A DNA stretch of 64,000 nucleotides from Lentisphaerota bacterium (lineage in GTDB: Bacteria; Verrucomicrobiota; Lentisphaeria; Victivallales; Victivallaceae): assembly GCA_015061625.1 (NCBI GenBank), contig SUWG01000004.1, positions 1 through 64,000 of the forward strand, read 5' to 3'. Position numbers and translations under genes: made by a program. The notes below the pieces were generated by a model that searched no databases, was not told the DNA's origin, and saw only the letters and a list, made by a program, of their open reading frames with translations. Positions 1 to 64,000 of the stretch are shown one piece after another (positions within the stretch are counted from its first letter, which is position 1; the number at the start of each line of letters is the position of its first letter).

Positions 1-130
1 GACTGCTTTAGCAGTAGCCAGTGAACTTAATGCGAATGAAAATTTCATTCAGAGCCCGGATCGGGCTGCCAGTAAAAATGCCTTCTAGGCACAGTGCATA
101 CCACCAGCTCAGCTGGTGGTTTTGATTCAT
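1..130 (+). mobile_element. Probable right end of an IS200/IS605-type element (partial)
   Basis: The first 120 bases hold five small hairpins in a row: 3-14 (CTGCT/AGCAG), 34-50 (GAATGAAA/TTTCATTC), 53-67 (AGCCCG/CGGGCT), 79-91 (TGCCT/AGGCA) and 100-120 (ACCACCAG/CTGGTGGT, 5-base loop). The last is followed by a short T-rich stretch. A run of structure over the end of an open frame, closed by a subterminal hairpin, is what the right end of an IS200/IS605 element with an omega RNA looks like. No transposase domain is visible because the element starts before the window, so this is inference from structure. A plain terminator hairpin at 100-124 is the alternative. Confidence 0.4.
2..88 (+). CDS. 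C-terminal tail of a truncated-by-window ORF, possibly TnpB-like
   Basis: An open frame runs in from the window edge and stops at TAG 86-88, giving 28 residues that include SELNANENF and DRAASKNAF. No zinc ribbon or catalytic motif remains, so the family cannot be read directly. The codons overlap several perfect hairpins, which would be expected if the 3' end of the gene also encodes a structured guide RNA. The frame could be fortuitous. The evidence is its position beside the hairpin series, not a recognised domain. Confidence 0.3.
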   Translation, partial: TALAVASELNANENFIQSPDRAASKNAF

Positions 131-167
131 AATTAAAATAAAGCAATTTCTTTATTATTGCTTATGC

Positions 168-196
168 TTGCTAAAATCTGACGATTGTGCTATATT
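168..196 (+). promoter_or_regulatory. Sigma70-type promoter of the metallophosphoesterase gene
   Basis: A -35 TTGCTA (168-173) and -10 TATATT (191-196) are separated by 17 bases, and the gene start lies 37 bases downstream. Confidence 0.55.
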
Positions 197-232
197 AACT
201 TAAGATTCACCATAAAGAAAAGGGTTATATTT

Positions 233-1162
233 ATGAAACAGGTTAAATTTCTTGTTTTTGCTGATCTTCATCACTATCCAGGTGTGTTTTACACTGATGC
301 CCGCAACAAACTTGCGGAAATCATGAAACGGGCAGAGAATGAAAAAGTTGATTTTGCCGTAAGTCTCGGTGACTTCAATCATTCCTGCGGTACATTTACT
401 GAAATCTTTGAAGATATCAAAAAGTACTCTATTCCGCTTTATCATGTTATGGGTAATCACGACACCGACGGAGCTCCTTTAAAAGAGGTGTTGAAAGCCT
501 ATAATATGCCTCATGAATACTATTATTTTGATGTAAATGGTTTCCGTTTTATTGTATTGGATACCAATTACTATGGTTATTCCGGCGGTCAGGTGCATTT
601 TCAGTATCGCAACTATTTTGATTTCCCCAAGACCAGAGAGCATATGCCGCAGAAAGAGATGGATTTTTTGAAAGATGCCATCGCCACTGCTCCCGGTCAG
701 TGCGTGCTTTTCAGTCATGCCTCATTGGAGCGTCACCATTCCGGTGGCGGCGGTACATTCAATCAACCGCAAATCCGGGAAATCATCAAAGAAGCCAATG
801 CCAACGGCAGAAAAGTTATTATGTCGTGCAACGGTCATCATCACCGCGATTTCTTGCGTATTCTGGATAATGTAGCCTATTTTGATGTTAACTCTGCCAG
901 TTTCGACTGGCTCAATCAGCCCCATGATCATTTTCCGAAAGAGTTGTGTGATGCTTATGACTTGGCAGATCATCAAGCCATTTGGACCAAACCTTTGAGT
1001 GCTGTTGTTACACTTACCGATGATGGAACGATCGACATCAAAGGCAGTAAATCCGAATATCTTTATGGTGTAACCAGAGAAATGTCGCCCAATGTGATTT
1101 GTGATGGAGCCGGTCGGCCCTGTACGGCAGAAATTTTATCTGCATCATTTAAACTTCTCTGA
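233..1162 (+). CDS. Calcineurin-like metallophosphoesterase
   Basis: A soluble protein of 309 residues of the metallophosphatase superfamily, which hydrolyses phosphomonoesters or phosphodiesters with two metals. The metal ligands are in order: D11 and H13 in FADLHH, D47 in GDFNH, N75/H76 in GNHD, H162 in SHASL, and H202/H204 in NGHHH. The start is taken at ATG 233 because AAGGG lies about 9 bases upstream. An earlier in-frame ATG at 185 sits inside the promoter. There is no signal peptide, so it should be cytoplasmic. The substrate cannot be inferred. The next gene follows on the same strand after 11 bases and may be co-transcribed. Confidence 0.85.
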   Translation: MKQVKFLVFADLHHYPGVFYTDARNKLAEIMKRAENEKVDFAVSLGDFNHSCGTFTEIFEDIKKYSIPLYHVMGNHDTDGAPLKEVLKAYNMPHEYYYFDVNGFRFIVLDTNYYGYSGGQVHFQYRNYFDFPKTREHMPQKEMDFLKDAIATAPGQCVLFSHASLERHHSGGGGTFNQPQIREIIKEANANGRKVIMSCNGHHHRDFLRILDNVAYFDVNSASFDWLNQPHDHFPKELCDAYDLADHQAIWTKPLSAVVTLTDDGTIDIKGSKSEYLYGVTREMSPNVICDGAGRPCTAEILSASFKLL

Positions 1163-1173
1163 TTATCTTTGGT

Positions 1174-1938
1174 ATGCCTCTGTTATTTTTGTCAGCACTT
1201 ATCATTATGCTGACGCATTTATTGGAGGGAATCGCGGGATTCGGCGGAGCCGTAATGGCTCTGCCGTTTCTCAATTTGACCATCGGACTGAATGATGCAG
1301 TGCATATTTTATGTCTTTTGGGAACTGTGATGTCATTGTATATCGTCATCCGGTCACTGCGTTATATCAATTGGCATGAATTCGGTTTTATCGCTCTTTT
1401 TTCCGGAATCGGCTTGCCGATAGGATTATGTTTATTTGCTTACTTACCGGCTTTGCAACTGTGTGTTCTGCTTGGGCTATTCATGGTCGCGGTGGGCATC
1501 AATGGCGTATGCAAGCAGTACAATGCTCAAGCGTTGTCCCCCTGCCCATGTAAAAAACGTGGTTTTCTAATGCTGTTTCTGCTTTTCTGCGGAGGCATTT
1601 TTCAAGGAGCATTCGGCTCCGGAGGGCCATGTATTGTAATTTATTCAGCCCAAAGCATAGCTCAAAAAGAACAGTTCCGGGCGACGTTAAGTTTACTGTG
1701 GCTGACCATGAATAGCTGCCGGCTTTGCGTATGGAGCATTCAGGGAGGATTTTGGGATACAGCACTTTTGAAAAACTTTGCGATAGTATTGCCCTTTATG
1801 ATAGCCGGATTATTGACCGGAGATTTTTTGCATCACAAAGTAAATGAAAAACTCTTTAAATGCGGAATCAATGTCCTCTTGATCGTTTCCGGAATTTTGA
1901 TGGTCCTTAACAATACATTAAAACTGATTCAGCGGTGA
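1174..1938 (+). CDS. TauE/SafE-type membrane permease
   Basis: A 254-residue, strongly hydrophobic protein with about seven to eight membrane segments. The first helix contains EGIAGFGGAVMALPFL, and a matching glycine-rich repeat, GGIFQGAFGSGGP, occurs near residue 145. This pair of repeats is the signature of the TauE/SafE (DUF81) family, which exports sulfite, sulfoacetate or other small organosulfur anions. The substrate is not known here. It follows the metallophosphoesterase gene closely. Its last 10 bases overlap the end of dnaX on the other strand, so the two genes converge with no room for a terminator between them. Confidence 0.8.
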   Translation: MPLLFLSALIIMLTHLLEGIAGFGGAVMALPFLNLTIGLNDAVHILCLLGTVMSLYIVIRSLRYINWHEFGFIALFSGIGLPIGLCLFAYLPALQLCVLLGLFMVAVGINGVCKQYNAQALSPCPCKKRGFLMLFLLFCGGIFQGAFGSGGPCIVIYSAQSIAQKEQFRATLSLLWLTMNSCRLCVWSIQGGFWDTALLKNFAIVLPFMIAGLLTGDFLHHKVNEKLFKCGINVLLIVSGILMVLNNTLKLIQR

Positions 1939-3716
1939 ATATCAATCACCTCTCCACTGAAAAGGTCCAATGTTTGCTGAACGATGGCATCCCGTTTGAC
2001 CACATTGACCAATTCTTCCGGATGCTCATTGGCAATACTGTGCTGCAATCTATCCGGAGTTAGAGACTCGCGAGGCTTTTCCTCAACCTGACGCTGCGGG
2101 ATGATATAAGCAGAAAGCATCTCCGCATCATTATCATCATAATCATCCTCATCGTCCTCATCATTTTCATCATCATTCACTGGAACGATTTCTATTGTCT
2201 TACTGATTGCACATGGCGTAATATTGGCATCTTCTTCCACGGCATCATGTGATTCTTCCCGATGGACGCTTTCAACATCGGAGGTGACAGCTGTTGATTC
2301 CGGCTCCACCTGCTGATCATCAGTGCATTCTGCAATATCATCGACCGGGGAGACCTCATCTTCCACGTCTGATGATATTTCTTCATCCGGCAAATCGTTT
2401 TGGACCGGTTCCGGTTCTGTAACCTTATTAGGTGCTTCCGGAATATCGTTTTCCGGTGTAGTGGCCGGAGTTTCCGCTGATGGTTGGATTACTGATACCG
2501 GATCAACTGATACGATATTTTTGTCAACCGGCGGCAATTGCTCCAGAAACTTCAATTCTCCTGCGGAACGCAACTGATTAAGTCGGGCAAGAATATCTCC
2601 GATGCGAACCGCATGGGCTTCACGCATAGCTTTAAGCAAAACTGTTTCCAGATAAACTTGCTTATTGATCGCATCGTGCAATGTTCTGCCAACCGGAGCA
2701 ACATTTTCCAAAAGGATTTGAATGGTGTCTCTGGGGGCAAGTTGGGCAAGATTGCGGTAGACTGCAATATTTTCTGCAGATTCATCCAGCAACTCTGCCG
2801 GATCCGCTAAAATCAGACAAAGTTGAATGGCACGCAAACTGTAAAGCAAATCATCGAAAAGAGTTTCCAGATTTTTGCCGCGCCGGGCAAGATTGGCGAT
2901 CCGGGAGACAACTTCTCCGGGATTATTCTTCAATATTGCAGTCAATACGGCATTCAGATCGCCTTTATCTGTCAAGCCGAACAAGGACAGCACTTGTGTT
3001 TCGGTAATTTGAGAACCGTCACCGGCAGCAAAAAAAGCAATCATTTGATCCAGCAATGACTGAGCATCACGCATTCCGCCTTCTGCAGCTCTGGCAATGG
3101 CATTGAGTGCCTCTGGAGCAATCGCAACTTTCTCCGTGTCGGCAATCAACTGCAATCTTTCAGCAATCAATCTGGTGGGGATCGGCATCAAGTCAAAGCG
3201 TTGACACCGGGAAATGATTGTTGGCAGCACTTGGTGAACTTCTGTTGTGGCAAAGATGAATTTTACATGGGCCGGAGGCTCTTCAACTGTTTTCAACAAA
3301 ACATTCCATGCCGATTTACTCAACATATGGACTTCATCAATAATATAAATCTTATATTTGCCGCTTACCGGACGGGTGAGTGTATTTTCAGCCAATTCAC
3401 GCATATCCACCGCAGAGTTGCGGCTGGCAGCATCGATTTCCATGACATCCAAACTTTTTTCCGCGGCAAATTCCAAACAACTGCTGCATTTGCAACACGG
3501 TTCTCCATTATCCGGATGTTCGCAATTAAGTGCTTTGGCAAAAATTCTGGCTAACGTGGTTTTTCCGATTCCGCGAGGGCCGACAAAAAGATAAGCGTGA
3601 GCAATACGACCACTGCCGATGGCATTGCGTAAAGTGCGTACAACGTGTTCCTGCCCAACGACATCGGCAAAATTTTGCGGACGCCACTTGCGGGCAATGA
3701 CCTGATATTCACTCAT
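1929..3716 (-). CDS. dnaX: DNA polymerase III subunit gamma/tau
   Basis: The clamp-loader ATPase subunit, 595 residues. The AAA+ module shows Walker A GPRGIGKT (46-53), the four-cysteine zinc module C65, C74, C77, C80, Walker B YIIDE (124-128) with DEVHML, and sensor 1 FATTE. Domain III follows to about residue 370. The rest is a low-complexity acidic tail (many Asp/Glu from about 430, very dense near 525-545) ending in FSGEVIDIHR. That fits a tau-like tail, but whether a shorter gamma form exists was not established. The start overlaps the rph stop by 4 bases (ATGA), so translation is probably coupled. The 3' end converges with the TauE-type gene. Confidence 0.95.
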   Translation of the reverse strand: MSEYQVIARKWRPQNFADVVGQEHVVRTLRNAIGSGRIAHAYLFVGPRGIGKTTLARIFAKALNCEHPDNGEPCCKCSSCLEFAAEKSLDVMEIDAASRNSAVDMRELAENTLTRPVSGKYKIYIIDEVHMLSKSAWNVLLKTVEEPPAHVKFIFATTEVHQVLPTIISRCQRFDLMPIPTRLIAERLQLIADTEKVAIAPEALNAIARAAEGGMRDAQSLLDQMIAFFAAGDGSQITETQVLSLFGLTDKGDLNAVLTAILKNNPGEVVSRIANLARRGKNLETLFDDLLYSLRAIQLCLILADPAELLDESAENIAVYRNLAQLAPRDTIQILLENVAPVGRTLHDAINKQVYLETVLLKAMREAHAVRIGDILARLNQLRSAGELKFLEQLPPVDKNIVSVDPVSVIQPSAETPATTPENDIPEAPNKVTEPEPVQNDLPDEEISSDVEDEVSPVDDIAECTDDQQVEPESTAVTSDVESVHREESHDAVEEDANITPCAISKTIEIVPVNDDENDEDDEDDYDDNDAEMLSAYIIPQRQVEEKPRESLTPDRLQHSIANEHPEELVNVVKRDAIVQQTLDLFSGEVIDIHR

Positions 3717-4441
3717 CGGATATTCTCCAGAATTTCCCGTTGACGGGCAAATATTTGTTTTAAACCGTATTCGGCAAGGTCGATCAATTCATTGAGTTTT
3801 GCACGGGAAAAAGGTGCTCCTTCGGCAGTGCCCTGCACTTCCACCAATTTGCCGGATTCCGTCATAACCACATTCATATCAACTTCAGCACGCGAATCTT
3901 CTTCGTAACAGAGATCAAGCATCGCAGTTCCATCAATAATGCCAACGCTTACTGCGGCGACCAATTCCCGGAATGGATTTTCTTCGACGGGGAAGAGGCG
4001 TTTACAACCGATTGCCAGAGCCAATGCGGCTCCGGATATACTGGCGCAACGGGTACCGCCGTCTGCGTTGATAACATCGCAATCAAGGTAAATAGTGCGT
4101 TCCCCCAATTTTTCCAAATCAACGGCCATTCGCAATGAGCGACCGATCAGCCGTTGAATCTCAACTGTTCTGCCGCTTTGTTTGCCGGCAGAGGCCTCCC
4201 GCCGGCAACGTTCAGAAGTGGCAGAAGGCAACATTCCATATTCACAAGTAACCCACCCGCCGGGGACTTTTTGATTTTTCATCCACGAAGGAACTTTTTC
4301 TTCACATGATGCCGCAGTCAAAACTCTGGTGTTTCCGCAGGAAATGAATACTGATGACAGGGGGTGAGTCAAATAATCGGTTTCTATAGCAAGCGGCCGC
4401 AATTCATCGCAGGCGCGGCCATCAATTCTAAAAACACACAT
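3713..4441 (-). CDS. rph: Ribonuclease PH
   Basis: A phosphorolytic 3'-to-5' exoribonuclease that trims tRNA 3' ends using phosphate and works as a hexamer. The protein has 242 residues, the usual length. It starts with a recognisable RIDGRACDELRP segment, and the core includes the phosphate-binding stretch GKQSGRTVEIQRLIGRSLR and DVINADGGTRCASISGA. The gene lies between the SRP RNA and dnaX on the same strand and overlaps dnaX by 4 bases. It has no terminator before dnaX, so the two are likely one transcript. Confidence 0.95.
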   Translation of the reverse strand: MCVFRIDGRACDELRPLAIETDYLTHPLSSVFISCGNTRVLTAASCEEKVPSWMKNQKVPGGWVTCEYGMLPSATSERCRREASAGKQSGRTVEIQRLIGRSLRMAVDLEKLGERTIYLDCDVINADGGTRCASISGAALALAIGCKRLFPVEENPFRELVAAVSVGIIDGTAMLDLCYEEDSRAEVDMNVVMTESGKLVEVQGTAEGAPFSRAKLNELIDLAEYGLKQIFARQREILENIR

Positions 4442-4475
4442 ACCGGCGGAACCCTTTCTGTTAAAAAAAGAAAAA

Positions 4476-4582
4476 GTCGTGAAACAGATTACTCATGGCC
4501 TGTCAGAAATCACGTAGGGCTGCTTGGTTCCCCACCTGACCCGGTTGGCGTTTCGGACAACACACGAGGTCCATTTCACGAC
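4476..4582 (-). ncRNA. ffs: Signal recognition particle RNA (small bacterial type, 4.5S)
   Basis: On the minus strand the sequence contains GGGTCAGGTGGGGAACCAAG followed directly by CAGCCC. This is the conserved helix 8 apical region that binds Ffh (the E. coli counterpart is GGTCAGGTCCGGAAGGAAGCAGCC). The ends pair perfectly: GTCGTGAAA at the 5' end (4582-4574) with TTTCACGAC at the 3' end. The intervening strands also fold back, giving one long hairpin of about 107 bases. The 3' stem is followed by a T-rich run (4460-4475 region), so it also acts as a terminator. Location beside dnaX is seen in other bacteria such as Bacillus. It directs ribosomes making membrane proteins to the membrane. 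Confidence 0.92.
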
Positions 4583-4589
4583 ACTGTAT

Positions 4590-4618
4590 AATTTATATCT
4601 TCTTCTTAAAAATGTCAA
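4590..4618 (-). promoter_or_regulatory. Promoter of the SRP RNA, inside the 3' end of accD
   Basis: A perfect -35 TTGACA (complement of 4613-4618) is followed by the A/T-rich -10 region TATAAATTAT about 15-17 bases later. Transcription would start close to 4582. The -35 box is made of the last accD codons, so the RNA gene has no separate upstream spacer. Confidence 0.7.
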
Positions 4619-5444
4619 GTAAAAAACTCAATTCTTTTCGTAAATTTTTCCGTTCGACTACCCGATCGATCAATCCATGCGCCAAAAGGAACTCTGCGGT
4701 TTGGAATCCTTCCGGCAAAACCGACTTGGTTGTTTCCTGAACCACCCGCGGCCCGGCAAATCCGATCATAGAGCCGGGTTCTGCAAGTATCACATCGCCC
4801 AGCGTTGCAAAACTCGCAGACACACCGCCATAAGTCGGATTGACCATGATCACAATATACCCCAAACGCTTCTCACGATGGCGGGCCAATGCTCCGCTGG
4901 TTTTCGCCATTTGCATCAAACTCAAAATGCCTTCCTGCATTCTCGCACCACCGGAAGCAGTAACCAATACTGCAGTTTCCTCCCGTTCCGTGGCACTTTC
5001 GATCATTCTGGTAATTTTTTCTCCGACCACAGAACCCATGGATGCCCCCATGAAGTCAAAGTTCATGACTCCGATGAAAAACGGGATTTGGTTAAGTGTC
5101 GCATGACCACAGCAAACTGCTTCGTTCATCGCGGATTTTGCTTTGTTTTCAGTCAAGCGAACAGTGTAACTTTTGGAATCAACAAAATGTAAACGATCAA
5201 CAGATTCCAAATTGCTGTATTCCTCTTGAAAACTGCCCTCATCGGTGAGCAATTTGATTCTTTGTTTGAGCGGCATCGGCATATGATAACCGCAATTCCA
5301 GCAAACCTGCAGATTATCTTCCAAACGTTCGGTATAAAGAGTTTGACTGCATTTTTTACACTTAACCCACGAACCATCGGGGATTATCATTTTTTTTACT
5401 CCGGGTTTTATGGTGGAATATTTGCCTCTGCTGAAAATCGCCAT
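4593..5444 (-). CDS. accD: Acetyl-CoA carboxylase carboxyltransferase subunit beta
   Basis: The beta half of the carboxyltransferase that moves CO2 from carboxybiotin to acetyl-CoA, the first step of fatty acid synthesis. The protein has 283 residues. An N-terminal zinc ribbon is formed by C29, C32, C48 and C51. The crotonase-type core follows, with GASMGSVVGEKI, TASGGARMQEG and NPTYGGVSASFATLGD, the usual AccD signatures. The gene lies 13 bases downstream of an isochorismatase-type gene. Its last codons carry the promoter of the SRP RNA. No accA is present in the window. Confidence 0.95.
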   Translation of the reverse strand: MAIFSRGKYSTIKPGVKKMIIPDGSWVKCKKCSQTLYTERLEDNLQVCWNCGYHMPMPLKQRIKLLTDEGSFQEEYSNLESVDRLHFVDSKSYTVRLTENKAKSAMNEAVCCGHATLNQIPFFIGVMNFDFMGASMGSVVGEKITRMIESATEREETAVLVTASGGARMQEGILSLMQMAKTSGALARHREKRLGYIVIMVNPTYGGVSASFATLGDVILAEPGSMIGFAGPRVVQETTKSVLPEGFQTAEFLLAHGLIDRVVERKNLRKELSFLLDIFKKKI

Positions 5445-5457
5445 AATGTTGTCTTTC

Positions 5458-6006
5458 TTATTTTATAAGTCCGGAAACAGATTTAAAATGAGGATTTTTT
5501 GAATCTTGCAGTAACATAAAAAGAACCGCTTCACTGCCAAGTATTGTCGCCCCAAACTGTCTGACAGTTTCCAACGCCCATTGGCACTCTTTTTCATTGC
5601 GACTGCCGACTGCATCGGCAACCACAATGACTTCATAACCGGCGTTAAGAGCATCAATAACACTTTGAAGCAGACAAATTCCCATTTCCACTCCGGTGAA
5701 TATCAGCACATCACGCCTGCGACTGACCAATGCTGTCGTAAAAGACTCATTCTTGAATATGGAAAACGAAGTTTTTTCGCAAACAGGAACTTTATCTGAC
5801 AGCCATGTGGATATTTCCGGCACAGTATTTCCCAAACCTTTAGGGTACTGCTCGGTAACAATGATATCCATCCCGATTTCTGCGGCTCCACGTACCATTA
5901 TTGCGGCACGATTGATGACCGCTTCGCCATTGTTGATTGCAGGCATCAAACGAGTCTGCAAATCAACAACTATCAATGCAGCATTTTCAACAGTCGGACA
6001 AATCAT
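5458..6006 (-). CDS. Isochorismatase-family hydrolase
   Basis: A 182-residue cysteine hydrolase-fold protein. The expected catalytic triad is visible: D15 in VVDLQ, K78 in CEKTSFS, and C111 in GVEMGICLLQ. The family splits C-N or ether bonds in compounds such as nicotinamide, ureidoacrylate or isochorismate. Substrate specificity cannot be assigned, and the YcaC-like branch is the closest in length. It lies between the aminotransferase gene and accD on the same strand with short gaps (24 and 13 bases), so these may share a transcript. Confidence 0.8.
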   Translation of the reverse strand: MICPTVENAALIVVDLQTRLMPAINNGEAVINRAAIMVRGAAEIGMDIIVTEQYPKGLGNTVPEISTWLSDKVPVCEKTSFSIFKNESFTTALVSRRRDVLIFTGVEMGICLLQSVIDALNAGYEVIVVADAVGSRNEKECQWALETVRQFGATILGSEAVLFMLLQDSKNPHFKSVSGLIK

Positions 6007-6030
6007 TGTTATATTATCTCCATAAATTTA

Positions 6031-7323
6031 TTAAAATTCGCCGCAAAGTTTTTTTACCGTTGCCAACTTGACACAAACACAGAAAAGCTTCATTGCTATC
6101 TGCAGTTCATCGTTGGCAGGATAAGTGGGGGCAATGCGGATATTGCGATCCCGCGGATCTATTTTATAGGGAAAAGTTGCCCCTGCCCCGGTCATGGTCA
6201 CTCCGGCATTTTTTGCCAGTTCCAAAGTTTTTTTGGCACATCCATCCATAGTATCCAATGACACAAAGTAACCACCGCGTGGAGAAATCCAGGTCGCAAA
6301 GCCGCCGTCAGCCAATTCTGATTCAAGGGTATTCAACACAATGTCAAATTTCGGACGCAAAATTTCCGCCAATTCAGCCATATGTTTTTTCAAAGTTGCT
6401 GCATCTTTCAATGTGCGCAACGTACGCAACTGATTAAGTTTGTCGCTGCCGATGGTTTGAATGCCCATTCGCTTTAAAATCTCTTTGCGTTCAGCAGGAG
6501 AAGCCGCCATCATGGCAACCCCCGCACCTGGGAACGTGATTTTGCTTGTAGAGAAAAAGTAATACGGGCGATCGGGATTGCCGCCAGCATTACAGGCGGC
6601 AAAAATATCAGCCAGTTTAACTTCTCCGTAGAGATGATGTACTCCGTAAGCATTATCCCAGAAAATTTTGAAATCCGGTGCCGCCGTTTTCATTTTTCCA
6701 AGTCTGGCAACAGTTTCGTCGCTGTAACAAACTCCCTGCGGATTGCTGTAAAGCGGTACACACCAGATACCTTTGATGGATTCATCTTCAGCGGCCAATT
6801 TTTCCACGATGTCCATATCCGGACCATTTTCGGTCATCGGAACTGTGATCATCTCGAATCCGAACTCCTGAGTGATCGCAAAGTGGCGGTCATATCCGGG
6901 GCTGGGACAAAGAAATTTGAGTTTGCTGAAAGTACGCCATGCCGGGAAACCACCGGAACCAAACATAAACAAACGGACGAAAGAATCATACATCAATGTC
7001 AAACTTGAATTGCCACCGACAATGATTTGTTCAGGATCGATCCCCAGGACACTGCCGAAAAAATTGCGCATTTCAGGAAGCCCCTCAAGGATTCCATAAT
7101 TTCGGGCATCTGTGCCATCGGCGGCATACGGAGCATCCAATGTTTCCAGCACGCAATTATTATGGTCAAGCAGCGTCGATGACGGTTTGCCGCGTGCCAT
7201 ATTCAATGCCAAATTACGGCTGGCAAATTCTGAATACTCCGCTTCCAATTCCATTTTCAATGCGGATAATTCCGCTTGCGTTAAGTTGACGACCGGATTT
7301 TTCATCGCTTTCGGTATCTCCAT
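6031..7323 (-). CDS. Class I/II aminotransferase (aspartate aminotransferase subgroup Ic / MocR-type)
   Basis: A PLP-dependent aminotransferase of 430 residues. The PLP contacts are N194 in NPQG, D223 and Y226 in WDNAYG, and the Schiff-base lysine K261 in STSKITFPGAG. The N-terminal segment NMARGKPS and the motif YGILEGLPEMR are typical of the Ic subgroup, which includes aspartate aminotransferases with long N-termini. The amino donor is probably aspartate or a similar amino acid, by family only. The start at ATG 7323 follows a short A/T-rich gap after the exonuclease gene. It heads a minus-strand run with the isochorismatase-type gene and accD. Confidence 0.85.
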   Translation of the reverse strand: MEIPKAMKNPVVNLTQAELSALKMELEAEYSEFASRNLALNMARGKPSSTLLDHNNCVLETLDAPYAADGTDARNYGILEGLPEMRNFFGSVLGIDPEQIIVGGNSSLTLMYDSFVRLFMFGSGGFPAWRTFSKLKFLCPSPGYDRHFAITQEFGFEMITVPMTENGPDMDIVEKLAAEDESIKGIWCVPLYSNPQGVCYSDETVARLGKMKTAAPDFKIFWDNAYGVHHLYGEVKLADIFAACNAGGNPDRPYYFFSTSKITFPGAGVAMMAASPAERKEILKRMGIQTIGSDKLNQLRTLRTLKDAATLKKHMAELAEILRPKFDIVLNTLESELADGGFATWISPRGGYFVSLDTMDGCAKKTLELAKNAGVTMTGAGATFPYKIDPRDRNIRIAPTYPANDELQIAMKLFCVCVKLATVKKLCGEF

Positions 7324-7401
7324 GGATGTTTCAATTACAGATCAAACAACAATGCTAACCTTTAATATACCACACAAATGGTAAAATTTCAACATTTGTT
7401 G

Positions 7402-8388
7402 CTAAAAAAGCTCACCTTGCACCTCCGTTGCCTCCTCTTGAGCCTCATGAATATTGGGGTGGTTTGTTGCGGCATAAGCAAAAAGGTCGCACTCTTCAAA
7501 AGCATTTTCCGTTTCGGGGGCAATGACAAGTGGCGGCAATTCATTCAAGATACTTTTGAATTGATTATCCTGACAAATATTACGGATCGATTCCCAATCC
7601 GGCTCTTTGCGTAATGGTGGGGTAATCTGATTCAATGTTTCCGGCAATTCGGTGCGCAAACGGATCAATTCCCGGTTTTTACGGACAATATCCAGTGCAG
7701 GTAATAATTTTTTTGCCAATTTGTGTTCAGCATCAATCAAAGATGGATCATTCAGCCAGCTCTCTGCCGGACCGAAAGTATGCAAGATTTCCACCGCGCT
7801 CTTGGGGCCGATTCCCGGCACCCCGGGAATATTATCCGAAGTATCACCGATCAATGCCAGATAGTCAATTATTTCAGCAGGAGCAACTCCGAATTTCTCC
7901 ACAACTTCTTTTTCTGAACGTTTTTCAAAACCGCCACTTGCCGGAACCAACATGGACACCCGCTGGTCGATCAATTGTGACAAATCTTTATCGCTGCTGA
8001 CGATCTCAACCGGCAGGTCTTTGTACTTTGCCGAAAGACCTCCTATCAAATCGTCTGCCTCGAAATTTTCACACTGCAACAGTTGCCAGCCAAATGCTTC
8101 TGCTATTTTACGGATCAACGGGATTTGGGATCTCAAATCATCCGGCATCGGCGGACGGTTTGCCTTGTATTCAGGATTGAGTTCCAAACGGAAAGATACT
8201 TTGCCGCAATCAAAAAGCATTGCTCCGTATTCGGAAGAATGTTTTTTTTCCAACTGCAAAAGCAACTTGGTAAATACAAATGCTGCATTGACCACTTCGC
8301 CACGGGCATTGGTCAATCTCCTTATCGCATAAAAAGATCGGAATATTTGACTGTATGCATCAACTAAAACTAAAGTTTCCCGCTTCAT
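7402..8388 (-). CDS. Stand-alone 5'-3' exonuclease (FEN/PIN type)
   Basis: A 328-residue protein matching the 5' nuclease domain of DNA polymerase I. It has the acidic active-site segments VDAYSQIFRSFYA, FDCG, ENFEADDLIGGL and SSDKDLSQLI. The helix-hairpin-helix/H3TH segment GDTSDNIPGVPGIGPKSA follows. The C-terminal 90 residues are acidic and match nothing I recognise, and no polymerase domain follows. Such enzymes remove RNA primers and flaps. Since this one is separate, PolA in this organism may lack its own 5' nuclease, or there may be two. A good ribosome binding site (AAGGAG) precedes the ATG, and a folded RNA lies directly upstream. Confidence 0.88.
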   Translation of the reverse strand: MKRETLVLVDAYSQIFRSFYAIRRLTNARGEVVNAAFVFTKLLLQLEKKHSSEYGAMLFDCGKVSFRLELNPEYKANRPPMPDDLRSQIPLIRKIAEAFGWQLLQCENFEADDLIGGLSAKYKDLPVEIVSSDKDLSQLIDQRVSMLVPASGGFEKRSEKEVVEKFGVAPAEIIDYLALIGDTSDNIPGVPGIGPKSAVEILHTFGPAESWLNDPSLIDAEHKLAKKLLPALDIVRKNRELIRLRTELPETLNQITPPLRKEPDWESIRNICQDNQFKSILNELPPLVIAPETENAFEECDLFAYAATNHPNIHEAQEEATEVQGELF

Positions 8389-8399
8389 TACAACACTCC

Positions 8400-8497
8400 T
8401 TAAAATAAAAAATTCAAGACCGGAAGTAAACTCGCCCGCGAGGAGTAATTGTGAAGAGGAGAATTAGCTGCGGACTCATGGCCTTTCGGTCTTGAAC
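8400..8497 (-). ncRNA. Structured RNA of about 97 bases before the exonuclease gene
   Basis: The minus strand has a perfect 10-bp closing stem, TTCAAGACCG (8496-8487) with CGGTCTTGAA (8422-8413), followed by TTTTTTATTTT. Inside, CTCG/CGAG closes a CGGG loop, and GAGT and AATT pair with AATT and ACTC to form a second arm. A promoter positioned to start the transcript exactly at the closing stem supports a discrete RNA. Because the T-run ends about 10 bases before the exonuclease start codon, it may be a leader with a terminator or a small RNA with read-through. It does not match any riboswitch or small RNA family I can recall. Confidence 0.55.
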
Positions 8498-8503
8498 GAG
8501 TAT

Positions 8504-8532
8504 ACTATAGTCCTTATTAAAAAATATTTCAA
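8504..8532 (-). promoter_or_regulatory. Promoter of the structured RNA / exonuclease gene
   Basis: A -35 TTGAAA (complement of 8527-8532) and -10 TATAGT (complement of 8504-8509) have exactly 17 bases between them. The predicted start near 8497 coincides with the 5' end of the closing stem of the structured RNA. Confidence 0.6.
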
Positions 8533-8562
8533 ATGAAAAATCGTATATTCTTGAAAATTTTT

Positions 8563-8976
8563 TTATTCTTTACTCCACTGCCACATGGTAAAACCGCTTT
8601 TTTTCTGCCAACCGAGGTGTTGGTAAAACTTTTCTGTCCCCGGCTCTCCCACCAAAGCGATCCAATCGATCCCGATATCACACAATCTGTCGGTCAATGT
8701 CTTGATCAACATTCCGCCGATCCCCTTTCCCCGGTATTCCGGAGAAACAAATACGTCTTGTATATAAGCATCGGAACAGCCATCGGAAATGGCTCTGGCG
8801 CATCCGATGATCAGGTCGTCTGCGAATGCTCCGACAACCAGAGTGGAACCGGAAAGAGCCGGAAGCAAAAAAGATCGGTCATCGTCTTCTTTTATCCACT
8901 TGGCGGAAACATAAAAACCGGCGATACGCTCAAGCATATCACCGGAAAATTCATTTATGATCCTTATTTCGATCAT
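8563..8976 (-). CDS. GNAT-family N-acetyltransferase
   Basis: A 137-residue acetyl-CoA-dependent acetyltransferase. The acetyl-CoA binding motif A is seen as VSPEYRGKGIGGMLIKTL (about residues 77-94), preceded by the beta-strand segment DAYIQDVF and followed by GTEKFYQHLGW. Its start shares one base with the argC stop (TGATG), so it is translationally coupled to argC. The coupling makes a role in arginine synthesis (an acetyl-transfer step) possible, but the protein has no amino acid kinase domain and is shorter than ArgA, so this is only a suggestion. The substrate is unknown. Confidence 0.8.
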   Translation of the reverse strand: MIEIRIINEFSGDMLERIAGFYVSAKWIKEDDDRSFLLPALSGSTLVVGAFADDLIIGCARAISDGCSDAYIQDVFVSPEYRGKGIGGMLIKTLTDRLCDIGIDWIALVGEPGTEKFYQHLGWQKKSGFTMWQWSKE

Positions 8977-10004
8977 CAGAGCAACCCGGTTGATTCATCA
9001 ATGCCGAAACGGATATTCATGCACTGGATCGCCTGACCGGCAGCACCTTTAGTCAGGTTATCGATACAACTGGTAACGATGACTTTGTTGGTGTGAGAAT
9101 CGAAAAAATAACCGATTTCACAACAGTTGGTCATAAAGACATACTTTGTATCTGCGCAACGCTTGGCAGGCAACACCCGGACAAATGTCTCATTAGCGTA
9201 TGCCGCATTCAGCACTTCGCCGACTTTCTCAAGAGTACACTCCGGCATGGCATTGAGCAGAATTGTCGAGTTTATACCGCGGTTCATCGGCGCCAGATGC
9301 GGGATGAAGTTGATGCTAACTTCCGGAACTCCGGCTGCCAAAGCCATTTCCTGTTCAATTTCCGGCAGATGGCGATGACCGACCGGAGAATAAGCTCTGA
9401 TACTTTCATTGCATTCCGGAAAAATATACGGCAAATCAACTTTGCGTCCCGCGCCGGTGCATCCGGAACAACTGGCAACCACGATCCCTTCCGGAGAAAC
9501 CAAACCGCTTTTGAGCAGAGGCACGGTCGGCAGAATGCAGCTGGTCGGATAACATCCGGCACAGGCGACCAAATCAGCATTTTTCAGTTCCTCCCGGTGA
9601 GTTTCCGGCTGACCGTAAACGGCTTGTTTCAACAATTCCGGAGACGGGTGCGGGGTTTTGTAATATTCTTCATATTTTGCAGTGCTTTTTAAACGGAAAT
9701 CAGCGGAAATATCAAATACTTTCACACCTTTTTCCAGCAACGGAATCGCAAATTCGGTAGCAAGACCATGCGGCAAAGCCAGAATGGCAGCATCAAAATC
9801 ACAATTTTTCATTGCTTCATCCGGCGCAATGAATTTCAGCGGCAAACCGGTAAAACGTGGGAAAACAGTTGAAACAGGTTCTCCGGCATTTTTTCTGGAA
9901 GTAATAGCGGCTATTTCCGCCTGATTATGACGCAACAGCAATCGGAGCAATTCTTCTCCGGCGTAGCCGGAAGCCCCAAAAACAGCAACTCTGATCTTAC
10001 TCAT
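8976..10004 (-). CDS. argC: N-acetyl-gamma-glutamyl-phosphate reductase
   Basis: This enzyme reduces N-acetylglutamyl phosphate to the semialdehyde with NADPH, the third step of arginine synthesis. It has 342 residues. The N-terminal dinucleotide fold starts VAVFGASGYAGEELLRLL, and the catalytic cysteine is C151 in CAGCYPTS. The segment SGCTGAGRK and a conserved histidine-rich stretch, VGHRHLPEI, follow as in other ArgC proteins. It overlaps the downstream GNAT gene by one base. The other arginine genes in the window, argD and argF, are 45 kb away on the other strand, so the pathway is split into at least two loci. Confidence 0.95.
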   Translation of the reverse strand: MSKIRVAVFGASGYAGEELLRLLLRHNQAEIAAITSRKNAGEPVSTVFPRFTGLPLKFIAPDEAMKNCDFDAAILALPHGLATEFAIPLLEKGVKVFDISADFRLKSTAKYEEYYKTPHPSPELLKQAVYGQPETHREELKNADLVACAGCYPTSCILPTVPLLKSGLVSPEGIVVASCSGCTGAGRKVDLPYIFPECNESIRAYSPVGHRHLPEIEQEMALAAGVPEVSINFIPHLAPMNRGINSTILLNAMPECTLEKVGEVLNAAYANETFVRVLPAKRCADTKYVFMTNCCEIGYFFDSHTNKVIVTSCIDNLTKGAAGQAIQCMNIRFGIDESTGLL

Positions 10005-10034
10005 GATAACAAACCTTTATAACGTATGATTGTA

Positions 10035-11558
10035 TTATTGTTCTATAAAAAGATTTCTGCTGGTAAATACCGGTTCACTGGTGAGGTTGATCCCCAACTT
10101 ACGCAATCCGGTTTCATCACCGGCCGGCGGTATATGACTGATGTGCATTTCACAACCTCGCAGTTTATCCAACTGGGCCAGAGCCAATGCAGCCGCCGGA
10201 TTGGATGGCGTACTGACACTCAAAGCCGTCAAGGTTTCTCCCAATGCCAGAGAGATTTGCTTTTCTGCAAATACATCGTGCTTTAATTTGCCGACAGATT
10301 CAATTATTTGAGGAGAAAGTATATGTAAGTCACTGGGCAACCCGGCAAGATATTTTATGGCATTGATGATGCAGCTGGAAGCGGCATGAAGCAACGGAGT
10401 ATTTTTACCGGTAATGATTGTGCCGTCATGCAACTCGATAGCAGCACCGCAGAAAATATTGTCATGGCCATATTTTTTGGGGTTTTCAGCAGCGGCGGTG
10501 GCAGCAGTCCGCGCCGGAGCAACAACCGAGCGATCCATTTCACAAATTCCCTGTTCATCCATCAACAGCTTGATTCTTTCCGGCACACAGGCGTCAACTT
10601 CACCCTCGGCATAGTTACGCATGGCTCTGAAGTGACGGCGGATGATTTCCTGTTTTGATGCCTCCTGACAAACTTTATCATCAGTTATGGCAAAACCGAT
10701 CCGGTTAACTCCCATGTCGGTCGGAGAAACGTAGAGTTGTTCAGGCTCCATGATTCTGGCACAAATCCGCCGGACGACCGGAAAAATTTCGATATCACGG
10801 TTATAGTTCACTGTGGTTTCGCCGCGCGCTTCAAGATGAAATGGATCAACCATATTGATATCGCCCAAATCGGCGGTAGCGGCTTCGTAGGCTACATTCA
10901 CCGGGTGTTTGAGCGGCAAACTCCAAACCGGAAATGTTTCAAACTTGGCATATCCGGCCTTTACTCCACGTTGAAAATCGTGATACACCTGTGAAAGACA
11001 CGTTCCCATTTTTCCGGAATTTGGCCCCGGACCGGTTACCACGACGATAGGCTTGTCAGTTTCGATATATTCATTGGCACCGTAACCGCGCTCGCTGACA
11101 ATGGTCTCCACATCTGTCGGATATCCTTCTATCGGGCGATGAGTGTAAACTTTTATGCCACGGCGGGAAAGGCGATTGATGAAGCCTTTTACTGACGGCT
11201 GATCCCGGTAACGGGTGACGACAACAGCTTTGACATCCAGTCCCCAATCGCGCAAATCATCAATGGTCCGCATCGTATCGGCATCATAAGAAAGACCGAA
11301 ATCGGCACGCATTTTCTTTTCTTCGATAGCACCGGCATAAATACAGATGATTATATCGACTTTATCTTTAAGCCGTTGAAGCAATTTAATCTTTGCATCC
11401 GGATCGAAGCCCGGCAAAACCCTTGCGGCATGAAAATCACAAATAAGTTTGCCGCCGAATTCCAAATAAAGTTTGTCACCGAATTTTCCGGCACGCTCAA
11501 GAATAGCGGCGGATTGTTCAGCCAGATATTTTTCGCTGTCAAAACCGTTTTTCAACAT
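10035..11558 (-). CDS. DUF1846 family protein
   Basis: A 507-residue soluble protein that I recognise as a member of the DUF1846 family. Landmarks are the N-terminal GFDSEKYLAEQSAAI, the glycine-rich VVVTGPGPNSGKMGTCLSQ near residues 175-193 and EARGETTVNYNRDIEIFPVV. The family occurs in many anaerobes and has a solved structure, but no established reaction. The GPNSGKMG stretch resembles a nucleotide-binding loop, which is inference. It stands 31 bases upstream of argC on the same strand, so it may be co-transcribed with argC and the GNAT gene. No signal peptide or membrane segment is present. Confidence 0.8.
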   Translation of the reverse strand: MLKNGFDSEKYLAEQSAAILERAGKFGDKLYLEFGGKLICDFHAARVLPGFDPDAKIKLLQRLKDKVDIIICIYAGAIEEKKMRADFGLSYDADTMRTIDDLRDWGLDVKAVVVTRYRDQPSVKGFINRLSRRGIKVYTHRPIEGYPTDVETIVSERGYGANEYIETDKPIVVVTGPGPNSGKMGTCLSQVYHDFQRGVKAGYAKFETFPVWSLPLKHPVNVAYEAATADLGDINMVDPFHLEARGETTVNYNRDIEIFPVVRRICARIMEPEQLYVSPTDMGVNRIGFAITDDKVCQEASKQEIIRRHFRAMRNYAEGEVDACVPERIKLLMDEQGICEMDRSVVAPARTAATAAAENPKKYGHDNIFCGAAIELHDGTIITGKNTPLLHAASSCIINAIKYLAGLPSDLHILSPQIIESVGKLKHDVFAEKQISLALGETLTALSVSTPSNPAAALALAQLDKLRGCEMHISHIPPAGDETGLRKLGINLTSEPVFTSRNLFIEQ

Positions 11559-11647
11559 AATTCACACCTGATTTTTACATTTATATTAAAATAACACACA
11601 TGACGCATTAAATCAATACCGGAAGTAAAAAATCCGGCGGATTTGAC

Positions 11648-11686
11648 ACAAAAAAACAACTGCACTTCCATTTTACGGAGTGCAGT
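11648..11686 (-). terminator. Intrinsic terminator after the polyol-dehydrogenase-like gene
   Basis: On the minus strand the stem ACTGCACTCC/GGAAGTGCAGT, with a 7-base loop, is followed by TTGTTTTTTT. A second small hairpin (AATCC/GGATT) with a T-run lies about 20 bases further on, giving a double stop. Confidence 0.8.
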
Positions 11687-11706
11687 CGCCGGATTTGATT
11701 ACAGAT

Positions 11707-12831
11707 TCAGAGGCCGAGCAAGGCACAAAGCATATCATGCTCCCTGCCCCAAGGTTGCGGCCAGAGAGCAGCCAATTCAGATTTTGCATCTTTGCCGGCT
11801 GCCCATTCTGCGATTGCGGCTTTTGCCCCGACCGCAAAAGAAGCGGGGGTAATTCCCTGTGACATGATCAAACGCATTGTTCCGATGGCCCGGTCATCCC
11901 ATGAGAGTTTACGCTCCGGATCACGTGTGATGCGGTCGATAGCATCTTTGAGGAACGGATTGGTCATGCGCACCAGCAGGCCATCCACATACGCCTTAAA
12001 ACCGGTACCGGTAAAAAGTTCATCATTAAGATCGTTATATTTTTTAATCAGCGCAGATCCGGATTCTTCGAAAAACGCTTTGCGGGCGAGTTCAATCAAT
12101 TCAGGGTAAGCACGCAATTCATCCATCGTGGTACACCCTTTGGCTTTGCCGAGGGTCGCCAATAAATAGTGAGTGGCATTATGTCCGTAAAGTTTGGCAT
12201 CCTCAAAGGGGAAAAGATCATCTTTGACAAAAAGAGATTGAACTTTTCGGTTTTCAATTCCCGGACAACTGGAAATATAAATCGTGCTGAATTCTTCCAC
12301 AAGGTGACCGTTTTCTGCATCAGGAGCCAATCCCGGCCGATCCGGAGAAGCAGGAACCACACCGCTCATTTTGCCGATAACTGTATTCAGATAATAGGTA
12401 TTGGGGAATTTTACTCCCATGGCTTTTTCCAGTTCTTCGGCAGCATGATTATTATTTTCTGCCGTATAGAAGAATCTGGTACGTTCCGGCTGCAGAGCGA
12501 ACCCCGCTTTAAGCCACGGGGCGCAATAGGCATAAAATTTGACACTCGGCAATGCTGTTGCCAATTCAGATGCTTCAGCCGCGGCTTGAATGAGTTTTTC
12601 CTGATCCGCCGGGTCATTCGGATTGTAAACTTCGACATTCGGATAAACTTCAGTATAAACCCGGTCATCAGCGGCAATATTGACGGTCACGCTGTGGCAG
12701 GCATTCACCGCCGCCTTGAGTTTTTCATTCACTTCGGCGATAACGATACGGTCAAAGCCGCCTTTGGCCGCTCCGGCGAGAAAAATACCGGTCTGAATTG
12801 GACCGAGACCGATTCCGACAAAAGTACTCAT
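11707..12831 (-). CDS. Mannitol-dehydrogenase-like NAD-dependent protein
   Basis: A 374-residue protein whose N-terminus FVGIGLGPIQTGIFL is a dinucleotide-binding turn of the kind found in mannitol-1-phosphate 5-dehydrogenase relatives. The segment KLYGHNATHYLLATLG near residue 215 resembles the catalytic NTGHA region of that family. The C-terminal half is helical, as expected for polyol dehydrogenases. I infer oxidation or reduction of a sugar, polyol or sugar phosphate. The exact substrate is not readable, and identity to classical MtlD looks low. It is the last of three genes (hypothetical, PHP protein, this gene) and is followed by a clear terminator. A ribosome site AAGGAA precedes the ATG. 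Confidence 0.5.
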   Translation of the reverse strand: MSTFVGIGLGPIQTGIFLAGAAKGGFDRIVIAEVNEKLKAAVNACHSVTVNIAADDRVYTEVYPNVEVYNPNDPADQEKLIQAAAEASELATALPSVKFYAYCAPWLKAGFALQPERTRFFYTAENNNHAAEELEKAMGVKFPNTYYLNTVIGKMSGVVPASPDRPGLAPDAENGHLVEEFSTIYISSCPGIENRKVQSLFVKDDLFPFEDAKLYGHNATHYLLATLGKAKGCTTMDELRAYPELIELARKAFFEESGSALIKKYNDLNDELFTGTGFKAYVDGLLVRMTNPFLKDAIDRITRDPERKLSWDDRAIGTMRLIMSQGITPASFAVGAKAAIAEWAAGKDAKSELAALWPQPWGREHDMLCALLGL

Positions 12832-12855
12832 TTTTTATTTCCTTATAATTGGGGA

Positions 12856-13947
12856 TTATTTGGCAAAAGCGTCAACTCCGGCACAGAAGATATCAAGGTG
12901 TTTGACCAACTGTGCGATTGTGTAATCATCGTTGAGCAACTGACCGGGAGCATTCATCTCGGTTCCGGCGAGGAGCGGCAGTTTTCTGGCAGCACAGGCG
13001 GCAACAAAGCGATCAAGTTCCGCAACCAGCTTTGCGCTTTTGGATTCATCGGCGGCACGCCAGTTACGATCGGGGATAAGGGTAACTGCTCCGGCTCCAT
13101 ATTTCTGATGAAGATCGAGCAATGCTTCAACATCGTTTTCTCCGGCGGATAATCCATTGAGCCAGGCTATCGTCGGCGTTGCACCGCAAGCTTTAGTAAA
13201 GTTATTCATTTCCTCCAGAGTCGGAAAACTTTCCGGATCGGCTTTTACATAACCGACACCGCCGGACTTCATGGTTTTGGAGCGGATAAGAGCTTCCATT
13301 TTTACCGAATTTTCTTCAAAACATCCGATTTTATCCTGCCAGTAAGCCGCCAATTCAGCACCGGAAAATTTATTTTCGGCAGCGACACGGTAAGCACAGC
13401 AGACATGACGTTCAGTAACATTGCCAGCCGGAGTCAACTCTTTTGCAACAGAGTTGTAATCAATAGCAATTTCTTTCAGCAGAGTGTTGACTTTTTCGAC
13501 CAGAATCCGGGTGCGGTTTGCGGCCCCTTCCCGGAGGCGGGCGGCAAATGCTTTTTGAGATTCCGGAACCGAAGAACTGGTAAAACCGCATCCCAGATGA
13601 TAGGCAATGCCCGGCTCTCCGGGGGAGTTGATTTCTTTATCGGCGAATTCAGGAACAAACACTCTGGTTTCCATGCCTGCTGCGGCTTTTACCCCGAGGT
13701 ATCGGGCGGCGGCGAGAAATTCATCCACGCCATCAAGCACATCAAAATCGACCAGCATTATTCCACGCCAGTTGAGTTCTTTGGCAAGAGCGACCAATTT
13801 GCTGGGCGAATAACCATAGCCGTTGTAACTGTAAAAACTGTGGCAATGCATATTGAATGCACAAAAGTCTTTACGAACCATTTCAAGAGCCGCTTTTCGG
13901 GTCGCGGCATCAAATGAATTCAACTGTTTATCGATAGCGTCTTTCAT
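12856..13947 (-). CDS. PHP-domain-like metal-dependent protein
   Basis: A 363-residue protein with the N-terminal metal motif HCHSFYSYNGYGYSP (first His at residue 34), LVDFDVLDG near 65-73 and GMETRV near 91-96. These correspond to the first strands of a PHP (polymerase and histidinol phosphatase) barrel, with D67 where many members have Asp-His. Members hydrolyse phosphate esters, but the substrate is unknown. The start is set at ATG 13947 because AAGGGGA lies 6 bases upstream. A longer reading from a TTG at 13974 lacks a ribosome site and runs up against the previous gene. It lies between a hypothetical gene and the dehydrogenase-like gene, so it may act with the latter on a sugar derivative. 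Confidence 0.65.
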   Translation of the reverse strand: MKDAIDKQLNSFDAATRKAALEMVRKDFCAFNMHCHSFYSYNGYGYSPSKLVALAKELNWRGIMLVDFDVLDGVDEFLAAARYLGVKAAAGMETRVFVPEFADKEINSPGEPGIAYHLGCGFTSSSVPESQKAFAARLREGAANRTRILVEKVNTLLKEIAIDYNSVAKELTPAGNVTERHVCCAYRVAAENKFSGAELAAYWQDKIGCFEENSVKMEALIRSKTMKSGGVGYVKADPESFPTLEEMNNFTKACGATPTIAWLNGLSAGENDVEALLDLHQKYGAGAVTLIPDRNWRAADESKSAKLVAELDRFVAACAARKLPLLAGTEMNAPGQLLNDDYTIAQLVKHLDIFCAGVDAFAK

Positions 13948-13974
13948 AGCTGTCCCCTTATATGTTTTGAACAA

Positions 13975-14469
13975 TTATTGTCCCATCATTTTTCTTATAA
14001 CTTTGTCCAGTTCTTTCTGGAATTCTTCGATATCCTCTCTGCCCGGCTTATCACCGACAAGATTCTCAAGACCGAGGCGTCCCATTGAGTCCACATACCA
14101 TTCGGCGGTGGAACCGGAGGCAAATTTCACGCTCCCGGAAAACATCATGCCCGGCCTGGCCAGCGGATTGACATCCACCACGGTACTGCAAGCAGGTTCC
14201 GTTTCAGTAATTTCTTCTTCATTCTCCCTTGGAACAGTTTGATCCTCATCCCGATCCTGTTCTGCATCATCGCCGGATTCTTTTTTTGCATTTGGATCCA
14301 GAGCCCGCCAATCGACATCCAGAGAAGATGCGAGAATGCGGATATCCATGTAAGTCATACGTTGAGCAAATTTTTCATTGACAAGATTCTGGATGTCAGA
14401 CAACGATGTTCCTTTTTCCAATTCCTGAGCAATAAAAATTTTGATTTTCAATTCCAATTCTTTATCCAT
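13975..14469 (-). CDS. Hypothetical protein with acidic linker
   Basis: A 164-residue protein that I do not recognise. Residues 1-55 are helical and charged (MDKELELKIKIFIAQELEKG at the start). Residues 60-95 are a very acidic linker. Residues 105-135 look like a small beta unit, including GSVKFASGSTAEWYVDSMG, and a helix closes the protein. There is no signal peptide or membrane segment. It is the first gene of the set that continues with the PHP protein and the dehydrogenase-like protein. A similar beta unit with an 'AEWY' core and 'MGRLGL' seems to recur in PVC-group hypotheticals, but that is from memory and would need a search. Confidence 0.7.
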   Translation of the reverse strand: MDKELELKIKIFIAQELEKGTSLSDIQNLVNEKFAQRMTYMDIRILASSLDVDWRALDPNAKKESGDDAEQDRDEDQTVPRENEEEITETEPACSTVVDVNPLARPGMMFSGSVKFASGSTAEWYVDSMGRLGLENLVGDKPGREDIEEFQKELDKVIRKMMGQ

Positions 14470-14584
14470 GATTCTGTTTCTTTAAGTTAGGTATTGTACT
14501 GATTTTTCTTACCAAGTGCTAATATACCACGAAAGTATATTTTTATCAACTGTAAAATAAAAAAATAACTGCTTCATTCTCCGC

Positions 14585-16462
14585 TTATTTGGATAAAATA
14601 GCGCGGATCACCCATTCTCCATCCAATACGGCACCATCCAACGCACTGCGATCATACTGACGTTGAATATCGTAAAGAGCGTAAACCTTGCCACCGGAAA
14701 TGGAAATAATCTCTATGCTCACTCTGCCATTTACCAACGGAGCGCGCAGCGGCACCATACGCCGGGTATTTTTCCCTGGAGGCACCGCAGACAGAGAAAA
14801 CTGATGCGGCACCCCATTGACCCGCAGGACGATATCTGCGGCTTCTGCGGAATCCAGCATCAAGCCGAATATTGCATACGGACGGCTTCCGGTTTTTGCG
14901 AATTGTTTTACTATAACAGTTCCGGGGTGTAATTCGGCAAGGCTCCACCCGCCGAATGGATATGGACCATAATCGAAATGATGAATTGTTTTCCCTTGCA
15001 TATCAAGAATGATGCCATCCGGATAAATGGCCCGGTTGATCGCAGCTTCACATTGACGGTATGTATTGTAAGCCGCCAACGAAAACCAAAAGCCGATCAG
15101 GATGATGATGGCGATCTTCCCTGAAACAATGATCCTTTTTTCGGATGGAGTTTCCCGGTAAATGTTTATCCAGCGCATAATTGCACCACCGGCAAAAATC
15201 GTCAAAAACGGGATCGCCGGAGCTTTGAAGCGGGAAAGGATGTAAAACACCACCACGGAGGCATAAAAAATCGTAAAAAATCCATAAAGCATCCATAAAC
15301 GGTAATCCTTTTTCTGAAAAAGTTCTTTTATAAAAAAGAGGAAACCGGATGCTCCGAGAGCAAATATCAACCAGTTGCGTCCGAAAACAAGTACTTTCAA
15401 AATCCAGGACGATGCGATGCCGTCAAATTCCAGAGAAACGTTGTTCGGAATTTCCCGACCATCCCAAAAAAGCAGTGCCTTGCGGAATTGCAATTCGCAA
15501 AACGCCAGAGGATTTTCGCAAAACCACTCCCACATCTGCCGCGGCACGGATCGGGCCGAATCGCCTTGAGTGTTAGCCATCATCCGGTTAAATGCCTCCG
15601 GGTAAGTCATCGAACCGGCCGGGGCCCCCGGCTCTCTGCCACCAGCCGGAGCCTCCGGCGTGTTGCCCAATGCCAGTACTGCATTGGCAGCGGTGGATGG
15701 GCCGGTCAATTCTCCGGTAGCAGAAGTGTTGTGGATAATAAAAGGCAATTGTACCGCCAACATGGCGGCAACAAAAACTCCGGCGTGAGCAGCAAGATTT
15801 TTCCAGGAGAGTTGTTGCTTCCTGCCGGAAATCAACAAACCCGCCAAGATGACCGGAATCATCAGCCAAACGTTTCCTCTGGTCAAAATGGCGATCCCGG
15901 CAACCAAACCGGTGATACCCCACAGCCATATTTTGCGCTTTTCCAATGCCAGTAAAGTGAGCGAGAACAGAGCAATTAAGTGAAAAGTTTGCAATGTTTC
16001 GTTTTGATGAAACGGCACATAGAGGATCAACGATGATGAGAGCGCACATATTCCTGCGGCGATCAGACCTGCCCGGTCAGAAAAAATCTTTTTCCCGCAC
16101 CAACCGGTCAAAAACACAGTTGCACCACTCAACAACGCCTGTACGAATATTACCATGTAAAGCGAGGTGCCGCTGACCAGATAACACAACGGCAGAAAGA
16201 CCGCATAATACCATGGTTGGTAATAAAACGTTTCCGGAAATTCGCCGCCGGCACACGCTTTGCCCAGTTCCATATATGTTGCCAGATCACTTGTTGGCAA
16301 CGGTTGTAACGCATTGTTTGCCCCATCTGCCATGCTGACGATTTCCCAAGCGGCAATAAGACGCAAAACAAGGGCAATAGCAGATATGATTATCAGCTTT
16401 TTGATAAAAAAGCCGCCGGGAGATTGGATTTTTCCGGCGGCTTCGATGTTACTGTTTTTCAT
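14585..16462 (-). CDS. GT39-type membrane glycosyltransferase
   Basis: A 625-residue integral membrane protein with about 11 hydrophobic segments between residues 20 and 465, followed by a globular C-terminal domain of about 150 residues. The N-terminal loop with TSDLATYMELGKA and YYQPWYYAV matches the acidic catalytic loop of the PMT/ArnT superfamily, which uses lipid-linked sugars. The acceptor (protein, lipid A or another glycan) cannot be read. The start codon overlaps the frr stop by one base, so it is translated after frr. A proline/glycine-rich loop near 270-285 (EAPAGGREPGAPAG) is unusual and probably exposed. Confidence 0.75.
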   Translation of the reverse strand: MKNSNIEAAGKIQSPGGFFIKKLIIISAIALVLRLIAAWEIVSMADGANNALQPLPTSDLATYMELGKACAGGEFPETFYYQPWYYAVFLPLCYLVSGTSLYMVIFVQALLSGATVFLTGWCGKKIFSDRAGLIAAGICALSSSLILYVPFHQNETLQTFHLIALFSLTLLALEKRKIWLWGITGLVAGIAILTRGNVWLMIPVILAGLLISGRKQQLSWKNLAAHAGVFVAAMLAVQLPFIIHNTSATGELTGPSTAANAVLALGNTPEAPAGGREPGAPAGSMTYPEAFNRMMANTQGDSARSVPRQMWEWFCENPLAFCELQFRKALLFWDGREIPNNVSLEFDGIASSWILKVLVFGRNWLIFALGASGFLFFIKELFQKKDYRLWMLYGFFTIFYASVVVFYILSRFKAPAIPFLTIFAGGAIMRWINIYRETPSEKRIIVSGKIAIIILIGFWFSLAAYNTYRQCEAAINRAIYPDGIILDMQGKTIHHFDYGPYPFGGWSLAELHPGTVIVKQFAKTGSRPYAIFGLMLDSAEAADIVLRVNGVPHQFSLSAVPPGKNTRRMVPLRAPLVNGRVSIEIISISGGKVYALYDIQRQYDRSALDGAVLDGEWVIRAILSK

Positions 16463-17028
16463 CAGACAGTCATCAATTCTTTTTCTTTTGCAGCAAACAT
16501 GGCATCCACTTTGCCAATGTAACTGTCGGTGATTTTTTGAACATCGTCGAGCATTTTTTTGCGTTCATCCTCGGTCAATTCACCATCTTTCTCAAATTTC
16601 TTGACCGCATCGTTGGCATCGCGACGGATATTTCGCAGAGCAACTTTGGCATCTTCGGCACTGGCTTTCGCCTGTTTGCTCAAAGCGGTGCGACGCTCCT
16701 GGCTCAACTCCGGAATCGGCAGTTTCAAAGAACGGCCATCACTCATCGGAGTAATGCCGATATTACTGGAAAGCAACGCTTTTTCAATCGCTTTCACCGC
16801 ACTGGCATCCCACGGCTGAATAACCAATAAGCGCGGTTCCGGAGCGGTGATGCCGGCTGCATCACGGATGCGGGTTTGGGTACCGTAATACTCAAAGGTG
16901 ATATTTTCCACCAAAGCGGGAGACGCTTTGCCGGTGCGGATCGCATTAAAGGCGGAAGCCAGAGAATCCTCTGTTTTCATCATGTGTTCTTCCAAGGTAT
17001 CCAGCAACGTGTCTACGGTGTATGCCAT
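16462..17028 (-). CDS. frr: Ribosome recycling factor
   Basis: RRF splits post-termination ribosomes together with EF-G. The protein is 188 residues, the normal length. Recognisable parts are FNAIRTGKASPALVENI near the N-terminus, YYGTQTRIRDAAGI, IQPWDASAVKAIEKAL, and the C-terminal LRNIRRDANDAVKKFEKDG and KITDSYIGKVD. A ribosome site AAGGAG is present. In many bacteria frr follows pyrH, but here it follows an XRE-type regulator and is coupled to a glycosyltransferase gene. Confidence 0.96.
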   Translation of the reverse strand: MAYTVDTLLDTLEEHMMKTEDSLASAFNAIRTGKASPALVENITFEYYGTQTRIRDAAGITAPEPRLLVIQPWDASAVKAIEKALLSSNIGITPMSDGRSLKLPIPELSQERRTALSKQAKASAEDAKVALRNIRRDANDAVKKFEKDGELTEDERKKMLDDVQKITDSYIGKVDAMFAAKEKELMTV

Positions 17029-17078
17029 ATTTTTTCTCCTTAAATTGCTTTTTTGTTGTATATGTTTGATCTGAACAG

Positions 17079-17528
17079 TTAATTTTCGCTATTGTTTTCT
17101 GTATTTTCAGCGAGGTCGGCCAGTTGACGTTTCAACTCTCTTTTTCCGACATTCCGCAATGCGCAAATCGCAGCTTTTTTGTTGGCTCTCGGTACAACTT
17201 TACCGATTTCCCACAAACTTACCGTATGCGAAGAAACGCCAACCAATTCGGCAAGTTTGCCCTGGGATAAACCGAGTTTATTGCGAAGTTTTACGATACC
17301 GGCAGCATTCAGACGCAATTTTTTAGCATCTTCCGGTACGATCACCGATTTCCGCACGACCTCTTTTTCCGGAACCCTTTTTTCGATGGCATTGATTTGC
17401 TTCTTCAAGTCGCTGATTTGGCGTTTTTGTTCCGTCAACTGCTTGAGAAGCGGCTGCAATATATTTTTTACCTCTTTACGGGCAAGACGGCGTATTTCAT
17501 CATTAAGAACCTGTCTGATGTCCGGCAT
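17079..17528 (-). CDS. Helix-turn-helix (XRE-type) protein with N-terminal coiled coil
   Basis: A 149-residue protein. Residues 1-55 are charged and helical with heptad character (LTEQKRQISDLKKQINAIEK), suggesting a coiled coil. Residues 75-115 contain a Cro/C1-type HTH: KLGLSQGKLAELVGVSSHTV followed by LWEIGK. The C-terminal 35 residues are charged. The start is placed at ATG 17528, which has GGAG 8 bases upstream. A longer frame from 17582 lacks one. It is probably a DNA-binding regulator. Its target is unknown, and it lies divergently from gpsA with about 230 bases between the starts. Confidence 0.75.
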   Translation of the reverse strand: MPDIRQVLNDEIRRLARKEVKNILQPLLKQLTEQKRQISDLKKQINAIEKRVPEKEVVRKSVIVPEDAKKLRLNAAGIVKLRNKLGLSQGKLAELVGVSSHTVSLWEIGKVVPRANKKAAICALRNVGKRELKRQLADLAENTENNSEN

Positions 17529-17689
17529 AGTATAAATCTCCATAAAAAGTAAGATATTTTTTATCGGCGCAAACCGCTGCAACCGCCATTTCTAATTAAT
17601 GTAACTTTAGCCCGGCTTTTTTTCAAGTAATAAAAAAGATTTTTTTCATAAATCCGTGTTTTTTTACGTTTGTATAGTTGTTTCTTTAC

Positions 17690-17717
17690 TTGAAAACCCT
17701 CTTATATGGTGTATATT
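17690..17717 (+). promoter_or_regulatory. Promoter of gpsA
   Basis: A -35 TTGAAA (17690-17695), 16 bases, and -10 TATATT (17712-17717). The start codon is 45 bases further on. Confidence 0.6.
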
Positions 17718-17761
17718 CATTCGACGACATTAATATTGAATTTTATTTGGAAACGGTGCTT

Positions 17762-18754
17762 ATGAAAGTAACAGTTTTTGGTGACGGAGCGTGGGGAACT
17801 GCCCTCGCACTGAATATGCTGGCCAATGGTCATCAGGTTCAACTGTGGGGGGCATTTCCTGAGTATCTTGATGAAATGAGTGCAAAAGGAGAAAATTACA
17901 AATTCCTTCCCGGAGTAAAATTGCCGGATGATTTGCTCCTTGTCAAAGATATTGCTGAAGCGGCAGCCGGCAATGATATGCTGCTTCTGGCGACACCGAC
18001 CCAATTTTTGCGCGGCGTGTTGAAAAAACTTGCGCATTGTTTTGATCCGGCAACACCGGTGATAAATGTGGCCAAAGGCATTGAAGTAAATTCATGGAAG
18101 CGGATCAGTCAAATCGTGGAAGATGAACTTGGTGCGGTGGATTTCACAGATCTTTCCGGGCCGAGCCATGCGGAAGAAGTTGCCCGCCGGGTGCCGACCG
18201 CAGTGGTGGCCGCCTCCCAAAACGCTGCTTCTGCGGAAGCGGTACAGAAATTGATGATGAATGAAAATTTCCGGGTGTATACCTCCCGCGATGTTGTCGG
18301 TGTGGAACTGGGGGGAGCATTGAAAAACGTTATGGCTATCGCAGCCGGCATTATCGATGGCATGAAATTGGGCGACAACCCTAAAGCCGCCATGATGACC
18401 AGAGGTATTTTTGAAATGGGCAAGCTTGGTGAAGCACTTGGCGGACAACGCTCCACTTTTGCCGGATTGAGCGGAGTCGGTGACTTGATCGTCACCTGTT
18501 GCAGCGGTCACAGCCGCAACCGTCATGTCGGTGAAGAACTCGGCCGCGGAAAAAGCATGGAAGAAATCCAAACTGAAATGGGTATGGTGGTCGCCGAAGG
18601 AGTGCCTACAGCCAGAGGAGCCAATGCGTTGGCCGCCCAACTCGGAGTTTCCACCCCTATAATTGATGAAATTTACAACATTATTTACAGGGAACGACCG
18701 GTCAGAGAAGCGATTTGCGCTTTAATGAACCGGGAAGCAAAACCTGAGGATTGA
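17762..18754 (+). CDS. gpsA: Glycerol-3-phosphate dehydrogenase [NAD(P)+]
   Basis: This enzyme makes sn-glycerol 3-phosphate from dihydroxyacetone phosphate for phospholipid synthesis. It has 330 residues. The Rossmann motif is VFGDGAWGTALA (residues 5-16). NVAKGIEVNSWKRISQ, LSGPSHAEEVARRVPTAVV and GVELGGALKNVMAIAAGI contain the usual substrate-binding and catalytic lysines. The C-terminal GLSGVGDLIVTC is also typical. The start is ATG 17762; an upstream in-frame reading covers the promoter. It is followed within 5 bases by an isomerase-like gene. Confidence 0.96.
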   Translation: MKVTVFGDGAWGTALALNMLANGHQVQLWGAFPEYLDEMSAKGENYKFLPGVKLPDDLLLVKDIAEAAAGNDMLLLATPTQFLRGVLKKLAHCFDPATPVINVAKGIEVNSWKRISQIVEDELGAVDFTDLSGPSHAEEVARRVPTAVVAASQNAASAEAVQKLMMNENFRVYTSRDVVGVELGGALKNVMAIAAGIIDGMKLGDNPKAAMMTRGIFEMGKLGEALGGQRSTFAGLSGVGDLIVTCCSGHSRNRHVGEELGRGKSMEEIQTEMGMVVAEGVPTARGANALAAQLGVSTPIIDEIYNIIYRERPVREAICALMNREAKPED

Positions 18755-18759
18755 TTTTT

Positions 18760-19623
18760 ATGGATATTGGAATTTGTACCAGCATAGGAGTTGCATTCGG
18801 CGATCCGGAAAATGCATTACGGCAAATCAGTGAAGCCGGATTTACCCACATCCTCTGGAGCCATCAATGGAATACTGATTTTGCTTACGGAAAACATGAA
18901 ATTGCCGCAATCAAATCGATGTTGAAACGTTATAACTTGAAAATACAGGATGTTCACGGTTGTGCCAATGCGGAAAAAAGCTTCTTTTCTCCTATTGAGT
19001 ATCAGCGCAAAGCAGGCATTGATCTGATCATCAACCGTATCGAAATGATGAAAGAGTTGTCCGCTTCCGGAGTATTGGTGATGCATCAACCGCGTATCCG
19101 GGATAATTCCACCCCGGAACAAATCGCTTACAAACGCACTCAGTTTGAATCGTTGCTGCGCAGCATGGATGAATTGATCCCGATCCTTGAGAAACTTGAT
19201 GCCAGAATCGCTTTGGAAAATATGCCGGGAGATACATGGGAATTTCAAAGTTATCTCTTGGATAATTACCCTGAAAAATATTTCGGTTTTTGTTTTGATT
19301 CCGGCCATGCAAATATCAATTATCAGTTGGATAAATGTCTCAAATATTGCAAGCGGATAATGGCTTTGCATCTGCACGACAACGATGGCATGAATGACAA
19401 ACACATTTCTCCATTTTCCGGTTCTCTGGATTGGAAATTGACTGCAGAGATCATCAAAAACTCCGGCTATGCCGGAGTTTTGACCTATGAGTTGCATATA
19501 AAAGAATCTCCTTTTATGAATAAAGAATTTCCATTGGATAAACAGCCGGAAGAAAATACCAAAGCTTTTTTAGATGATGCATTGATCCGGTGTCGTAAAT
19601 TTGCGGAGATGTGCGGCAGATGA
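18760..19623 (+). CDS. Sugar phosphate isomerase/epimerase-like TIM-barrel protein
   Basis: A 287-residue protein of the xylose-isomerase-like TIM-barrel superfamily (AP endonuclease 2 fold). Candidate metal ligands are E156 in ALENMPGD, D183 in FCFDSGHAN with H186 in the same motif, H209 in LHLHDNDG and E245 in TYELHIKE. This set suits an isomerase or epimerase using a divalent metal, but the substrate is not known. The start is ATG 18760, with AGGA 9 bases upstream, rather than the TTG at 18751 that touches the gpsA stop. The end overlaps nth by 4 bases (ATGA). Confidence 0.75.
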   Translation: MDIGICTSIGVAFGDPENALRQISEAGFTHILWSHQWNTDFAYGKHEIAAIKSMLKRYNLKIQDVHGCANAEKSFFSPIEYQRKAGIDLIINRIEMMKELSASGVLVMHQPRIRDNSTPEQIAYKRTQFESLLRSMDELIPILEKLDARIALENMPGDTWEFQSYLLDNYPEKYFGFCFDSGHANINYQLDKCLKYCKRIMALHLHDNDGMNDKHISPFSGSLDWKLTAEIIKNSGYAGVLTYELHIKESPFMNKEFPLDKQPEENTKAFLDDALIRCRKFAEMCGR

Positions 19624-20252
19624 AAACATCTCTGTTTTTGCAAACCATCCATGACCGTTTGTTTTCTTTGTATGGTGAATGTATTTGCCCGTTGCATCAT
19701 GATTCACCATTTCAGTTGCTCGTTGCGGTCATGTTGTCAGCACAATGCCGGGATGAAAGAGTCAATTTGGTTACTGAAAAACTTTTTGCTCTGGCACCGG
19801 ATGCATTTTCAATGAGCGAAATGCCGGTTGCAGATGTTGAAAAAATCATTCACCCATGCGGGTTATCCGGCAGTAAAAGCCGTAATATCGTTGCTTCTGC
19901 AACATTGATCTGCAACAAACACCAAGGCCGCGTGCCACAGAATATGGATGATTTGACCGCCCTGCCCGGTATCGGCAGAAAGAGTGCCAATGTTATTTTG
20001 GGCAATTGTTTTAATATTCCCGGTTTTCCGGTCGATACCCATGTAAAAAGGGTACTTAACCGGCTTGGTGCAGTAAACAGTGATTCTCCGGAAAAAATTG
20101 AAAATATCGTAAATAACAATATTGCTCCGCAACTGTGGACAAATTTCTCTCACCTGATAATCCAGCATGGCAGAAAAGTTTGTCATGCCGCCAAACCGGA
20201 GTGCAAAAAGTGCGTACTGGAAACAATATGTAAAAAGAAGAAAGTGAAATAA
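19620..20252 (+). CDS. nth: Endonuclease III (base-excision DNA glycosylase)
   Basis: A bifunctional glycosylase/AP lyase removing oxidised pyrimidines. It has 210 residues. The helix-hairpin-helix LPGIGRKSANVIL contains the catalytic lysine K121, and the catalytic aspartate D139 lies in FPVDTHVKR. A 4Fe-4S cluster is formed by C188, C195, C198 and C204 (spacing 6-2-5), as in the E. coli enzyme. The start at 19620 gives an ATGA overlap with the preceding gene. An ATG at 19611 is a possible alternative that adds three residues. Confidence 0.95.
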   Translation: MKTSLFLQTIHDRLFSLYGECICPLHHDSPFQLLVAVMLSAQCRDERVNLVTEKLFALAPDAFSMSEMPVADVEKIIHPCGLSGSKSRNIVASATLICNKHQGRVPQNMDDLTALPGIGRKSANVILGNCFNIPGFPVDTHVKRVLNRLGAVNSDSPEKIENIVNNNIAPQLWTNFSHLIIQHGRKVCHAAKPECKKCVLETICKKKKVK

Positions 20253-20914
20253 TGGGAAAAATCAAACAAAAATTCCGGCAAATCAAAAAATTACCGACGT
20301 GGATATTTTGGTTCCCCGCGATGCTTATGAAAATATCATTCAAGATATTTTTCCGTTATCGCATCAATGATCCGCATCATATTTTAGATGATCCGCAACG
20401 ATTGATCGGTATTACCTGGCATAATCGTTTAATGTATCTGTGTCCGGCATTACCTGAAAAAGTCTTAAAAAATACATCGGCGGTAATCAGCGCATCAAGG
20501 GATGGTCAATATCTGGCAGATTTCATCAGTTTTTTTGGGGCACAAGCGTTGCGCGGATCTTCAAGCCGCAAAGGGGCTAATGCCCTGCTGGGGGCAATAA
20601 GGGCGATCGAGAGCGGACGCAATGTGGCGTTCACTCCGGATGGCCCCCGTGGTCCAATGTATAAAATAAAAGTAGGCCCGGTTGTTGTGGCATCAAAAAC
20701 CGGCGGAGTCATAGTCCCCTTTGTGATAAACTCTTCCCGATGCTGGAAAATCAAAAGTTGGGATAAATTTCAAATCCCCAAACCCTTTTCATCATTGACA
20801 ATGGAAATCGGTGCTCCGATAAGCGTACCTGCGGATGCAGATGAAGAAACTTTGGAAAAAATCCGGATGCAAGCTGAAAATGCCCTGACAGCGATCACCA
20901 GAGATCCGGAATAA
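20252..20914 (+). CDS. DUF374 lysophospholipid-acyltransferase-like protein
   Basis: A 220-residue protein with one hydrophobic segment near residues 16-34. TWHNRLMYL carries H57 in place of the first acyltransferase motif, ISASRDGQYLADF follows, and TPDGPRGPMYKIK is the hallmark of the DUF374 family related to glycerolipid and lipid A acyltransferases. It is therefore expected to modify a membrane lipid at the inner membrane face, by family. The start overlaps the nth stop by one base (TAATG). The four genes gpsA to here appear to form one operon. Confidence 0.8.
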   Translation: MGKIKQKFRQIKKLPTWIFWFPAMLMKISFKIFFRYRINDPHHILDDPQRLIGITWHNRLMYLCPALPEKVLKNTSAVISASRDGQYLADFISFFGAQALRGSSSRKGANALLGAIRAIESGRNVAFTPDGPRGPMYKIKVGPVVVASKTGGVIVPFVINSSRCWKIKSWDKFQIPKPFSSLTMEIGAPISVPADADEETLEKIRMQAENALTAITRDPE

Positions 20915-20917
20915 ACA

Positions 20918-21427
20918 TTACTTCAGTTCTTCATGCAAAATGTGAAAACCGCTGTACTGCCATGCCATTTGCACCACGCTGCAGCCGATTTGAAAAACAC
21001 CCCAACAAACCATTATCAAAATGAATGTTCTTGCATTTTTCAGAATAGATACGCTTTGCTTGCGAACTGCCATCATCCGAACTATCCACCAGACATTGAG
21101 AATCAGGATCAAATCACAAATTCCAAGCAAAACAGCTTCCTGTCCGGGGATCGCACTTACCGGACACCCCAGAAGGCGGCAGATGCAACCGATAAACAAA
21201 AGTGGCAGATAAGCCGGCAACACCAGAAAACAGAGCGCGAAACCATTGACAGACGGTTCACTGAATTGATATTTGCCGGTAACACCGACCAGCGCAGCAA
21301 GGCATACCAAAATGATATAGGCGATCACTGCATAGCGCAGTTGTTTAGCGGCACGGCGCATCTTTTCTCCGCCGCGCCGAGGAGCTTCGCCGATGTTACG
21401 GGTGAATTTTTTGATTTTCTTTGCCAT
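20918..21427 (-). CDS. Small membrane protein of unknown function
   Basis: A 169-residue protein with a basic N-terminus (MAKKIKKFTRNIGEAPRRGG) and four hydrophobic segments near residues 33-50, 63-85, 95-115 and 133-153. I do not recognise a family. The start is ATG 21427, with AAGGGG about 8 bases upstream and two bases after the corA stop. A TTG reading two codons earlier overlaps corA. The tight spacing suggests it is co-translated with the metal transporter, perhaps as an accessory protein. That is inference only. Confidence 0.7.
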   Translation of the reverse strand: MAKKIKKFTRNIGEAPRRGGEKMRRAAKQLRYAVIAYIILVCLAALVGVTGKYQFSEPSVNGFALCFLVLPAYLPLLFIGCICRLLGCPVSAIPGQEAVLLGICDLILILNVWWIVRMMAVRKQSVSILKNARTFILIMVCWGVFQIGCSVVQMAWQYSGFHILHEELK

Positions 21428-21429
21428 AA

Positions 21430-22386
21430 TCAACGCCCCTTTGAGTTACGGTTGCGCGGAGCACCGATGTCATGTACCAAACGGTAAGTGACAAAACCGA
21501 TAATGATCAGCACCACCACCAACGCGGCATATGCGTGCGGCCACCAGATCCCCTCGGTCATCATGGTAAATTCCGACATTCCACCAAGACCGGTAATCAC
21601 GGTCAAAGGCAAAAAAACGATGTTTATCACAGCCAGATATTTCATAATGGTCGCCAGATTATTGCTGGCAACTGAAGAACGGGCATCGGACATGTTTTCC
21701 AGTGTCTCTGCATAAATTTTGGCAAGGTTGTCACACTGCTTGTTTTCAATGCCGATATCTTCCAGAAATTCAAGTTCATCCTGTTTGAATCCGATCCTTG
21801 CGGCATCATCTTTCAATTTGCCGAGCAACAACTGATTGGCACTGGTGGCGGATTCATAATAGGTCAAACTTTTTTTCAGTGAAAAAACGTTAACCAGAGA
21901 TTTATTGGTTACCGCATATTCAATTTTTTTCTCGATCTCGTCGGAAACATTGTGGATCAGGCGCAAATGCTGCAGAAAATGCTGGGTTGCATGATAAAGC
22001 AAACGGAGCAGGACTCCGGGGATCGTATTACCGCGCAACGGCATCCTTCCGTGTTTAAAAAGAGAAGTTGCTTCCGACTGAACAACAATAATGCGGTCTT
22101 TAAAAAGAAATGCACCGAGCGAAGATACCCGAAACGCCATTCTGCGCTCCACTTGAATATCCCGCGGTCTTTTCATAATGATCGCCACATGGTTGTGTTC
22201 ATATTCAATACGGCTTATTTCGTCCTCGTCCAGTGCAGAGTTAAGAGTGTGTTCATCTATGCCGCACTGTTCGATAAGATAGTAACGTTCTTCATCGGTA
22301 GGACTGCTGTAAACCTGAATCATCCCCGGTTGCCCATCCGGACAACGGGTCACCCGTCCATCAATCAAGTCATAACATTTAAACAT
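21430..22386 (-). CDS. corA: CorA-type divalent metal transporter with variant GMS motif
   Basis: A 318-residue CorA-superfamily protein. It has an N-terminal cytoplasmic alpha/beta domain, a long helical stalk (about 135-245), and two C-terminal membrane segments (about 250-266 and 285-303). The signature at the end of the first membrane helix normally reads GMN. Here it is G269-M270-S271 in GLGGMSEF. CorA proteins move Mg2+ or, in variants, Co2+, Ni2+ or Zn2+, and the changed asparagine leaves specificity open. The C-terminal tail is basic. The gene is preceded by about 190 bases of leader that folds strongly, suggesting control by an RNA element. Confidence 0.85.
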   Translation of the reverse strand: MFKCYDLIDGRVTRCPDGQPGMIQVYSSPTDEERYYLIEQCGIDEHTLNSALDEDEISRIEYEHNHVAIIMKRPRDIQVERRMAFRVSSLGAFLFKDRIIVVQSEATSLFKHGRMPLRGNTIPGVLLRLLYHATQHFLQHLRLIHNVSDEIEKKIEYAVTNKSLVNVFSLKKSLTYYESATSANQLLLGKLKDDAARIGFKQDELEFLEDIGIENKQCDNLAKIYAETLENMSDARSSVASNNLATIMKYLAVINIVFLPLTVITGLGGMSEFTMMTEGIWWPHAYAALVVVLIIIGFVTYRLVHDIGAPRNRNSKGR

Positions 22387-22399
22387 CTTTTGCGTTCTC

Positions 22400-22560
22400 C
22401 ATTATTCGGGATACCGGATTCAAGAGGATCACGCAAGTGCAATGTTGCGCAAACGGGGCTTTTAGGCGCAGATGAAAAGTCTGTCAGATGTGGCATCCGG
22501 AGACTGAATTCATCTCCCGCCCGGCGACATTGCACCGTCGAGGTCCAGGATCATCGATAC
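22400..22560 (-). promoter_or_regulatory. Candidate structured leader RNA (riboswitch-like) of the CorA gene
   Basis: On the minus strand a 12-bp stem (complements of 22524-22535 and 22437-22448, one G-U pair) closes 75 bases. The enclosed region contains a GGGC/GCCC helix and three small hairpins: GGAGA/TCTCC, GATG/CATC and CAGA/TCTG. The arrangement is a multi-branched junction like those of metabolite- or metal-sensing riboswitches. The start codon lies about 50 bases after the closing stem. The M-box, ykoY-yybP and cobalamin consensus blocks are absent, so the class is not one I recognise. Confidence 0.5.
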
Positions 22561-22606
22561 TGCTCATAAAATTCAGCCTCATATTAACCAAAGTACAAAA
22601 GCGACC

Positions 22607-22624
22607 CTTTCAGCATTCTGAAAG
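22607..22624. repeat. Perfect palindrome between corA and mcsA
   Basis: CTTTCAG-CATT-CTGAAAG is a perfect 7-bp inverted repeat with a 4-base spacer and no T-run on either side. It may be an operator or a small hairpin in the divergent intergenic region. Confidence 0.4.
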
Positions 22625-22684
22625 ATTACACAATCTTAAAATAGCATGAAAAAAATATTTTTTCAACCCTTGAATCTCTGAAAT

Positions 22685-22713
22685 TTGCATTTTTATTGTC
22701 TTGAGGGTATAGT
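22685..22713 (+). promoter_or_regulatory. Promoter of mcsA-mcsB
   Basis: A -35 TTGCAT (22685-22690), a 17-base spacer and -10 TATAGT (22708-22713). The mcsA start is 50 bases downstream. Confidence 0.6.
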
Positions 22714-22762
22714 ATATGTATGAAAAGTTAAAAATGGCCCCAGCAGGGCATTGGAGATAGTT

Positions 22763-23302
22763 ATGTTGTGTGACAAATGCAAAAAAAATGAAGCTACGGT
22801 GCATATCCGCGAAATTCATAACGGGAAACAAACCGATATCCATCTGTGCAACGAATGTGCCGGTAACGACGGCCCCGGTGCAACCCTGCCCGGGATCGGT
22901 TTCAACTTGGCAGAAGTGCTTTTCAATGTGAATAAAATCGCAGAAAAACTTTCACCTGAACAAAAGAATGACTGTCCTCAGACCACTTGCCCACGCTGCG
23001 GTTGGAGTGGGGAAAAAATCCGCCAAAATGATGGTAAATTCGGTTGTCCGGAGTGTTACCACACGTTTGACAGTTTGGTAAAACAGGCGTTGGCTCAAGT
23101 TCAACGCGGCACATTGCATCTTGGCAAACGCCCCAAAGGAATAAAAGGGGATACCCCGGCAATAAAACGTAATCAATTGAGTTCTCTGAAAAAAGAACTT
23201 CAGAAATTGATCAGCCGTGAAGAATATGAGGCAGCCGCCATCTGCCGTGACCGCATCAATCTGCTCAAAGCAGAAATCGACAGTATGGAGAATGACAAAT
23301 GA
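22763..23302 (+). CDS. mcsA: McsA-like zinc-finger protein with UVR motif
   Basis: A 179-residue activator of the protein arginine kinase. Two zinc sites are visible: C3/C6 with C29/C32, and C76/C79 with C95/C98. Residues about 138-175 form the UVR helical pair (KRNQLSSLKKELQKLISREE and following). In Firmicutes McsA binds and activates McsB and links it to ClpC and CtsR. The start is ATG 22763, with GGAG 6 bases upstream; a TTG at 22751 is discounted. The stop overlaps the mcsB start by 4 bases. No ctsR or clpC lies nearby. Confidence 0.88.
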   Translation: MLCDKCKKNEATVHIREIHNGKQTDIHLCNECAGNDGPGATLPGIGFNLAEVLFNVNKIAEKLSPEQKNDCPQTTCPRCGWSGEKIRQNDGKFGCPECYHTFDSLVKQALAQVQRGTLHLGKRPKGIKGDTPAIKRNQLSSLKKELQKLISREEYEAAAICRDRINLLKAEIDSMENDK

Positions 23303-24369
23303 TAAACGCTGCGGTTGATGAATTGTTGAAAAATCCGGTCAGTTTTCTGGATGACTCCGGACCCGATGATGATATTGCCATATCCAGCCGGATCCGTCTT
23401 GCCCGCAATTTAAAAGATCATCCTTTCCCGGTTGCCGCCAACAATGAAGAATTAAACAATATTTGCGAAACAATCACTTTTGCTGCGGGGAATACCGATG
23501 CATTAGGCGGAGAAAATATGTTGCTTTTCGCACCGGAAAACATGAGTGAACTGGATCGGGAAATCCTGCTGGAACGCAGATTGGCCAGCCGGGAATTTAT
23601 CAACACTCCTGAAGCCAGACGCCTTTTTGTCTGTCCGGATGAGGGGTGTTCATTAATGGTCAACGAAGAAGATCAGTTGCGTATCCAGACAATCCGTCCG
23701 GGGTTCCAGTTGCGCAAGGTCTGGCAGGATATCAATTACATTGATGATGAATTAAGTAAAAATCTGGATTATGCCTTTGATGATCAACTTGGATATCTTA
23801 CCTGTTGCCCCACCAATGTCGGTACCGGTATGCGGGCATCCGTAATGCTTCATCTGCCGGGACTGGTTCTTGCCGGGCAAATCGGGGCAACCATTCAGGG
23901 AATCGGTAAATTGCATTTGGCAGTTCGCGGCATTTTCGGCGAAGGAACTGCCAACAGCGGAAATCTCTTTCAGATATCCAATCAGAATACTCTCGGCGAA
24001 AGCGAGTCAAAAATCATAGAAGAACTTGATTCAGTGATCCGTCAGCTTATTTTGCAGGAAAAACACGCAAGACGCACTTTGCTTGAAAACGATCGTTTCA
24101 GCGTACTTGATCACGTCGGACGATCATATGGTTTATTGAGACACAGCTATAAGTTGACTTTTGAGGAGGCTTTACACTCTCTTTCCGGTTTGCGTATCGG
24201 AGTGGATATGGGCTTATTCAATACCATTGATATCCACAAAGTCAATGAATTATTTATTGACATTGGACCGGCCCATTTACGTAAAAATGCTGCCGGGAGT
24301 GAGAATAACGATGATTTGGATGTTTTCCGGGCGGCAGTTTGCCGGGAGAAACTACGGCAATTGTCATGA
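23299..24369 (+). CDS. mcsB: Protein arginine kinase
   Basis: McsB uses ATP to phosphorylate arginine residues on proteins, marking them for ClpCP degradation. The protein has 356 residues. It belongs to the ATP:guanido phosphotransferase family: SSRIRLARNLKDHPFP near residue 29, the phosphate-binding CPTNVGTGMRASVMLHLPGL near 173-192, and FSVLDHVGRSYGLLRHS. The C-terminal RDxxRxA-like pArg binding element was not clear to me. It is coupled to mcsA by an ATGA overlap, giving a two-gene unit. Confidence 0.92.
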   Translation: MINAAVDELLKNPVSFLDDSGPDDDIAISSRIRLARNLKDHPFPVAANNEELNNICETITFAAGNTDALGGENMLLFAPENMSELDREILLERRLASREFINTPEARRLFVCPDEGCSLMVNEEDQLRIQTIRPGFQLRKVWQDINYIDDELSKNLDYAFDDQLGYLTCCPTNVGTGMRASVMLHLPGLVLAGQIGATIQGIGKLHLAVRGIFGEGTANSGNLFQISNQNTLGESESKIIEELDSVIRQLILQEKHARRTLLENDRFSVLDHVGRSYGLLRHSYKLTFEEALHSLSGLRIGVDMGLFNTIDIHKVNELFIDIGPAHLRKNAAGSENNDDLDVFRAAVCREKLRQLS

Positions 24370-24441
24370 TTTGAGTCCCGGAACAGTAAAATCATCACCC
24401 TGTGATACCTAAAAAAAGCATTTTTTTTATTGTTGCAGACT

Positions 24442-24469
24442 TGAAAATTCTGAAAAAGATGTTAAATTA
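24442..24469 (+). promoter_or_regulatory. Promoter before coaE
   Basis: A -35 TTGAAA (about 24442-24447) and -10 TAAATT lie 16 bases apart, about 120 bases before the coaE start. Confidence 0.45.
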
Positions 24470-24483
24470 GGCAACAGAATATC

Positions 24484-24514
24484 CCGGCTGTCCTCATAAT
24501 GCCGGAGTTTTTTG
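24484..24514 (+). terminator. Terminator-like hairpin in the coaE leader
   Basis: CCGGC (24484-24488) pairs with GCCGG (24501-24505) and is followed by AGTTTTTTG. It sits after the coaE promoter and before the gene, so it may act as an attenuator. A second 7-bp stem, CACACTG/CAGTGTG (24530-24572), follows with CTTTT after it. The rest of the 24370-24591 gap holds nothing else I can name. Confidence 0.4.
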
Positions 24515-24591
24515 CGTATTTTTCACCGTCACACTGTCAACTGTTCCATGCTTTGCAGACTCAAGCAGTGTGCTTTTCAGGAAATTAATCT

Positions 24592-25179
24592 ATGATTCTC
24601 GGTATTACCGGGGGATTCGGTTGCGGAAAAAGTACCGTTCTGCATTTTTTTGAGTCCCGGAATTTTTTTATACTTGATGCAGATGCGGTATGCCGCAGTT
24701 TTTATGAAAATAGACATCCGCTTTTGATGCGATGTATTCGGGATAATTTCGGCCCAGAAATTATTTCAGCAGATAATTATGTTGATCGGAAAAAACTGGC
24801 AGCAGTATTATTTGGTGCGCCGGAAAAAATGAAGTTGATCACAGATGTGATCTATCCGCTTCTGACTCACAAAGTGATAGCAGAAATTGACTTGTGCCGT
24901 CAAAAAAAAATCCATGGTGCATTTGAAATACCGTTGCTTTACGAGGCGGGATTTGAAAAATATTTTGATGCAGTGCTGGCAGTTTGGTGTCCGGCAGAAT
25001 TGCGAAAAAAACGTTTGCTTAACCGTAATTTCTCCCCGGATGAAGTTGACCGCCGTGACCGGATGCAGATAGATCCGGATGAAAAACTGGCAAGAGCCGA
25101 TTACGCCGTGATCAATAACGGTTCAGAAACAGACCTGACCGGGCAGCTGGAAATGCTTATCGGGCAATTTGATTGTTGA
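24592..25179 (+). CDS. coaE: Dephospho-CoA kinase
   Basis: This enzyme makes CoA from dephospho-CoA and ATP. It has 195 residues. The P-loop is [12 protein letters not shown] (residues 4-15), and the lid/base-binding segments [25 protein letters not shown] and [13 protein letters not shown] follow, as in other CoaE proteins. The C-terminus [15 protein letters not shown] matches the usual 'NNG' end. rho starts 50 bases downstream on the same strand. A coaE-rho neighbourhood also occurs in other PVC-type genomes, from memory. Confidence 0.95.
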
Positions 25180-25229
25180 ATTCGATTTGTTTTAATGTAT
25201 ATGAAATTTATTACGGAAAGGATTTTTTG

Positions 25230-27008
25230 ATGACTACCGGAAACGATGAATTATTTGCCCCGCAGACTGAAGTTGCTGCAACCGAAAAAACTCCGGAATC
25301 CCCTGCCCCGAAAAAACGTGGACGCCCCCGGAAAAACGCTGTTACGGCAAGTGAAGAAAAAAAACAGGTAAAAACAGAGCCGGTTATTCAGGAAAAGATT
25401 GATTCCAGGCATCAGGAAGAAGCGCAGATGAAAATCGATCCGACAGCAGTATATGCCCCCGGAGTGCCGGTTGCTCCGCCTGTCGTGGAAGATGAGTACG
25501 TTTCCGTGCCGGTCGAGCCGGTTGCGCCTGCGACTCCTGAACAACCGGCATTTCAGGATAACAAAGAAAACAACAAGCATCACGGCAACAACCGTCAGCA
25601 GAACAACAGTGAAAACGGCAACAACCGCCGTGACCGTTTCCGCAAAAACAAAAACAATCGCAATCACCGCAACAACAATGGCAATAACGGCAACAATGAA
25701 CACCAGGAATTTATCGATGAAGAATTGCCGCCGGTCGATCCCGATGCACCGACATTGAATATCACCGATTTGCAGAATAAATCCATTGTTGAATTGGCAG
25801 CAATGGGCGCAGAATTAGGCATCGAGGGTATCGGCGCCTTGGAAAAATCCACCCTGATCTGTGAAATTCTCCGCGCCAATGCAGAAAAATGCGGTCAGCT
25901 TTACGGCAGCGGTTATCTGGAAGTTTTGCCGGATGGTTTCGGATTTCTGCGTTCCCCGACTTACAGTTATCTTCCTTCCAGTGAAGATATCTATTTGAGT
26001 CCATCTCAAATCAAACGTTTTGCGCTGAAAACCGGTGACTTTATAACCGGTCAGATCCGCACTCCACGCGAAAAGGAACGGTTTTTTGCCATGCTCAAAG
26101 TTGAGACGATCAACAATGACTCTCCGGAGCGGAAAAAACAAATCATCCCATTCAATTCACTTGAACCGTACTTCCCGACCCAGAGATTACTGCTTGAGCG
26201 TGAACCGCAGGATTACTCAACCAGAGTCGTCGATCTGGTCGCCCCGATAGGTAAAGGTCAGCGCGGCTTGATCGTTGCCCCGCCCCGAACCGGAAAAACC
26301 GTATTGTTACAAAAAGTTGCCAAAAGCATTCGCGCCAACAATCCGGAAGTAACGCTGATAATCCTGCTGATCGATGAACGCCCGGAAGAGGTGACCGACA
26401 TGGAGCGCAGTATTGATGCGGAAGTCGTCAGTTCAACCTTTGATGAACCTCCGGAACGTCACGCCCAGGTTGCCGAAATGGTTATTGAAAAAGCCAAACG
26501 CATGGTCGAATATGGCAAAGATGTGGTTATCCTGCTTGACAGCATCACCCGCTTGGCACGGGCTTACAACACACTTCAACCTCACAGCGGTAAAATCCTG
26601 ACCGGTGGTGTCGATGCGACGGCACTGCACAAACCCAAACGCTTTTTCGGAGCGGCCCGCAATATCGAAAATCATGGTAGTTTGACCATCATTGCCACGG
26701 CATTGATCGAAACCGGCAGCCGTATGGATGATGTTATTTTTGAGGAATTCAAAGGCACCGGCAATATGGAGTTGCATCTGGATCGCAATGTTTCAGACCG
26801 CCGTATTTATCCGGCGATCAATATTGAAAAATCCGGAACTCGCAAAGAGGAGTTGCTGCTCCATCCGGATGAATTAAACAAAGTCTGGCTTTTGCGCAAA
26901 GCGGTCAACGGAGTGCCATCAGCCGAAGCGATGGAAATGGTTCTCGGCCGTTTGAAAAAATGTAAAACAAATATTGAATTTCTCATAACCTTGCAACCTG
27001 ACCGTTGA
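25230..27008 (+). CDS. rho: Transcription termination factor Rho with low-complexity insertion
   Basis: A hexameric RNA-dependent ATPase that ends transcription. It has 592 residues against about 420 in E. coli. Residues 1-105 are disordered, with a GRPRK AT-hook-like stretch at 31-35. Residues 111-160 are extremely rich in Asn, Arg and His. The N-terminal Rho domain starts near 175 ([18 protein letters not shown]), the RNA-binding cold-shock segment reads [15 protein letters not shown], and Walker A is APPRTGKT at 350-357. [20 protein letters not shown] and the catalytic core are intact. The start is ATG 25230, with GGAAAGGA upstream. Confidence 0.95.
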
Positions 27009-27037
27009 ATGTAACAAAGGCTAGGAGCGCAGCAATC

Positions 27038-27322
27038 ATGGCAATAAACCGGGAAACCAGAAGAACTGTTTTGTGGGTATTCATCATCATTATCCTCGCG
27101 GTGTTAAGTGCAATATTCCTTTATCCGCGTTACAAGGAAAAGCAGGCAAAAATCGCCGAATTGAACAGTCGTAAGGCTGTTCTTGCCCAAAAGGAAGCAG
27201 AACGGCGACAACTTAGCGGAGAGGTCGAAGCATTACAAAATGATCCGGAAACAGTAGGACGTGTCGCCAGAGAAAAATTCGGTATGGGAAAAGACGGTGA
27301 AAGAGTCGTAATTTATAAATAA
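27038..27322 (+). CDS. FtsB/DivIC-like septum formation protein
   Basis: A 94-residue bitopic protein. It has a short basic cytoplasmic N-terminus, one membrane segment (about residues 10-29) and a coiled coil (about 30-68; KEKQAKIAELNSRKAVLAQK and on). The typical family end is DPETVGRVAREKFGMGKDGE. FtsB/DivIC proteins join FtsL and FtsQ in the divisome. The start is ATG 27038, with AGGAG about 10 bases upstream, rather than 27005, which overlaps rho. An FtsQ-like gene is present at the far end of the window. Confidence 0.8.
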   Translation: MAINRETRRTVLWVFIIIILAVLSAIFLYPRYKEKQAKIAELNSRKAVLAQKEAERRQLSGEVEALQNDPETVGRVAREKFGMGKDGERVVIYK

Positions 27323-27344
27323 TGAATTTTTTTTCTTCAGGCTA

Positions 27345-27373
27345 TTGCAAAATCAGAATATACTCCCTATATT
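27345..27373 (+). promoter_or_regulatory. Promoter of the LysM lipoprotein gene
   Basis: A -35 TTGCAA (27345-27350), a 17-base spacer and -10 TATATT (27368-27373), 52 bases before the GTG start. Confidence 0.65.
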
Positions 27374-27425
27374 ATAAATATTACTGAAAAATGCGACCAG
27401 AAAAAAATATACAGGAGAATGAAAA

Positions 27426-28427
27426 GTGCGCAAATCTATTTTCTTTGCCATTACCGGAGCCGGTTTGCTTTTGACCGGCTGTAATGCCACCAATCACCGT
27501 TATCAAACTATCCCGGTGGATAATCCGGAACCGGCTGCCCAAACTCCTGCTCCGGCCCCTGCCCCCAGACGTCCTGCGCCGCAAACTCCGGTGGTTGCTC
27601 CGACTCCGATCGTTCCTCCGGCTCCTGCCCCGCAGACTCCGCCGCCCCCTGCCGCCCGGCCGCAGTATACTCCGATGACGGGTGCTGTTTCCAGTGGCGG
27701 TATTGATTCATCGTCATCTTCCTCTCGCGGTTCATCTTCGGGAGCGACTGCCTCCCAAAGCGGTACGCACACGGTCAAACGCGGCGAAAATCCGGCAACG
27801 ATCGCCCGCAAATACGGGGTTTCTCTGTCTGCATTGATGGCCGCCAATAATCTCACCGAAGATTCGGCCAAGAAATTGCGCATCGGTCAGAAACTGATCA
27901 TCCCGGCAAGGGGGTCGTCATCTTCATCCGGCAGATCGTCTGCTTCTTCTGCTCCGGCATCAGACAATGCTCCGGCAGTCGGCAGTGGTCAGCACCGGGT
28001 GCGCCGTGGTGAGACTCCTGACGTTATTGCCCGCAGATACCGGGTCAGTGTCAAAGATTTGATGGCGGCGAACAACCTCACCGAAGAGTCTGCCCGCCGT
28101 TTGCAGATCGGTCAGGTTTTAATTATCCCCGGCAGATCTTCCGGTTCATCCTCCAGCACTTCCGCGGCTCCGGCATCTACTCCGGCTGGAAGCGGATCAT
28201 CAACAGCATCTGCTCCCGAAAGCAGACCGACTCCGGCATCAGCACCGACTTCGGCAGAGGATCCGATGCTGATGGAAACCGAGTTGCTCGACATTACCGA
28301 GAATACCACCTATGCGGCGGTTGCGGCTCGCTATGGGATCACGGAAGCCACTTTGCGTGCGCTTAATGGCGGCACGACGGAAAGTTCCATCCCGCGTGGA
28401 GCAGTGATCCTGGTGCCAAAAAAATAA
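27426..28427 (+). CDS. LysM-repeat lipoprotein
   Basis: A 333-residue exported lipoprotein. The signal peptide ends in the lipobox LLTGC, with C19 as the lipidated residue. A Pro/Ala-rich linker (about 37-80) and Ser-rich stretches separate the domains. Two clear LysM repeats follow (GTHTVKRGENPATIARKYGV... and GQHRVRRGETPDVIARRYRV...), each ending in IGQxLIIP. A third, degenerate copy lies at the C-terminus. LysM binds N-acetylglucosamine in peptidoglycan, so the protein probably links outer membrane and cell wall. The start is GTG with AGGAG upstream. The Ser/Pro-rich DNA opens long antisense frames that are not genes. Confidence 0.88.
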   Translation: MRKSIFFAITGAGLLLTGCNATNHRYQTIPVDNPEPAAQTPAPAPAPRRPAPQTPVVAPTPIVPPAPAPQTPPPPAARPQYTPMTGAVSSGGIDSSSSSSRGSSSGATASQSGTHTVKRGENPATIARKYGVSLSALMAANNLTEDSAKKLRIGQKLIIPARGSSSSSGRSSASSAPASDNAPAVGSGQHRVRRGETPDVIARRYRVSVKDLMAANNLTEESARRLQIGQVLIIPGRSSGSSSSTSAAPASTPAGSGSSTASAPESRPTPASAPTSAEDPMLMETELLDITENTTYAAVAARYGITEATLRALNGGTTESSIPRGAVILVPKK

Positions 28428-28436
28428 CTTGCTTAT

Positions 28437-29054
28437 ATGAAAATCGTCATTACAGCCGGACCGACCAGAGAAAAGATCGATCCGGTGCGTTATATTTCCA
28501 ACAACTCAAGCGGGCGCATGGGGTACGCCCTCGCCACTGCAGCGTTGGATTTGGGCCATGATGTCACATTGATTTCCGGACCGGTTGCAATTCCTGTACC
28601 GGAAAAAGCGAATTTGATCAAGGTCGTTTCCGCCGCAGAAATGGCTCAAGCAGTGCGAGATCATGCTCCTGATGCAGATATTGTGATCATGTGTGCTGCC
28701 GTGGCCGATTACCGCCCTGCCCATCCGTGGGATAGCAAGTTAAAAAAAATGCCGGGCAAACTGGTGCTTGAATTGGAACGCACAGAAGATATTCTCGGCA
28801 CACTTGGTAAAAATAAACGTCCCGGTCAAATGCTGATCGGCTTTGCCGCTGAAACCGATGATTTGGAAGCCAACGCATTGGGCAAGCTGGAAAGGAAAAA
28901 TCTTGACTGGATCGCCGCCAATTTGGTTTCCGATGGTTTCGGCACCGACACCAACCGGATAACACTTTACCACCGTGACGGCAAAAAGATTCCCCTGCCA
29001 TCGGGAGATAAATTGTCGGTGGCCCGAAGTATGCTGCACGAGGTGTTGCCGTGA
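28437..29054 (+). CDS. coaB: Phosphopantothenate-cysteine ligase domain protein (CoaB only)
   Basis: A 205-residue protein matching the C-terminal half of the usual CoaBC fusion. It shows VITAGPTREKIDPVRYISN, SSGRMGYALA, AAVADYRPA, a lysine-rich substrate loop (DSKLKKMPGKL) and NLVSDGFGTDTNRITL. It joins cysteine to 4'-phosphopantothenate in CoA synthesis. No CoaC decarboxylase domain is attached or nearby, so the two activities are separate in this organism, as in some other lineages. coaE lies 3.3 kb upstream. The end overlaps psd by 4 bases (GTGA). Confidence 0.88.
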   Translation: MKIVITAGPTREKIDPVRYISNNSSGRMGYALATAALDLGHDVTLISGPVAIPVPEKANLIKVVSAAEMAQAVRDHAPDADIVIMCAAVADYRPAHPWDSKLKKMPGKLVLELERTEDILGTLGKNKRPGQMLIGFAAETDDLEANALGKLERKNLDWIAANLVSDGFGTDTNRITLYHRDGKKIPLPSGDKLSVARSMLHEVLP

Positions 29055-29944
29055 GTAAAGCGAAACCTATTCAATATATAGACCGTGCCAGTGGCAAAAC
29101 GTGTACCGAATCGGTAATGGGCAACAAAGCCTTGAATTTTGCCTACAATACATTACTGGGGCGCAGTTTATGGGGATTGCTTTTCAATACCGGTTTTCTC
29201 TCCCGCCTGATGGGATGGTTTTACGATTCAAAGTTGTCGCATAACAGCATCAAATCATTGCTTGCCATCCCCGGATTGAATGCCGGTGAAGCGGAAAAAG
29301 ATTGGCATGAATACAGATCATTCAATGATTTTTTTACCCGTAAATTAAAAAATGGAGCCAGACCGGCGGCAGTCGGCAATGACGTGTTATGCTCCCCCGC
29401 AGACGGCAGACTGCTGATTTATCCGGATGTGGAGAAAGATGTCAAAATTCCGGTAAAAGGTGCGGTGCGTTCATTGGAATCGCTTTGTGCAATGGAATTA
29501 CCGGCGCAAAAATATTCCGTAGCAGTGATCCGGCTGGCTCCGATAGATTATCACCGTTACCATTATCCGTGTGATTGCAACGATGATGGAAAAATGATAA
29601 AAGTCAAAGGCAAGTATCATTCGGTAAATCCGATCGCATTTGCCAAGGCTCCGGATTTATTTGTTGAAAACACTAAAGTTGTAACTCCGCTTTGTTCACC
29701 GGTTTTCGGTAAATTTTTCTTTTTGGAAGTTGGTGCATTCGGAGTCGGTTCGATCGTCAACACCGCAGTCGCCGGGAAGCATGAAAAATTGGATGAAAAA
29801 GGATTTTTCAAATTCGGCGGTTCAACTGTGATTCTGGTTATGGATGCAGAAAAAATCAAATTTGATCCGGACTTGATCCGCAATTCCGCAAATAAAGTAG
29901 AAATGCTGGTGCGTTGCGGGGAAAAAATCGGTATTGCCAAATGA
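29051..29944 (+). CDS. psd: Phosphatidylserine decarboxylase
   Basis: A pyruvoyl-dependent enzyme making phosphatidylethanolamine from phosphatidylserine. It has 297 residues. The likely catalytic residues are D118 in CSPADGR and the histidines of YHRYHYP (H168, H171). Self-cleavage occurs at the GGST motif (residues 256-259) before S258. The common motif is LGST, so Gly replaces Leu. Length and the SVNPIAF segment fit the bacterial membrane type. The start is GTG inside the coaB stop (GTGA overlap), so translation is coupled. Confidence 0.92.
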   Translation: MSKAKPIQYIDRASGKTCTESVMGNKALNFAYNTLLGRSLWGLLFNTGFLSRLMGWFYDSKLSHNSIKSLLAIPGLNAGEAEKDWHEYRSFNDFFTRKLKNGARPAAVGNDVLCSPADGRLLIYPDVEKDVKIPVKGAVRSLESLCAMELPAQKYSVAVIRLAPIDYHRYHYPCDCNDDGKMIKVKGKYHSVNPIAFAKAPDLFVENTKVVTPLCSPVFGKFFFLEVGAFGVGSIVNTAVAGKHEKLDEKGFFKFGGSTVILVMDAEKIKFDPDLIRNSANKVEMLVRCGEKIGIAK

Positions 29945-29968
29945 TTTTCAGCACAGAGGATAAAAACG

Positions 29969-30469
29969 ATGAAGTGTCCTCGCTGTAATATTGAATTGCA
30001 GAAGTCAACTTATTGCAATATCATCGCTTTTTATTGCCCGCATTGCCACGGAACAGCAGTTACGGTCAGTGGCTTGCGAAGTTTGGGTGTCGAGCCGGAA
30101 AATGTTTACAATATTTGGGCCGGAGCCAATGCCGGGAAATTGGGATGTGAGATATTTTGTCCGGAATGCGGTAATCCGATGCGGCTAACCAAACTTGATG
30201 ACAACTGCAATACATTTTATATAGACATCTGTATCTGTTGTCAACTAATATGGTTCGACTTCGGAGAATTGGATAAGATTCCGGTGGTCAACATGGATGG
30301 AGCGGATCATTTGCCGCCGCAAGCCAGAGAGATTATGACGATCAGCAATGGGTGGGAAGAGGAAACAACGCCGGGGAAAATGCCGACATTTTTGAATAAA
30401 TTGGGAATAGATCAAATGTGGTGTTGCGCCGCTTTGAGACTGCTTTTACGTTTAATTTTCAAAATTTAA
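29969..30469 (+). CDS. Zinc-ribbon (zf-TFIIB-type) protein, upstream partner of the TIR gene
   Basis: A 166-residue protein with two treble-clef/zinc-ribbon units: C3/C6 with C23/C26, and C64/C67 with C88/C91. The second ends in LIWFDFGELDKI, the zf-TFIIB signature. The C-terminus is cysteine-rich and hydrophobic (WCCAALRLLLRLIFKI), which may be a membrane-associated helix. The gene has a GAGGA ribosome site and ends 6 bases before the TIR gene, so both are likely on one transcript. Function is unknown. The zinc ribbon at the start of the TIR protein is a different type. Confidence 0.7.
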   Translation: MKCPRCNIELQKSTYCNIIAFYCPHCHGTAVTVSGLRSLGVEPENVYNIWAGANAGKLGCEIFCPECGNPMRLTKLDDNCNTFYIDICICCQLIWFDFGELDKIPVVNMDGADHLPPQAREIMTISNGWEEETTPGKMPTFLNKLGIDQMWCCAALRLLLRLIFKI

Positions 30470-30475
30470 CAAATC

Positions 30476-31371
30476 ATGGCTAAAATACAATGCAAAATGT
30501 GCGGCGGTGAGATACAAGTGCCGGAGGGAGTCAGCTCCGGAAGTTGTCCCTATTGCGGCACCTTGACCACCTTCCCCAAAGTTTCCAGTGAAGAACTGGA
30601 AAATCTCTACAACCGGGCTGAACATTTCCGCCGGATCAATGAGTATGATAAAGCGGTTTCCGCTTATGAAAAGATCGTGGAAATCAATCCGGATGATGCC
30701 GAAGCGTATTGGGGGTTGGTCATTTCCAAATTCGGTATCGAATATGTGGAAGACCCGGTAAGCCACGAGCGAATCCCCACCTGTCACCGGGTGCATTATG
30801 AGTCGATTTTAGCCGATGCCGATTATCTTAACGCTTTGGAAAAAGCCGGAAGTTATGAAAAAGGCATCTATGAAGCCGAAGCCAAACGGATCGCCGAAAT
30901 CCAGCGGGATATTTTGAGCATTTCCAATAATGAACAGCCCTTTGATGTCTTTATCTGCTATAAAGAGAGCGATAATTACGGCCGCCGCACCAAAGATTCA
31001 GTTACGGCACAGGAGATCTATTACCAACTGACCAATGCCGGATATAAGGTATTCTTTTCCCGCATCACTCTGGAAAGCAAACTCGGTCAACAGTATGAGC
31101 CGTATATTTTTGCGGCATTGAATTCAGCAAAAGTAATGCTGGTCATCGGTTCGCAGAAAGAATATTTTGATGCCGTCTGGGTACGCAATGAGTGGAGCCG
31201 TTTTCTTGCTTTGATGAAAAAAGACCGCTCCAAACTGCTTATCCCCTGTTATAAGGATATGGATGCTTACGATATTCCGGATGCACTTTCCGTATTTCAG
31301 GCACAGGATATGGGTAAGATCGGCTTTATTCAGGATTTGCTCCACGGTATAAAAAAGGTGGCGGATAAACA
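30476..31371 (+). repeat. Duplicated block, copy 1 (zinc ribbon-TPR-TIR)
   Basis: About 895 bases match 51989-52881 closely. In one 300-base stretch (from about 30561) I count about 7 differences by eye. Similarity falls sharply after the TIR domain. Confidence 0.85.
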
Positions 31372-32482
31372 GGAAAGTGCTTCTCCGGCAACTTCAACGG
31401 CAACTCCGACCAACGGTGGCGATGCCAACAGCAAAGATCACCCGTTTTTACAACGGGCAGAACTTTTTCTGGAAACTGCAGAATTTGAATCCGCCAAAGA
31501 GTATTGTGAAAAATTGCTGGATATCAATCCGCAGAACGGCTGGGCATATTTTTACCGGTTGATGGCAGAAAACCAAGTAACGAATGAAAAGTTACTGGTC
31601 GATATTGCCGGAATCGATCAACAAAAGACATTTCAACTGGCTCAAAGATTTGCGGATAATGCTTTAACGGCAACTTTAACCGGAATCACAGACGAAATAC
31701 GCCGCAGAGCAGAGGAAAAGCAAAGACGGCAAGCTGAAGAGCGCAGAAAAGCAGAGGAAGAAGCACGCAAAAAAGAAGAGGCCAAAAAACTGGATCAGCA
31801 ATACCGCGAAGATGCCCGCAACCGTCTGGAAATATTGGCCAGACAAATCACGGTCGAGCAATTGCTGGATAACCGCCCGGATATCCTAGATGCACTTATC
31901 CGATGCAAAATTGCGGAAAAAAATCTGCTGGCCCATCCCGATAATCTTACCGGAGCAATGATCGCCCCGGTCAAAGAGGCAAGTTATGAAATAATCAATC
32001 AACTTCCGCCAGTCGAAAAACGGGAAAAAAAATGTACCGAAGTACGCAAATATGTAAAAGCGAAAGGTTGCGGTATAGCCTTGCTGTTCATAATCATATC
32101 GATCTGGTGGTACTATTGGGATATTGCAAAAGAATCCCTCCATTACCAGCAGGCTTATCAATTCGGACAACAACAAAGACAACAGCAGCGGCAGGCACAA
32201 GGTTATGGTGTTTGTATTTTGAGCAATGACGGCAAAACGGTTACCGGCACGGTAAATAAAAATATCACCCGGTGCATTATTCCGGCCGGAGTGACAGTTA
32301 TTGGGAACAACGCATTCAGTGATTGCTCTGATTTGACCGGTGTCATTATCCCCGACAGCGTAACGTTTATTGGAGAAAGGGCGTTTTTGGGTTGCTCAAG
32401 CCTGACAAGTGTAACGATCCCACGGAATTGCGCAGTCGCGAATGATGCCTTTCCCAGCAGTTGCAGGGTGATACGGCGGTAA
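30476..32482 (+). CDS. Membrane-anchored TIR protein with zinc ribbon, TPR and leucine-rich tail
   Basis: The protein has 668 residues. In order: a zinc ribbon (C6, C9, C24, C27); a TPR-like pair (about 45-80); a TIR domain (about 155-290) beginning FDVFICYKESD; a second TPR-like unit (about 325-365); a charged coiled coil (about 405-445); and one membrane span (about 532-549). A Gln-rich linker and two BspA/LRR_5-type repeats (about 600-660) end the protein. E239 in WVRNEW occupies the place of the catalytic glutamate of NAD-cleaving TIRs (WVHKE in SARM1). The basic flank before the span predicts TIR inside and LRR outside. No ribosome site is obvious, so translation may be coupled to the upstream zinc-ribbon gene. 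A near-identical N-terminal half occurs at 51989. Confidence 0.85.
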   Translation: MAKIQCKMCGGEIQVPEGVSSGSCPYCGTLTTFPKVSSEELENLYNRAEHFRRINEYDKAVSAYEKIVEINPDDAEAYWGLVISKFGIEYVEDPVSHERIPTCHRVHYESILADADYLNALEKAGSYEKGIYEAEAKRIAEIQRDILSISNNEQPFDVFICYKESDNYGRRTKDSVTAQEIYYQLTNAGYKVFFSRITLESKLGQQYEPYIFAALNSAKVMLVIGSQKEYFDAVWVRNEWSRFLALMKKDRSKLLIPCYKDMDAYDIPDALSVFQAQDMGKIGFIQDLLHGIKKVADKQESASPATSTATPTNGGDANSKDHPFLQRAELFLETAEFESAKEYCEKLLDINPQNGWAYFYRLMAENQVTNEKLLVDIAGIDQQKTFQLAQRFADNALTATLTGITDEIRRRAEEKQRRQAEERRKAEEEARKKEEAKKLDQQYREDARNRLEILARQITVEQLLDNRPDILDALIRCKIAEKNLLAHPDNLTGAMIAPVKEASYEIINQLPPVEKREKKCTEVRKYVKAKGCGIALLFIIISIWWYYWDIAKESLHYQQAYQFGQQQRQQQRQAQGYGVCILSNDGKTVTGTVNKNITRCIIPAGVTVIGNNAFSDCSDLTGVIIPDSVTFIGERAFLGCSSLTSVTIPRNCAVANDAFPSSCRVIRR

Positions 32483-32490
32483 AACTGGCA

Positions 32491-32527
32491 CAAAAAACGG
32501 TGCATGGATATTTTGTCCATGCACCGT
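32491..32527 (-). terminator. Terminator of nagA
   Basis: A perfect 12-bp stem, ACGGTGCATGGA/TCCATGCACCGT with a 7-base loop (32497-32527), is followed on the minus strand by TTTTTTG. It also lies just after the TIR gene and could stop plus-strand transcription weakly. Confidence 0.85.
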
Positions 32528-32548
32528 TTGCTTTGCTTGCAACTTATA

Positions 32549-33694
32549 TTATTTTTCGTAACGGACTTCGCCGCCAACCATGGTTTTGCAAACATTGAAG
32601 TCAGAATCCAACAAAACGATGTCAGCCAGGAAACCGGGCATCAGATAACCGCGATCCAGCCAGCCCATCGCCGTTGCCGCTGAAGCAGAAGTGGCTTTGA
32701 CCAATTCACTCTGTTTGATACCGGTAACTTCACAGATATTCTTGAATGCCGTCGCCAACTGCAGCGTACTGCCGGCCAGTGCCCCACCCTCTTTGAGTCG
32801 CGCCGCACCGTCAGCCACCATTACCGGCAAACCACCCAGATCGTATTCGCCATCGGGCATTCCGGAAGCACGCATGGCATCAGAGATCAAAATCACCTTA
32901 TCCGCTCCCTTGACACTGAATACCAACTGGATCATCGCCGGAGAAATATGCAGTTTGTCGCAAATCAACTCGGCAAAAACATCCTTATGCAATAAACCGG
33001 CCCCGACCAGACCGATATCCCGGTGATGCAACGGAGTCATCTGGTTGCAGAAGTGTGACAGGTTGCGCAATCCTGCCTCATGCGCAATTTTGAATACTTC
33101 ATATTTTGCCTGACTGTGAGTGCATGACGGCACGATGCCCCGTTTGAGCATTTCACTGACAAAATCAATACCATTGGCTTCTTCAATAGCAAAGGTGATC
33201 TTTTTTACCGGAAACACCGCATTGAGCCGATCGACTTCTGCCGCATCCGGCACCCGGACAAAAGCCGGATTCTGCGCACCGGCAGCTTTGACATTGATAA
33301 ATGGTCCTTCCAAATGCACGCCGGGGATCCGGCAACCGCTTTTCTGATCGTAAGCAGCAACGGCCCGCAAAGAATCTGCCAGATCGGCCTCACTTACCGT
33401 CAGAGTGGTCGGCAGTAATGTCGTTACACCCTCGGCAAGTTTTCCCTCGGCAATGGCTTTGGCCCCCTCTGCGGATCCGTCGCAGAAGTCGAAACTGTTA
33501 CGGCCGTGACAATGCAAGTCAATAAACCCCGGCACCGCAGTCACCCCGTCTGCATTGATGACTTTACTTCCCGCCGGAGCAGAGATTTTGCCGGGAGCAA
33601 CTTTGACGATCTTGTCGCCGTCAATCAAAATTGAGGCATTGACGATCTCCACATCGGGGGAAACCAGACGGCAGTTTTCGATTAATGTAAACAT
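32549..33694 (-). CDS. nagA: N-acetylglucosamine-6-phosphate deacetylase
   Basis: This enzyme converts GlcNAc-6-P to glucosamine-6-P and acetate in amino-sugar use and cell wall recycling. It has 381 residues. It is an amidohydrolase-type barrel with H61 and H63 in LHCHG, metal ligand E129 in HLEGPF, H193 in THSQAK, H214 in LSHFCNQM and catalytic D272 in SDAM. The start is ATG 33694, with GGAGAG 5 bases upstream, not the ATG 12 bases earlier. It has its own promoter and a strong terminator. Across the divergent gap lie a nucleotidyltransferase and a hexosamine-kinase-like gene. Confidence 0.93.
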   Translation of the reverse strand: MFTLIENCRLVSPDVEIVNASILIDGDKIVKVAPGKISAPAGSKVINADGVTAVPGFIDLHCHGRNSFDFCDGSAEGAKAIAEGKLAEGVTTLLPTTLTVSEADLADSLRAVAAYDQKSGCRIPGVHLEGPFINVKAAGAQNPAFVRVPDAAEVDRLNAVFPVKKITFAIEEANGIDFVSEMLKRGIVPSCTHSQAKYEVFKIAHEAGLRNLSHFCNQMTPLHHRDIGLVGAGLLHKDVFAELICDKLHISPAMIQLVFSVKGADKVILISDAMRASGMPDGEYDLGGLPVMVADGAARLKEGGALAGSTLQLATAFKNICEVTGIKQSELVKATSASAATAMGWLDRGYLMPGFLADIVLLDSDFNVCKTMVGGEVRYEK

Positions 33695-33729
33695 TTTTCT
33701 CTCCATTTTTGATTAAAAATCAATTTCCA

Positions 33730-33758
33730 TCTATAATCAATATACTACCGTTTTGCAA
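33730..33758 (-). promoter_or_regulatory. Promoter of nagA
   Basis: On the minus strand, -35 TTGCAA (33753-33758), a 17-base spacer and -10 TATAGA (33730-33735). Confidence 0.6.
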
Positions 33759-33816
33759 ATTCGCCAGTAAAAGTTACACATTGTTGATGGATTTTTCAGC
33801 AATTTGCAAGAAAAAG

Positions 33817-33845
33817 TTGCAATAATGCCCAAAAGGTATTATATT
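33817..33845 (+). promoter_or_regulatory. Promoter of the nucleotidyltransferase operon
   Basis: A -35 TTGCAA (33817-33822), 17 bases, and -10 TATATT (33840-33845). A further TTGCAA lies at 33804-33809. Confidence 0.6.
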
Positions 33846-33894
33846 ATTTGAAAAACATATAACCTGAACCATAAAAGTTAAGGATTTTGGAAAA

Positions 33895-34803
33895 ATGGGA
33901 CTTTCACTTGTTATTCTCGCAGCCGGTATGGGCAGCCGTTACGGCGGACTTAAACAACTTGACCAGATGGGCCCTTCCGGTGAAACCGTGATGGATTATT
34001 CCGTTTTTGACGCCATGCGTGCCGGTTTCGACCGTGTAGTATTTGTCATCCGCAAAGACTTTGAAGATGAATTCAAACGGGTCATCGCGCAACGCTATGC
34101 CGGTAAAATCAATATGGAATTCGCCTTTCAGGATCTCAACGACCTGCCCGGCAATTTCACTGCTCCCGCTGACCGAGTAAAACCATGGGGCACCGGACAC
34201 GCCGTCTACGCCGCCAGACATCTGCTCAATGAGCCTTTTGCCGTTATCAATGCCGATGACTTCTACGGCCGCGACAGTTATGCACAGTTGGCCAATTATC
34301 TCAAAAATCCGCCGGCTGGAAATAAAGTGCGCGGTTGCATCGCCGCATTCCAATTAAGCAACACCTTGAGCGAAAATGGTTCCGTCTCCCGCGGCATTTG
34401 TTCCGATGACGGCAATGGCCACTTGAGCAAAGTGGTGGAAAATACCAAAATCTACCGCCGTGAAGATGGCCAAATAGTTTCCAAAATGGATGACGGAAGT
34501 GAAGTGCCGCTTACCGGCGATGAACCGGCTTCCATGAATTCATGGGGATTTATGCCGGAAATCGTCGGCGAACTGGAAAAACTTTTCTGCAGTTTCCTCG
34601 AAAAAAGCGGCAAAGAACTCAAGAGCGAATTTTATCTGCCCTTTGTGGTCGATTCTCTCATCAACTCCGGCAAAGCGGAAATTTCCATGCTCCACAGCCG
34701 TGACAGTTGGTTCGGAGTGACTTATAAGGAAGATCGCCCGATGGTGCAAAAGGCTTTGCAAAAATTAGTTGCTTCCGGTGCTTATCCCGAAAAACTTTTC
34801 TGA
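33895..34803 (+). CDS. Sugar-1-phosphate nucleotidyltransferase
   Basis: A 302-residue protein with the NTP-transferase signature LAAGMGSRYGGLKQL (residues 8-22). FAVINADDFYGRDSY holds the metal-binding aspartate, and SWGFMPEIVGELE lies further on. It should form a nucleotide sugar from a sugar 1-phosphate. The next gene encodes a kinase of the type that makes N-acetylhexosamine 1-phosphate, so the two probably act in sequence. The nucleotide and the sugar are not readable. It heads the plus-strand run that continues to 37743. Confidence 0.82.
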   Translation: MGLSLVILAAGMGSRYGGLKQLDQMGPSGETVMDYSVFDAMRAGFDRVVFVIRKDFEDEFKRVIAQRYAGKINMEFAFQDLNDLPGNFTAPADRVKPWGTGHAVYAARHLLNEPFAVINADDFYGRDSYAQLANYLKNPPAGNKVRGCIAAFQLSNTLSENGSVSRGICSDDGNGHLSKVVENTKIYRREDGQIVSKMDDGSEVPLTGDEPASMNSWGFMPEIVGELEKLFCSFLEKSGKELKSEFYLPFVVDSLINSGKAEISMLHSRDSWFGVTYKEDRPMVQKALQKLVASGAYPEKLF

Positions 34804-34827
34804 CATCAACCAACGGGGGAACTGCTC

Positions 34828-35925
34828 ATGGCTGCTCCATACTCTCAAAGTGCTATCCGCCGTCTGGCCGGGATGTTCGACATTTATGGCGACTTCCTGG
34901 TCGGCACCCCTTTCGGCAACGGCAATATCAATGACACATTTCAATTGACTTACGATCAAGGTGGAATCCGTCTGCACTATACTTTGCAGCGAATCAATTC
35001 CAATGTGTTTAAAAATCCGGTAGCCGTCATGGATAATGTAGCGCGGGTAACCGATCATATTCTCGGTAAAATCCGGGCGGCTCACGCCGAGACCCGTAAA
35101 CGCACTTTGAGATTGCTCCACGCTCACGATGGCAAACCATACGCTTTCGATGACCGCGGCAATTGTTGGAGAGCCTATGTCTTTATCGAACACGCCAGGA
35201 CCTATGAGGTGCTGGAATCCCCCGAACAGGCATTCCGGGTGGCACAGGGATTCGGAGAATTTCAAAAACAACTGGTCGACCTTAAAGGTCGGCTCAATGA
35301 AACTATTCCGGATTTTCACAACACCCCCAAGCGGGTAAATGCACTGGAAGCCGCCATAAAAGCCGATTCCTGCAACCGGGTTCATCTTGTTCAGAAAGAA
35401 ATCGATTTTGTACTGTCAAGAAAAGAACAGTGCGGTAAGTTGATCGAACTGAACAAATCCGGTGATATTCCTGAAAGAATCACTCATAATGATACAAAAG
35501 CCAACAACATTCTGATCGATGACCTTTCCGGTGAAGCGATTTGCGTTATTGACCTTGATACCGTTATGCCCGGGCTTGCGCTGTATGACTTTGGTGATAT
35601 GGTACGCAGCGGCACCAATCCGGCTGAAGAGGATGAACTTGACCTGAATCGGGTCGGTATGCAGTTCGATATGTATGAGGGGCTTTATGACGGATTCATA
35701 AGTACTGCCGGCAGTTTCCTTACGGAAGCAGAAAAAGAGATGTTGCCGTTTTCTGCCAAACTCATCACTTTGGAAATCGGAATGCGTTTCCTGACCGACT
35801 ACCTGATGGGGGATGTTTATTTCAAGACCCGTCGCCCGAACCAAAATCTGGATCGCTGCCGGACTCAATTCAAACTGGTCGAATCAATCGAAGCGCAAAT
35901 GAATAAAATGCAGGCGTTGCTTTGA
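34828..35925 (+). CDS. Phosphotransferase, N-acetylhexosamine 1-kinase-like
   Basis: A 365-residue kinase of the aminoglycoside phosphotransferase superfamily. The N-terminus has a glycine-rich loop, FGNGNINDTF. The Brenner motif is ERITHNDTKANNILID and the metal-binding motif is VIDLDTVMPGLALYDFGD. These match NahK-type enzymes that phosphorylate GlcNAc/GalNAc at C1, as in the lacto-N-biose pathway of bifidobacteria. Specificity here rests on the pairing with the nucleotidyltransferase gene and on nagA across the divergent promoter. A GGGGAA ribosome site precedes ATG 34828. Confidence 0.75.
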   Translation: MAAPYSQSAIRRLAGMFDIYGDFLVGTPFGNGNINDTFQLTYDQGGIRLHYTLQRINSNVFKNPVAVMDNVARVTDHILGKIRAAHAETRKRTLRLLHAHDGKPYAFDDRGNCWRAYVFIEHARTYEVLESPEQAFRVAQGFGEFQKQLVDLKGRLNETIPDFHNTPKRVNALEAAIKADSCNRVHLVQKEIDFVLSRKEQCGKLIELNKSGDIPERITHNDTKANNILIDDLSGEAICVIDLDTVMPGLALYDFGDMVRSGTNPAEEDELDLNRVGMQFDMYEGLYDGFISTAGSFLTEAEKEMLPFSAKLITLEIGMRFLTDYLMGDVYFKTRRPNQNLDRCRTQFKLVESIEAQMNKMQALL

Positions 35926-36788
35926 TGGATAAATCGACCACCTTTACTGAATTTTTCAAAGCACACAGATCAGATTTCGATGCTGTGCTTTTTGATATTG
36001 ACGGCACGTTGGCTCTCGACAATGTCTCTATCCCCGGCGCTGCAGAATTGATTTCTTACCTTGATGATATAAATTTCCCGTACCTTTATTTAACCAATGA
36101 TTCATGTCATTCAGCGGAACAAAAGTCGGAATATCTGAAGAAAAAAGGGGTTCCGGCTCACCGGGAACGTGTCCTTTCTGCCGGTCATGCATTAAAATTG
36201 TGGTCTGCAAAACACTACCACGGCGGAAAATACTTTCTACTCGGCAGCATGGGGAATCCATCTTACGTTGACCTTGCCGGTATTTCTTATACCGATGATC
36301 CGGAACAGGTTTTTGAGTGTAGCGGTGTGATTTGCGGCGAAGGCGTATACAACTGGCAACGCTCAATCGAAGGGGCTTTCAATCTGCTTTTGAGACATCC
36401 GGAATACCCGATTATCGTTTCAAATCCGGATAGTTACTGGGCATCCATGCGAACCAAAGGATGGGGGATTGGTTCCGGAGCAATTACCAGATTCATCTGT
36501 CAGGTGTTATACGATGCCGGGAAAAATGTCACACCGGTTTATCTTGGTAAACCATCGCATTGGATATATCAATGCGCTTTCCCGTTTTTAAAATCATCTT
36601 TTCCGGATTTGGATTTTTCCGATCCCAAACGGATAATAATGGTCGGAGACTGTTTAACTTCGGATATCATCGGAGCCAATACCAATGGATTATCCAGTGC
36701 ATTGGTTTTGACTGGAGTAACAAGTAAGGAGTTGCTCGCCAATGCCCCGGAAAACCAACGACCTGATATGGTGTTTGCCTCTGTTTGA
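35925..36788 (+). CDS. HAD-family phosphatase, NagD-like (HAD-IIA)
   Basis: A 287-residue haloacid-dehalogenase phosphatase. Motif I is FDIDGTLAL with the nucleophile D24 and acid/base D26. Motif II is in LYLTNDSC, and motif IV is IMVGDCLTSDIIGAN. The cap position and length fit the NagD/HAD-IIA group, which removes phosphate from sugar phosphates or nucleotides. The start is ATG 35925, overlapping the kinase stop by one base (TGATG). Location suggests a sugar-phosphate substrate. The following PfkB gene begins 14 bases later. Confidence 0.82.
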   Translation: MDKSTTFTEFFKAHRSDFDAVLFDIDGTLALDNVSIPGAAELISYLDDINFPYLYLTNDSCHSAEQKSEYLKKKGVPAHRERVLSAGHALKLWSAKHYHGGKYFLLGSMGNPSYVDLAGISYTDDPEQVFECSGVICGEGVYNWQRSIEGAFNLLLRHPEYPIIVSNPDSYWASMRTKGWGIGSGAITRFICQVLYDAGKNVTPVYLGKPSHWIYQCAFPFLKSSFPDLDFSDPKRIIMVGDCLTSDIIGANTNGLSSALVLTGVTSKELLANAPENQRPDMVFASV

Positions 36789-36801
36789 AAGTGACTATAA
36801 T

Positions 36802-37743
36802 ATGATTAAAAACAAAAAAAAGGTAATCGTTCTCGGCGCAAATCCGGCATGGCAAAAAACGTTGTTCTTCCATAATTTGAATGCCGGAAAAGTTAATCGG
36901 GCATACCATGAGGAAAATTATCCATCCGGCAAAGGTGTGAATTTTTGCCGGGCTTTGCGTTACTCTAAACTCGCAGAAACACTTCTGCTGCAATTCGCCG
37001 GAGGTAACAACGGCAAATTGCTTTGCGACGGTTTGGATGCAGCCGGTTTTCAGCATCAAACAGTATTCACCGGCAGCGAAACACGCAACTGTGTCACCTG
37101 TCTTGATGACAGCGGCAACATGACCGAATTGATCGGAGTTTCCCATAAAATCCTGCCGGATGAGGCAAATGCCATGCTTGACAAGTTGCGTGCTGTTCTG
37201 CCCTGCTCCGGAATATTAGCCATCACCGGATCTCTTCCGGATGGCAGCGATCCGCAACTTTACGGTAAAGCGGCGAAATTGGCAATGGAACACAGGGTGC
37301 CGATTTTAGTTGATGCCCTGATCGGGTTGCCCGAAGTTTTATCACAAAATGGCACTGTTATTCTAAAAGTCAACCGGGAGGAATTTTTCAAGATAACCGG
37401 TGAATCAGAGATTTTTCAGGCTCATCGCAAGGCTGAAAAATCTTATCCGGGAAAAGTCTTTGCGGTCACTAACGGTGGAGAAAATGCCACTCTCTCTTAC
37501 GACAATGTCTTGTTTGAGTATATTTTACCTCCGGTCAAAGTTGTTAATCCACTTGGCTCCGGAGATACGGCCTCGGCGGTAATGTCAGCATTGTGTGCAG
37601 AGCGAAAACCGTTTCAAGAGGCTTTCCGGCAGGCTTTGGCGGCGGCTTCAGCCAACTGCACAACCGCAAAAGCCGGCGAATATGATCCGGATTGTGCAAA
37701 CGATTTGGCTCAACAAATGCAAATTACCCAACACAATCTTTGA
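36802..37743 (+). CDS. PfkB-family sugar kinase (1-phosphofructokinase/tagatose-6-P kinase-like)
   Basis: A 313-residue ribokinase-fold kinase. It has the first signature YPSGKGVNFCRALRY and the C-terminal ATP/anion-hole motif VVNPLGSGDTASAVMSAL with its catalytic aspartate. The early 'LGANPAWQKTL' and KGVN are closest to the FruK/LacC branch, which phosphorylates fructose-1-P or tagatose-6-P. The actual substrate is uncertain. The start is ATG 36802, after the HAD stop at 36788. A longer frame from 36742 overlaps that gene and is rejected. It is the last recognisable enzyme of the amino-sugar run. Confidence 0.8.
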   Translation: MIKNKKKVIVLGANPAWQKTLFFHNLNAGKVNRAYHEENYPSGKGVNFCRALRYSKLAETLLLQFAGGNNGKLLCDGLDAAGFQHQTVFTGSETRNCVTCLDDSGNMTELIGVSHKILPDEANAMLDKLRAVLPCSGILAITGSLPDGSDPQLYGKAAKLAMEHRVPILVDALIGLPEVLSQNGTVILKVNREEFFKITGESEIFQAHRKAEKSYPGKVFAVTNGGENATLSYDNVLFEYILPPVKVVNPLGSGDTASAVMSALCAERKPFQEAFRQALAAASANCTTAKAGEYDPDCANDLAQQMQITQHNL

Positions 37744-37745
37744 AA

Positions 37746-39197
37746 ATGAAAAATATTTCAGTACAGGTTTCACAACACGATAAATTTCAACTGGAATTGA
37801 AATTTATCTGTCCGATCAAAAGTGGAAAAAAAATCGGTGATTACCATATCGAATTGTATTTTTTTATCCCCCGTAATTTGGAAATCAGCGACAGCAATTT
37901 CGGAACCAATCAATTTTACAGCGACTTTTATGAACACATCAGATTCCAAACACCGCACGTGGATTTGGCGACACTGATTTCAGGAGACAGCACTCCACTG
38001 ACCAGATTGCGCAATGCCGACAGTAACAGCAAATCAGAATACGGCAAATTGTTGAAAATGTTTTGTTCCATATCCCGCAGTGCGATGCGCGACGGAGAGA
38101 AAAATGTGGAAAATTCTCACCCGGCACAGCGGAAAGAGATGGCAGAAAACTATTTACGCAATACTGAAAAATTGTTGATGATGTACCGTCAATGCCGTCC
38201 GGATTCCGGCACAGCGGAAAATCTGGAACTTTTTGACCTGGTCGATGAGTATTTAAGTATTGCAGCCAATTCCTACCGTTACAAAATCTGGGAATTTTTC
38301 AATATTTACGGCGATGAAGAAATGACCGCGCTGGTTGCCGGAATCACCGGCAAAGAGTTGGAATATCGCAAAAAACGCCAATTCCCATCCGTGCCGTATG
38401 AAAATGCCGACAATTCAGAATTGCTCTATCGGGAAAGTACCTTAAAAAAGGCTATGGCAGGCATATTGTTTCTCAATGTGGAAACCCGCAAAGCCGGAGT
38501 ATTTCTGGAAAATATGCTTCTGGCGTTTTCGGCAGCGATCGCCATGGCGTTTGCAACTGCGGTATCTTTTATCTGGAAAGGATTGTTTTTAGAGGAGTTT
38601 TCCCTGTCATTTTTTGTGGTCTGGGTGATTGCATATATGTTCAAGGACCGGATAAAATCTTCATTGCAAATATATTGTATGCAGCACCGCAATCGTTATT
38701 CATACGATTTTCAGCAAAAAATCCGGGATGGATTCGGTAAAGAAATCGGTGTATGCATGGAAGGTTTCAGTTATTGCAACGCCAGTGAATTATCGGAAAA
38801 GATAACTTCCACCAGAAACCGGCACACTTTGAGCAAACTGGAAAATGGCTCTCTGGAGGAAAATGTCATGTCGTTCCGTAAACGCATTGAAATTTACGGC
38901 AATCCATGCCGTGATATCTTTCAGGAGTTTGATGTTGACGGTATCGTAGATATCATGCGGTTGAATGTGCGCCATTGGACTTACAAGATGGATAATCCAT
39001 CCCGTATTGTTTATAAATCAGATGGGCAAAAGGTGCGAAAACTTAAAGCCAAACGGGATTATCACGTCAATATGGTCATCCGTTATGGCGAGCGTGACGG
39101 AGAAGACCATTTTGAGCGTTACCGTTTGGTATTGTGCCGCAACGGCATCCGGCATCTGGATCGTTTTGATGAAAATGGTGGGTTCGTCGGAGAGTAA
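37746..39197 (+). CDS. Hypothetical two-span membrane protein
   Basis: A 483-residue protein of no family I recognise. Residues 1-255 are soluble and mixed, with a beta-rich start (ISVQVSQHDKFQLELKFICP). Two hydrophobic segments lie near 262-281 and 286-302, separated by a short loop. The C-terminal 180 residues are charged and soluble, including an HWTYKMDNPS motif. A helical hairpin in the middle with both large domains on one side is the simplest topology. The start at ATG 37746 follows the PfkB stop by two bases with no clear ribosome site, so translation may depend on the upstream gene. Confidence 0.7.
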   Translation: MKNISVQVSQHDKFQLELKFICPIKSGKKIGDYHIELYFFIPRNLEISDSNFGTNQFYSDFYEHIRFQTPHVDLATLISGDSTPLTRLRNADSNSKSEYGKLLKMFCSISRSAMRDGEKNVENSHPAQRKEMAENYLRNTEKLLMMYRQCRPDSGTAENLELFDLVDEYLSIAANSYRYKIWEFFNIYGDEEMTALVAGITGKELEYRKKRQFPSVPYENADNSELLYRESTLKKAMAGILFLNVETRKAGVFLENMLLAFSAAIAMAFATAVSFIWKGLFLEEFSLSFFVVWVIAYMFKDRIKSSLQIYCMQHRNRYSYDFQQKIRDGFGKEIGVCMEGFSYCNASELSEKITSTRNRHTLSKLENGSLEENVMSFRKRIEIYGNPCRDIFQEFDVDGIVDIMRLNVRHWTYKMDNPSRIVYKSDGQKVRKLKAKRDYHVNMVIRYGERDGEDHFERYRLVLCRNGIRHLDRFDENGGFVGE

Positions 39198-39244
39198 GTT
39201 CAAGTATTTTTTTGCAAAAAAACGCAAATCTCACACCATTACGC

Positions 39245-39273
39245 TTGAAAAACAGCGTATGTTGTGATATCTT
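39245..39273 (+). promoter_or_regulatory. Promoter of rpsD
   Basis: A -35 TTGAAA (39245-39250), 17 bases, and -10 TATCTT (39268-39273). Confidence 0.6.
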
Positions 39274-39290
39274 ATAAAGATTGCAACGGT

Positions 39291-39330
39291 ATTCCGGGCC
39301 CCATTTATTTTGAGGCTTGACACCCGGAAT
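39291..39330 (+). promoter_or_regulatory. Hairpin in the rpsD leader
   Basis: ATTCCGGG (39291-39298) pairs perfectly with CCCGGAAT (39323-39330), and an inner GCC/GGC pairing is possible. The hairpin ends 32 bases before the start codon and lies just after the predicted transcription start, a place suited to S4 autoregulation. Confidence 0.45.
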
Positions 39331-39362
39331 GCCACAAAACAACAAAAAGAAAGGGATTGGTT

Positions 39363-39965
39363 ATGCCAACCGCAAGTCGAGCAAAACACAAATTCTGCCG
39401 CCGGATCGGCCAGTGTCTCTGGGGTGATCCGAAATGTCCGAGCGTTAAACGCCCCTATGCCGCTGGTCCCCACGGTAAAGGCCGTCGCTCCAAGCTCTCC
39501 ACCTATGGCGAATTGCTGATGGAGAAACAGAAACTTCGCAATTACTATGCTATCAGCGAAAAACAGCTTCGCATTGCTTTTGCCAAAGCGAAAAGTGGCG
39601 AAGGTCAGACCCACGAAAAACTTTTCCGCAGTCTGGAACAGCGTTTGGATGCCATGGTCTACCGTGCCGGTTTTGCGCCGACCATCTTTGCCGCCAAACA
39701 GTTGGTCAACCATGGCCATGTGTTGGTCGATGGTAAACGTGTTGACCGCTCCAGCTGCCTGGTAAAAGAAGGTCAGGTCATCAGTATCAATGCTGAAAAA
39801 TCTCCGAAACTCGCTGAAGTTGCCAAAAAGAACAACACCACTGCTCCGGCTTACATGGAAGTCGATCTCGACAACCTCAAAGCCACCTTGGTGCGCGCCC
39901 CGCAGGTTGAAGAAATCCCGGTGGCTGTCAAGATCATGAGCGTCATTGAGTATTACGCCCGCTGA
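39363..39965 (+). CDS. rpsD: 30S ribosomal protein S4
   Basis: A primary 16S rRNA-binding protein of the small subunit body, 200 residues. The N-terminus has a cysteine set, CRRIGQCLWGDPKC, as in zinc-binding S4 forms. The S4 RNA-binding domain is seen at LDAMVYRAGFAPTIFAAKQL followed by VNHGHVLVDGKRV. It is not next to rpsK/rpoA, so it lies outside the usual alpha operon. It has its own promoter, a hairpin leader and a strong terminator, so it is a single-gene unit. The ribosome site AAAGGGA precedes ATG 39363. Confidence 0.96.
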   Translation: MPTASRAKHKFCRRIGQCLWGDPKCPSVKRPYAAGPHGKGRRSKLSTYGELLMEKQKLRNYYAISEKQLRIAFAKAKSGEGQTHEKLFRSLEQRLDAMVYRAGFAPTIFAAKQLVNHGHVLVDGKRVDRSSCLVKEGQVISINAEKSPKLAEVAKKNNTTAPAYMEVDLDNLKATLVRAPQVEEIPVAVKIMSVIEYYAR

Positions 39966-39985
39966 TCAAAACGCAATCGTGCGAC

Positions 39986-40025
39986 AAAAAATCCGGAATC
40001 TTTTTCAAGGTTCCGGATTTTTTTA
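39986..40025 (+). terminator. Terminator of rpsD
   Basis: AATCCGGAA pairs with TTCCGGATT, with a loop of about 12 bases, followed by seven T. Confidence 0.9.
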
Positions 40026-40095
40026 TGTTGTGGTTGTTGTTAAATTATTTTGAGAAGGAAACAGCTTTGAAAAAAGTTATTGAATTATCTCAAAT

Positions 40096-40130
40096 AAAAC
40101 AAGGGAAGTGTCTCCCCTTGTTTTAAGTTT
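40096..40130. terminator. Bidirectional terminator between rpsD and the AIM24 gene
   Basis: AAAACAAGGG (40096-40105) pairs with CCCTTGTTTT (40115-40124). T-runs are present on both strands. It mainly serves the minus-strand gene ending at 40154. Confidence 0.8.
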
Positions 40131-40153
40131 TTGCAACACCCCATTGTTTTTTA

Positions 40154-40990
40154 TCAATCAGCAATATTCTCTATTACAGAAGAGAAGCCATTACTTAATT
40201 GATTGGCAAAATATTTATATTTTTTTGCAGCCGGACACAAATAAACAACACCGGTTCCTGAAAATGTATTAACCAATCCTTCTCCGGATATGACAGAAGC
40301 CAACAACCCTTTTGTGGCTTTTTCAACTTTGAAATCCAATTCTGCCGACCATATTACAGCGAAATCGCCGTCAACCACCAATTTATCATTAACTAATTCA
40401 ACTTTCTCCAATGGTCCATCTGATTCAAGAATAATTTTACCCTGTCCGCACGCAGTAGTTTGATACACCCCGTGTCCGGAAAGCAAACCACTGCCCAAAG
40501 AATTCTTTTTTTCACCTAAAACAACGCTTAATTCAGACGCATAATATCTGCCATAACTGATCACCCACTCTTTTCCGGCGAGATCAAAAATGGTATATTC
40601 TCCGTAAGTAGGTTCCAAAACAAGTTCCCCTGAACCGGAATATACCGGACGAGCCATGGTTTCGCCGGTGGCTAAAGCTGTTGCCAAACCTGGACCATCA
40701 GATGCATCCATAGAAATGTTACCTTTGTAATAATACATTGCTCCGGCTTCTGTTTGCAGAGAGGTATCATCCATTTTTATATGAACAAATTTCATATCTT
40801 CTTTGCTGATGACATCAATCGTCATTGCATTGCGAGCCGCATCGGCAAGTGCTTTATCGATGATTTGCTGTCTTTGCATGGCTTGTTGTTCTTTTTTTTC
40901 CGCTTTTGCCGCTTGCGCATTTTGAACAACTTGCTGTGCCGCCGCTGCCGCCTGGGCAGCTTTTTCCTTGAGATTGTCAAAAAAAGCCAT
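40154..40990 (-). CDS. AIM24-family protein
   Basis: A 278-residue protein. Residues 1-50 form an Ala/Gln-rich amphipathic helix (KEKAAQAAAAAQQVVQNAQA). The rest is a beta-rich AIM24/DUF124 fold with repeated glycine turns such as GAMYYYKGNI, GSGELVLEPTYGEY and GVYQTTACGQGKI, ending with FSGTGVVYLCPA. Bacterial members have no settled function; the yeast protein is tied to mitochondrial inner membrane organisation. An AAGGAG site lies before the ATG. A candidate small RNA is encoded just upstream on the same strand. Confidence 0.82.
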   Translation of the reverse strand: MAFFDNLKEKAAQAAAAAQQVVQNAQAAKAEKKEQQAMQRQQIIDKALADAARNAMTIDVISKEDMKFVHIKMDDTSLQTEAGAMYYYKGNISMDASDGPGLATALATGETMARPVYSGSGELVLEPTYGEYTIFDLAGKEWVISYGRYYASELSVVLGEKKNSLGSGLLSGHGVYQTTACGQGKIILESDGPLEKVELVNDKLVVDGDFAVIWSAELDFKVEKATKGLLASVISGEGLVNTFSGTGVVYLCPAAKKYKYFANQLSNGFSSVIENIAD

Positions 40991-41054
40991 TTTTTTCTCC
41001 TTGTTGTAGAGAGTTGAAGTATAGCCGCAACAAATTCAACATCCACAAAAGAGA

Positions 41055-41271
41055 CAAAAAAACCGAACGTCCCCAATGTCCATATGTTCCGGGCTCCGCC
41101 AAGAGCCTGCCTTCTGAGTACACAAGAACGTCCGGAAAGATGTGCAAGCACAATCCTACCGGATACATTTCGGCATTTCAGAAGGCAAATTATGTTTTTA
41201 TTTTTGGCGGATTTGGAACATATTTGCTGAAATATAACGGCTGTCAATCATCCGCAGTCTACATAAACTGC
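41055..41271 (-). ncRNA. Rod-like small RNA, possibly 6S-like
   Basis: On the minus strand nested perfect stems form one rod: ATATGTTCC/GGAACATAT (41223-41215 with 41090-41082), CCGCCAA/TTGGCGG (41210-41204 with 41102-41096), a large asymmetric loop (16 A/T-rich bases against 5), then TGCCTTCTGA/TCAGAAGGCA (41187-41178 with 41117-41108). An apical arm with GTGC/GCAC completes it. A small GCAGT/ACTGC hairpin leads the transcript and TTTTTTT (near 41056-41062) ends it. A rod with a central asymmetric bubble is the 6S RNA plan, but I could not match 6S sequence. No convincing coding frame occupies the region. Confidence 0.5.
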
Positions 41272-41277
41272 ACTATA

Positions 41278-41305
41278 AATATAGCATAAAAAACACATTT
41301 TGCAA
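41278..41305 (-). promoter_or_regulatory. Promoter of the rod-like small RNA
   Basis: On the minus strand, -35 TTGCAA (41300-41305), 16 bases, and -10 TATATT (41278-41283). The predicted start is near 41271. Confidence 0.55.
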
Positions 41306-41357
41306 GTGAAAAAAAATTCTTTATAAAAAACAATGTTCAGTTCTATATTGAACTGCA

Positions 41358-41390
41358 TAAAAAAAACGTCCTCCGCAAAAGAGAACGTTT
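41358..41390 (-). terminator. Terminator at the end of the glycan cluster
   Basis: On the minus strand AACGTTCTC pairs with GAGGACGTT (one T-G pair, 7-base loop) and is followed by TTTTTTT. Confidence 0.85.
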
Positions 41391-41406
41391 TTTATTTTTC
41401 ACACTA

Positions 41407-43905
41407 TTATTGCCGTAATTCGGCAATGACCAATCCATTTTCCGGACAAGTCAATGTAATTTTCCCATCAACAACGGAAACCGTACCGGTATCCGGCAAA
41501 CGATTGCCGGAAGCATCATACACAAAAAGTTCAGCGGTTCCGGAATCCACCCCGCACCAGGTAAAAGTACCGGAGTGATCCACAATAATTCTTTCTCTGG
41601 CACAAATTACCCCCTGCCCTAATTCAGTAATGGTCAGCGGATAAAATTTACAGACAAAATTATCCGCACCGGATAAATGCAAGGCGGTTGGAGTAAACGG
41701 AGAATAAACACAACCGTATTTCAATGCCACCCTGACTGCAGCCATGATACCAGCCCGGCTGTTGACATCACCGTAATTTCCCAATACCAAAGGAACATGG
41801 CTCAAGTGACCACTTGGCATATTGGCGTTACTGCTTGCTCCTTCCGTAAAACGCATTATCGGAGCCTGATTCATGTCTGCGGTAACCGCGGCCCCGTTGC
41901 CCAGCAATCCCCTGCCTGTAGCACTCAATCGATGGATCAAAGCATTTTGGAATGGCAATGTCAAGACAGAATAATCTGCTTTCAGAGCGACAACTTTACC
42001 ATTTTCATCGATATCCGCAGAAAAACCATCCCATTGAGTATATTCATATCTGGAATAATCCCGTTTGGTCGCACAGGAGCCGAATTCATCATAATACACG
42101 CCATCAACTCCGGCAGAGAATACCGCATCAAGCAATTCAAAATTTCTATACCATGAATAATTCCCCGGCTGCGGCATACAATATGCGATTGCCCAGCCGC
42201 GTTTTTCCGCCCCTTTGAGAATTGCCGCATCATAACCGGCGTGATGATAAGGTTGCAAATCCCTGCCCCGTACAACAGAATCAAAAAGTCTGTAATTGGG
42301 AAATTCCGGCAGATATACGCAAAACATGGAAGCATGATGCAGAGAATATACTTTTATTCCGGGAACAGCCCCCTTGATTTCGCGCAATTTAGCTAATACT
42401 CCAGGCAAAGCAGCCGCATGACATTCAGCAAGTAGTTGTTCAGTATTTCCGGATGGATTTGCACAACGGGCAATCGCTTCCATTTTACCAAGTCCATGTA
42501 TCCACGGATCAACAGCCAGAGTGACCGGCCCCAATCCGCCAAAAATATTCCGCACTCTTTCCGCCCAAGTTTTTCCAGCCGATGCCGGAATCAACGGGGC
42601 CCAGAATATCGGGCGATCCATCCCGAAACGCCCGATGCCCCAACGACGGCGTACCCCATTGATAAACTCCCAGTAACCATTATCGGTTACCGGAGTCACT
42701 GTATAAAACAGTTTGCGGGATGATCCGGGAGCCAATGCGAAACACCCCGTATACAATTCAGCCATGCCATAAGCGGAATTCCCCCCGCAAATCAGACGGG
42801 ATATATCATCTTCAAGCATAATGCCGAAGCCCCGGCTGCTATTTTGCAGCGACTCCATAAAAATCGTGGAATTGCCATCCAGAGTCAACAACTCAAAAAC
42901 ATCAGGGGTACCGCGTAACCAAACTCTGGCTTTAGCGTTATTCAAACCGATCCGGTGCCTGAAGGGCACTGCGGCAATTTCAGATGAGGTGTTGCTCCAA
43001 ATTTCCTCCCAATATAACATTCCGTCACGCAAGGTCAAATTCCGTTTCAGTTTGATTGCACCCCAACTTTTTTCAATACTGAATCCATTGTCAATAGTGG
43101 TGACCACGGCTGAAGTATTTCCGGAATCATTGGCTGTCATCGTCGATACCGTTGCCGGATCCATTCCGAAGGCACTTTCCACCACCAGAACTTCACCATT
43201 ACCGCCATCGAAAGCAAATCCACCATTCTTGAATACAGACAACTGCATATTGCCATCTTGTCGCACAAGCGAACTTTGTGCGCATTGCAAAAGAGGAGTT
43301 TCCTTTTCTTCAAGCAAAGCCCTTTCGATATATCCGACTGAAGCATCTGTTATGAAAAGCGTTATCGGAGTTCCAAAATAAAGACGGATGTTGGTAAATG
43401 TGATTGTATTAACATCCAGTTCTCTTATTACATCAGAAAGGTCCAAAATAAATTGCGCGCCCTTACCATCGGTGGTTTGCCGATCTGCCCGGTCAGCCGT
43501 TGGTGCAAATTGTAAATTGAACTCGGTGGAAGTTAAAAATACAGGCATAAATCTCCCCTTGAAACGGGGATCATTCAGTTCAAAACGATCTTCTCGAAAA
43601 AGCAAACGTTTTCTGCCTGCGACAGTTCGGCGGCCAAGATCATTACCATTGACGGATATTCTTGCTGCATAATTGCAACCGCCTTCGCCTGCTGAATAAG
43701 AGTACATACGGCACTTCAAAACCGGAATATATCCCGGTTTGGCCGGTAATCCCGGCAATCTGATCGTAGCAGATTCGCCCCGTTTTTCCACCCGGACATC
43801 TTCTATTTTTATTTCATCAGTCAACGGGATATCGTTGAAGTCCAACGCAAAAAGCGGCTGGAAATATAATGCGTATAAAAATATAATTGTCAAAAAATGC
43901 TTCAT
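41407..43905 (-). CDS. Secreted protein, putative TIM-barrel glycosidase of unknown family
   Basis: An 832-residue exported protein with a signal peptide ending near residue 21 (LYFQPLFA). Residues 25-210 look like a beta-sandwich. The middle (about 215-430) resembles the beta-supersandwich that precedes barrels in some glycosidases. The barrel region includes PVTLAVDPWIHGLG and GVDGVYYDEFG, whose aspartate and glutamate are placed like catalytic residues. The C-terminus is a small beta domain (FTWCGVDSGTAELFVYD). I cannot assign a GH family. The start is ATG 43905, just after the stop of the upstream gene. It ends the cluster and is followed by a terminator. Confidence 0.65.
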   Translation of the reverse strand: MKHFLTIIFLYALYFQPLFALDFNDIPLTDEIKIEDVRVEKRGESATIRLPGLPAKPGYIPVLKCRMYSYSAGEGGCNYAARISVNGNDLGRRTVAGRKRLLFREDRFELNDPRFKGRFMPVFLTSTEFNLQFAPTADRADRQTTDGKGAQFILDLSDVIRELDVNTITFTNIRLYFGTPITLFITDASVGYIERALLEEKETPLLQCAQSSLVRQDGNMQLSVFKNGGFAFDGGNGEVLVVESAFGMDPATVSTMTANDSGNTSAVVTTIDNGFSIEKSWGAIKLKRNLTLRDGMLYWEEIWSNTSSEIAAVPFRHRIGLNNAKARVWLRGTPDVFELLTLDGNSTIFMESLQNSSRGFGIMLEDDISRLICGGNSAYGMAELYTGCFALAPGSSRKLFYTVTPVTDNGYWEFINGVRRRWGIGRFGMDRPIFWAPLIPASAGKTWAERVRNIFGGLGPVTLAVDPWIHGLGKMEAIARCANPSGNTEQLLAECHAAALPGVLAKLREIKGAVPGIKVYSLHHASMFCVYLPEFPNYRLFDSVVRGRDLQPYHHAGYDAAILKGAEKRGWAIAYCMPQPGNYSWYRNFELLDAVFSAGVDGVYYDEFGSCATKRDYSRYEYTQWDGFSADIDENGKVVALKADYSVLTLPFQNALIHRLSATGRGLLGNGAAVTADMNQAPIMRFTEGASSNANMPSGHLSHVPLVLGNYGDVNSRAGIMAAVRVALKYGCVYSPFTPTALHLSGADNFVCKFYPLTITELGQGVICARERIIVDHSGTFTWCGVDSGTAELFVYDASGNRLPDTGTVSVVDGKITLTCPENGLVIAELRQ

Positions 43906-43908
43906 CAA

Positions 43909-46900
43909 TTATTCACCTTTTATTATCAGCAAACGGAAATCACGGCGAGGCAGAGTTAATTTCACTTTGCCATCAGCAACACCCAAGGCAACTCCGCTTT
44001 CAGCATCAGTCACCGAATAAGCCGGGTAACCGAGAGCAGAAAGGTCTATCTCATATTCGCCGCCATTTTCATTATTTCCGAAGTCACACACTGCGATCAT
44101 GGTTTCATGCCGATCCTGACGGATATAAGAACTGATCCGGATATTTTCCGCCGCACAACGTACCGGATTATCGACATTCCATGACGGATAAACAGTCACC
44201 TGCGGCGAACCATATCCGAATTGATAAACACGTTGCCACGTTTCTGTAAAAATCGAATCATAATTGGTCTGCCACAAGCACATCGGCAAATCGATCGCCA
44301 ACATACGGCAGAGGAATGTCCGGCCGATCCAGCGTTGATTGTTTCCGGTAACCAAGTTCAAAATTTGCGGGATACATCCGGCCTGGGTGCCGATGGTCTC
44401 GGCCAGCAAATAACCTTCACTGAAACGATCATGGAATTCCGTAGGACCATATTCGGATTCACAATCCAACTGAACCGTTCCGAAGCTCAAAAAAGGAATT
44501 ATTGCGCCATTGGTCATGTGCAGATCCAGCAACGGTCTGCCATCCATAAACACTTTATTTTCCAAATAAAGCATCGTAGCGGTACGTTTGATCAACTGAC
44601 GGAAACTGAAAATATCAAAGTACGGCTGGATTCTGCCATTGGGCAATTCATACGCCGGACCGCGGGTCGGGTCATAAGTGGCTCTCAAACGGACATTGTC
44701 ATAATAGAGTCCATCCATGCCGCTGCGAACCATCAAACGCATATAAAACAACAGCATATCCTGATGACTGGCAGTGGATTCCATATTGTATTCATCGTAA
44801 TCGATTTGAGTACGGTATTCGGAATAAAACCATTCATTCTGAAACACCTGATACTCGATCCAGCGGCTGTCTGCCGCCCGCGGATTGATATACGGGTAGA
44901 AGTAATCACTGTAACGCCCCATTATCCGGCTGCGATTCATATCTCTTTGCAAACGCTGGTACCTTGCCGGAGGAATAGAACCCCGGTGACGGACTAAATA
45001 CTCATCAATCATTTGCGGGGTGACCGCTTTTCTACTGCCGGGAGCAAGCCGTTCAATGAAAGAGTAATCCCGATCTACCGGCCACGGGTCGCACGCTCCG
45101 GCATTCCCCCAACAGGTACTGCCGCCGACCATGGAAAATGCGATAGCATGAGGTGCCGGTTTGCCGCGATCATACAATGCCTGCCAATTTTGAGGTAACG
45201 GTTTTACCGGTGTCGGTTGAAAACCTAAAACAATCTCAAACGGCTTATCCCATTTTACCGGCATATTCACCAGATTTATCCGCAAAACGACCACATTTTC
45301 CCGGCGTATGATTTCCAGAGCTGGTTTTGCATGATCGAGGCTCCAGTTGCGATCATTCGGAGCGAACCAGCACACTCCGCGATAAATTTCCCCGATCCAG
45401 ACATACGGCCAGAAGTTGCCGGAAACGTGAGGGTGTTTTTTGCCCATCATGCTGTTCCACAACACCCCCTGATCAGTTGGCAGAAAATCGGTCGGATGAT
45501 ATCGGGGAACATCGTTTACACAATGGTAAAGTTTTGCATATTCGCCCTTTATGGGTATTTCAATATACATACTTCTGGCATCAAATATCCCTTGCGGAAT
45601 AAATTGCAAGGTGGTTTTACACATTCCGTCATAATCATACTCATTAACAACGGTCAACTTCAGACCATTCCCGGCAAGTACCGTTTCTGACACCACCCGG
45701 TCGGGAGAAGTTTCTGTAAAGCGGAATTGCTGTTGAGTAAAGAAGTTATCGCTGCCATTCAAGGTCAACGTTATCGGTGCGGCAAGAATATTTTCCCCTT
45801 TGGCGTAAATAGCGCTCCAGAAACCGTTGGCACTGCGGTAACCGGTTTGCAATGCATGGATTTCCAGCGTTTCACTATCAACTCTCAACGGAATAAATGG
45901 CGGTACGATCACCCGTTCGATACCGATCCCAAGATTTTCCCACTCAAAGCGACGATCGATAAAAGTTTTTGTAACCCTCTCTTTGCGACCGTCTTTCCAA
46001 TAGATATCTGCTTTTATCCGGTAATCACCTTCCGGCAAACGGCCTTGATTCCATTGCGCAGAAAAACCGAAACGGGTACGGGTTCCGGATAATAAATTGC
46101 AAACAACCTCCCCCCGACTGTTTTCCACCGAAAAATCCACCCGGTCTATTTGAGAGGAAGCCCGGAGATCCGGCGATCCGTAGCGGGCTTTAACAATTCC
46201 CAGATAAGGGTAATAACCGATTTCCAAAGTGGCATTGTTCTGCTGTTGACTTCTGGAAATCCAGCGTTGTGCCGGAACCGGCCGCCAATAAAACTTGCGG
46301 GCAAATAATTCTTTGCCAGCTGTCAGATCAGTAAAAATTGCATCGAATTCATATTCAAAAGGGGCCAACTCTGTGTACTGCAATACAAACTCTTCACTCT
46401 GTCCGGGTTGAATAATTTTTTCTTCTGCCATTATCCGGGGAGCGGCGGTAGATTTTACAGTCACCATACTGCGGACTTTCCGCGGTGAGGATGTTGGATT
46501 GAACACCCGGAAACGGATGCTGTATTTACCTTTGTCATATTCATCCCCCAAGCCGCAAAATGAAACCACCGGCACATCATTATCCGGGGTGATGATCCCC
46601 ATGTTGGCCACATCGCAAAATATAAGAGTTTTGCTCCAGGAACAACCATCTGCCGGATTGCGAAACGAACGCACCATTTGTACTTTCCATGGTTTTCCCG
46701 GAGTAATGGTCGCATTTTCCAACTCACTCAAAGGAATTTTCACTTCGATTTCCCAATAGCCGTTGCGGTAAGACGATGCACTTTGTATTCTCGGAGAAAA
46801 CGTTTTGCTTTTATGAATGACTGCACCGGACATCACCTCATATTTGCCGGTGAATTTGGCATTGCGCCCATTGAGCAAAATCTGATAAGTATATTTGCCC

Positions 46901-47253
46901 TCCGGTGGATAAAGATGTATTTCTACAGCATCATCGGTTGCAACCATGGTGCCGTCACGGCGAACGCGTGACATCAGACGCTGGCCTTCCGGCGGCAATT
47001 CACTGCGACAGGCAAAATAAAAGTTTTCCCGGTCGTATCCGATGAAAAAAGTTGCCCGGCGATGAGCAAGGAATGGAGTATTGTATGAGAGGCATCCGAA
47101 TTGTTCTCCGGCGAGTTGCCACTCGGCACTTTCGATTTTACCATCTATTGTCGGAGCATTCATCTGCGGCAAACGCAAACGGGGAATAGTTTCATTGGCA
47201 ACGGCAAAGCCCGCCGCTGCATTTACCAGCAGCAACAAAAACAATTTTTTCAT
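43909..47253 (-). CDS. Secreted CBM9-domain protein with putative glycoside hydrolase domain
   Basis: An 1114-residue exported protein with a signal peptide ending after ANE (about residue 20). Residues 30-230 match a CBM9-like carbohydrate-binding sandwich: NAPTIDGKIESAEWQ, FFIGYDRENFYFACRSE, DDAVEIHLYPP and YWEIEVKIPLSELE. A region with WFAPNDRNWSLDHAKPALEI lies near 640-660. A barrel-like part with SGMDGLYYDNVRLRATYDP follows near 845-865. The C-terminal beta domain ends LTLPRRDFRLLIIKGE. A DUF6067/GH-like assignment is likely but from memory. It shares the YYDE/YYDN barrel element with the 832-residue neighbour, suggesting related enzymes. Confidence 0.68.
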   Translation of the reverse strand: MKKLFLLLLVNAAAGFAVANETIPRLRLPQMNAPTIDGKIESAEWQLAGEQFGCLSYNTPFLAHRRATFFIGYDRENFYFACRSELPPEGQRLMSRVRRDGTMVATDDAVEIHLYPPEGKYTYQILLNGRNAKFTGKYEVMSGAVIHKSKTFSPRIQSASSYRNGYWEIEVKIPLSELENATITPGKPWKVQMVRSFRNPADGCSWSKTLIFCDVANMGIITPDNDVPVVSFCGLGDEYDKGKYSIRFRVFNPTSSPRKVRSMVTVKSTAAPRIMAEEKIIQPGQSEEFVLQYTELAPFEYEFDAIFTDLTAGKELFARKFYWRPVPAQRWISRSQQQNNATLEIGYYPYLGIVKARYGSPDLRASSQIDRVDFSVENSRGEVVCNLLSGTRTRFGFSAQWNQGRLPEGDYRIKADIYWKDGRKERVTKTFIDRRFEWENLGIGIERVIVPPFIPLRVDSETLEIHALQTGYRSANGFWSAIYAKGENILAAPITLTLNGSDNFFTQQQFRFTETSPDRVVSETVLAGNGLKLTVVNEYDYDGMCKTTLQFIPQGIFDARSMYIEIPIKGEYAKLYHCVNDVPRYHPTDFLPTDQGVLWNSMMGKKHPHVSGNFWPYVWIGEIYRGVCWFAPNDRNWSLDHAKPALEIIRRENVVVLRINLVNMPVKWDKPFEIVLGFQPTPVKPLPQNWQALYDRGKPAPHAIAFSMVGGSTCWGNAGACDPWPVDRDYSFIERLAPGSRKAVTPQMIDEYLVRHRGSIPPARYQRLQRDMNRSRIMGRYSDYFYPYINPRAADSRWIEYQVFQNEWFYSEYRTQIDYDEYNMESTASHQDMLLFYMRLMVRSGMDGLYYDNVRLRATYDPTRGPAYELPNGRIQPYFDIFSFRQLIKRTATMLYLENKVFMDGRPLLDLHMTNGAIIPFLSFGTVQLDCESEYGPTEFHDRFSEGYLLAETIGTQAGCIPQILNLVTGNNQRWIGRTFLCRMLAIDLPMCLWQTNYDSIFTETWQRVYQFGYGSPQVTVYPSWNVDNPVRCAAENIRISSYIRQDRHETMIAVCDFGNNENGGEYEIDLSALGYPAYSVTDAESGVALGVADGKVKLTLPRRDFRLLIIKGE

Positions 47254-47274
47254 TTACAGAGAACCCTGGATAAA

Positions 47275-48051
47275 TTATTGTGCAGCAGTAGGTTGTGCTT
47301 GAGATTGATTTTTACCGGCTTCCCAGATTTGATTCAACTCTTCATCGGAAAGTTTTTTGCCATAGATCCGGAAATCATCAACGAGAAAGTTCCATCCGGC
47401 ATTGACCCCAATCGCAAAACGGGAGCAGTGAGCAAATTCCTCATTGCTCAACGGCACTTGCAACTTGAATGCCTTATAAGGTGCGCCATCATAACTCAAG
47501 AAAAGTTGTTCACCTGCCCACGCAACAGAGACCATGTGCCAGTTGCGGCAAATTCTGGACAATGCCGGAGGAGTGATCGTATAACGGACATTGCGCCGTT
47601 TCTGACTGTGAAATATGGTGAATTCCAAAGGACGGCGGCAAGGACAGACATCGGCAGGAGTACTGGCAATCGCCAATGCGATATGCCCGTTATTGTTACC
47701 AAGTCCCCAAAGACTGACTCTGGAACCACTGTTTCCATGCCAATTATCAGCTTTGAACCACAAAACGATAGTGCCGGGATTGTCAAAATCCAGATTATCC
47801 TTGCAATCATAAAGAGCGCAACCGGCATCCTTGCCGATCCTCAACCCCTGCCCGGCAAGTCCAGGTTCATAAATGATCCGGCCCCTGAATTCAGAATGAG
47901 TCGCTCTGCCATTGGCAAGATCAGCTTCTGTGGTATTATCAAAACTGACACTCAAGGTCAAATCATCTGCGGCTACCGGAGCAGCTGCCGGAGTTTCAGC
48001 AGTCAACACTGCACAACTTAAAACCATCGGAATGATAAAAAACTTTTTCAT
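47275..48051 (-). CDS. Secreted LamG/concanavalin-like protein
   Basis: A 258-residue exported protein with a signal peptide (MKKFFIIPMVLSCAVLTAE). A single LamG-type jelly-roll follows, with typical elements LTLSVSFDNTTEADLANGR, GTIVLWFKADNW, WHMVSVAWAGEQLFLSYDG and FLVDDFRIYGKKLSDEEL. Such domains bind glycans or act as adhesion modules. With no catalytic part, it may hold a substrate at the cell surface. It lies between the pseudopilin and the CBM9 protein on the same strand, with gaps of 13 and 21 bases. Confidence 0.78.
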   Translation of the reverse strand: MKKFFIIPMVLSCAVLTAETPAAAPVAADDLTLSVSFDNTTEADLANGRATHSEFRGRIIYEPGLAGQGLRIGKDAGCALYDCKDNLDFDNPGTIVLWFKADNWHGNSGSRVSLWGLGNNNGHIALAIASTPADVCPCRRPLEFTIFHSQKRRNVRYTITPPALSRICRNWHMVSVAWAGEQLFLSYDGAPYKAFKLQVPLSNEEFAHCSRFAIGVNAGWNFLVDDFRIYGKKLSDEELNQIWEAGKNQSQAQPTAAQ

Positions 48052-48064
48052 AACCTAAACACCC

Positions 48065-48826
48065 TTATTTTATACCTGCATTAAAGAAATTTGTGTATTC
48101 AGTGGTCGCCGGAGGCGTAACCAAAACTTTCAACTCATTCCGGCTGCGGGTCTCAACATGACCGTCAAGTTTCAAAAAATTAGCATTGTCATTATGGCGC
48201 GGATCAATCGCAGCACCGGCAGTATCAGGAGCGATCTTGGGTCCGAAATAGCAACTGCTGCTCTGACCATTGTTAGTAGGATACAGCGAACTATCAGTTC
48301 CTACGCATTCTCCGATATACGCAACGGTGGCAACTCTGGAAACCTGACTGAGTTTTCTGCTTGCTTCAAATGCGTAAGTCTGGGTGGAAGCACCATACAT
48401 CCCATTTACACCATAAGAAATAAAACTGAAAAAATTACTGACATTAGTCTGGGTTTGCGGATCATAATTGGAAACTTTTCCATAATGAGTTCCGTAAGAC
48501 AATGAACTCGGACATGAAAATATATATGGAGAATTACTGAATTTTGCCAAAACCGGACTCCAGCGGTAACTGCTGGAAGTAAAAGCCCCATCCTGACAGA
48601 AACCGGGAACATAATCTTCGTAACTGGATGAATACATTGCTACATTATTGCCCAACTGTTTGAGATTGTTGATACAGCTGGCAGCACGGCCACGCTCTCT
48701 GGCAGAGTTGAGTGCCGGCAAAAGAATTGCCGCAAGGATGGCGATAATAGCAATGACAACGAGCAGTTCAATTAAAGTAAAACGCATCCGTTTTACTTCA
48801 CCATGGTGAAGGCTTTGAGTAATCAT
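48065..48826 (-). CDS. Type II secretion-like pseudopilin (H-X9-DG type)
   Basis: A 253-residue protein. The prepilin peptidase site and hydrophobic helix are [20 protein letters not shown], preceded by a 15-residue leader ending in RMR. The helix is followed by [20 protein letters not shown]. The C-terminal [18 protein letters not shown] is the H-X9-DG motif of this class. Such proteins are very numerous in Lentisphaerota and Planctomycetota. The start is ATG 48826, with GGAG upstream; an internal ATG at 48784 would shorten the leader to one residue. It is placed inside the glycan gene cluster. Confidence 0.88.
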
Positions 48827-48859
48827 TTTTCCGTTCTCCTTTTTTGTTATGGGTAATGA

Positions 48860-49732
48860 TTATCTTATAACACCGATTTCTTTCAACCAAACGATCAATT
48901 CTCCACTCCATGGATGGGGATTATTGGGATCCCCTAAACCGATTCCATGCCGTCCCTGATGATAAATATGCAAAGAAAACGGCACGAAATTATCCTCTAA
49001 TGCATTGGCAAAATCCAACGCATTGCGCACCGGCACCGTGGCATCTTCTATAGTATGCCACAGAAAACATGGCGGTGTGTCATCGGTAACCAACGCATAG
49101 GCGGCAACATCTTCGATCGTTGCTGCATTATCGCCGATCAAATTCTGCCGGGAACCGGCGCAGGCACCATAACGGGTATCCATTGAGGTTTGAGCATAAC
49201 AGAGGATCGCAAAATCCGGACGGCTGCTGTAACGCTCAACCACATCGGCAGCATCCCTTTTGCCAGAATCATTTTTTACCGCAGTCATGGCTGCTAAATG
49301 TCCTCCGGCAGAAGACCCCATGATGCCGACCAATTCGGGGTTGATATTCCATTTTGCTGCATTAGCCCGAACCATGCGTATTGCCCGGTGAGCATCCAAA
49401 TTCGGAGCCGGATAACGGTAAGAGCCGTTGCGTGACGAACCGGTACGGTAACGTAAAACAAAACCGGCAATACCGTATTTGTTGAGAAATTTTGCGTAAT
49501 TAACTCCTTCATGGGCATAAGCCAAACCGGAATACGCCCCACCGGGGCAGATAATCACTGCCGGTGTCGGTCTGCCGGAAGGATTTTCCGGCAAAAACAC
49601 TTCAATCGTCGGGATGTCACACTGTCGCTGACCTTTAGCTAAAGGTGCATCGCCCTCCCAGAGCCGCACAATGTCTCCGGCACCAGAAATGCACGTGCAA
49701 AACAGCGCGACAAGCAACCATAACTTTTTCAT
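48860..49732 (-). CDS. Secreted alpha/beta hydrolase, acetylxylan-esterase-like
   Basis: A 290-residue exported hydrolase with a signal peptide (MKKLWLLVALFCTCISGAG). The oxyanion-hole strand is AVIICPGGAYSGLAYAHEG, the nucleophile elbow is IMGSSAGGHLAAM, and the late acid and histidine are in EDATVPVRNALDF and HQGRHGIGL. It fits carbohydrate esterases that remove acetyl or similar groups from polysaccharides. The start is ATG 49732, which overlaps the stop of the upstream GH99-like gene (ATGA). A longer frame from 49825 would run through that gene. Confidence 0.82.
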   Translation of the reverse strand: MKKLWLLVALFCTCISGAGDIVRLWEGDAPLAKGQRQCDIPTIEVFLPENPSGRPTPAVIICPGGAYSGLAYAHEGVNYAKFLNKYGIAGFVLRYRTGSSRNGSYRYPAPNLDAHRAIRMVRANAAKWNINPELVGIMGSSAGGHLAAMTAVKNDSGKRDAADVVERYSSRPDFAILCYAQTSMDTRYGACAGSRQNLIGDNAATIEDVAAYALVTDDTPPCFLWHTIEDATVPVRNALDFANALEDNFVPFSLHIYHQGRHGIGLGDPNNPHPWSGELIVWLKEIGVIR

Positions 49733-50838
49733 TTCTTTCCGCTCTCCTCTTTGAACTTTTTTACTTCTTCCAAAAGAGACATTCCCAAACAGGTATCCGG
49801 TTCCAGATAACTGCCCTCGCTCCACTCATTCCAGGCATTTATAAAAATCGCCGGAGGATCATACGCAGCAAGTTTTCGGAAAAGATCGGCAAATGCAACC
49901 GGATCACTTTCCATGACCGGCAGCCATGGATAACCGATAACCTCATAAACATCACTCTGGGTCGTCCGGGGGCTGGAATCCCATCCGGCTGTCACCACCG
50001 GAAAATACTGCGCCGGCAAAGTGGTAAAAGCTTTGTGCGCCAATTCAAGGTAGGCAGCATTGGATTCCTTGAATGTCACTTGTAAATTATTTTCCCAAAT
50101 CGGATGACTGAACATACAATTATAACTGGTATAACTGTCAAAGCCCACTTTCTTCACCCAATCAGCATAAGGACAGGGCGAAGATGGTTGATTGTCCAGA
50201 TTATCATACCAGACGGCATTGATATGAATTCCGGGCAATCCGGCTTTTTTGACTTTTTCACGCAACTCATTCAAAACCTCTGAAGCAGCATCAACACCGC
50301 CCATTTGTTTAATAAAACGGTTGGTGGCATAAATCGAAAAGTAAGGTACTCCGTTGATCTGCCAATAATTCGGCCGGATGAAATATTTTTCGATCAACAT
50401 ATCCCAGATGCCGGAAATCGTCTCTCTGGTATCCGCCCATTTGTAAAGCATTTTCGGATGAAAGATATCCCGGTTTACCGGCATACGGTCATACCAGTCG
50501 TGATTGGCCCACATCAAAGCAAACTTGAAATCTTTGCTGTTGGGCGCATTCAGAAAACCTTCATCCAAAGCCCGCTGCAAATAAGGCCCATCATACCAAT
50601 ACCAGTCAAAAACGAAAGCATCAATGCCATAGCTTCTGGCAATATCAATTTTTTTCGCCATCACAGACGGATCAGCTTCATCTTCATACCCCCAAAGCGG
50701 AACCCGCGGCTGGCGATGTCCATCAAAGCGCGGATGGGCAACTTTCATCAATTCCCATTCAGTCCATCCCTTGCCATGAAACGCTTCATTACGGGCATCG
50801 GCATGATAATCCGGGAAATAATATGCGGCGATATCCAT
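49729..50838 (-). CDS. GH99-like / WbsX-type glycan-active protein
   Basis: A 369-residue protein without a signal peptide. It has the N-terminal YYFPDYHADARNEAFHGKGW, TEWELMKVAHPRFDGH, DAFVFDWYWYDGPYLQRAL and the C-terminal INAWNEWSEGSYLEPD. These are hallmarks of the WbsX/GH99-like TIM-barrel family, found in mannan-active enzymes and in polysaccharide loci. Being cytoplasmic by sequence, it may act on imported oligosaccharides. It is the first gene of the minus-strand cluster, divergent from the AraC regulator, with GGAG and GAGGTG before the ATG. Confidence 0.8.
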   Translation of the reverse strand: MDIAAYYFPDYHADARNEAFHGKGWTEWELMKVAHPRFDGHRQPRVPLWGYEDEADPSVMAKKIDIARSYGIDAFVFDWYWYDGPYLQRALDEGFLNAPNSKDFKFALMWANHDWYDRMPVNRDIFHPKMLYKWADTRETISGIWDMLIEKYFIRPNYWQINGVPYFSIYATNRFIKQMGGVDAASEVLNELREKVKKAGLPGIHINAVWYDNLDNQPSSPCPYADWVKKVGFDSYTSYNCMFSHPIWENNLQVTFKESNAAYLELAHKAFTTLPAQYFPVVTAGWDSSPRTTQSDVYEVIGYPWLPVMESDPVAFADLFRKLAAYDPPAIFINAWNEWSEGSYLEPDTCLGMSLLEEVKKFKEESGKK

Positions 50839-50910
50839 TTCACCTCAAACTCCTTTCTTAATTGTACAGGAATAATTATACTTCAAAAACGCCTCCAAAA
50901 CCTTAACCAA

Positions 50911-50947
50911 ATTGCAAAATTATAGCACAATATTGCAAAAATATGTT
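50911..50947 (-). promoter_or_regulatory. Probable activator-dependent promoter with direct repeats of the glycan cluster
   Basis: ATTGCAAAA occurs at 50911-50919 and again at 50932-50940, a direct repeat of 21-bp period. A third TTGCAA lies at 50989-50994. The minus-strand -10 is a perfect TATAAT (complement of 50919-50924), but the -35 position is poor (AACATA). A good -10, a weak -35 and repeats one double-turn apart fit control by the adjacent AraC-type protein. The remaining gap to 51009 is A/T-rich, with no other recognised element. Confidence 0.5.
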
Positions 50948-51009
50948 TTTTTACAAAAAATAGCATTATAAAAGTTGTAATTCATCATTTGCAATGCTAA
51001 TGTATCTGC

Positions 51010-51906
51010 ATGGAAACAATGATAAAAACATTTCAACTTGAAAAATTGCGCCCGCTGGAAAACATTCCGGTAAAAATCCGGGATACCTATCAGGATGAAT
51101 CTGCGGAAGCACATACTCACGACTATATTGAAATCGCCATGGTTCATAATGGTCGCGGCACCCATTTGAACCATTTTGCCGATGGCAGAGTCATCTCCAA
51201 TACAATAATCAAAGGTGATGTTTTTGTTATTTTACCGGGTGAAGTGCATTCATACGCAAACTGCCGGGGATACCGGGTTTATAATTTGTGCATTGCAACC
51301 GACTTTTTTGATCAACTGGATAAAGATTTATGCAATTTGAAACATTATCATGATTTCTTTTCCCCTGATCGTCCGCAAAAAGTCAATCAACTGCATCTGC
51401 TGCCGGAAGCATTCAACGATGCTGAAGAGAAATTACGCCGTCTGTCGATGGCGATCCGTTCCGATATGCCAAGCAATATTCTGGCAATCAAAATAGCCTT
51501 GAGCGACTATTTGTTTACAGTATTCGACAGTGATTCACGCAGCTGGCACACTCCGGAAAAAGATTTGAATTCCCGGCTTTTTCAATCCATTATTCAACTC
51601 GAAGCCGCTCCGGAAAAGAAATTCGATCTCCGTTCTGTTGCCAAAAAAGCCGGCATGAGCAGTTCCGGCTATGCTCACAAATTCAAAGAGATCACCGGGG
51701 TGTCGCCGGGAGACTACTGTTTATTTTTGAAACTGGATAAAGTTCGGCAACTGTTGGAAGACAAACCGTTATCGTTGACCGAAATAGCATTAATCTGTGG
51801 TTTTACCGACAGCAATTACATGATCAGAGCATTCAAAAAACGTTTTGGCATAACTCCAGGAGCCTATCGGAGCAGTTGTCGCCAAATCACCAAAACAATT
51901 CCATAA
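51010..51906 (+). CDS. AraC-family transcriptional regulator
   Basis: A 298-residue regulator. The N-terminal 150 residues form a cupin-like sensor (AHTHDYIEIAMVHNGRGTHL, VFVILPGEVHSYANCRGYRV). The C-terminal 100 residues carry two HTH units: FDLRSVAKKAGMSSSGYAHK and LSLTEIALICGFTDSNYMIR, ending FKKRFGITPGAYR. It is divergent from the glycan cluster and probably activates it in response to a sugar. The start could be ATG 51010 or the ATG 9 bases later. No strong ribosome site is visible for either. Confidence 0.88.
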   Translation: METMIKTFQLEKLRPLENIPVKIRDTYQDESAEAHTHDYIEIAMVHNGRGTHLNHFADGRVISNTIIKGDVFVILPGEVHSYANCRGYRVYNLCIATDFFDQLDKDLCNLKHYHDFFSPDRPQKVNQLHLLPEAFNDAEEKLRRLSMAIRSDMPSNILAIKIALSDYLFTVFDSDSRSWHTPEKDLNSRLFQSIIQLEAAPEKKFDLRSVAKKAGMSSSGYAHKFKEITGVSPGDYCLFLKLDKVRQLLEDKPLSLTEIALICGFTDSNYMIRAFKKRFGITPGAYRSSCRQITKTIP

Positions 51907-51988
51907 AACATTTGCATTCCATTATTGTTCATGCTATATTAATGTTTTCAGTTATTATATTGCAAAATTAAAATTCTTGTGGGGAATC

Positions 51989-52881
51989 ATGGCTAAAATA
52001 CAATGTAAAATGTGCGGTGGTGAGTTGCAGCTGCCGGAAGGGATGTATTCCGGAAGTTGTCCGTATTGCGGCACGTTGACCACCTTCCCCAAAGTTTCCA
52101 GTGAAGAACTGGAAAATCTCTACAACCGGGCCGAACACTTCCGCCGGATCAATGAATATGATAAAGCGGTTTCCGCTTATGAAAAGATCGTGGAAATCAA
52201 TCCGGATGATGCCGAAGCGTATTGGGGGGTGGTCATTTCCAAATTCGGTATCGAATATGTGGAAGACCCGGTAAGCCACGAGCGTATCCCCACCTGTCAC
52301 CGGGTGCATTATGAGTCGATTTTAGCTGATGCCGATTATCTTAACGCTTTGGAAAAAGCCGGAAGTTATGAAAAAGATATCTACGAAGCCGAAGCCAAAC
52401 GCATTGCCGAAATCCAGCGGGATATTTTGACGATTTCCAACAATGAACAGCCGTTTGATATCTTTATCTGTTACAAGGAAAGCGACAATTTCAATAAGCG
52501 CACCAGAGATTCAGTTACGGCACAGGAAATCTATTATCAACTGACCAATGCCGGATACAAGGTGTTTTTTTCCCGCATCACGTTGGAAAGCAAACTCGGT
52601 AAACAATATGAGCCGTATATTTTTGCGGCGTTGAATTCTGCTAAAGTAATGCTGGTCATCGGTTCGCAAAAAGAATATTTTGATGCGGTATGGGTGCGCA
52701 ATGAGTGGAGCCGTTTTCTCGCTTTGATGAAAAAAGACCGCTCCAAACTGCTCATCCCCTGTTATAAGGATATGGATGCTTACGATATCCCGGATGCGTT
52801 GTCGATGTTTCAGGCGCAGGATATGGGTAAGATCGGCTTTATTCAGGATTTGCTCCATGGCATAAAAAAGGTGATCGCTAA
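51989..52881 (+). repeat. Duplicated block, copy 2 (zinc ribbon-TPR-TIR)
   Basis: This matches 30476-31371 base for base with few changes, most of them synonymous. The offset is 21513 bases and the orientation is direct. Confidence 0.85.
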
Positions 52882-53785
52882 AAAAGAAGAACATTCGGTC
52901 ACAACAGATGCGGCAGCAACTTCCGGAGACAAAAATCACCCATTGCTCCGCCGGGCAAAACTCTTTCTCGAAAATAACGATTTTGAATCGGCCAAAGAGT
53001 ATTGCGAAAAAACTCTCGACCAGGATCCGGAAAACGCCTGGGCATACTACTATCGAATGCGGGCAGAATTATACATTTCCAATCTCGAAGAGTTGTTACT
53101 GTCTGATTTTATTCATACCAATTCCTATCGGATGGCCAGAAAATTTGCGAATACAGAATTGAATTTATTACTTGATCGAATCGTTAAAAAACAAAAAAAA
53201 TTTTTCGAGCAAGAGTCCGTTTTATCGACAAACAGCCAGGAATATAATACACCGCAATCACACTTAATTATTCAGGAAAAAATCAGAGAACAACTCACCG
53301 TTTTCACCAAATTACTTTTTGAAGAAAATACAGCTATATACAAACGAACGGATGTAATTGAAGTTTTGCAAAACTGCAGAACCATTATCTGTTGCAACAC
53401 TTTATTCAGCAAATCAGCCATTTTATCCTTCCGACGCTCATTATTTAAAGAAAAAAATACGTTGCTATCCACCAGAAAAAAGGGTGAAGTGGCCAATATA
53501 ATACAAGCAATCGACGATTGTCTGAAAGCTACAGGGGATAACCATACCCAAAACAACTTTCCCAAGACTGCAACTCCGGTGCATCACCCACAAAAAATGC
53601 ACCGACCGGTGCAAACGCCTCCGCAAAACAATCAGGTACAAAATTTTTATCAAACGCAGGGTCCGCATTCGTATGCAGGAGTATCTCCTGCACAAGCAAA
53701 AAAACAAAACGATGGATGCGTTGAAACCGGCGTTGGATGCGGAGTTATCCTGTTTATAATTATGGTGATCGTCAATTCATGTTAG
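51989..53785 (+). CDS. TIR protein with zinc ribbon and TPR, tail-anchored paralogue
   Basis: The protein has 598 residues. The first ~295 are almost the same as in the TIR protein at 30476: zinc ribbon (C6/C9/C24/C27), TPR-like pair, TIR with FDIFICYKESD and the candidate catalytic glutamate in WVRNEW. A second TPR-like unit follows (about 318-355). The remainder differs: a helical, A/T-rich segment (about 390-510), a Pro/Gln/His-rich linker, and a C-terminal membrane segment (GVGCGVILFIIMVIVN) that ends the protein. There is no leucine-rich tail. The start is ATG 51989, with GTGGGGA upstream. The 3' end overlaps the convergent phosphoesterase gene by 4 bases. Confidence 0.83.
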   Translation: MAKIQCKMCGGELQLPEGMYSGSCPYCGTLTTFPKVSSEELENLYNRAEHFRRINEYDKAVSAYEKIVEINPDDAEAYWGVVISKFGIEYVEDPVSHERIPTCHRVHYESILADADYLNALEKAGSYEKDIYEAEAKRIAEIQRDILTISNNEQPFDIFICYKESDNFNKRTRDSVTAQEIYYQLTNAGYKVFFSRITLESKLGKQYEPYIFAALNSAKVMLVIGSQKEYFDAVWVRNEWSRFLALMKKDRSKLLIPCYKDMDAYDIPDALSMFQAQDMGKIGFIQDLLHGIKKVIAKKEEHSVTTDAAATSGDKNHPLLRRAKLFLENNDFESAKEYCEKTLDQDPENAWAYYYRMRAELYISNLEELLLSDFIHTNSYRMARKFANTELNLLLDRIVKKQKKFFEQESVLSTNSQEYNTPQSHLIIQEKIREQLTVFTKLLFEENTAIYKRTDVIEVLQNCRTIICCNTLFSKSAILSFRRSLFKEKNTLLSTRKKGEVANIIQAIDDCLKATGDNHTQNNFPKTATPVHHPQKMHRPVQTPPQNNQVQNFYQTQGPHSYAGVSPAQAKKQNDGCVETGVGCGVILFIIMVIVNSC

Positions 53786-54588
53786 TTTAATGGCACTTGA
53801 GTAAATCGAAACGAATGTTTGTCAACATCACACTCGATTTCTACCATTGAGGCATTACTGCTTACAGAACCGGCACAACATTCACCCCTGCCCTGTTGAT
53901 CTACTTTCAAATACGGCTTATGAACATGACCGCAAAGCACCAGATCCAATTTTTTCTGCGCCATTAGTTCAAGCACTTTTTTCTGACCGAAAAGCCGGTG
54001 GCGCATCCGCAAAAACGGATGTTCTTCGGTCATCGGATAGTGCGAAATCAGGACTTTGGGCTTATCAGGATTTTCAACACAGGCTTTTTCTATAAATTCA
54101 CTGGTACTCTTCTTCAAAAATCCCCATGAGCAGAGCAGATTTGATGGTGCACTTGTATTAACGATCAGCATTTCAACGCCGCCGTATTCTATTTTATGAG
54201 GAAAGGAGTCAAAAGTGTATTTATTTTGCGACATCACCTGCACAGCATTTTTGACCGCTTCCACGCACTTTTTCCGCTTCACATAACAATCATGGTTGCC
54301 GGGAGTATAGATCAGAGGAATGTTTGAACTATACAAAGGCTTGATAATTTCAAGCACTTTAACAAATTCTCCCGGTTGGCCGGCACTGGTCAAATCTCCG
54401 GTACATACTGCAACGTCCGGTTTGGTATCCATGATATATTCCACTGCCTTTGCAAGATGGGAAAGATCGTGACGGAATTTACGCCGGAATTTGTAGTTGA
54501 ACACCCCAACCCAGCGTTTGTCAAAGTATGCCATAAAATCCTCTGCCGGACCGCCACCATGCGGATCAGAGAAATGTACTATTTTCAT
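53782..54588 (-). CDS. Calcineurin-like metallophosphoesterase
   Basis: A 268-residue cytoplasmic protein. The metal ligands are visible as FSDPHGGG (D-x-H), CTGDLTSAG, PGNHDCY, ISHYPMTEEHP and CGHVHKPY, the full set for this fold, so it should be an active phosphoesterase. It differs from the one at 233 in having the classical GHVH end and a shorter tail. The substrate is unknown. It has its own consensus promoter, divergent from argD, and its end meets the TIR paralogue's 3' end (4-base overlap). Confidence 0.87.
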   Translation of the reverse strand: MKIVHFSDPHGGGPAEDFMAYFDKRWVGVFNYKFRRKFRHDLSHLAKAVEYIMDTKPDVAVCTGDLTSAGQPGEFVKVLEIIKPLYSSNIPLIYTPGNHDCYVKRKKCVEAVKNAVQVMSQNKYTFDSFPHKIEYGGVEMLIVNTSAPSNLLCSWGFLKKSTSEFIEKACVENPDKPKVLISHYPMTEEHPFLRMRHRLFGQKKVLELMAQKKLDLVLCGHVHKPYLKVDQQGRGECCAGSVSSNASMVEIECDVDKHSFRFTQVPLN

Positions 54589-54611
54589 ATCAGTTCTCCA
54601 GATTTTTGCTT

Positions 54612-54640
54612 AATATAACCGAAAAAATGCTGATTGTCAA
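54612..54640 (-). promoter_or_regulatory. Promoter of the second metallophosphoesterase gene
   Basis: On the minus strand, a perfect -35 TTGACA (54635-54640), 17 bases, and -10 TATATT (54612-54617). Confidence 0.75.
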
Positions 54641-54660
54641 GTAAAAAGGAATAATTTGAC

Positions 54661-54688
54661 TTGCTTTTTGAGAAATCGGGTTTATATT
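54661..54688 (+). promoter_or_regulatory. Promoter of argD-argF-mntP
   Basis: A -35 TTGCTT (54661-54666), 16 bases, and -10 TATATT (54683-54688). A TTGACT directly upstream (54656-54661) is an alternative -35 with longer spacing. No ARG-box palindrome was seen. Confidence 0.55.
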
Positions 54689-54727
54689 ATCTGTTTACTT
54701 GATATCGTTTCATAGGGATTTTGTATC

Positions 54728-55936
54728 ATGGGAAAACTTTTTGAAGAAACTGCTGATAAATTCAAATCTTATGTCATGCCGACTTACAGCCCGCAGATAA
54801 TGTTTGTCCGCGGCAAAGACACCCGGCTCTGGGATGATGATGGGAATGAGTATCTGGATTTTGCCTCTGGTATCGCCGTCTGTTCCCTGGGACATTGCAA
54901 CGAGCGTGTCACCCGTGCCATTCAGGAGCAATGCGGAAAACTCGTGCATATTTCCAATCTTTATATGAATGAACTCATGCCCGAACTTGCCCGCCGGCTG
55001 GCAGCCAACGCCATGCCCGGCAGCAAAGTATTTTTCTGCAATTCCGGAGCAGAAGCCAATGAAGGTGTGATCAAACTTGCCCGTAAATACGGCAATAAAA
55101 CCGGGCGCAATCATATTATTTCCATGGACAACAGTTTTCATGGCAGAACACTGGCTACCCTCGCCGCCACCGGCCGGGCCAAATACCGCAAAGGCTTTGA
55201 ACCGGATATGCCGGGTTTTTCACAAGTTCCTTTCAATGATTTTGATGCTTTGAAAGCTGCCGTCAATGATAACACTTGCGCCGTTATGCTGGAAATGCTC
55301 CAGGGCGAAGGCGGAGTATTCCCAGCCGACAGGGAATATTTGAAAAAAGTTCGTGCGCTCTGTGATGAGAAAGATATTCTTTTGCTTTGTGATGAAGTTC
55401 AATGCGGCATGGGGCGTCTCGGCACCCGTTTTGCCTATCAGAAATTCGGCATTGAGCCGGATGTGCTGACGATGGCCAAAGCCATTGCCAATGGATTCCC
55501 GATGGGGGCGATCGTTGCCGGAAAGAAATGTGCTGATGTCTTTGAAGTCGGCAACCATGCCAGTACATTCGGCGGCACTCCGTTGGCTTGTGCTGCTGCA
55601 TTGGCGGTTCAGGATGCATTTGATCAGGATGGCGTTTTGGAAAACTGCGAAAAAGAAGGGGAATTTCTCCGTGCAGAGTTATCCCGGATTGCTGAAAAAT
55701 ATGAATTTATCAAAACTGTGCGCGGCATGGGATTGATGATCGGCATGGTGCTTGACCGTCCGGCAGGTGGTCTTGCCTCGCTTTTACTCAAGGATAAAAT
55801 GGTGGCCCTGACCGCCGGAGAAACGGTTCTCCGTTTGGTTCCGCCGTTGACGATCACCAGAGAGGATAGCGAACTGGCAATCGCAAAGATCGCCAAAGCG
55901 GTAGAAGAATTTGCAAAACAGGAGGGATTGAAATAA
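54728..55936 (+). CDS. argD: Acetylornithine aminotransferase
   Basis: A PLP class III aminotransferase making N-acetylornithine in arginine synthesis. It has 402 residues. The signatures are LDFASGIAVCSLGHCN, FFCNSGAEANEGVIKLARKY, the PLP aspartate in LLCDEVQCGMGRLG, and the lysine in TMAKAIANGFPMGAIV. Its pairing with argF makes the arginine role more likely than a related ornithine or GABA role. It shares one base with argF (TAATG), so translation is coupled. Confidence 0.93.
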   Translation: MGKLFEETADKFKSYVMPTYSPQIMFVRGKDTRLWDDDGNEYLDFASGIAVCSLGHCNERVTRAIQEQCGKLVHISNLYMNELMPELARRLAANAMPGSKVFFCNSGAEANEGVIKLARKYGNKTGRNHIISMDNSFHGRTLATLAATGRAKYRKGFEPDMPGFSQVPFNDFDALKAAVNDNTCAVMLEMLQGEGGVFPADREYLKKVRALCDEKDILLLCDEVQCGMGRLGTRFAYQKFGIEPDVLTMAKAIANGFPMGAIVAGKKCADVFEVGNHASTFGGTPLACAAALAVQDAFDQDGVLENCEKEGEFLRAELSRIAEKYEFIKTVRGMGLMIGMVLDRPAGGLASLLLKDKMVALTAGETVLRLVPPLTITREDSELAIAKIAKAVEEFAKQEGLK

Positions 55937-56841
55937 TGAAAAAAGATTTTCTCACACTTCAGGATATCACCAGAGATGATCTGGAAAAAATTTTTGAGTT
56001 ATCCGTGAAATTGAAAAATGAGCGTGGTGATCAAAATTACAAACCGCTTGCAGGAAAAAGCATCGGTTTGATTTTTGCAAAATCTTCTACCCGCACCCGC
56101 ATTTCATTTGAAGTCGGCGTCAGTGAACTTGGCGGCTATCCCCTCTATTTGGATCAGTCAAAAATGCAAGTCGGGCGCGGTGAGACCATTGCGGATACCG
56201 CTCATGTAATGAGCCGTTATCTGCATGGCATCGTCATCCGTACATTTGCTCATGCCGACGTGGCAGAACTTGCCCGTGAAGCATCTATCCCGGTCATCAA
56301 TGCCCTTACCGATGAATTTCATCCCTGCCAGTTGTTGGCGGATATGCTGACGATCAAAGAGTATTCCGGCAAAGTTGACAACTCGATCCGGATTGCTTTT
56401 TACGGCGATGGCCGCAGCAATATGGCAAACTCCCTGATTCTTGCTGCAAAACTTACCGGCATGGAACTGATTATTGCCGCTCCCGAAGAAGAACGCCCCA
56501 GTTGTGAACTCATCGGTGATGCCAAAAATATTGTCTGGGAAAAAGATCCGGTAAAAGCAGCAGAAGGAGTTGATTATTTCTACACTGACGTTTGGGTCAG
56601 TATGGGCTTTGAAGAAGAACGTGCCCGCAGAATGGAAATTTTCCGTCCTTATCAGGTAACGTCCAAACTCTTTGAAAAGGCCAAACCTCAAGCGAAGTTT
56701 CTGCACTGTCTGCCTGCTCACCGCGGCGAAGAAGTTGCTGCAGACGTGATGGATTCAGCACGTTCAATCGTCTTTGATGAAGCAGAAAACCGTCTGCACG
56801 CCCAAAAAGCTTTGATGGCGATGCTTATCGGCGGTAAATAA
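55936..56841 (+). CDS. argF: Ornithine carbamoyltransferase
   Basis: This enzyme forms citrulline from ornithine and carbamoyl phosphate. It has 301 residues. The carbamoyl-phosphate site is KSSTRTR (residues 49-55). The conserved FHPCQLLADMLTI and the ornithine-site HCLPAHRGEEV follow. DVWVSMGFEEE is the usual SMG loop. Its stop overlaps the mntP start by one base (TAATG). argC is elsewhere in the window, and argB, argG and argH are not present. Confidence 0.95.
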   Translation: MKKDFLTLQDITRDDLEKIFELSVKLKNERGDQNYKPLAGKSIGLIFAKSSTRTRISFEVGVSELGGYPLYLDQSKMQVGRGETIADTAHVMSRYLHGIVIRTFAHADVAELAREASIPVINALTDEFHPCQLLADMLTIKEYSGKVDNSIRIAFYGDGRSNMANSLILAAKLTGMELIIAAPEEERPSCELIGDAKNIVWEKDPVKAAEGVDYFYTDVWVSMGFEEERARRMEIFRPYQVTSKLFEKAKPQAKFLHCLPAHRGEEVAADVMDSARSIVFDEAENRLHAQKALMAMLIGGK

Positions 56842-57422
56842 TGACTCTGACTGAAATCATTCTTATCGCATTCGGGGTGTCGGTGGATGCGGCGGCTGTA
56901 TCCGTAAGCGGTTCATTGTGTCCCGGTAAATACTCAAAGCGGCGTTGTGCATTCAATGCCGCTTTGTTTTTTGGCGGCTTTCAATTTTTCATGCCACTTG
57001 CCGGATTCTTTTCCGCGACTTTTCTGACTGATGCCGTTGCCGCCTTTGATCATTATCTTGCCTGCGGATTATTAACTTCAGTCGGCGGCAAAATGATATA
57101 TGAAGCATTTTGCAAAAACAAATCCGGTGAAACTTGTCCATTGGGGGAGTTTTTCTCTGCCGGAAATCTTTTTTTCCCGGCGATTGCCACCAGTTTGGAT
57201 GCGTTTGCAATCGGAGCAAGTTTAGCATTCAGCAAAAATTCAGTATGGCTGCCGGCAGCGATGATGGGAATCGTAACTGCTGGCGTTTCCGCATTTTGCG
57301 TAATTCTTGGCAAACGTTTAGCTGCGACTTCTGCAAATGAAAAAATAATGACCATTGCGGGAGGCAGTGTGATAATATTTATTGGAATAAAAATCCTATT
57401 GCAGGATTTGGGAGTCTTATAA
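56841..57422 (+). CDS. mntP: Manganese efflux pump MntP
   Basis: A 193-residue membrane protein with six hydrophobic segments. The family motifs are two aspartate-containing repeats: FGVSVDAAAVSVSGSL at the start, and ATSLDAFAIGASLAF near 115-129. MntP exports Mn2+. It is coupled to argF by a one-base overlap, which is an odd partnership; OTC itself is not known to need manganese, so the link may be only transcriptional. No yybP-ykoY riboswitch precedes it because it is the third gene of the operon. A terminator follows. Confidence 0.88.
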   Translation: MTLTEIILIAFGVSVDAAAVSVSGSLCPGKYSKRRCAFNAALFFGGFQFFMPLAGFFSATFLTDAVAAFDHYLACGLLTSVGGKMIYEAFCKNKSGETCPLGEFFSAGNLFFPAIATSLDAFAIGASLAFSKNSVWLPAAMMGIVTAGVSAFCVILGKRLAATSANEKIMTIAGGSVIIFIGIKILLQDLGVL

Positions 57423-57442
57423 AAGATCAACATTCCAAAACA

Positions 57443-57474
57443 AAAACTCAAAGGAACAAACCTTTGAGTTTTTT
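57443..57474. terminator. Bidirectional terminator after mntP
   Basis: AAAACTCAAAGG pairs with CCTTTGAGTTTT, with a 6-base loop and T-runs on both sides. It also serves the minus-strand gene ending at 57478. Confidence 0.88.
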
Positions 57475-57477
57475 ATT

Positions 57478-58158
57478 TTATAAATTCAAAATACGTTGTC
57501 TGTTTTGCGGATCACGATGCAAAGCACTCATTTCCATCCCCGGAGTAAATTCATGAACTTCTCCGGAAACGATTTCTGCGACAGAACCATCAAACCTGGT
57601 GCCGATAACCCGCAGTTGCAGTCTGGGATTTTGCGTAGCATGAAAGATCATCCCCGGGAAAACCCCTGCCCCGGCGCCGATTGAAATCACTACAACTTTC
57701 AAATCCCGGTCAGCGGCCAATACCCGGCAACTTCCGATATCAGAATTTCCGGGAATCGTCAAAGCAGCGAAGCCCATTGCCGCTCTTTCCAATTCATCCA
57801 GACGCAATTCGATTTGGGCTTTCCGAGCTGGCCCCAAAGGCAATTCAACCAAAAGTCTACGGCATTCATCCCGAACAGACAATGCTTTCATCGACAAAGC
57901 ATTGCCCCGTCTGGCCAATTCTTCCAGCATCAGCAATACCCGCCGTTCCCGTTCAGAAAGTTCCATTTGAGTATGATCCAAAGCCAAATCAGCCAACCAT
58001 TGTCTGTAACCGGCCAATTCACGCTCTGCCTGGGCTAATTTTTCTCTCAATTCCCGGTTTTCGCGTTCCAAACGCTCAACTTCAGATTCCGGCGGATTGG
58101 CCCACAGCCATCCGCCGGACATCATCAGCAATAGAAATATTGAGAAAATTTTCACCAT
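57478..58158 (-). CDS. Exported coiled-coil protein of unknown function
   Basis: A 226-residue protein with a signal peptide (to about residue 20, SGGWLWA). A coiled coil follows (about 24-60; EVERLERENRELREKLAQAE) with a helical region to 125. The C-terminal domain is beta-rich, including LKVVVISIGAGAGVFPGMIF and GSVAEIVSGEVHEFTPGM. The general plan (coiled coil, then a small beta domain) recalls MreC, but the N-terminus and sequence are not convincing, so I leave it unassigned. It lies 14 bases after the RND pump gene and may be in that operon. Confidence 0.7.
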   Translation of the reverse strand: MVKIFSIFLLLMMSGGWLWANPPESEVERLERENRELREKLAQAERELAGYRQWLADLALDHTQMELSERERRVLLMLEELARRGNALSMKALSVRDECRRLLVELPLGPARKAQIELRLDELERAAMGFAALTIPGNSDIGSCRVLAADRDLKVVVISIGAGAGVFPGMIFHATQNPRLQLRVIGTRFDGSVAEIVSGEVHEFTPGMEMSALHRDPQNRQRILNL

Positions 58159-58172
58159 TTCACTCTTCTGAT

Positions 58173-61100
58173 TTATTTTTTATTGCGATCAAACCAACCG
58201 TAAACCCATTCACGCGCACGCTGGAAGAATGCATACAACGCAGGAATGAATACAATACCAACGATAGTTGACAAAAGCATCCCATAGAAAGTTGTAATAC
58301 CGATAGCCTGACGACTTCCGGCACCGGCACCGGTGGCAATCACCATTGGGAATACGCCGATGACGAATGACCATGCCGTCATCAACACCGCACGGTAACG
58401 ATGGCTGAAACCATTTTGGGCTGCTTCTTCAACCGATTTGCCTGATTCACGCTCCTGTTTCGAAAATTCAACCATCAGAATCGCATTTTTACAAGCCAGA
58501 CCGATCAACATAACAATACCCAACTGGGCGTAAATACTGAAATCCAATCCGCTGTACTTCATTCCGATAAATCCACCAAGCATCGCGAAGAAGAAGCTCA
58601 ACACCACTGAAATCGGGATAGTCCAACTTTCATACTGACCGACGAGGAAGAGGTAGCCGAATACCAACGCAAGGATCAACAACTGGATGATTCGTCCTTC
58701 GTTGCCACGCTCCTGATAACTCATATCAGTCCAACTGATCTGATATCCGTTTTTGAATTCATCTTCAGCCATTATTTTCTCAATTTCTTTCATCACAGTC
58801 TGACTGCTGACTCCGGGCAATGCCTGAACAGTGATTTTCGCCGAGAGCAACTGATTGAAACGGGTCAACGAACGGGAACCGGCAGTGCGGCGAAGCGTAG
58901 CAAATGCGCCGAGTTCAACCATGGCACCACGATCACTTCTGACCTGCAACTGCAACAATCCATTGGTATCCGCACGTTCCTCATCCTCGGATTGCATTTT
59001 CACTTTGAACGAGTACCCCATCAGGTTGAAGTCATTGACATACTCTGATGCAACATTACTCATCAAAACCGAGAAAATCTGACTTTTACTGACACCGAGA
59101 GCAGCGGCCTTTTCAAAATCCACATCAAGATACATTTCCGGAGTTCCGCTTTCAAAACTGCCGAATGCCATCATCACCATTCCCTGCAGAGAATTCAATC
59201 GCATCAAAAGACGATTCATCGTTTGCTGCAACTGTTCCGGTGTCTGCCCGGCATTGGCCTGAAGCATAAAAGTCACACCGCCGGTAACACCCAACCCCAT
59301 AATAGCCGGCGGCTGGAAGAAGTTGATTCTTGCTTCCGGAATTTCTGCGGCAATTTGTTGAAGCCTTGCCTGAATCGCATTGATTTGAGTTTCAGGAGTA
59401 TTCCGCAAATCCCAATCATCAAGAGTCATAATAAATGTACCGCAGTTCTCACCGGCACCGCTGGTAAAACTGTAACCGTAAATACTGATACAGTTTTCGA
59501 TACCTGGGATTTGGTCGATTTGTGATTCGATTTGCTGCAGTACCCGGTTGGTTTCCGCCAGAGTTGCACCGGGGCGCAACTCAACCATTCCCATAATCGC
59601 GCCCTTATCTTCGGTCGGAATGAACGATCCGGGAATAGAACTCAAATAATAGTAGTTCATATAGATCACGCCGGCAAAAATCACGATCGCAATGATTGTA
59701 TACCGCACCATAAAGCGGGATATTTTCATATAACCTTTGCAAGACCAGGCCAGCGCCTTATTAAAACCGCGGAAAACAACATTTTCTTTGGGTTTACGCA
59801 ATAACAAGGCACAAAGAGCCGGGCTGAGAGTCAAAGCGTTGACAGTTGACAAACACAGCGATATGCACATTGTGACCGAGAACTGCAAATAAATAGTTCC
59901 CACCATGCCGCCATAGAACCCCACCGGCACATAAATCGCAACAATAACCAATGTCGTTGCAATAACCGCACCGGTAATCTGTTTCATACTTTTGCTGGCA
60001 GCTTCTTTCGGAGAAAGTCCCTCTTCTTCAATCAATCGCATACAGTTTTCTGTGACTACGATAGCATCATCGACCAGAGATCCGATAACCAGAATCAAGC
60101 CGAACATGGTCAGCAAGTTGATAGAAAATCCGAGCGGGATCAGGAAGATGAAAGTACCGATCAAACTGACCGGGATCGTCAACGTCGGCACCAAAGTAGC
60201 ACGCCAATCCTGCAGGAAAAGATAAGTAATTGCCACCACCAGAATCAGAGTAAGCAACAAAGTTTCGAAAATTTCTGCCATCGTGATCCGGATGTATTCA
60301 GTAGGATCATAACCGATTTGATAATCGACACCTTCGGGGAACTGGGTTTCTTTCAATTCTGCCAACAACGCATTGGCTCTGGCGACCACATCAAGAGCAT
60401 TGGCATCGGTATTGCGGTAAATCATCAAAGCGATTGCATCCTCGCCATTGAAACGGCTGCCGTTAGTGTAACTTTCAGCCCCCAACTCGACTCTGGCTAT
60501 GTCTTTAAGCTTGACTTGTTCGCCGTTTTCTTTGGAAAGAACGATGATATTTTCAAATTCCTCAACGGTATGCAAACGGCCGAGAGTGGTCAACTTAAAC
60601 TGAATATATTCACTGCTGCCTTCGGTTCCGATAGAACCGGCGGCTGCCTGCACATTTTGGGCCTGAATTGCATTACTGACATCAGCAGTTGAAATACCCA
60701 ACCCTGCCATTTTCCGGGTATCCAGCCAGATACGCATGGAGTAGTTACGTTCCCCCATGATCGATACTTCACTGATCCCGGGAACACGCGACAGGGGGTC
60801 TCGGACATTGGTACGGATAAAGTTGGATAATTCGGTCAATGACAACACCGATCCATCGGTCGTGAAGTTGTAAAGAGCCAAAATATCTCCACTGCGCTTG
60901 AATTGACGCACACCGTTACGTTTCACAACATCCGGCAAAAGCGGCTCTGCCCGCTTCACCGCATTTTGCACATTGACCAGGTTGATATCGGTATCACTTC
61001 CTGATTCAAAGGTAATTTCCAGCATATACATACCGTTATTACTGCAAGTACTGCTGAAGTAGAGCAAACCTTCCAAGCCGTTGCACTGTTCCTCAATAAC

Positions 61101-61292
61101 GGTAGCAACTGTATCGGCAACTTCCTGACTGCTGGCACCGGTATAAGTTGCCATGACCATGATCGTCGGTGGCGCGATTTCCGGATATTCAGCAATAGGT
61201 GCATTGAACAGGCAGAGAGAACCGGCAATAACAGTGACGATGGAAACAACCATCGCCAACTTGGGCCGATCAATAAAAATTTGCGAAAACAT
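58173..61292 (-). CDS. RND efflux pump, HAE1 (AcrB/MexB) type
   Basis: A proton-driven inner membrane multidrug exporter, 1039 residues, the usual length. The N-terminus MFSQIFIDRPKLAMVVSI is typical. Membrane helix 4 has the two proton-relay aspartates (GSLVDDAIVVTEN) and helix 10 has the partner lysine (GLACKNAILMVEFSKQE). Two periplasmic porter domains lie between. The start is ATG 61292, with GGAGG 9 bases upstream, slightly overlapping the adaptor gene's end. It follows a MarR regulator and a periplasmic adaptor. No outer membrane channel gene is in the window. Confidence 0.93.
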   Translation of the reverse strand: MFSQIFIDRPKLAMVVSIVTVIAGSLCLFNAPIAEYPEIAPPTIMVMATYTGASSQEVADTVATVIEEQCNGLEGLLYFSSTCSNNGMYMLEITFESGSDTDINLVNVQNAVKRAEPLLPDVVKRNGVRQFKRSGDILALYNFTTDGSVLSLTELSNFIRTNVRDPLSRVPGISEVSIMGERNYSMRIWLDTRKMAGLGISTADVSNAIQAQNVQAAAGSIGTEGSSEYIQFKLTTLGRLHTVEEFENIIVLSKENGEQVKLKDIARVELGAESYTNGSRFNGEDAIALMIYRNTDANALDVVARANALLAELKETQFPEGVDYQIGYDPTEYIRITMAEIFETLLLTLILVVAITYLFLQDWRATLVPTLTIPVSLIGTFIFLIPLGFSINLLTMFGLILVIGSLVDDAIVVTENCMRLIEEEGLSPKEAASKSMKQITGAVIATTLVIVAIYVPVGFYGGMVGTIYLQFSVTMCISLCLSTVNALTLSPALCALLLRKPKENVVFRGFNKALAWSCKGYMKISRFMVRYTIIAIVIFAGVIYMNYYYLSSIPGSFIPTEDKGAIMGMVELRPGATLAETNRVLQQIESQIDQIPGIENCISIYGYSFTSGAGENCGTFIMTLDDWDLRNTPETQINAIQARLQQIAAEIPEARINFFQPPAIMGLGVTGGVTFMLQANAGQTPEQLQQTMNRLLMRLNSLQGMVMMAFGSFESGTPEMYLDVDFEKAAALGVSKSQIFSVLMSNVASEYVNDFNLMGYSFKVKMQSEDEERADTNGLLQLQVRSDRGAMVELGAFATLRRTAGSRSLTRFNQLLSAKITVQALPGVSSQTVMKEIEKIMAEDEFKNGYQISWTDMSYQERGNEGRIIQLLILALVFGYLFLVGQYESWTIPISVVLSFFFAMLGGFIGMKYSGLDFSIYAQLGIVMLIGLACKNAILMVEFSKQERESGKSVEEAAQNGFSHRYRAVLMTAWSFVIGVFPMVIATGAGAGSRQAIGITTFYGMLLSTIVGIVFIPALYAFFQRAREWVYGWFDRNKK

Positions 61293-61294
61293 GA

Positions 61295-62407
61295 TCAATT
61301 ACCTCCAACAGTAATTGGCACAACGACATTGCCGGGAATCACTTTGTGAGTACCATCGATGACAATTCTTTCGCCGGGCTGCAATCCGGATTCAATGATT
61401 TGGAAACCATTCTGGGTTTCTCCGAGTTCAACCGGTCTGATTGACGCTCTGTTTTCAGCATCCAGAACATATACATAGTTTATTCCGCTGTTGCTGACGA
61501 TCGCCGAAACCGGCACAACTGTACGGATGCCATCTTTCTTGGACATCGTCACCGAAACCAGAGAATCAGGGATAAGTCTCATATCCGGATTTTGCACTTG
61601 CGCCCGGATACGGATAGTGTCAGTATCTTTGTCAACCTTGTTATCGATAAAGACGATCCGGCAGGCATCAGGATTTATCGAACTGTTGACAAAAACGGAA
61701 TTATCCGCAAGTTTTATTTCCAAAGAAGCCTGATTCTGCAAATTAGCGAAAGAACCGCCGAAAATACGGTTGTAATCACTCATAGTGATCCAGATATTGA
61801 TATACATTGAATCGACAGAAACAATAGTCACAAGTGATCCGGAAGCAGGGGTAACATAGTTTCCGGGAGAAAAAGTTGCCCGTCCGGCTTTGCCATCAAT
61901 AGGAGAACGAATAATTGTATAACTCAGATTATTGCGGGCATCCAACAACGCCGCTTCAGCAGCCAAAACAGCCGCTTTGCAGGTAGCTTCCTGGCGGACA
62001 GCCTCATCAAAAGTACTTTCTGCGACGGCCTTCTGATTCCACAATCTGGTTTGCCGTTCCAAATTTTTTCTGGCGAATTCGTATTCAGCTTTAGCCTGAT
62101 TCAATTTAGCTTCAGCGTTTTGGACTGCAGCGCGATAAGTCGTATCTTCAAGCACAAAAAGGATATCGCCTTTTTTTACAATATCACCGCTGCTGAATCT
62201 TTGCTCCAGAATCACTCCATTGATACGGGCAACGAGAGAAACCTCGTCAACTGCAGTAACTTTACCGATATAACGCCGGGTTGTTTCTTTGGTCAACTGC
62301 GTAACCACCCCTACTCTGACCGCTTCAGGCGGCCTTTCCACGGCACTCACACAAGTTCCGGCGATCATCACCGCACAAAACAACAAATTTTTCCAACTGC
62401 TTTTCAC
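61295..62407 (-). CDS. RND periplasmic adaptor (membrane fusion protein)
   Basis: A 370-residue exported protein with a signal peptide ending near residue 22 (IAGTCVSA). It has a barrel-sandwich/lipoyl segment (VARINGVILEQRFSSGDIVK, GDILFVLEDTTY), a helical hairpin (about 75-135), the returning lipoyl half (SPIDGKAGRATFSPGNYV) and a beta-barrel/proximal domain ending ERIVIDGTHKVIPGNVVVPI. It links the pump to an outer membrane channel. There is no classical lipobox, so it may be anchored by its signal helix or be free. It is third from the promoter end of the operon marR-adaptor-pump-coiled-coil. Confidence 0.9.
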   Translation of the reverse strand: MKSSWKNLLFCAVMIAGTCVSAVERPPEAVRVGVVTQLTKETTRRYIGKVTAVDEVSLVARINGVILEQRFSSGDIVKKGDILFVLEDTTYRAAVQNAEAKLNQAKAEYEFARKNLERQTRLWNQKAVAESTFDEAVRQEATCKAAVLAAEAALLDARNNLSYTIIRSPIDGKAGRATFSPGNYVTPASGSLVTIVSVDSMYINIWITMSDYNRIFGGSFANLQNQASLEIKLADNSVFVNSSINPDACRIVFIDNKVDKDTDTIRIRAQVQNPDMRLIPDSLVSVTMSKKDGIRTVVPVSAIVSNSGINYVYVLDAENRASIRPVELGETQNGFQIIESGLQPGERIVIDGTHKVIPGNVVVPITVGGN

Positions 62408-62410
62408 TTT

Positions 62411-62890
62411 TTATTCTCCTTTTTTATCGGTTAAAAATTTATTGAATTCACTTAAAATTTCTTCAAAGCAACGGACTTTTTCCTCATCACATCCCAAAAT
62501 AAAATCATTCACATTACTGCCGAAAAGACGCTCGGTTTTGTCACGATGAGCAACTCCCTTTTCAGATATTCTGATGCATACTTTGCGACGATCGTCTTGA
62601 GAGGTGACTCTTTCGAGATATCCGCGCTGCACCAGATTTTCAACGGTCACCGACACAGCACTGCAGGAGAGACCGAGTTTTTCGGCAAGGTCACGCAACA
62701 TGACACCTTCCTGCCGGTTGACAGTCATGCGCCACACTGCACGGAGCACCCTGCTCTGACTGACGGTCAAATTCATGAACTCCCGGATTTTACTTTGTGA
62801 TTGCTGCTGCAACCACAAATCACGCAATTCATCAGTCACATCACAGATCAACCGGCATATATGTATGCCATATTTTTCTTTATCTGTCAA
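62411..62890 (-). CDS. MarR-family transcriptional regulator of the efflux operon
   Basis: A 159-residue winged-helix repressor. Residues 55-120 contain the HTH and wing: MLRDLAEKLGLSCSAVSVTV, ENLVQRGYLERVTSQDDRRK and CIRISEKG. The start is a TTG at 62890, chosen because GGAGG lies 6 bases before it and no in-frame ATG fits. The adaptor gene begins 3 bases after the stop, so the regulator and pump are one operon and the repressor probably controls itself. A consensus promoter lies upstream. Confidence 0.88.
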   Translation of the reverse strand: MTDKEKYGIHICRLICDVTDELRDLWLQQQSQSKIREFMNLTVSQSRVLRAVWRMTVNRQEGVMLRDLAEKLGLSCSAVSVTVENLVQRGYLERVTSQDDRRKVCIRISEKGVAHRDKTERLFGSNVNDFILGCDEEKVRCFEEILSEFNKFLTDKKGE

Positions 62891-62935
62891 GAAAAACCTC
62901 CATCAAAATACAATCCGGCAATACCAATTTTTCTT

Positions 62936-62964
62936 AATATACATGAAGTCCGAACTTTTTACAA
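62936..62964 (-). promoter_or_regulatory. Promoter of the marR efflux operon
   Basis: On the minus strand, -35 TTGTAA (62959-62964), 17 bases, and -10 TATATT (62936-62941). Confidence 0.6.
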
Positions 62965-62996
62965 ATTAAAAGGAGATGTTGAAGCAAAAAAAATGC

Positions 62997-63836
62997 TTAA
63001 TTTTTTACTCGGTAAATCGCGCGTCCCTGCAAAAGATCGATCTCACCATCAAAGTCAGGATTCTGATGGACAACATAAATCACATTTTGCAGTTCGTTGA
63101 AAAGTACACTGAAACTTCGATTAACCGGAAAAGTGACATAAAGATCGCGTTCATTGCCGAAAAGATCACTGGTCAAAACGACACGCAGTTGATTAACATT
63201 GGAAATATCCACCTGTTTGACAGTTATATCCCGACACTCCCGGGTCGCCACCATAATCAATTCGACGGCTTTGCTGACAGCGAATTGATTGCTGGAATCC
63301 CCGATGATTTCCGGAAGCATATAAGTTGCTTCTGCAGATTCTTCTCTTTTGAATTTAACACACTTTTCATCAATAAACATATCACCGTCAATGACAGCGC
63401 GCGGTATGCGTTCCTTGAATTCAAAGACCAGCATATCAGGTAGAACAAGTTGCACTCTGGCATCTTCGACATTACCAAGTTCCAGACATTTTTCCCGGAT
63501 TTTTCCAATATCCAGTGTAAAAACATTAGCAGCCAGCGGAATCCCCAATCGTTGGATCAATTCAAAGTCACGCCCCTGCCAATACCCATTTTTCACTTCA
63601 ACCTGATAGAGTTTGAAACGCGGATTTTTGTAAACCAATTCCTGCGGGATAAGACACAGCAGCCAAACAAATCCACCGATAAGCACAACCAGCAAAAGCA
63701 GAGAGCAACACAACAGAAATTTGTGCCACAATGAAGACACTGAAGCACCCTTATCCCTGCCGGATGTTTTTTTGGTCACTGTCTTTTTTGCTGCAGTTTT
63801 ACTGCTGCTTTTTGAACTGTTTTTTTTTATTGCCAT
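62997..63836 (-). CDS. ftsQ: FtsQ/DivIB-like cell division protein
   Basis: A 279-residue bitopic protein. The N-terminal 35 residues are Lys/Ser-rich and cytoplasmic. One membrane span lies at about 41-64. The POTRA domain follows (RFKLYQVEVKNGYWQGRDFE to LVLPDMLVFEFKERIPRAVI), and the FtsQ beta domain ends DFDGEIDLLQGRAIYRVKN. FtsQ ties FtsB and FtsL to the divisome. A terminator separates it from the incomplete minus-strand gene upstream, so it probably has its own promoter nearby, not clearly seen. Confidence 0.85.
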   Translation of the reverse strand: MAIKKNSSKSSSKTAAKKTVTKKTSGRDKGASVSSLWHKFLLCCSLLLLVVLIGGFVWLLCLIPQELVYKNPRFKLYQVEVKNGYWQGRDFELIQRLGIPLAANVFTLDIGKIREKCLELGNVEDARVQLVLPDMLVFEFKERIPRAVIDGDMFIDEKCVKFKREESAEATYMLPEIIGDSSNQFAVSKAVELIMVATRECRDITVKQVDISNVNQLRVVLTSDLFGNERDLYVTFPVNRSFSVLFNELQNVIYVVHQNPDFDGEIDLLQGRAIYRVKN

Positions 63837-63868
63837 TCAAAAAACTTTCCTGTATCCCTAAAAAAATC

Positions 63869-63904
63869 AAAAAAGTGACGTCCCGAATTGATACGAAACG
63901 TCAC
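63869..63904 (-). terminator. Terminator between the incomplete gene and ftsQ
   Basis: On the minus strand GTGACGT pairs with ACGTCAC, with a 16-base loop, followed by TTTTTTGATTTTTTT. It lies after the stop at 63929 and before ftsQ. Confidence 0.75.
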
Positions 63905-63928
63905 CGACAGAATCAAATATCACCAAGA

Positions 63929-64000
63929 TTATTTCACCATAAATCCGTGACGTTTGAGTTCAGATTTCAATTCAGGTATTTCAATCATCTTGAAATGAAA
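63929..64000 (-). CDS. C-terminal end of an incomplete gene
   Basis: The last 23 codons of a minus-strand gene run in from the window edge and stop with TAA at 63931-63929. The tail reads MIEIPELKSELKRHGFMVK at its end. Upstream neighbours of ftsQ are often mur or ddl genes, but the short tail does not allow an assignment. Confidence 0.55.
   Translation of the reverse strand, partial: FHFKMIEIPELKSELKRHGFMVK

Follow-up and report, generated by a model that had tools for sequence, protein, structure and literature searches.

The DNA analysed here, a window of 64,000 nucleotides from a Lentisphaerota bacterium, encodes a 668-aa protein in which a TIR domain precedes a membrane span and a leucine-rich repeat (LRR) tail. 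This protein belongs to a TIR family that might be understood as a set of SPFH-organised, often membrane-anchored receptors with swappable sensor tails, a proposal whose chance of being right we place slightly below even. Such a receptor set is the most economical account of the family. The domain order, the TIR fold, the position of a glutamate, the span and the charge bias around it were obtained by computation, as were the core shared between proteins with different tails and the gene linkage and co-occurrence with SPFH. The features of the window to which the text refers are as follows.

29969..30469, + strand: upstream Zn_ribbon_TFIIB gene (Pfam), 166 aa, ending 6 bases before the TIR gene
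30476..32482, + strand: TIR-span-LRR gene, an intact ORF from ATG to TAA, 668 aa, with Pfam domains
30491..30556, + strand: N-terminal zinc ribbon, residues 6-27 (C6, C9, C24, C27), from a CxxC...CxxC pattern
30602..30721, + strand: first TPR, residues 43-82, from Pfam TPR_1/2/8 above cut-off and AlphaFold2 helices 39-53 and 57-70
30947..31315, + strand: TIR domain, residues 158-280, from Pfam TIR_2, AlphaFold2 of the TIR alone and SPARTA/SARM1 fold matches
31190..31192, + strand: codon of E239 in WVRNEW (motif starting at residue 235), at the position of the catalytic glutamate of NAD-cleaving TIRs
31442..31588, + strand: second TPR region, about residues 323-371, from Pfam TPR in two stretches, the second weak
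31658..31867, + strand: long helix, residues 395-464, from AlphaFold2
32012..32071, + strand: basic stretch before the span, residues 513-532, with 6 or 7 K/R in 15 residues
32063..32119, + strand: membrane span, about residues 530-548, from a hydrophobicity score and a continuous helix at 513-574
32255..32479, + strand: LRR_5 (BspA-type) tail of two repeats and a cap, residues 594-668, from Pfam LRR_5
51989..53785, + strand: sister gene, core 94% identical over residues 1-300, with a span at the extreme C-terminus and no ectodomain

An earlier note on this DNA had read the protein as a zinc ribbon, TPR, TIR, TPR, coiled coil, one span and two LRR_5 repeats, and this order was borne out by the ORF, by Pfam (which returned TPR, TIR_2 and LRR_5 in that order) and by AlphaFold2. 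For the zinc ribbon of the 668-aa protein no Pfam zinc-ribbon match above cut-off was obtained; its four cysteines (C6, C9, C24 and C27) were invariant in 19/19 aligned cores. The second, weaker Pfam TPR match lay at about residues 335-371, and helices were modelled at 323-333, 337-350 and 355-365. The full-length AlphaFold2 model, built on a 27-row family alignment, comprised a TIR-like block, helices 323-365, helix 395-464 (which may be read as a coiled coil), the continuous helix 513-574 and LRR strands at 580-667. Its mean pLDDT was 87.1 but its pTM was 0.44, so that single parts were well modelled and the predicted placement of the domains relative to each other is unreliable; residues 300-316 and 557-570 had a pLDDT below 50. 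The TIR gene and the upstream Zn_ribbon_TFIIB gene are possibly co-transcribed. As a conserved partner the upstream gene was rejected, since no second copy was present in the genome and none was found at the family loci examined.

The family was assembled as 71 different rows, which became 64 after 7 near-copies or fragments were dropped and 76 with 12 later additions. Of 53 regions retrieved for it, 18 contributed no row to the 71, being either repeats or missed by the motif filter, and 26 matches from these 18 regions and one viral locus were rechecked. On the shared core, the tails were LRR_5, FGE-sulfatase, DUF6273, RCC1, ankyrin, several spans or none. The genome studied holds four copies, and the three sister cores were 80-96% identical to the 668-aa protein and ended differently, in an FGE-sulfatase domain, in a Ser/Asp-rich tail, or with no ectodomain. 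The sister gene with the FGE-sulfatase tail behind its span is located at L040:4034-6613. The sister gene at 51989..53785 might alternatively begin with a TTG at 51977. DNA identity between the two window copies was 87-98% over residues 1-300 and 65% at 301-360, and the sequences were unrelated beyond. Between the TIR-span-LRR gene and the FGE copy it was 84-96% up to residue 420, and then dropped. The tree built from 64 cores grouped the four copies of this genome in a supported clade (100/98) despite their differing tails, and the three SIG89 LRR copies in another (100/95). The LRR-with-span label required two changes on this tree and was equally clustered in 30/500 shuffles, with tail labels available on only 13/64 rows. 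Near-identical cores with differing tails fit either homogenisation of the core or exchange of the tail. A diversity-generating retroelement was considered for the FGE copy and provisionally set aside, as the single RVT_1 match of the genome, which is about 91% complete, lies on contig C5 and the FGE copy on C18. That RVT_1 match is a 314-aa ORF (L217:2806-3750).

The same core was present in Lentisphaerota, Clostridia and one Bacteroidota record. Named relatives came from Lentisphaerota, Clostridia including Ruminococcus flavefaciens, Solobacterium and one Odoribacteraceae record, in a scan of named genomes that used two peptide patterns, returned 22 loci and is not a census. The family was sparse. 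It was detected in 4/60 genomes of the relatives draw and 6/337 genomes of the phylum draw (own genome included in both), and, when an order was sampled around a carrier, in 18/197 genomes, one of which gave as many as 8 matches.

Both sequence profile and fold place the domain in the TIR superfamily. Pfam TIR_2 matched residues 158-280 with an E-value of 4e-13 (50.2 bits against a cut-off of 28), and AlphaFold2 of the TIR alone gave a pTM of 0.83 and a mean pLDDT of 86.6. Searching solved structures by sequence brought up TIRs at weak scores only, headed by a Toll-like receptor TIR (E 0.001), and folds were therefore compared. The nine best solved chains by Z were SPARTA TIRs, from 17.8 (1.6 A) down to 16.1, with SARM1 next at 15.8; AbTir (14.8) tied with the Toll-related TRR-2 of Hydra (14.8) and with MyD88 (14.7). 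When solved structures were ranked by Foldseek E-value, SARM1 was first. The structure prediction that had been proposed earlier as a check supported a TIR fold whose catalytic position is occupied by a glutamate.

The assignment of E239 to the position of the catalytic glutamate, also made in the earlier note, agrees with its alignment to the WxxxE glutamate of the flax L6/L7 and SNC1 TIRs; a Toll-like receptor TIR also has its WxxxE glutamate at this aligned position. We take the aligned L6 glutamate, by our own count, to be E135, and presumably SARM1 E642 lies in a similar motif. The WVxNE motif was present in 71/71 family rows, all of which had passed a motif filter, and in 22/26 of the rechecked matches, 10 of those 22 being repeats of rows already in the set. 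The 4/26 without it were one 138-aa fragment and three weak matches. Three extra ORFs (L178, L193 and L199) matched the family core weakly and were without WVxNE; these are possibly TIR-less relatives. As judged from the residue alone, a glutamate at the catalytic position would be necessary and not sufficient for an NAD-cleaving TIR. E239 is no proof of a predicted NADase, because that glutamate is also common in TIRs such as those of TLR1/2/6/10; it is reported in over 70% of all TIRs, TLR1/2/6/10 included (PMC7075850). The occurrence of this residue in non-enzymatic TIRs, the Toll-like receptor as best sequence match and the tie with TRR-2 and MyD88 count against the receptor interpretation with an enzymatic TIR. 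Activity in vitro has been reported for 28/152 bacterial TIRs, with a caution from the authors on false negatives (PMC9092222).

A purpose-written hydrophobicity score, in which a lower value is more span-like, was applied to the best segment after residue 300. It split 64 family proteins into 35 with a span (<=2.48) and 29 with none (>=6.69). The best segment within the conserved cores never scored below 6.04, and the 668-aa protein, at -0.30, fell into the span class. The 12 additional members divided into 9 with a span (<=-1.0) and 3 with none (>=9.0), and a span was thus present in 44/76 family proteins examined. The span previously assigned to residues 532-549 was predicted here too, with its range amended to about 527-548 (hydrophobic run from 533). 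Around the span of the 668-aa protein, 6 or 7 K/R were counted in the 15 residues before it and 1 after it. Across the family, K/R before the best span exceeded K/R after it in 27/28 proteins with more than 60 residues behind the span, and in 27/29 at a looser threshold. This charge bias supports the predicted N-inside/C-outside orientation, which had first been proposed from the basic stretch of the one protein.

Among 13 other LRR_5 ORFs of the genome, found by searching with the 668-aa protein, 9 had a single hydrophobic segment, signal-like or a span, ahead of the repeats, 3 had several segments, from which the side could not be told, and 1 had none by score. By eye, the N-terminus of this last ORF is signal-like. 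Because of the charge bias in the family, and because most other LRR_5 proteins of the genome carry export signals, the LRR_5 tail of the 668-aa protein is predicted to lie outside the cytoplasm. Since an Omp85 gene is present in the genome, the predicted location is the periplasm and not the cell surface; the 'outside' position first suggested for the LRR is therefore retained with respect to the cytoplasm and given up with respect to the surface. Other tails were found in both settings. RCC1 tails occurred with a span in L065, L154 and L189 and without one in L155 and L175, DUF6273 tails with a span in L062 and L064 and without one in L151 and L182, and in L068, a Bacteroidota record that runs up to the edge of its contig, an LRR_5 tail came after the TIR, without a span. 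The same tail types with and without a span argue against a fixed outside role of the tails, and also count against the receptor interpretation. In the 668-aa protein, the predicted side of the tail is decided by its span.

The tail belongs to the BspA-type LRRs, with Pfam LRR_5 matching residues 594-657 (E 1.5e-13, 51.2 bits against a curated cut-off of 27.7), and the two repeats counted originally were found again, together with a cap. Fold matches of the tail were weak (TpLRR and BACCAP_00569). LRR_5 tails were present in 5/76 family proteins examined, and the 12 additional members held no LRR_5-like repeat. The order TIR-span-LRR was found in 4 proteins, from 2 genomes of one genus. The comparison with Toll receptors made in the earlier note, which had proposed a search for the same order elsewhere, suits the predicted geometry of this one member and falls short for the family, in which the LRR is one of many exchangeable tails. 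In the span-LRR relatives the repeats numbered 6, 7 and 37 by a strict pattern that undercounts. Set against these numbers and the 28 repeats of a TIR-less relative, the two repeats of the 668-aa protein might be a remnant or stub without a sensing role, and the protein might act like the ectodomain-less sister, whose gene has only a terminal span. We regard this as unlikely, for both repeats and the cap are intact and were modelled with a pLDDT near 90. As a recognition surface, an LRR of two repeats is short, and this, with the sister lacking an ectodomain, also counts against a receptor. The TIR-less relative (L043:2832-7622, G000:C37; 1596 aa) aligns with residues 319-650 and has a span and about 28 LRR_5 repeats by the strict pattern. 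It is without the zinc ribbon-TIR part and could be a co-receptor or a decoy. Four other ORFs of the genome studied (L200, L201, L206 and L211) combined LRR_5 repeats and one or several spans with what by eye are CxxC pairs close to the N-terminus.

The recurring neighbour of the family was an SPFH gene. Within 2.6 kb and on the TIR strand in all cases, an SPFH ORF group was found near 26/64 members, which are not 26 independent cases as at least three member pairs share one SPFH gene, and a small membrane-protein ORF group near 19/64. Another family gene adjoined 19/64 members. At one locus (L057) the order was SPFH, membrane protein, TIR, with stop-to-start gaps of 15 and 24 bases. Pfam Band_7_1 was matched by 4/5 SPFH-group ORFs scanned (2 of them also with zinc ribbons), the fifth having been truncated where the 2.6-kb range ended; the small membrane proteins scanned (4/4) were without any Pfam match. 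A close SPFH type, defined as over 260 bits by a line set after the scores were seen, was present in 17/18 TIR-positive and 2/179 TIR-negative genomes of the order (Fisher p 2e-21), and in 4/4 TIR-positive and 5/56 negative genomes among the relatives (Fisher p 3e-4). With a looser count of every SPFH match at E 1e-40, the values were 17/18 against 11/179 in the order (p 3e-16) and 4/4 against 9/56 in the relatives (p 1e-3). No correction for relatedness enters these Fisher tests, and the genomes of the order were sampled around one that carries the family. The SPFH linkage and co-occurrence of the TIR family are new here, and were not visible from the single window on which the earlier note drew. 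The literature search covered TIR with BspA/LRR_5, TIR with SPFH or flotillin, and bacterial Toll-like receptors; among the matches listed, an SPFH-TIR family was not named in titles or abstract starts, in a body of literature that mostly left out subscription papers.

The SPFH pair was not always beside the TIR. In this genome the SPFH-membrane-protein pair lies elsewhere, with an SPFH 66% identical, and is not linked to the TIR genes, and the pair is likewise apart from the TIR genes in the genome whose copies carry LRR tails (G012); in 7 genomes, such pairs were found without this TIR. The presence of a pair in this genome counts for the receptor interpretation; its separation from the TIR genes and the pairs without this TIR count against it. 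Six of the seven TIR-negative genomes with the close SPFH type encode a nearby zinc-ribbon protein with weak similarity to the N-terminus of the family proteins (E 4e-7 to 2.5e-4), most of it in the zinc ribbon, and the seventh gave no match. When the ORFs of the window served as decoys in this comparison, 163/165 gave nothing and the other two were the window's own family genes. Kinase-like ORFs (by eye) were seen near SPFH-membrane-protein pairs at L216:10000-11307, L259:6464-9286 and L262:6509-9172.

In Bacillus subtilis, the SPFH protein YdjI, with YdjG/H, is reported to be needed to bring PspA to the membrane (PMC8581546). Common to pspA-ydjGHI and the loci described here is an SPFH with a C-terminal zinc finger, as reported for YdjI, adjoining membrane-protein genes (PMC8581546), and an SPFH with Band_7_1 was found in this genome and linked in relatives. 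Here the linked genes encode instead a TIR protein and a small membrane protein that matches nothing in Pfam. The family might accordingly supply a structural part of an envelope-stress, YdjI-like complex, in which the TIR would only self-assemble, without enzyme activity, and the tails would attach to different sites. The adjoining or co-occurring SPFH genes, the reported recruitment of PspA by YdjI with YdjG/H, the other zinc-ribbon proteins that follow TIR-less SPFH pairs and the 28/152 bacterial TIRs active in vitro would fit this possibility, which we hold to be rather unlikely given the glutamate motif in 71/71 rows and the enzymatic TIRs that head the solved folds by Z. The alternatives weighed in this study are not mutually exclusive, and their probabilities need not add up to one.

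Defence-profile, phage and plasmid searches gave no positive evidence for phage defence. The NCBIfam Thoeris model ThcB4 scored 19.7 bits against a cut-off of 220, too low for assignment to Thoeris, and ThsB gave no PADLOC match for the 668-aa protein at E 0.01. PADLOC returned only PDC-S66 (E 2e-5, 22 bits) and Cmr5 (E 0.004) for this protein; in the relative L055, PtuA1 was matched at 9e-11, but in the Sel1 repeat region. A mobile origin was rejected, as searches of 50,697 phage and 72,556 plasmid records turned up no relative. In viral_contigs there was one match, whose last 200 residues were the same as those of a family protein already in the set. Three more TIR proteins in the genome (L038:1-2199, L041:3998-8272 and L042:2963-5308) are of another layout, with an N-terminal TIR, a span and TPR-like arrays (by eye; for L038 by NCBIfam TPR matches). 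An anti-phage abortive-infection receptor, whose tail would sense infection and whose TIR would deplete NAD, would be consistent with the variety of the tails, the patchy spread of the family and the TIR NADases reported in several phage-defence systems (SPARTA, matched here in fold, SpbK and Thoeris). It appears improbable, as the neighbours in the window look like housekeeping genes from a reading of their ORFs, the PADLOC matches were weak, ThcB4 was far below its cut-off and phage or plasmid relatives were absent from the records searched.

Rumen and gut samples occur among the titles of the named relatives, and TIR effectors are known in pathogens, from which a host-directed effector that disturbs animal Toll signalling might be imagined. 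There is very little chance of this: the TIR precedes an internal span, the charge bias is N-inside, an N-terminal hydrophobic segment is absent, and many relatives adjoin SPFH genes.

With animal Toll and Toll-like receptors the protein would share an LRR and a TIR on opposite sides of one span, as predicted here. The order is the reverse (TIR, span, LRR), and not that of an N-terminal LRR, a span and a C-terminal TIR. Further differences are the BspA-type LRR_5 with only two repeats, the additional zinc ribbon, TPRs and long helix, and the replacement of the LRR by unrelated tails in relatives. The NAD-cleaving TIRs of SPARTA (TIR-APAZ), SARM1 and AbTir differ from the predicted TIR protein in partners and architecture. 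BspA-like LRR_5 proteins have the repeat in common with it; in this genome they mostly carry the repeat behind a signal-like segment or span, whereas here a TIR protein has it as its tail. Modular proteins that reuse TIR and FGE-like domains and have variable parts are also reported from ternary conflict systems, in which TIR and FGS domains occur (PMC7159879), but the recurring partner here is SPFH.

For the receptor interpretation, the following mechanism is proposed. The zinc ribbon and TPR would dock the protein to a scaffold of the YdjI-like SPFH and the small membrane protein. The TIR would be the output, most likely an NAD-cleaving enzyme that is switched on when cores cluster, and the C-terminal tail would be a replaceable sensor or input, here with the LRR as the sensing part. 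In the protein encoded at 30476..32482, the tail would cross the inner membrane once and show a short LRR_5 domain in the periplasm. The purpose may be envelope stress or defence.

TIR domains, LRRs and SPFH scaffolds are already known separately. It is conceivable, and we put it forward tentatively, that gut-habitat bacteria run SPFH-organised TIR receptors with a near-identical cytoplasmic core and interchangeable sensors on either side of the membrane, of which the TIR-span-LRR member would be an independent, inverted counterpart of Toll. If true, this would provide a testable bacterial parallel to Toll signalling, with an enzyme-type TIR behind a span, a swapped sensor and an SPFH partner, and a clue to the role of one TIR group found in Lentisphaerota and Clostridia. 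The SPFH link narrows the question to whether the TIR is activated through clustering by the SPFH complex.
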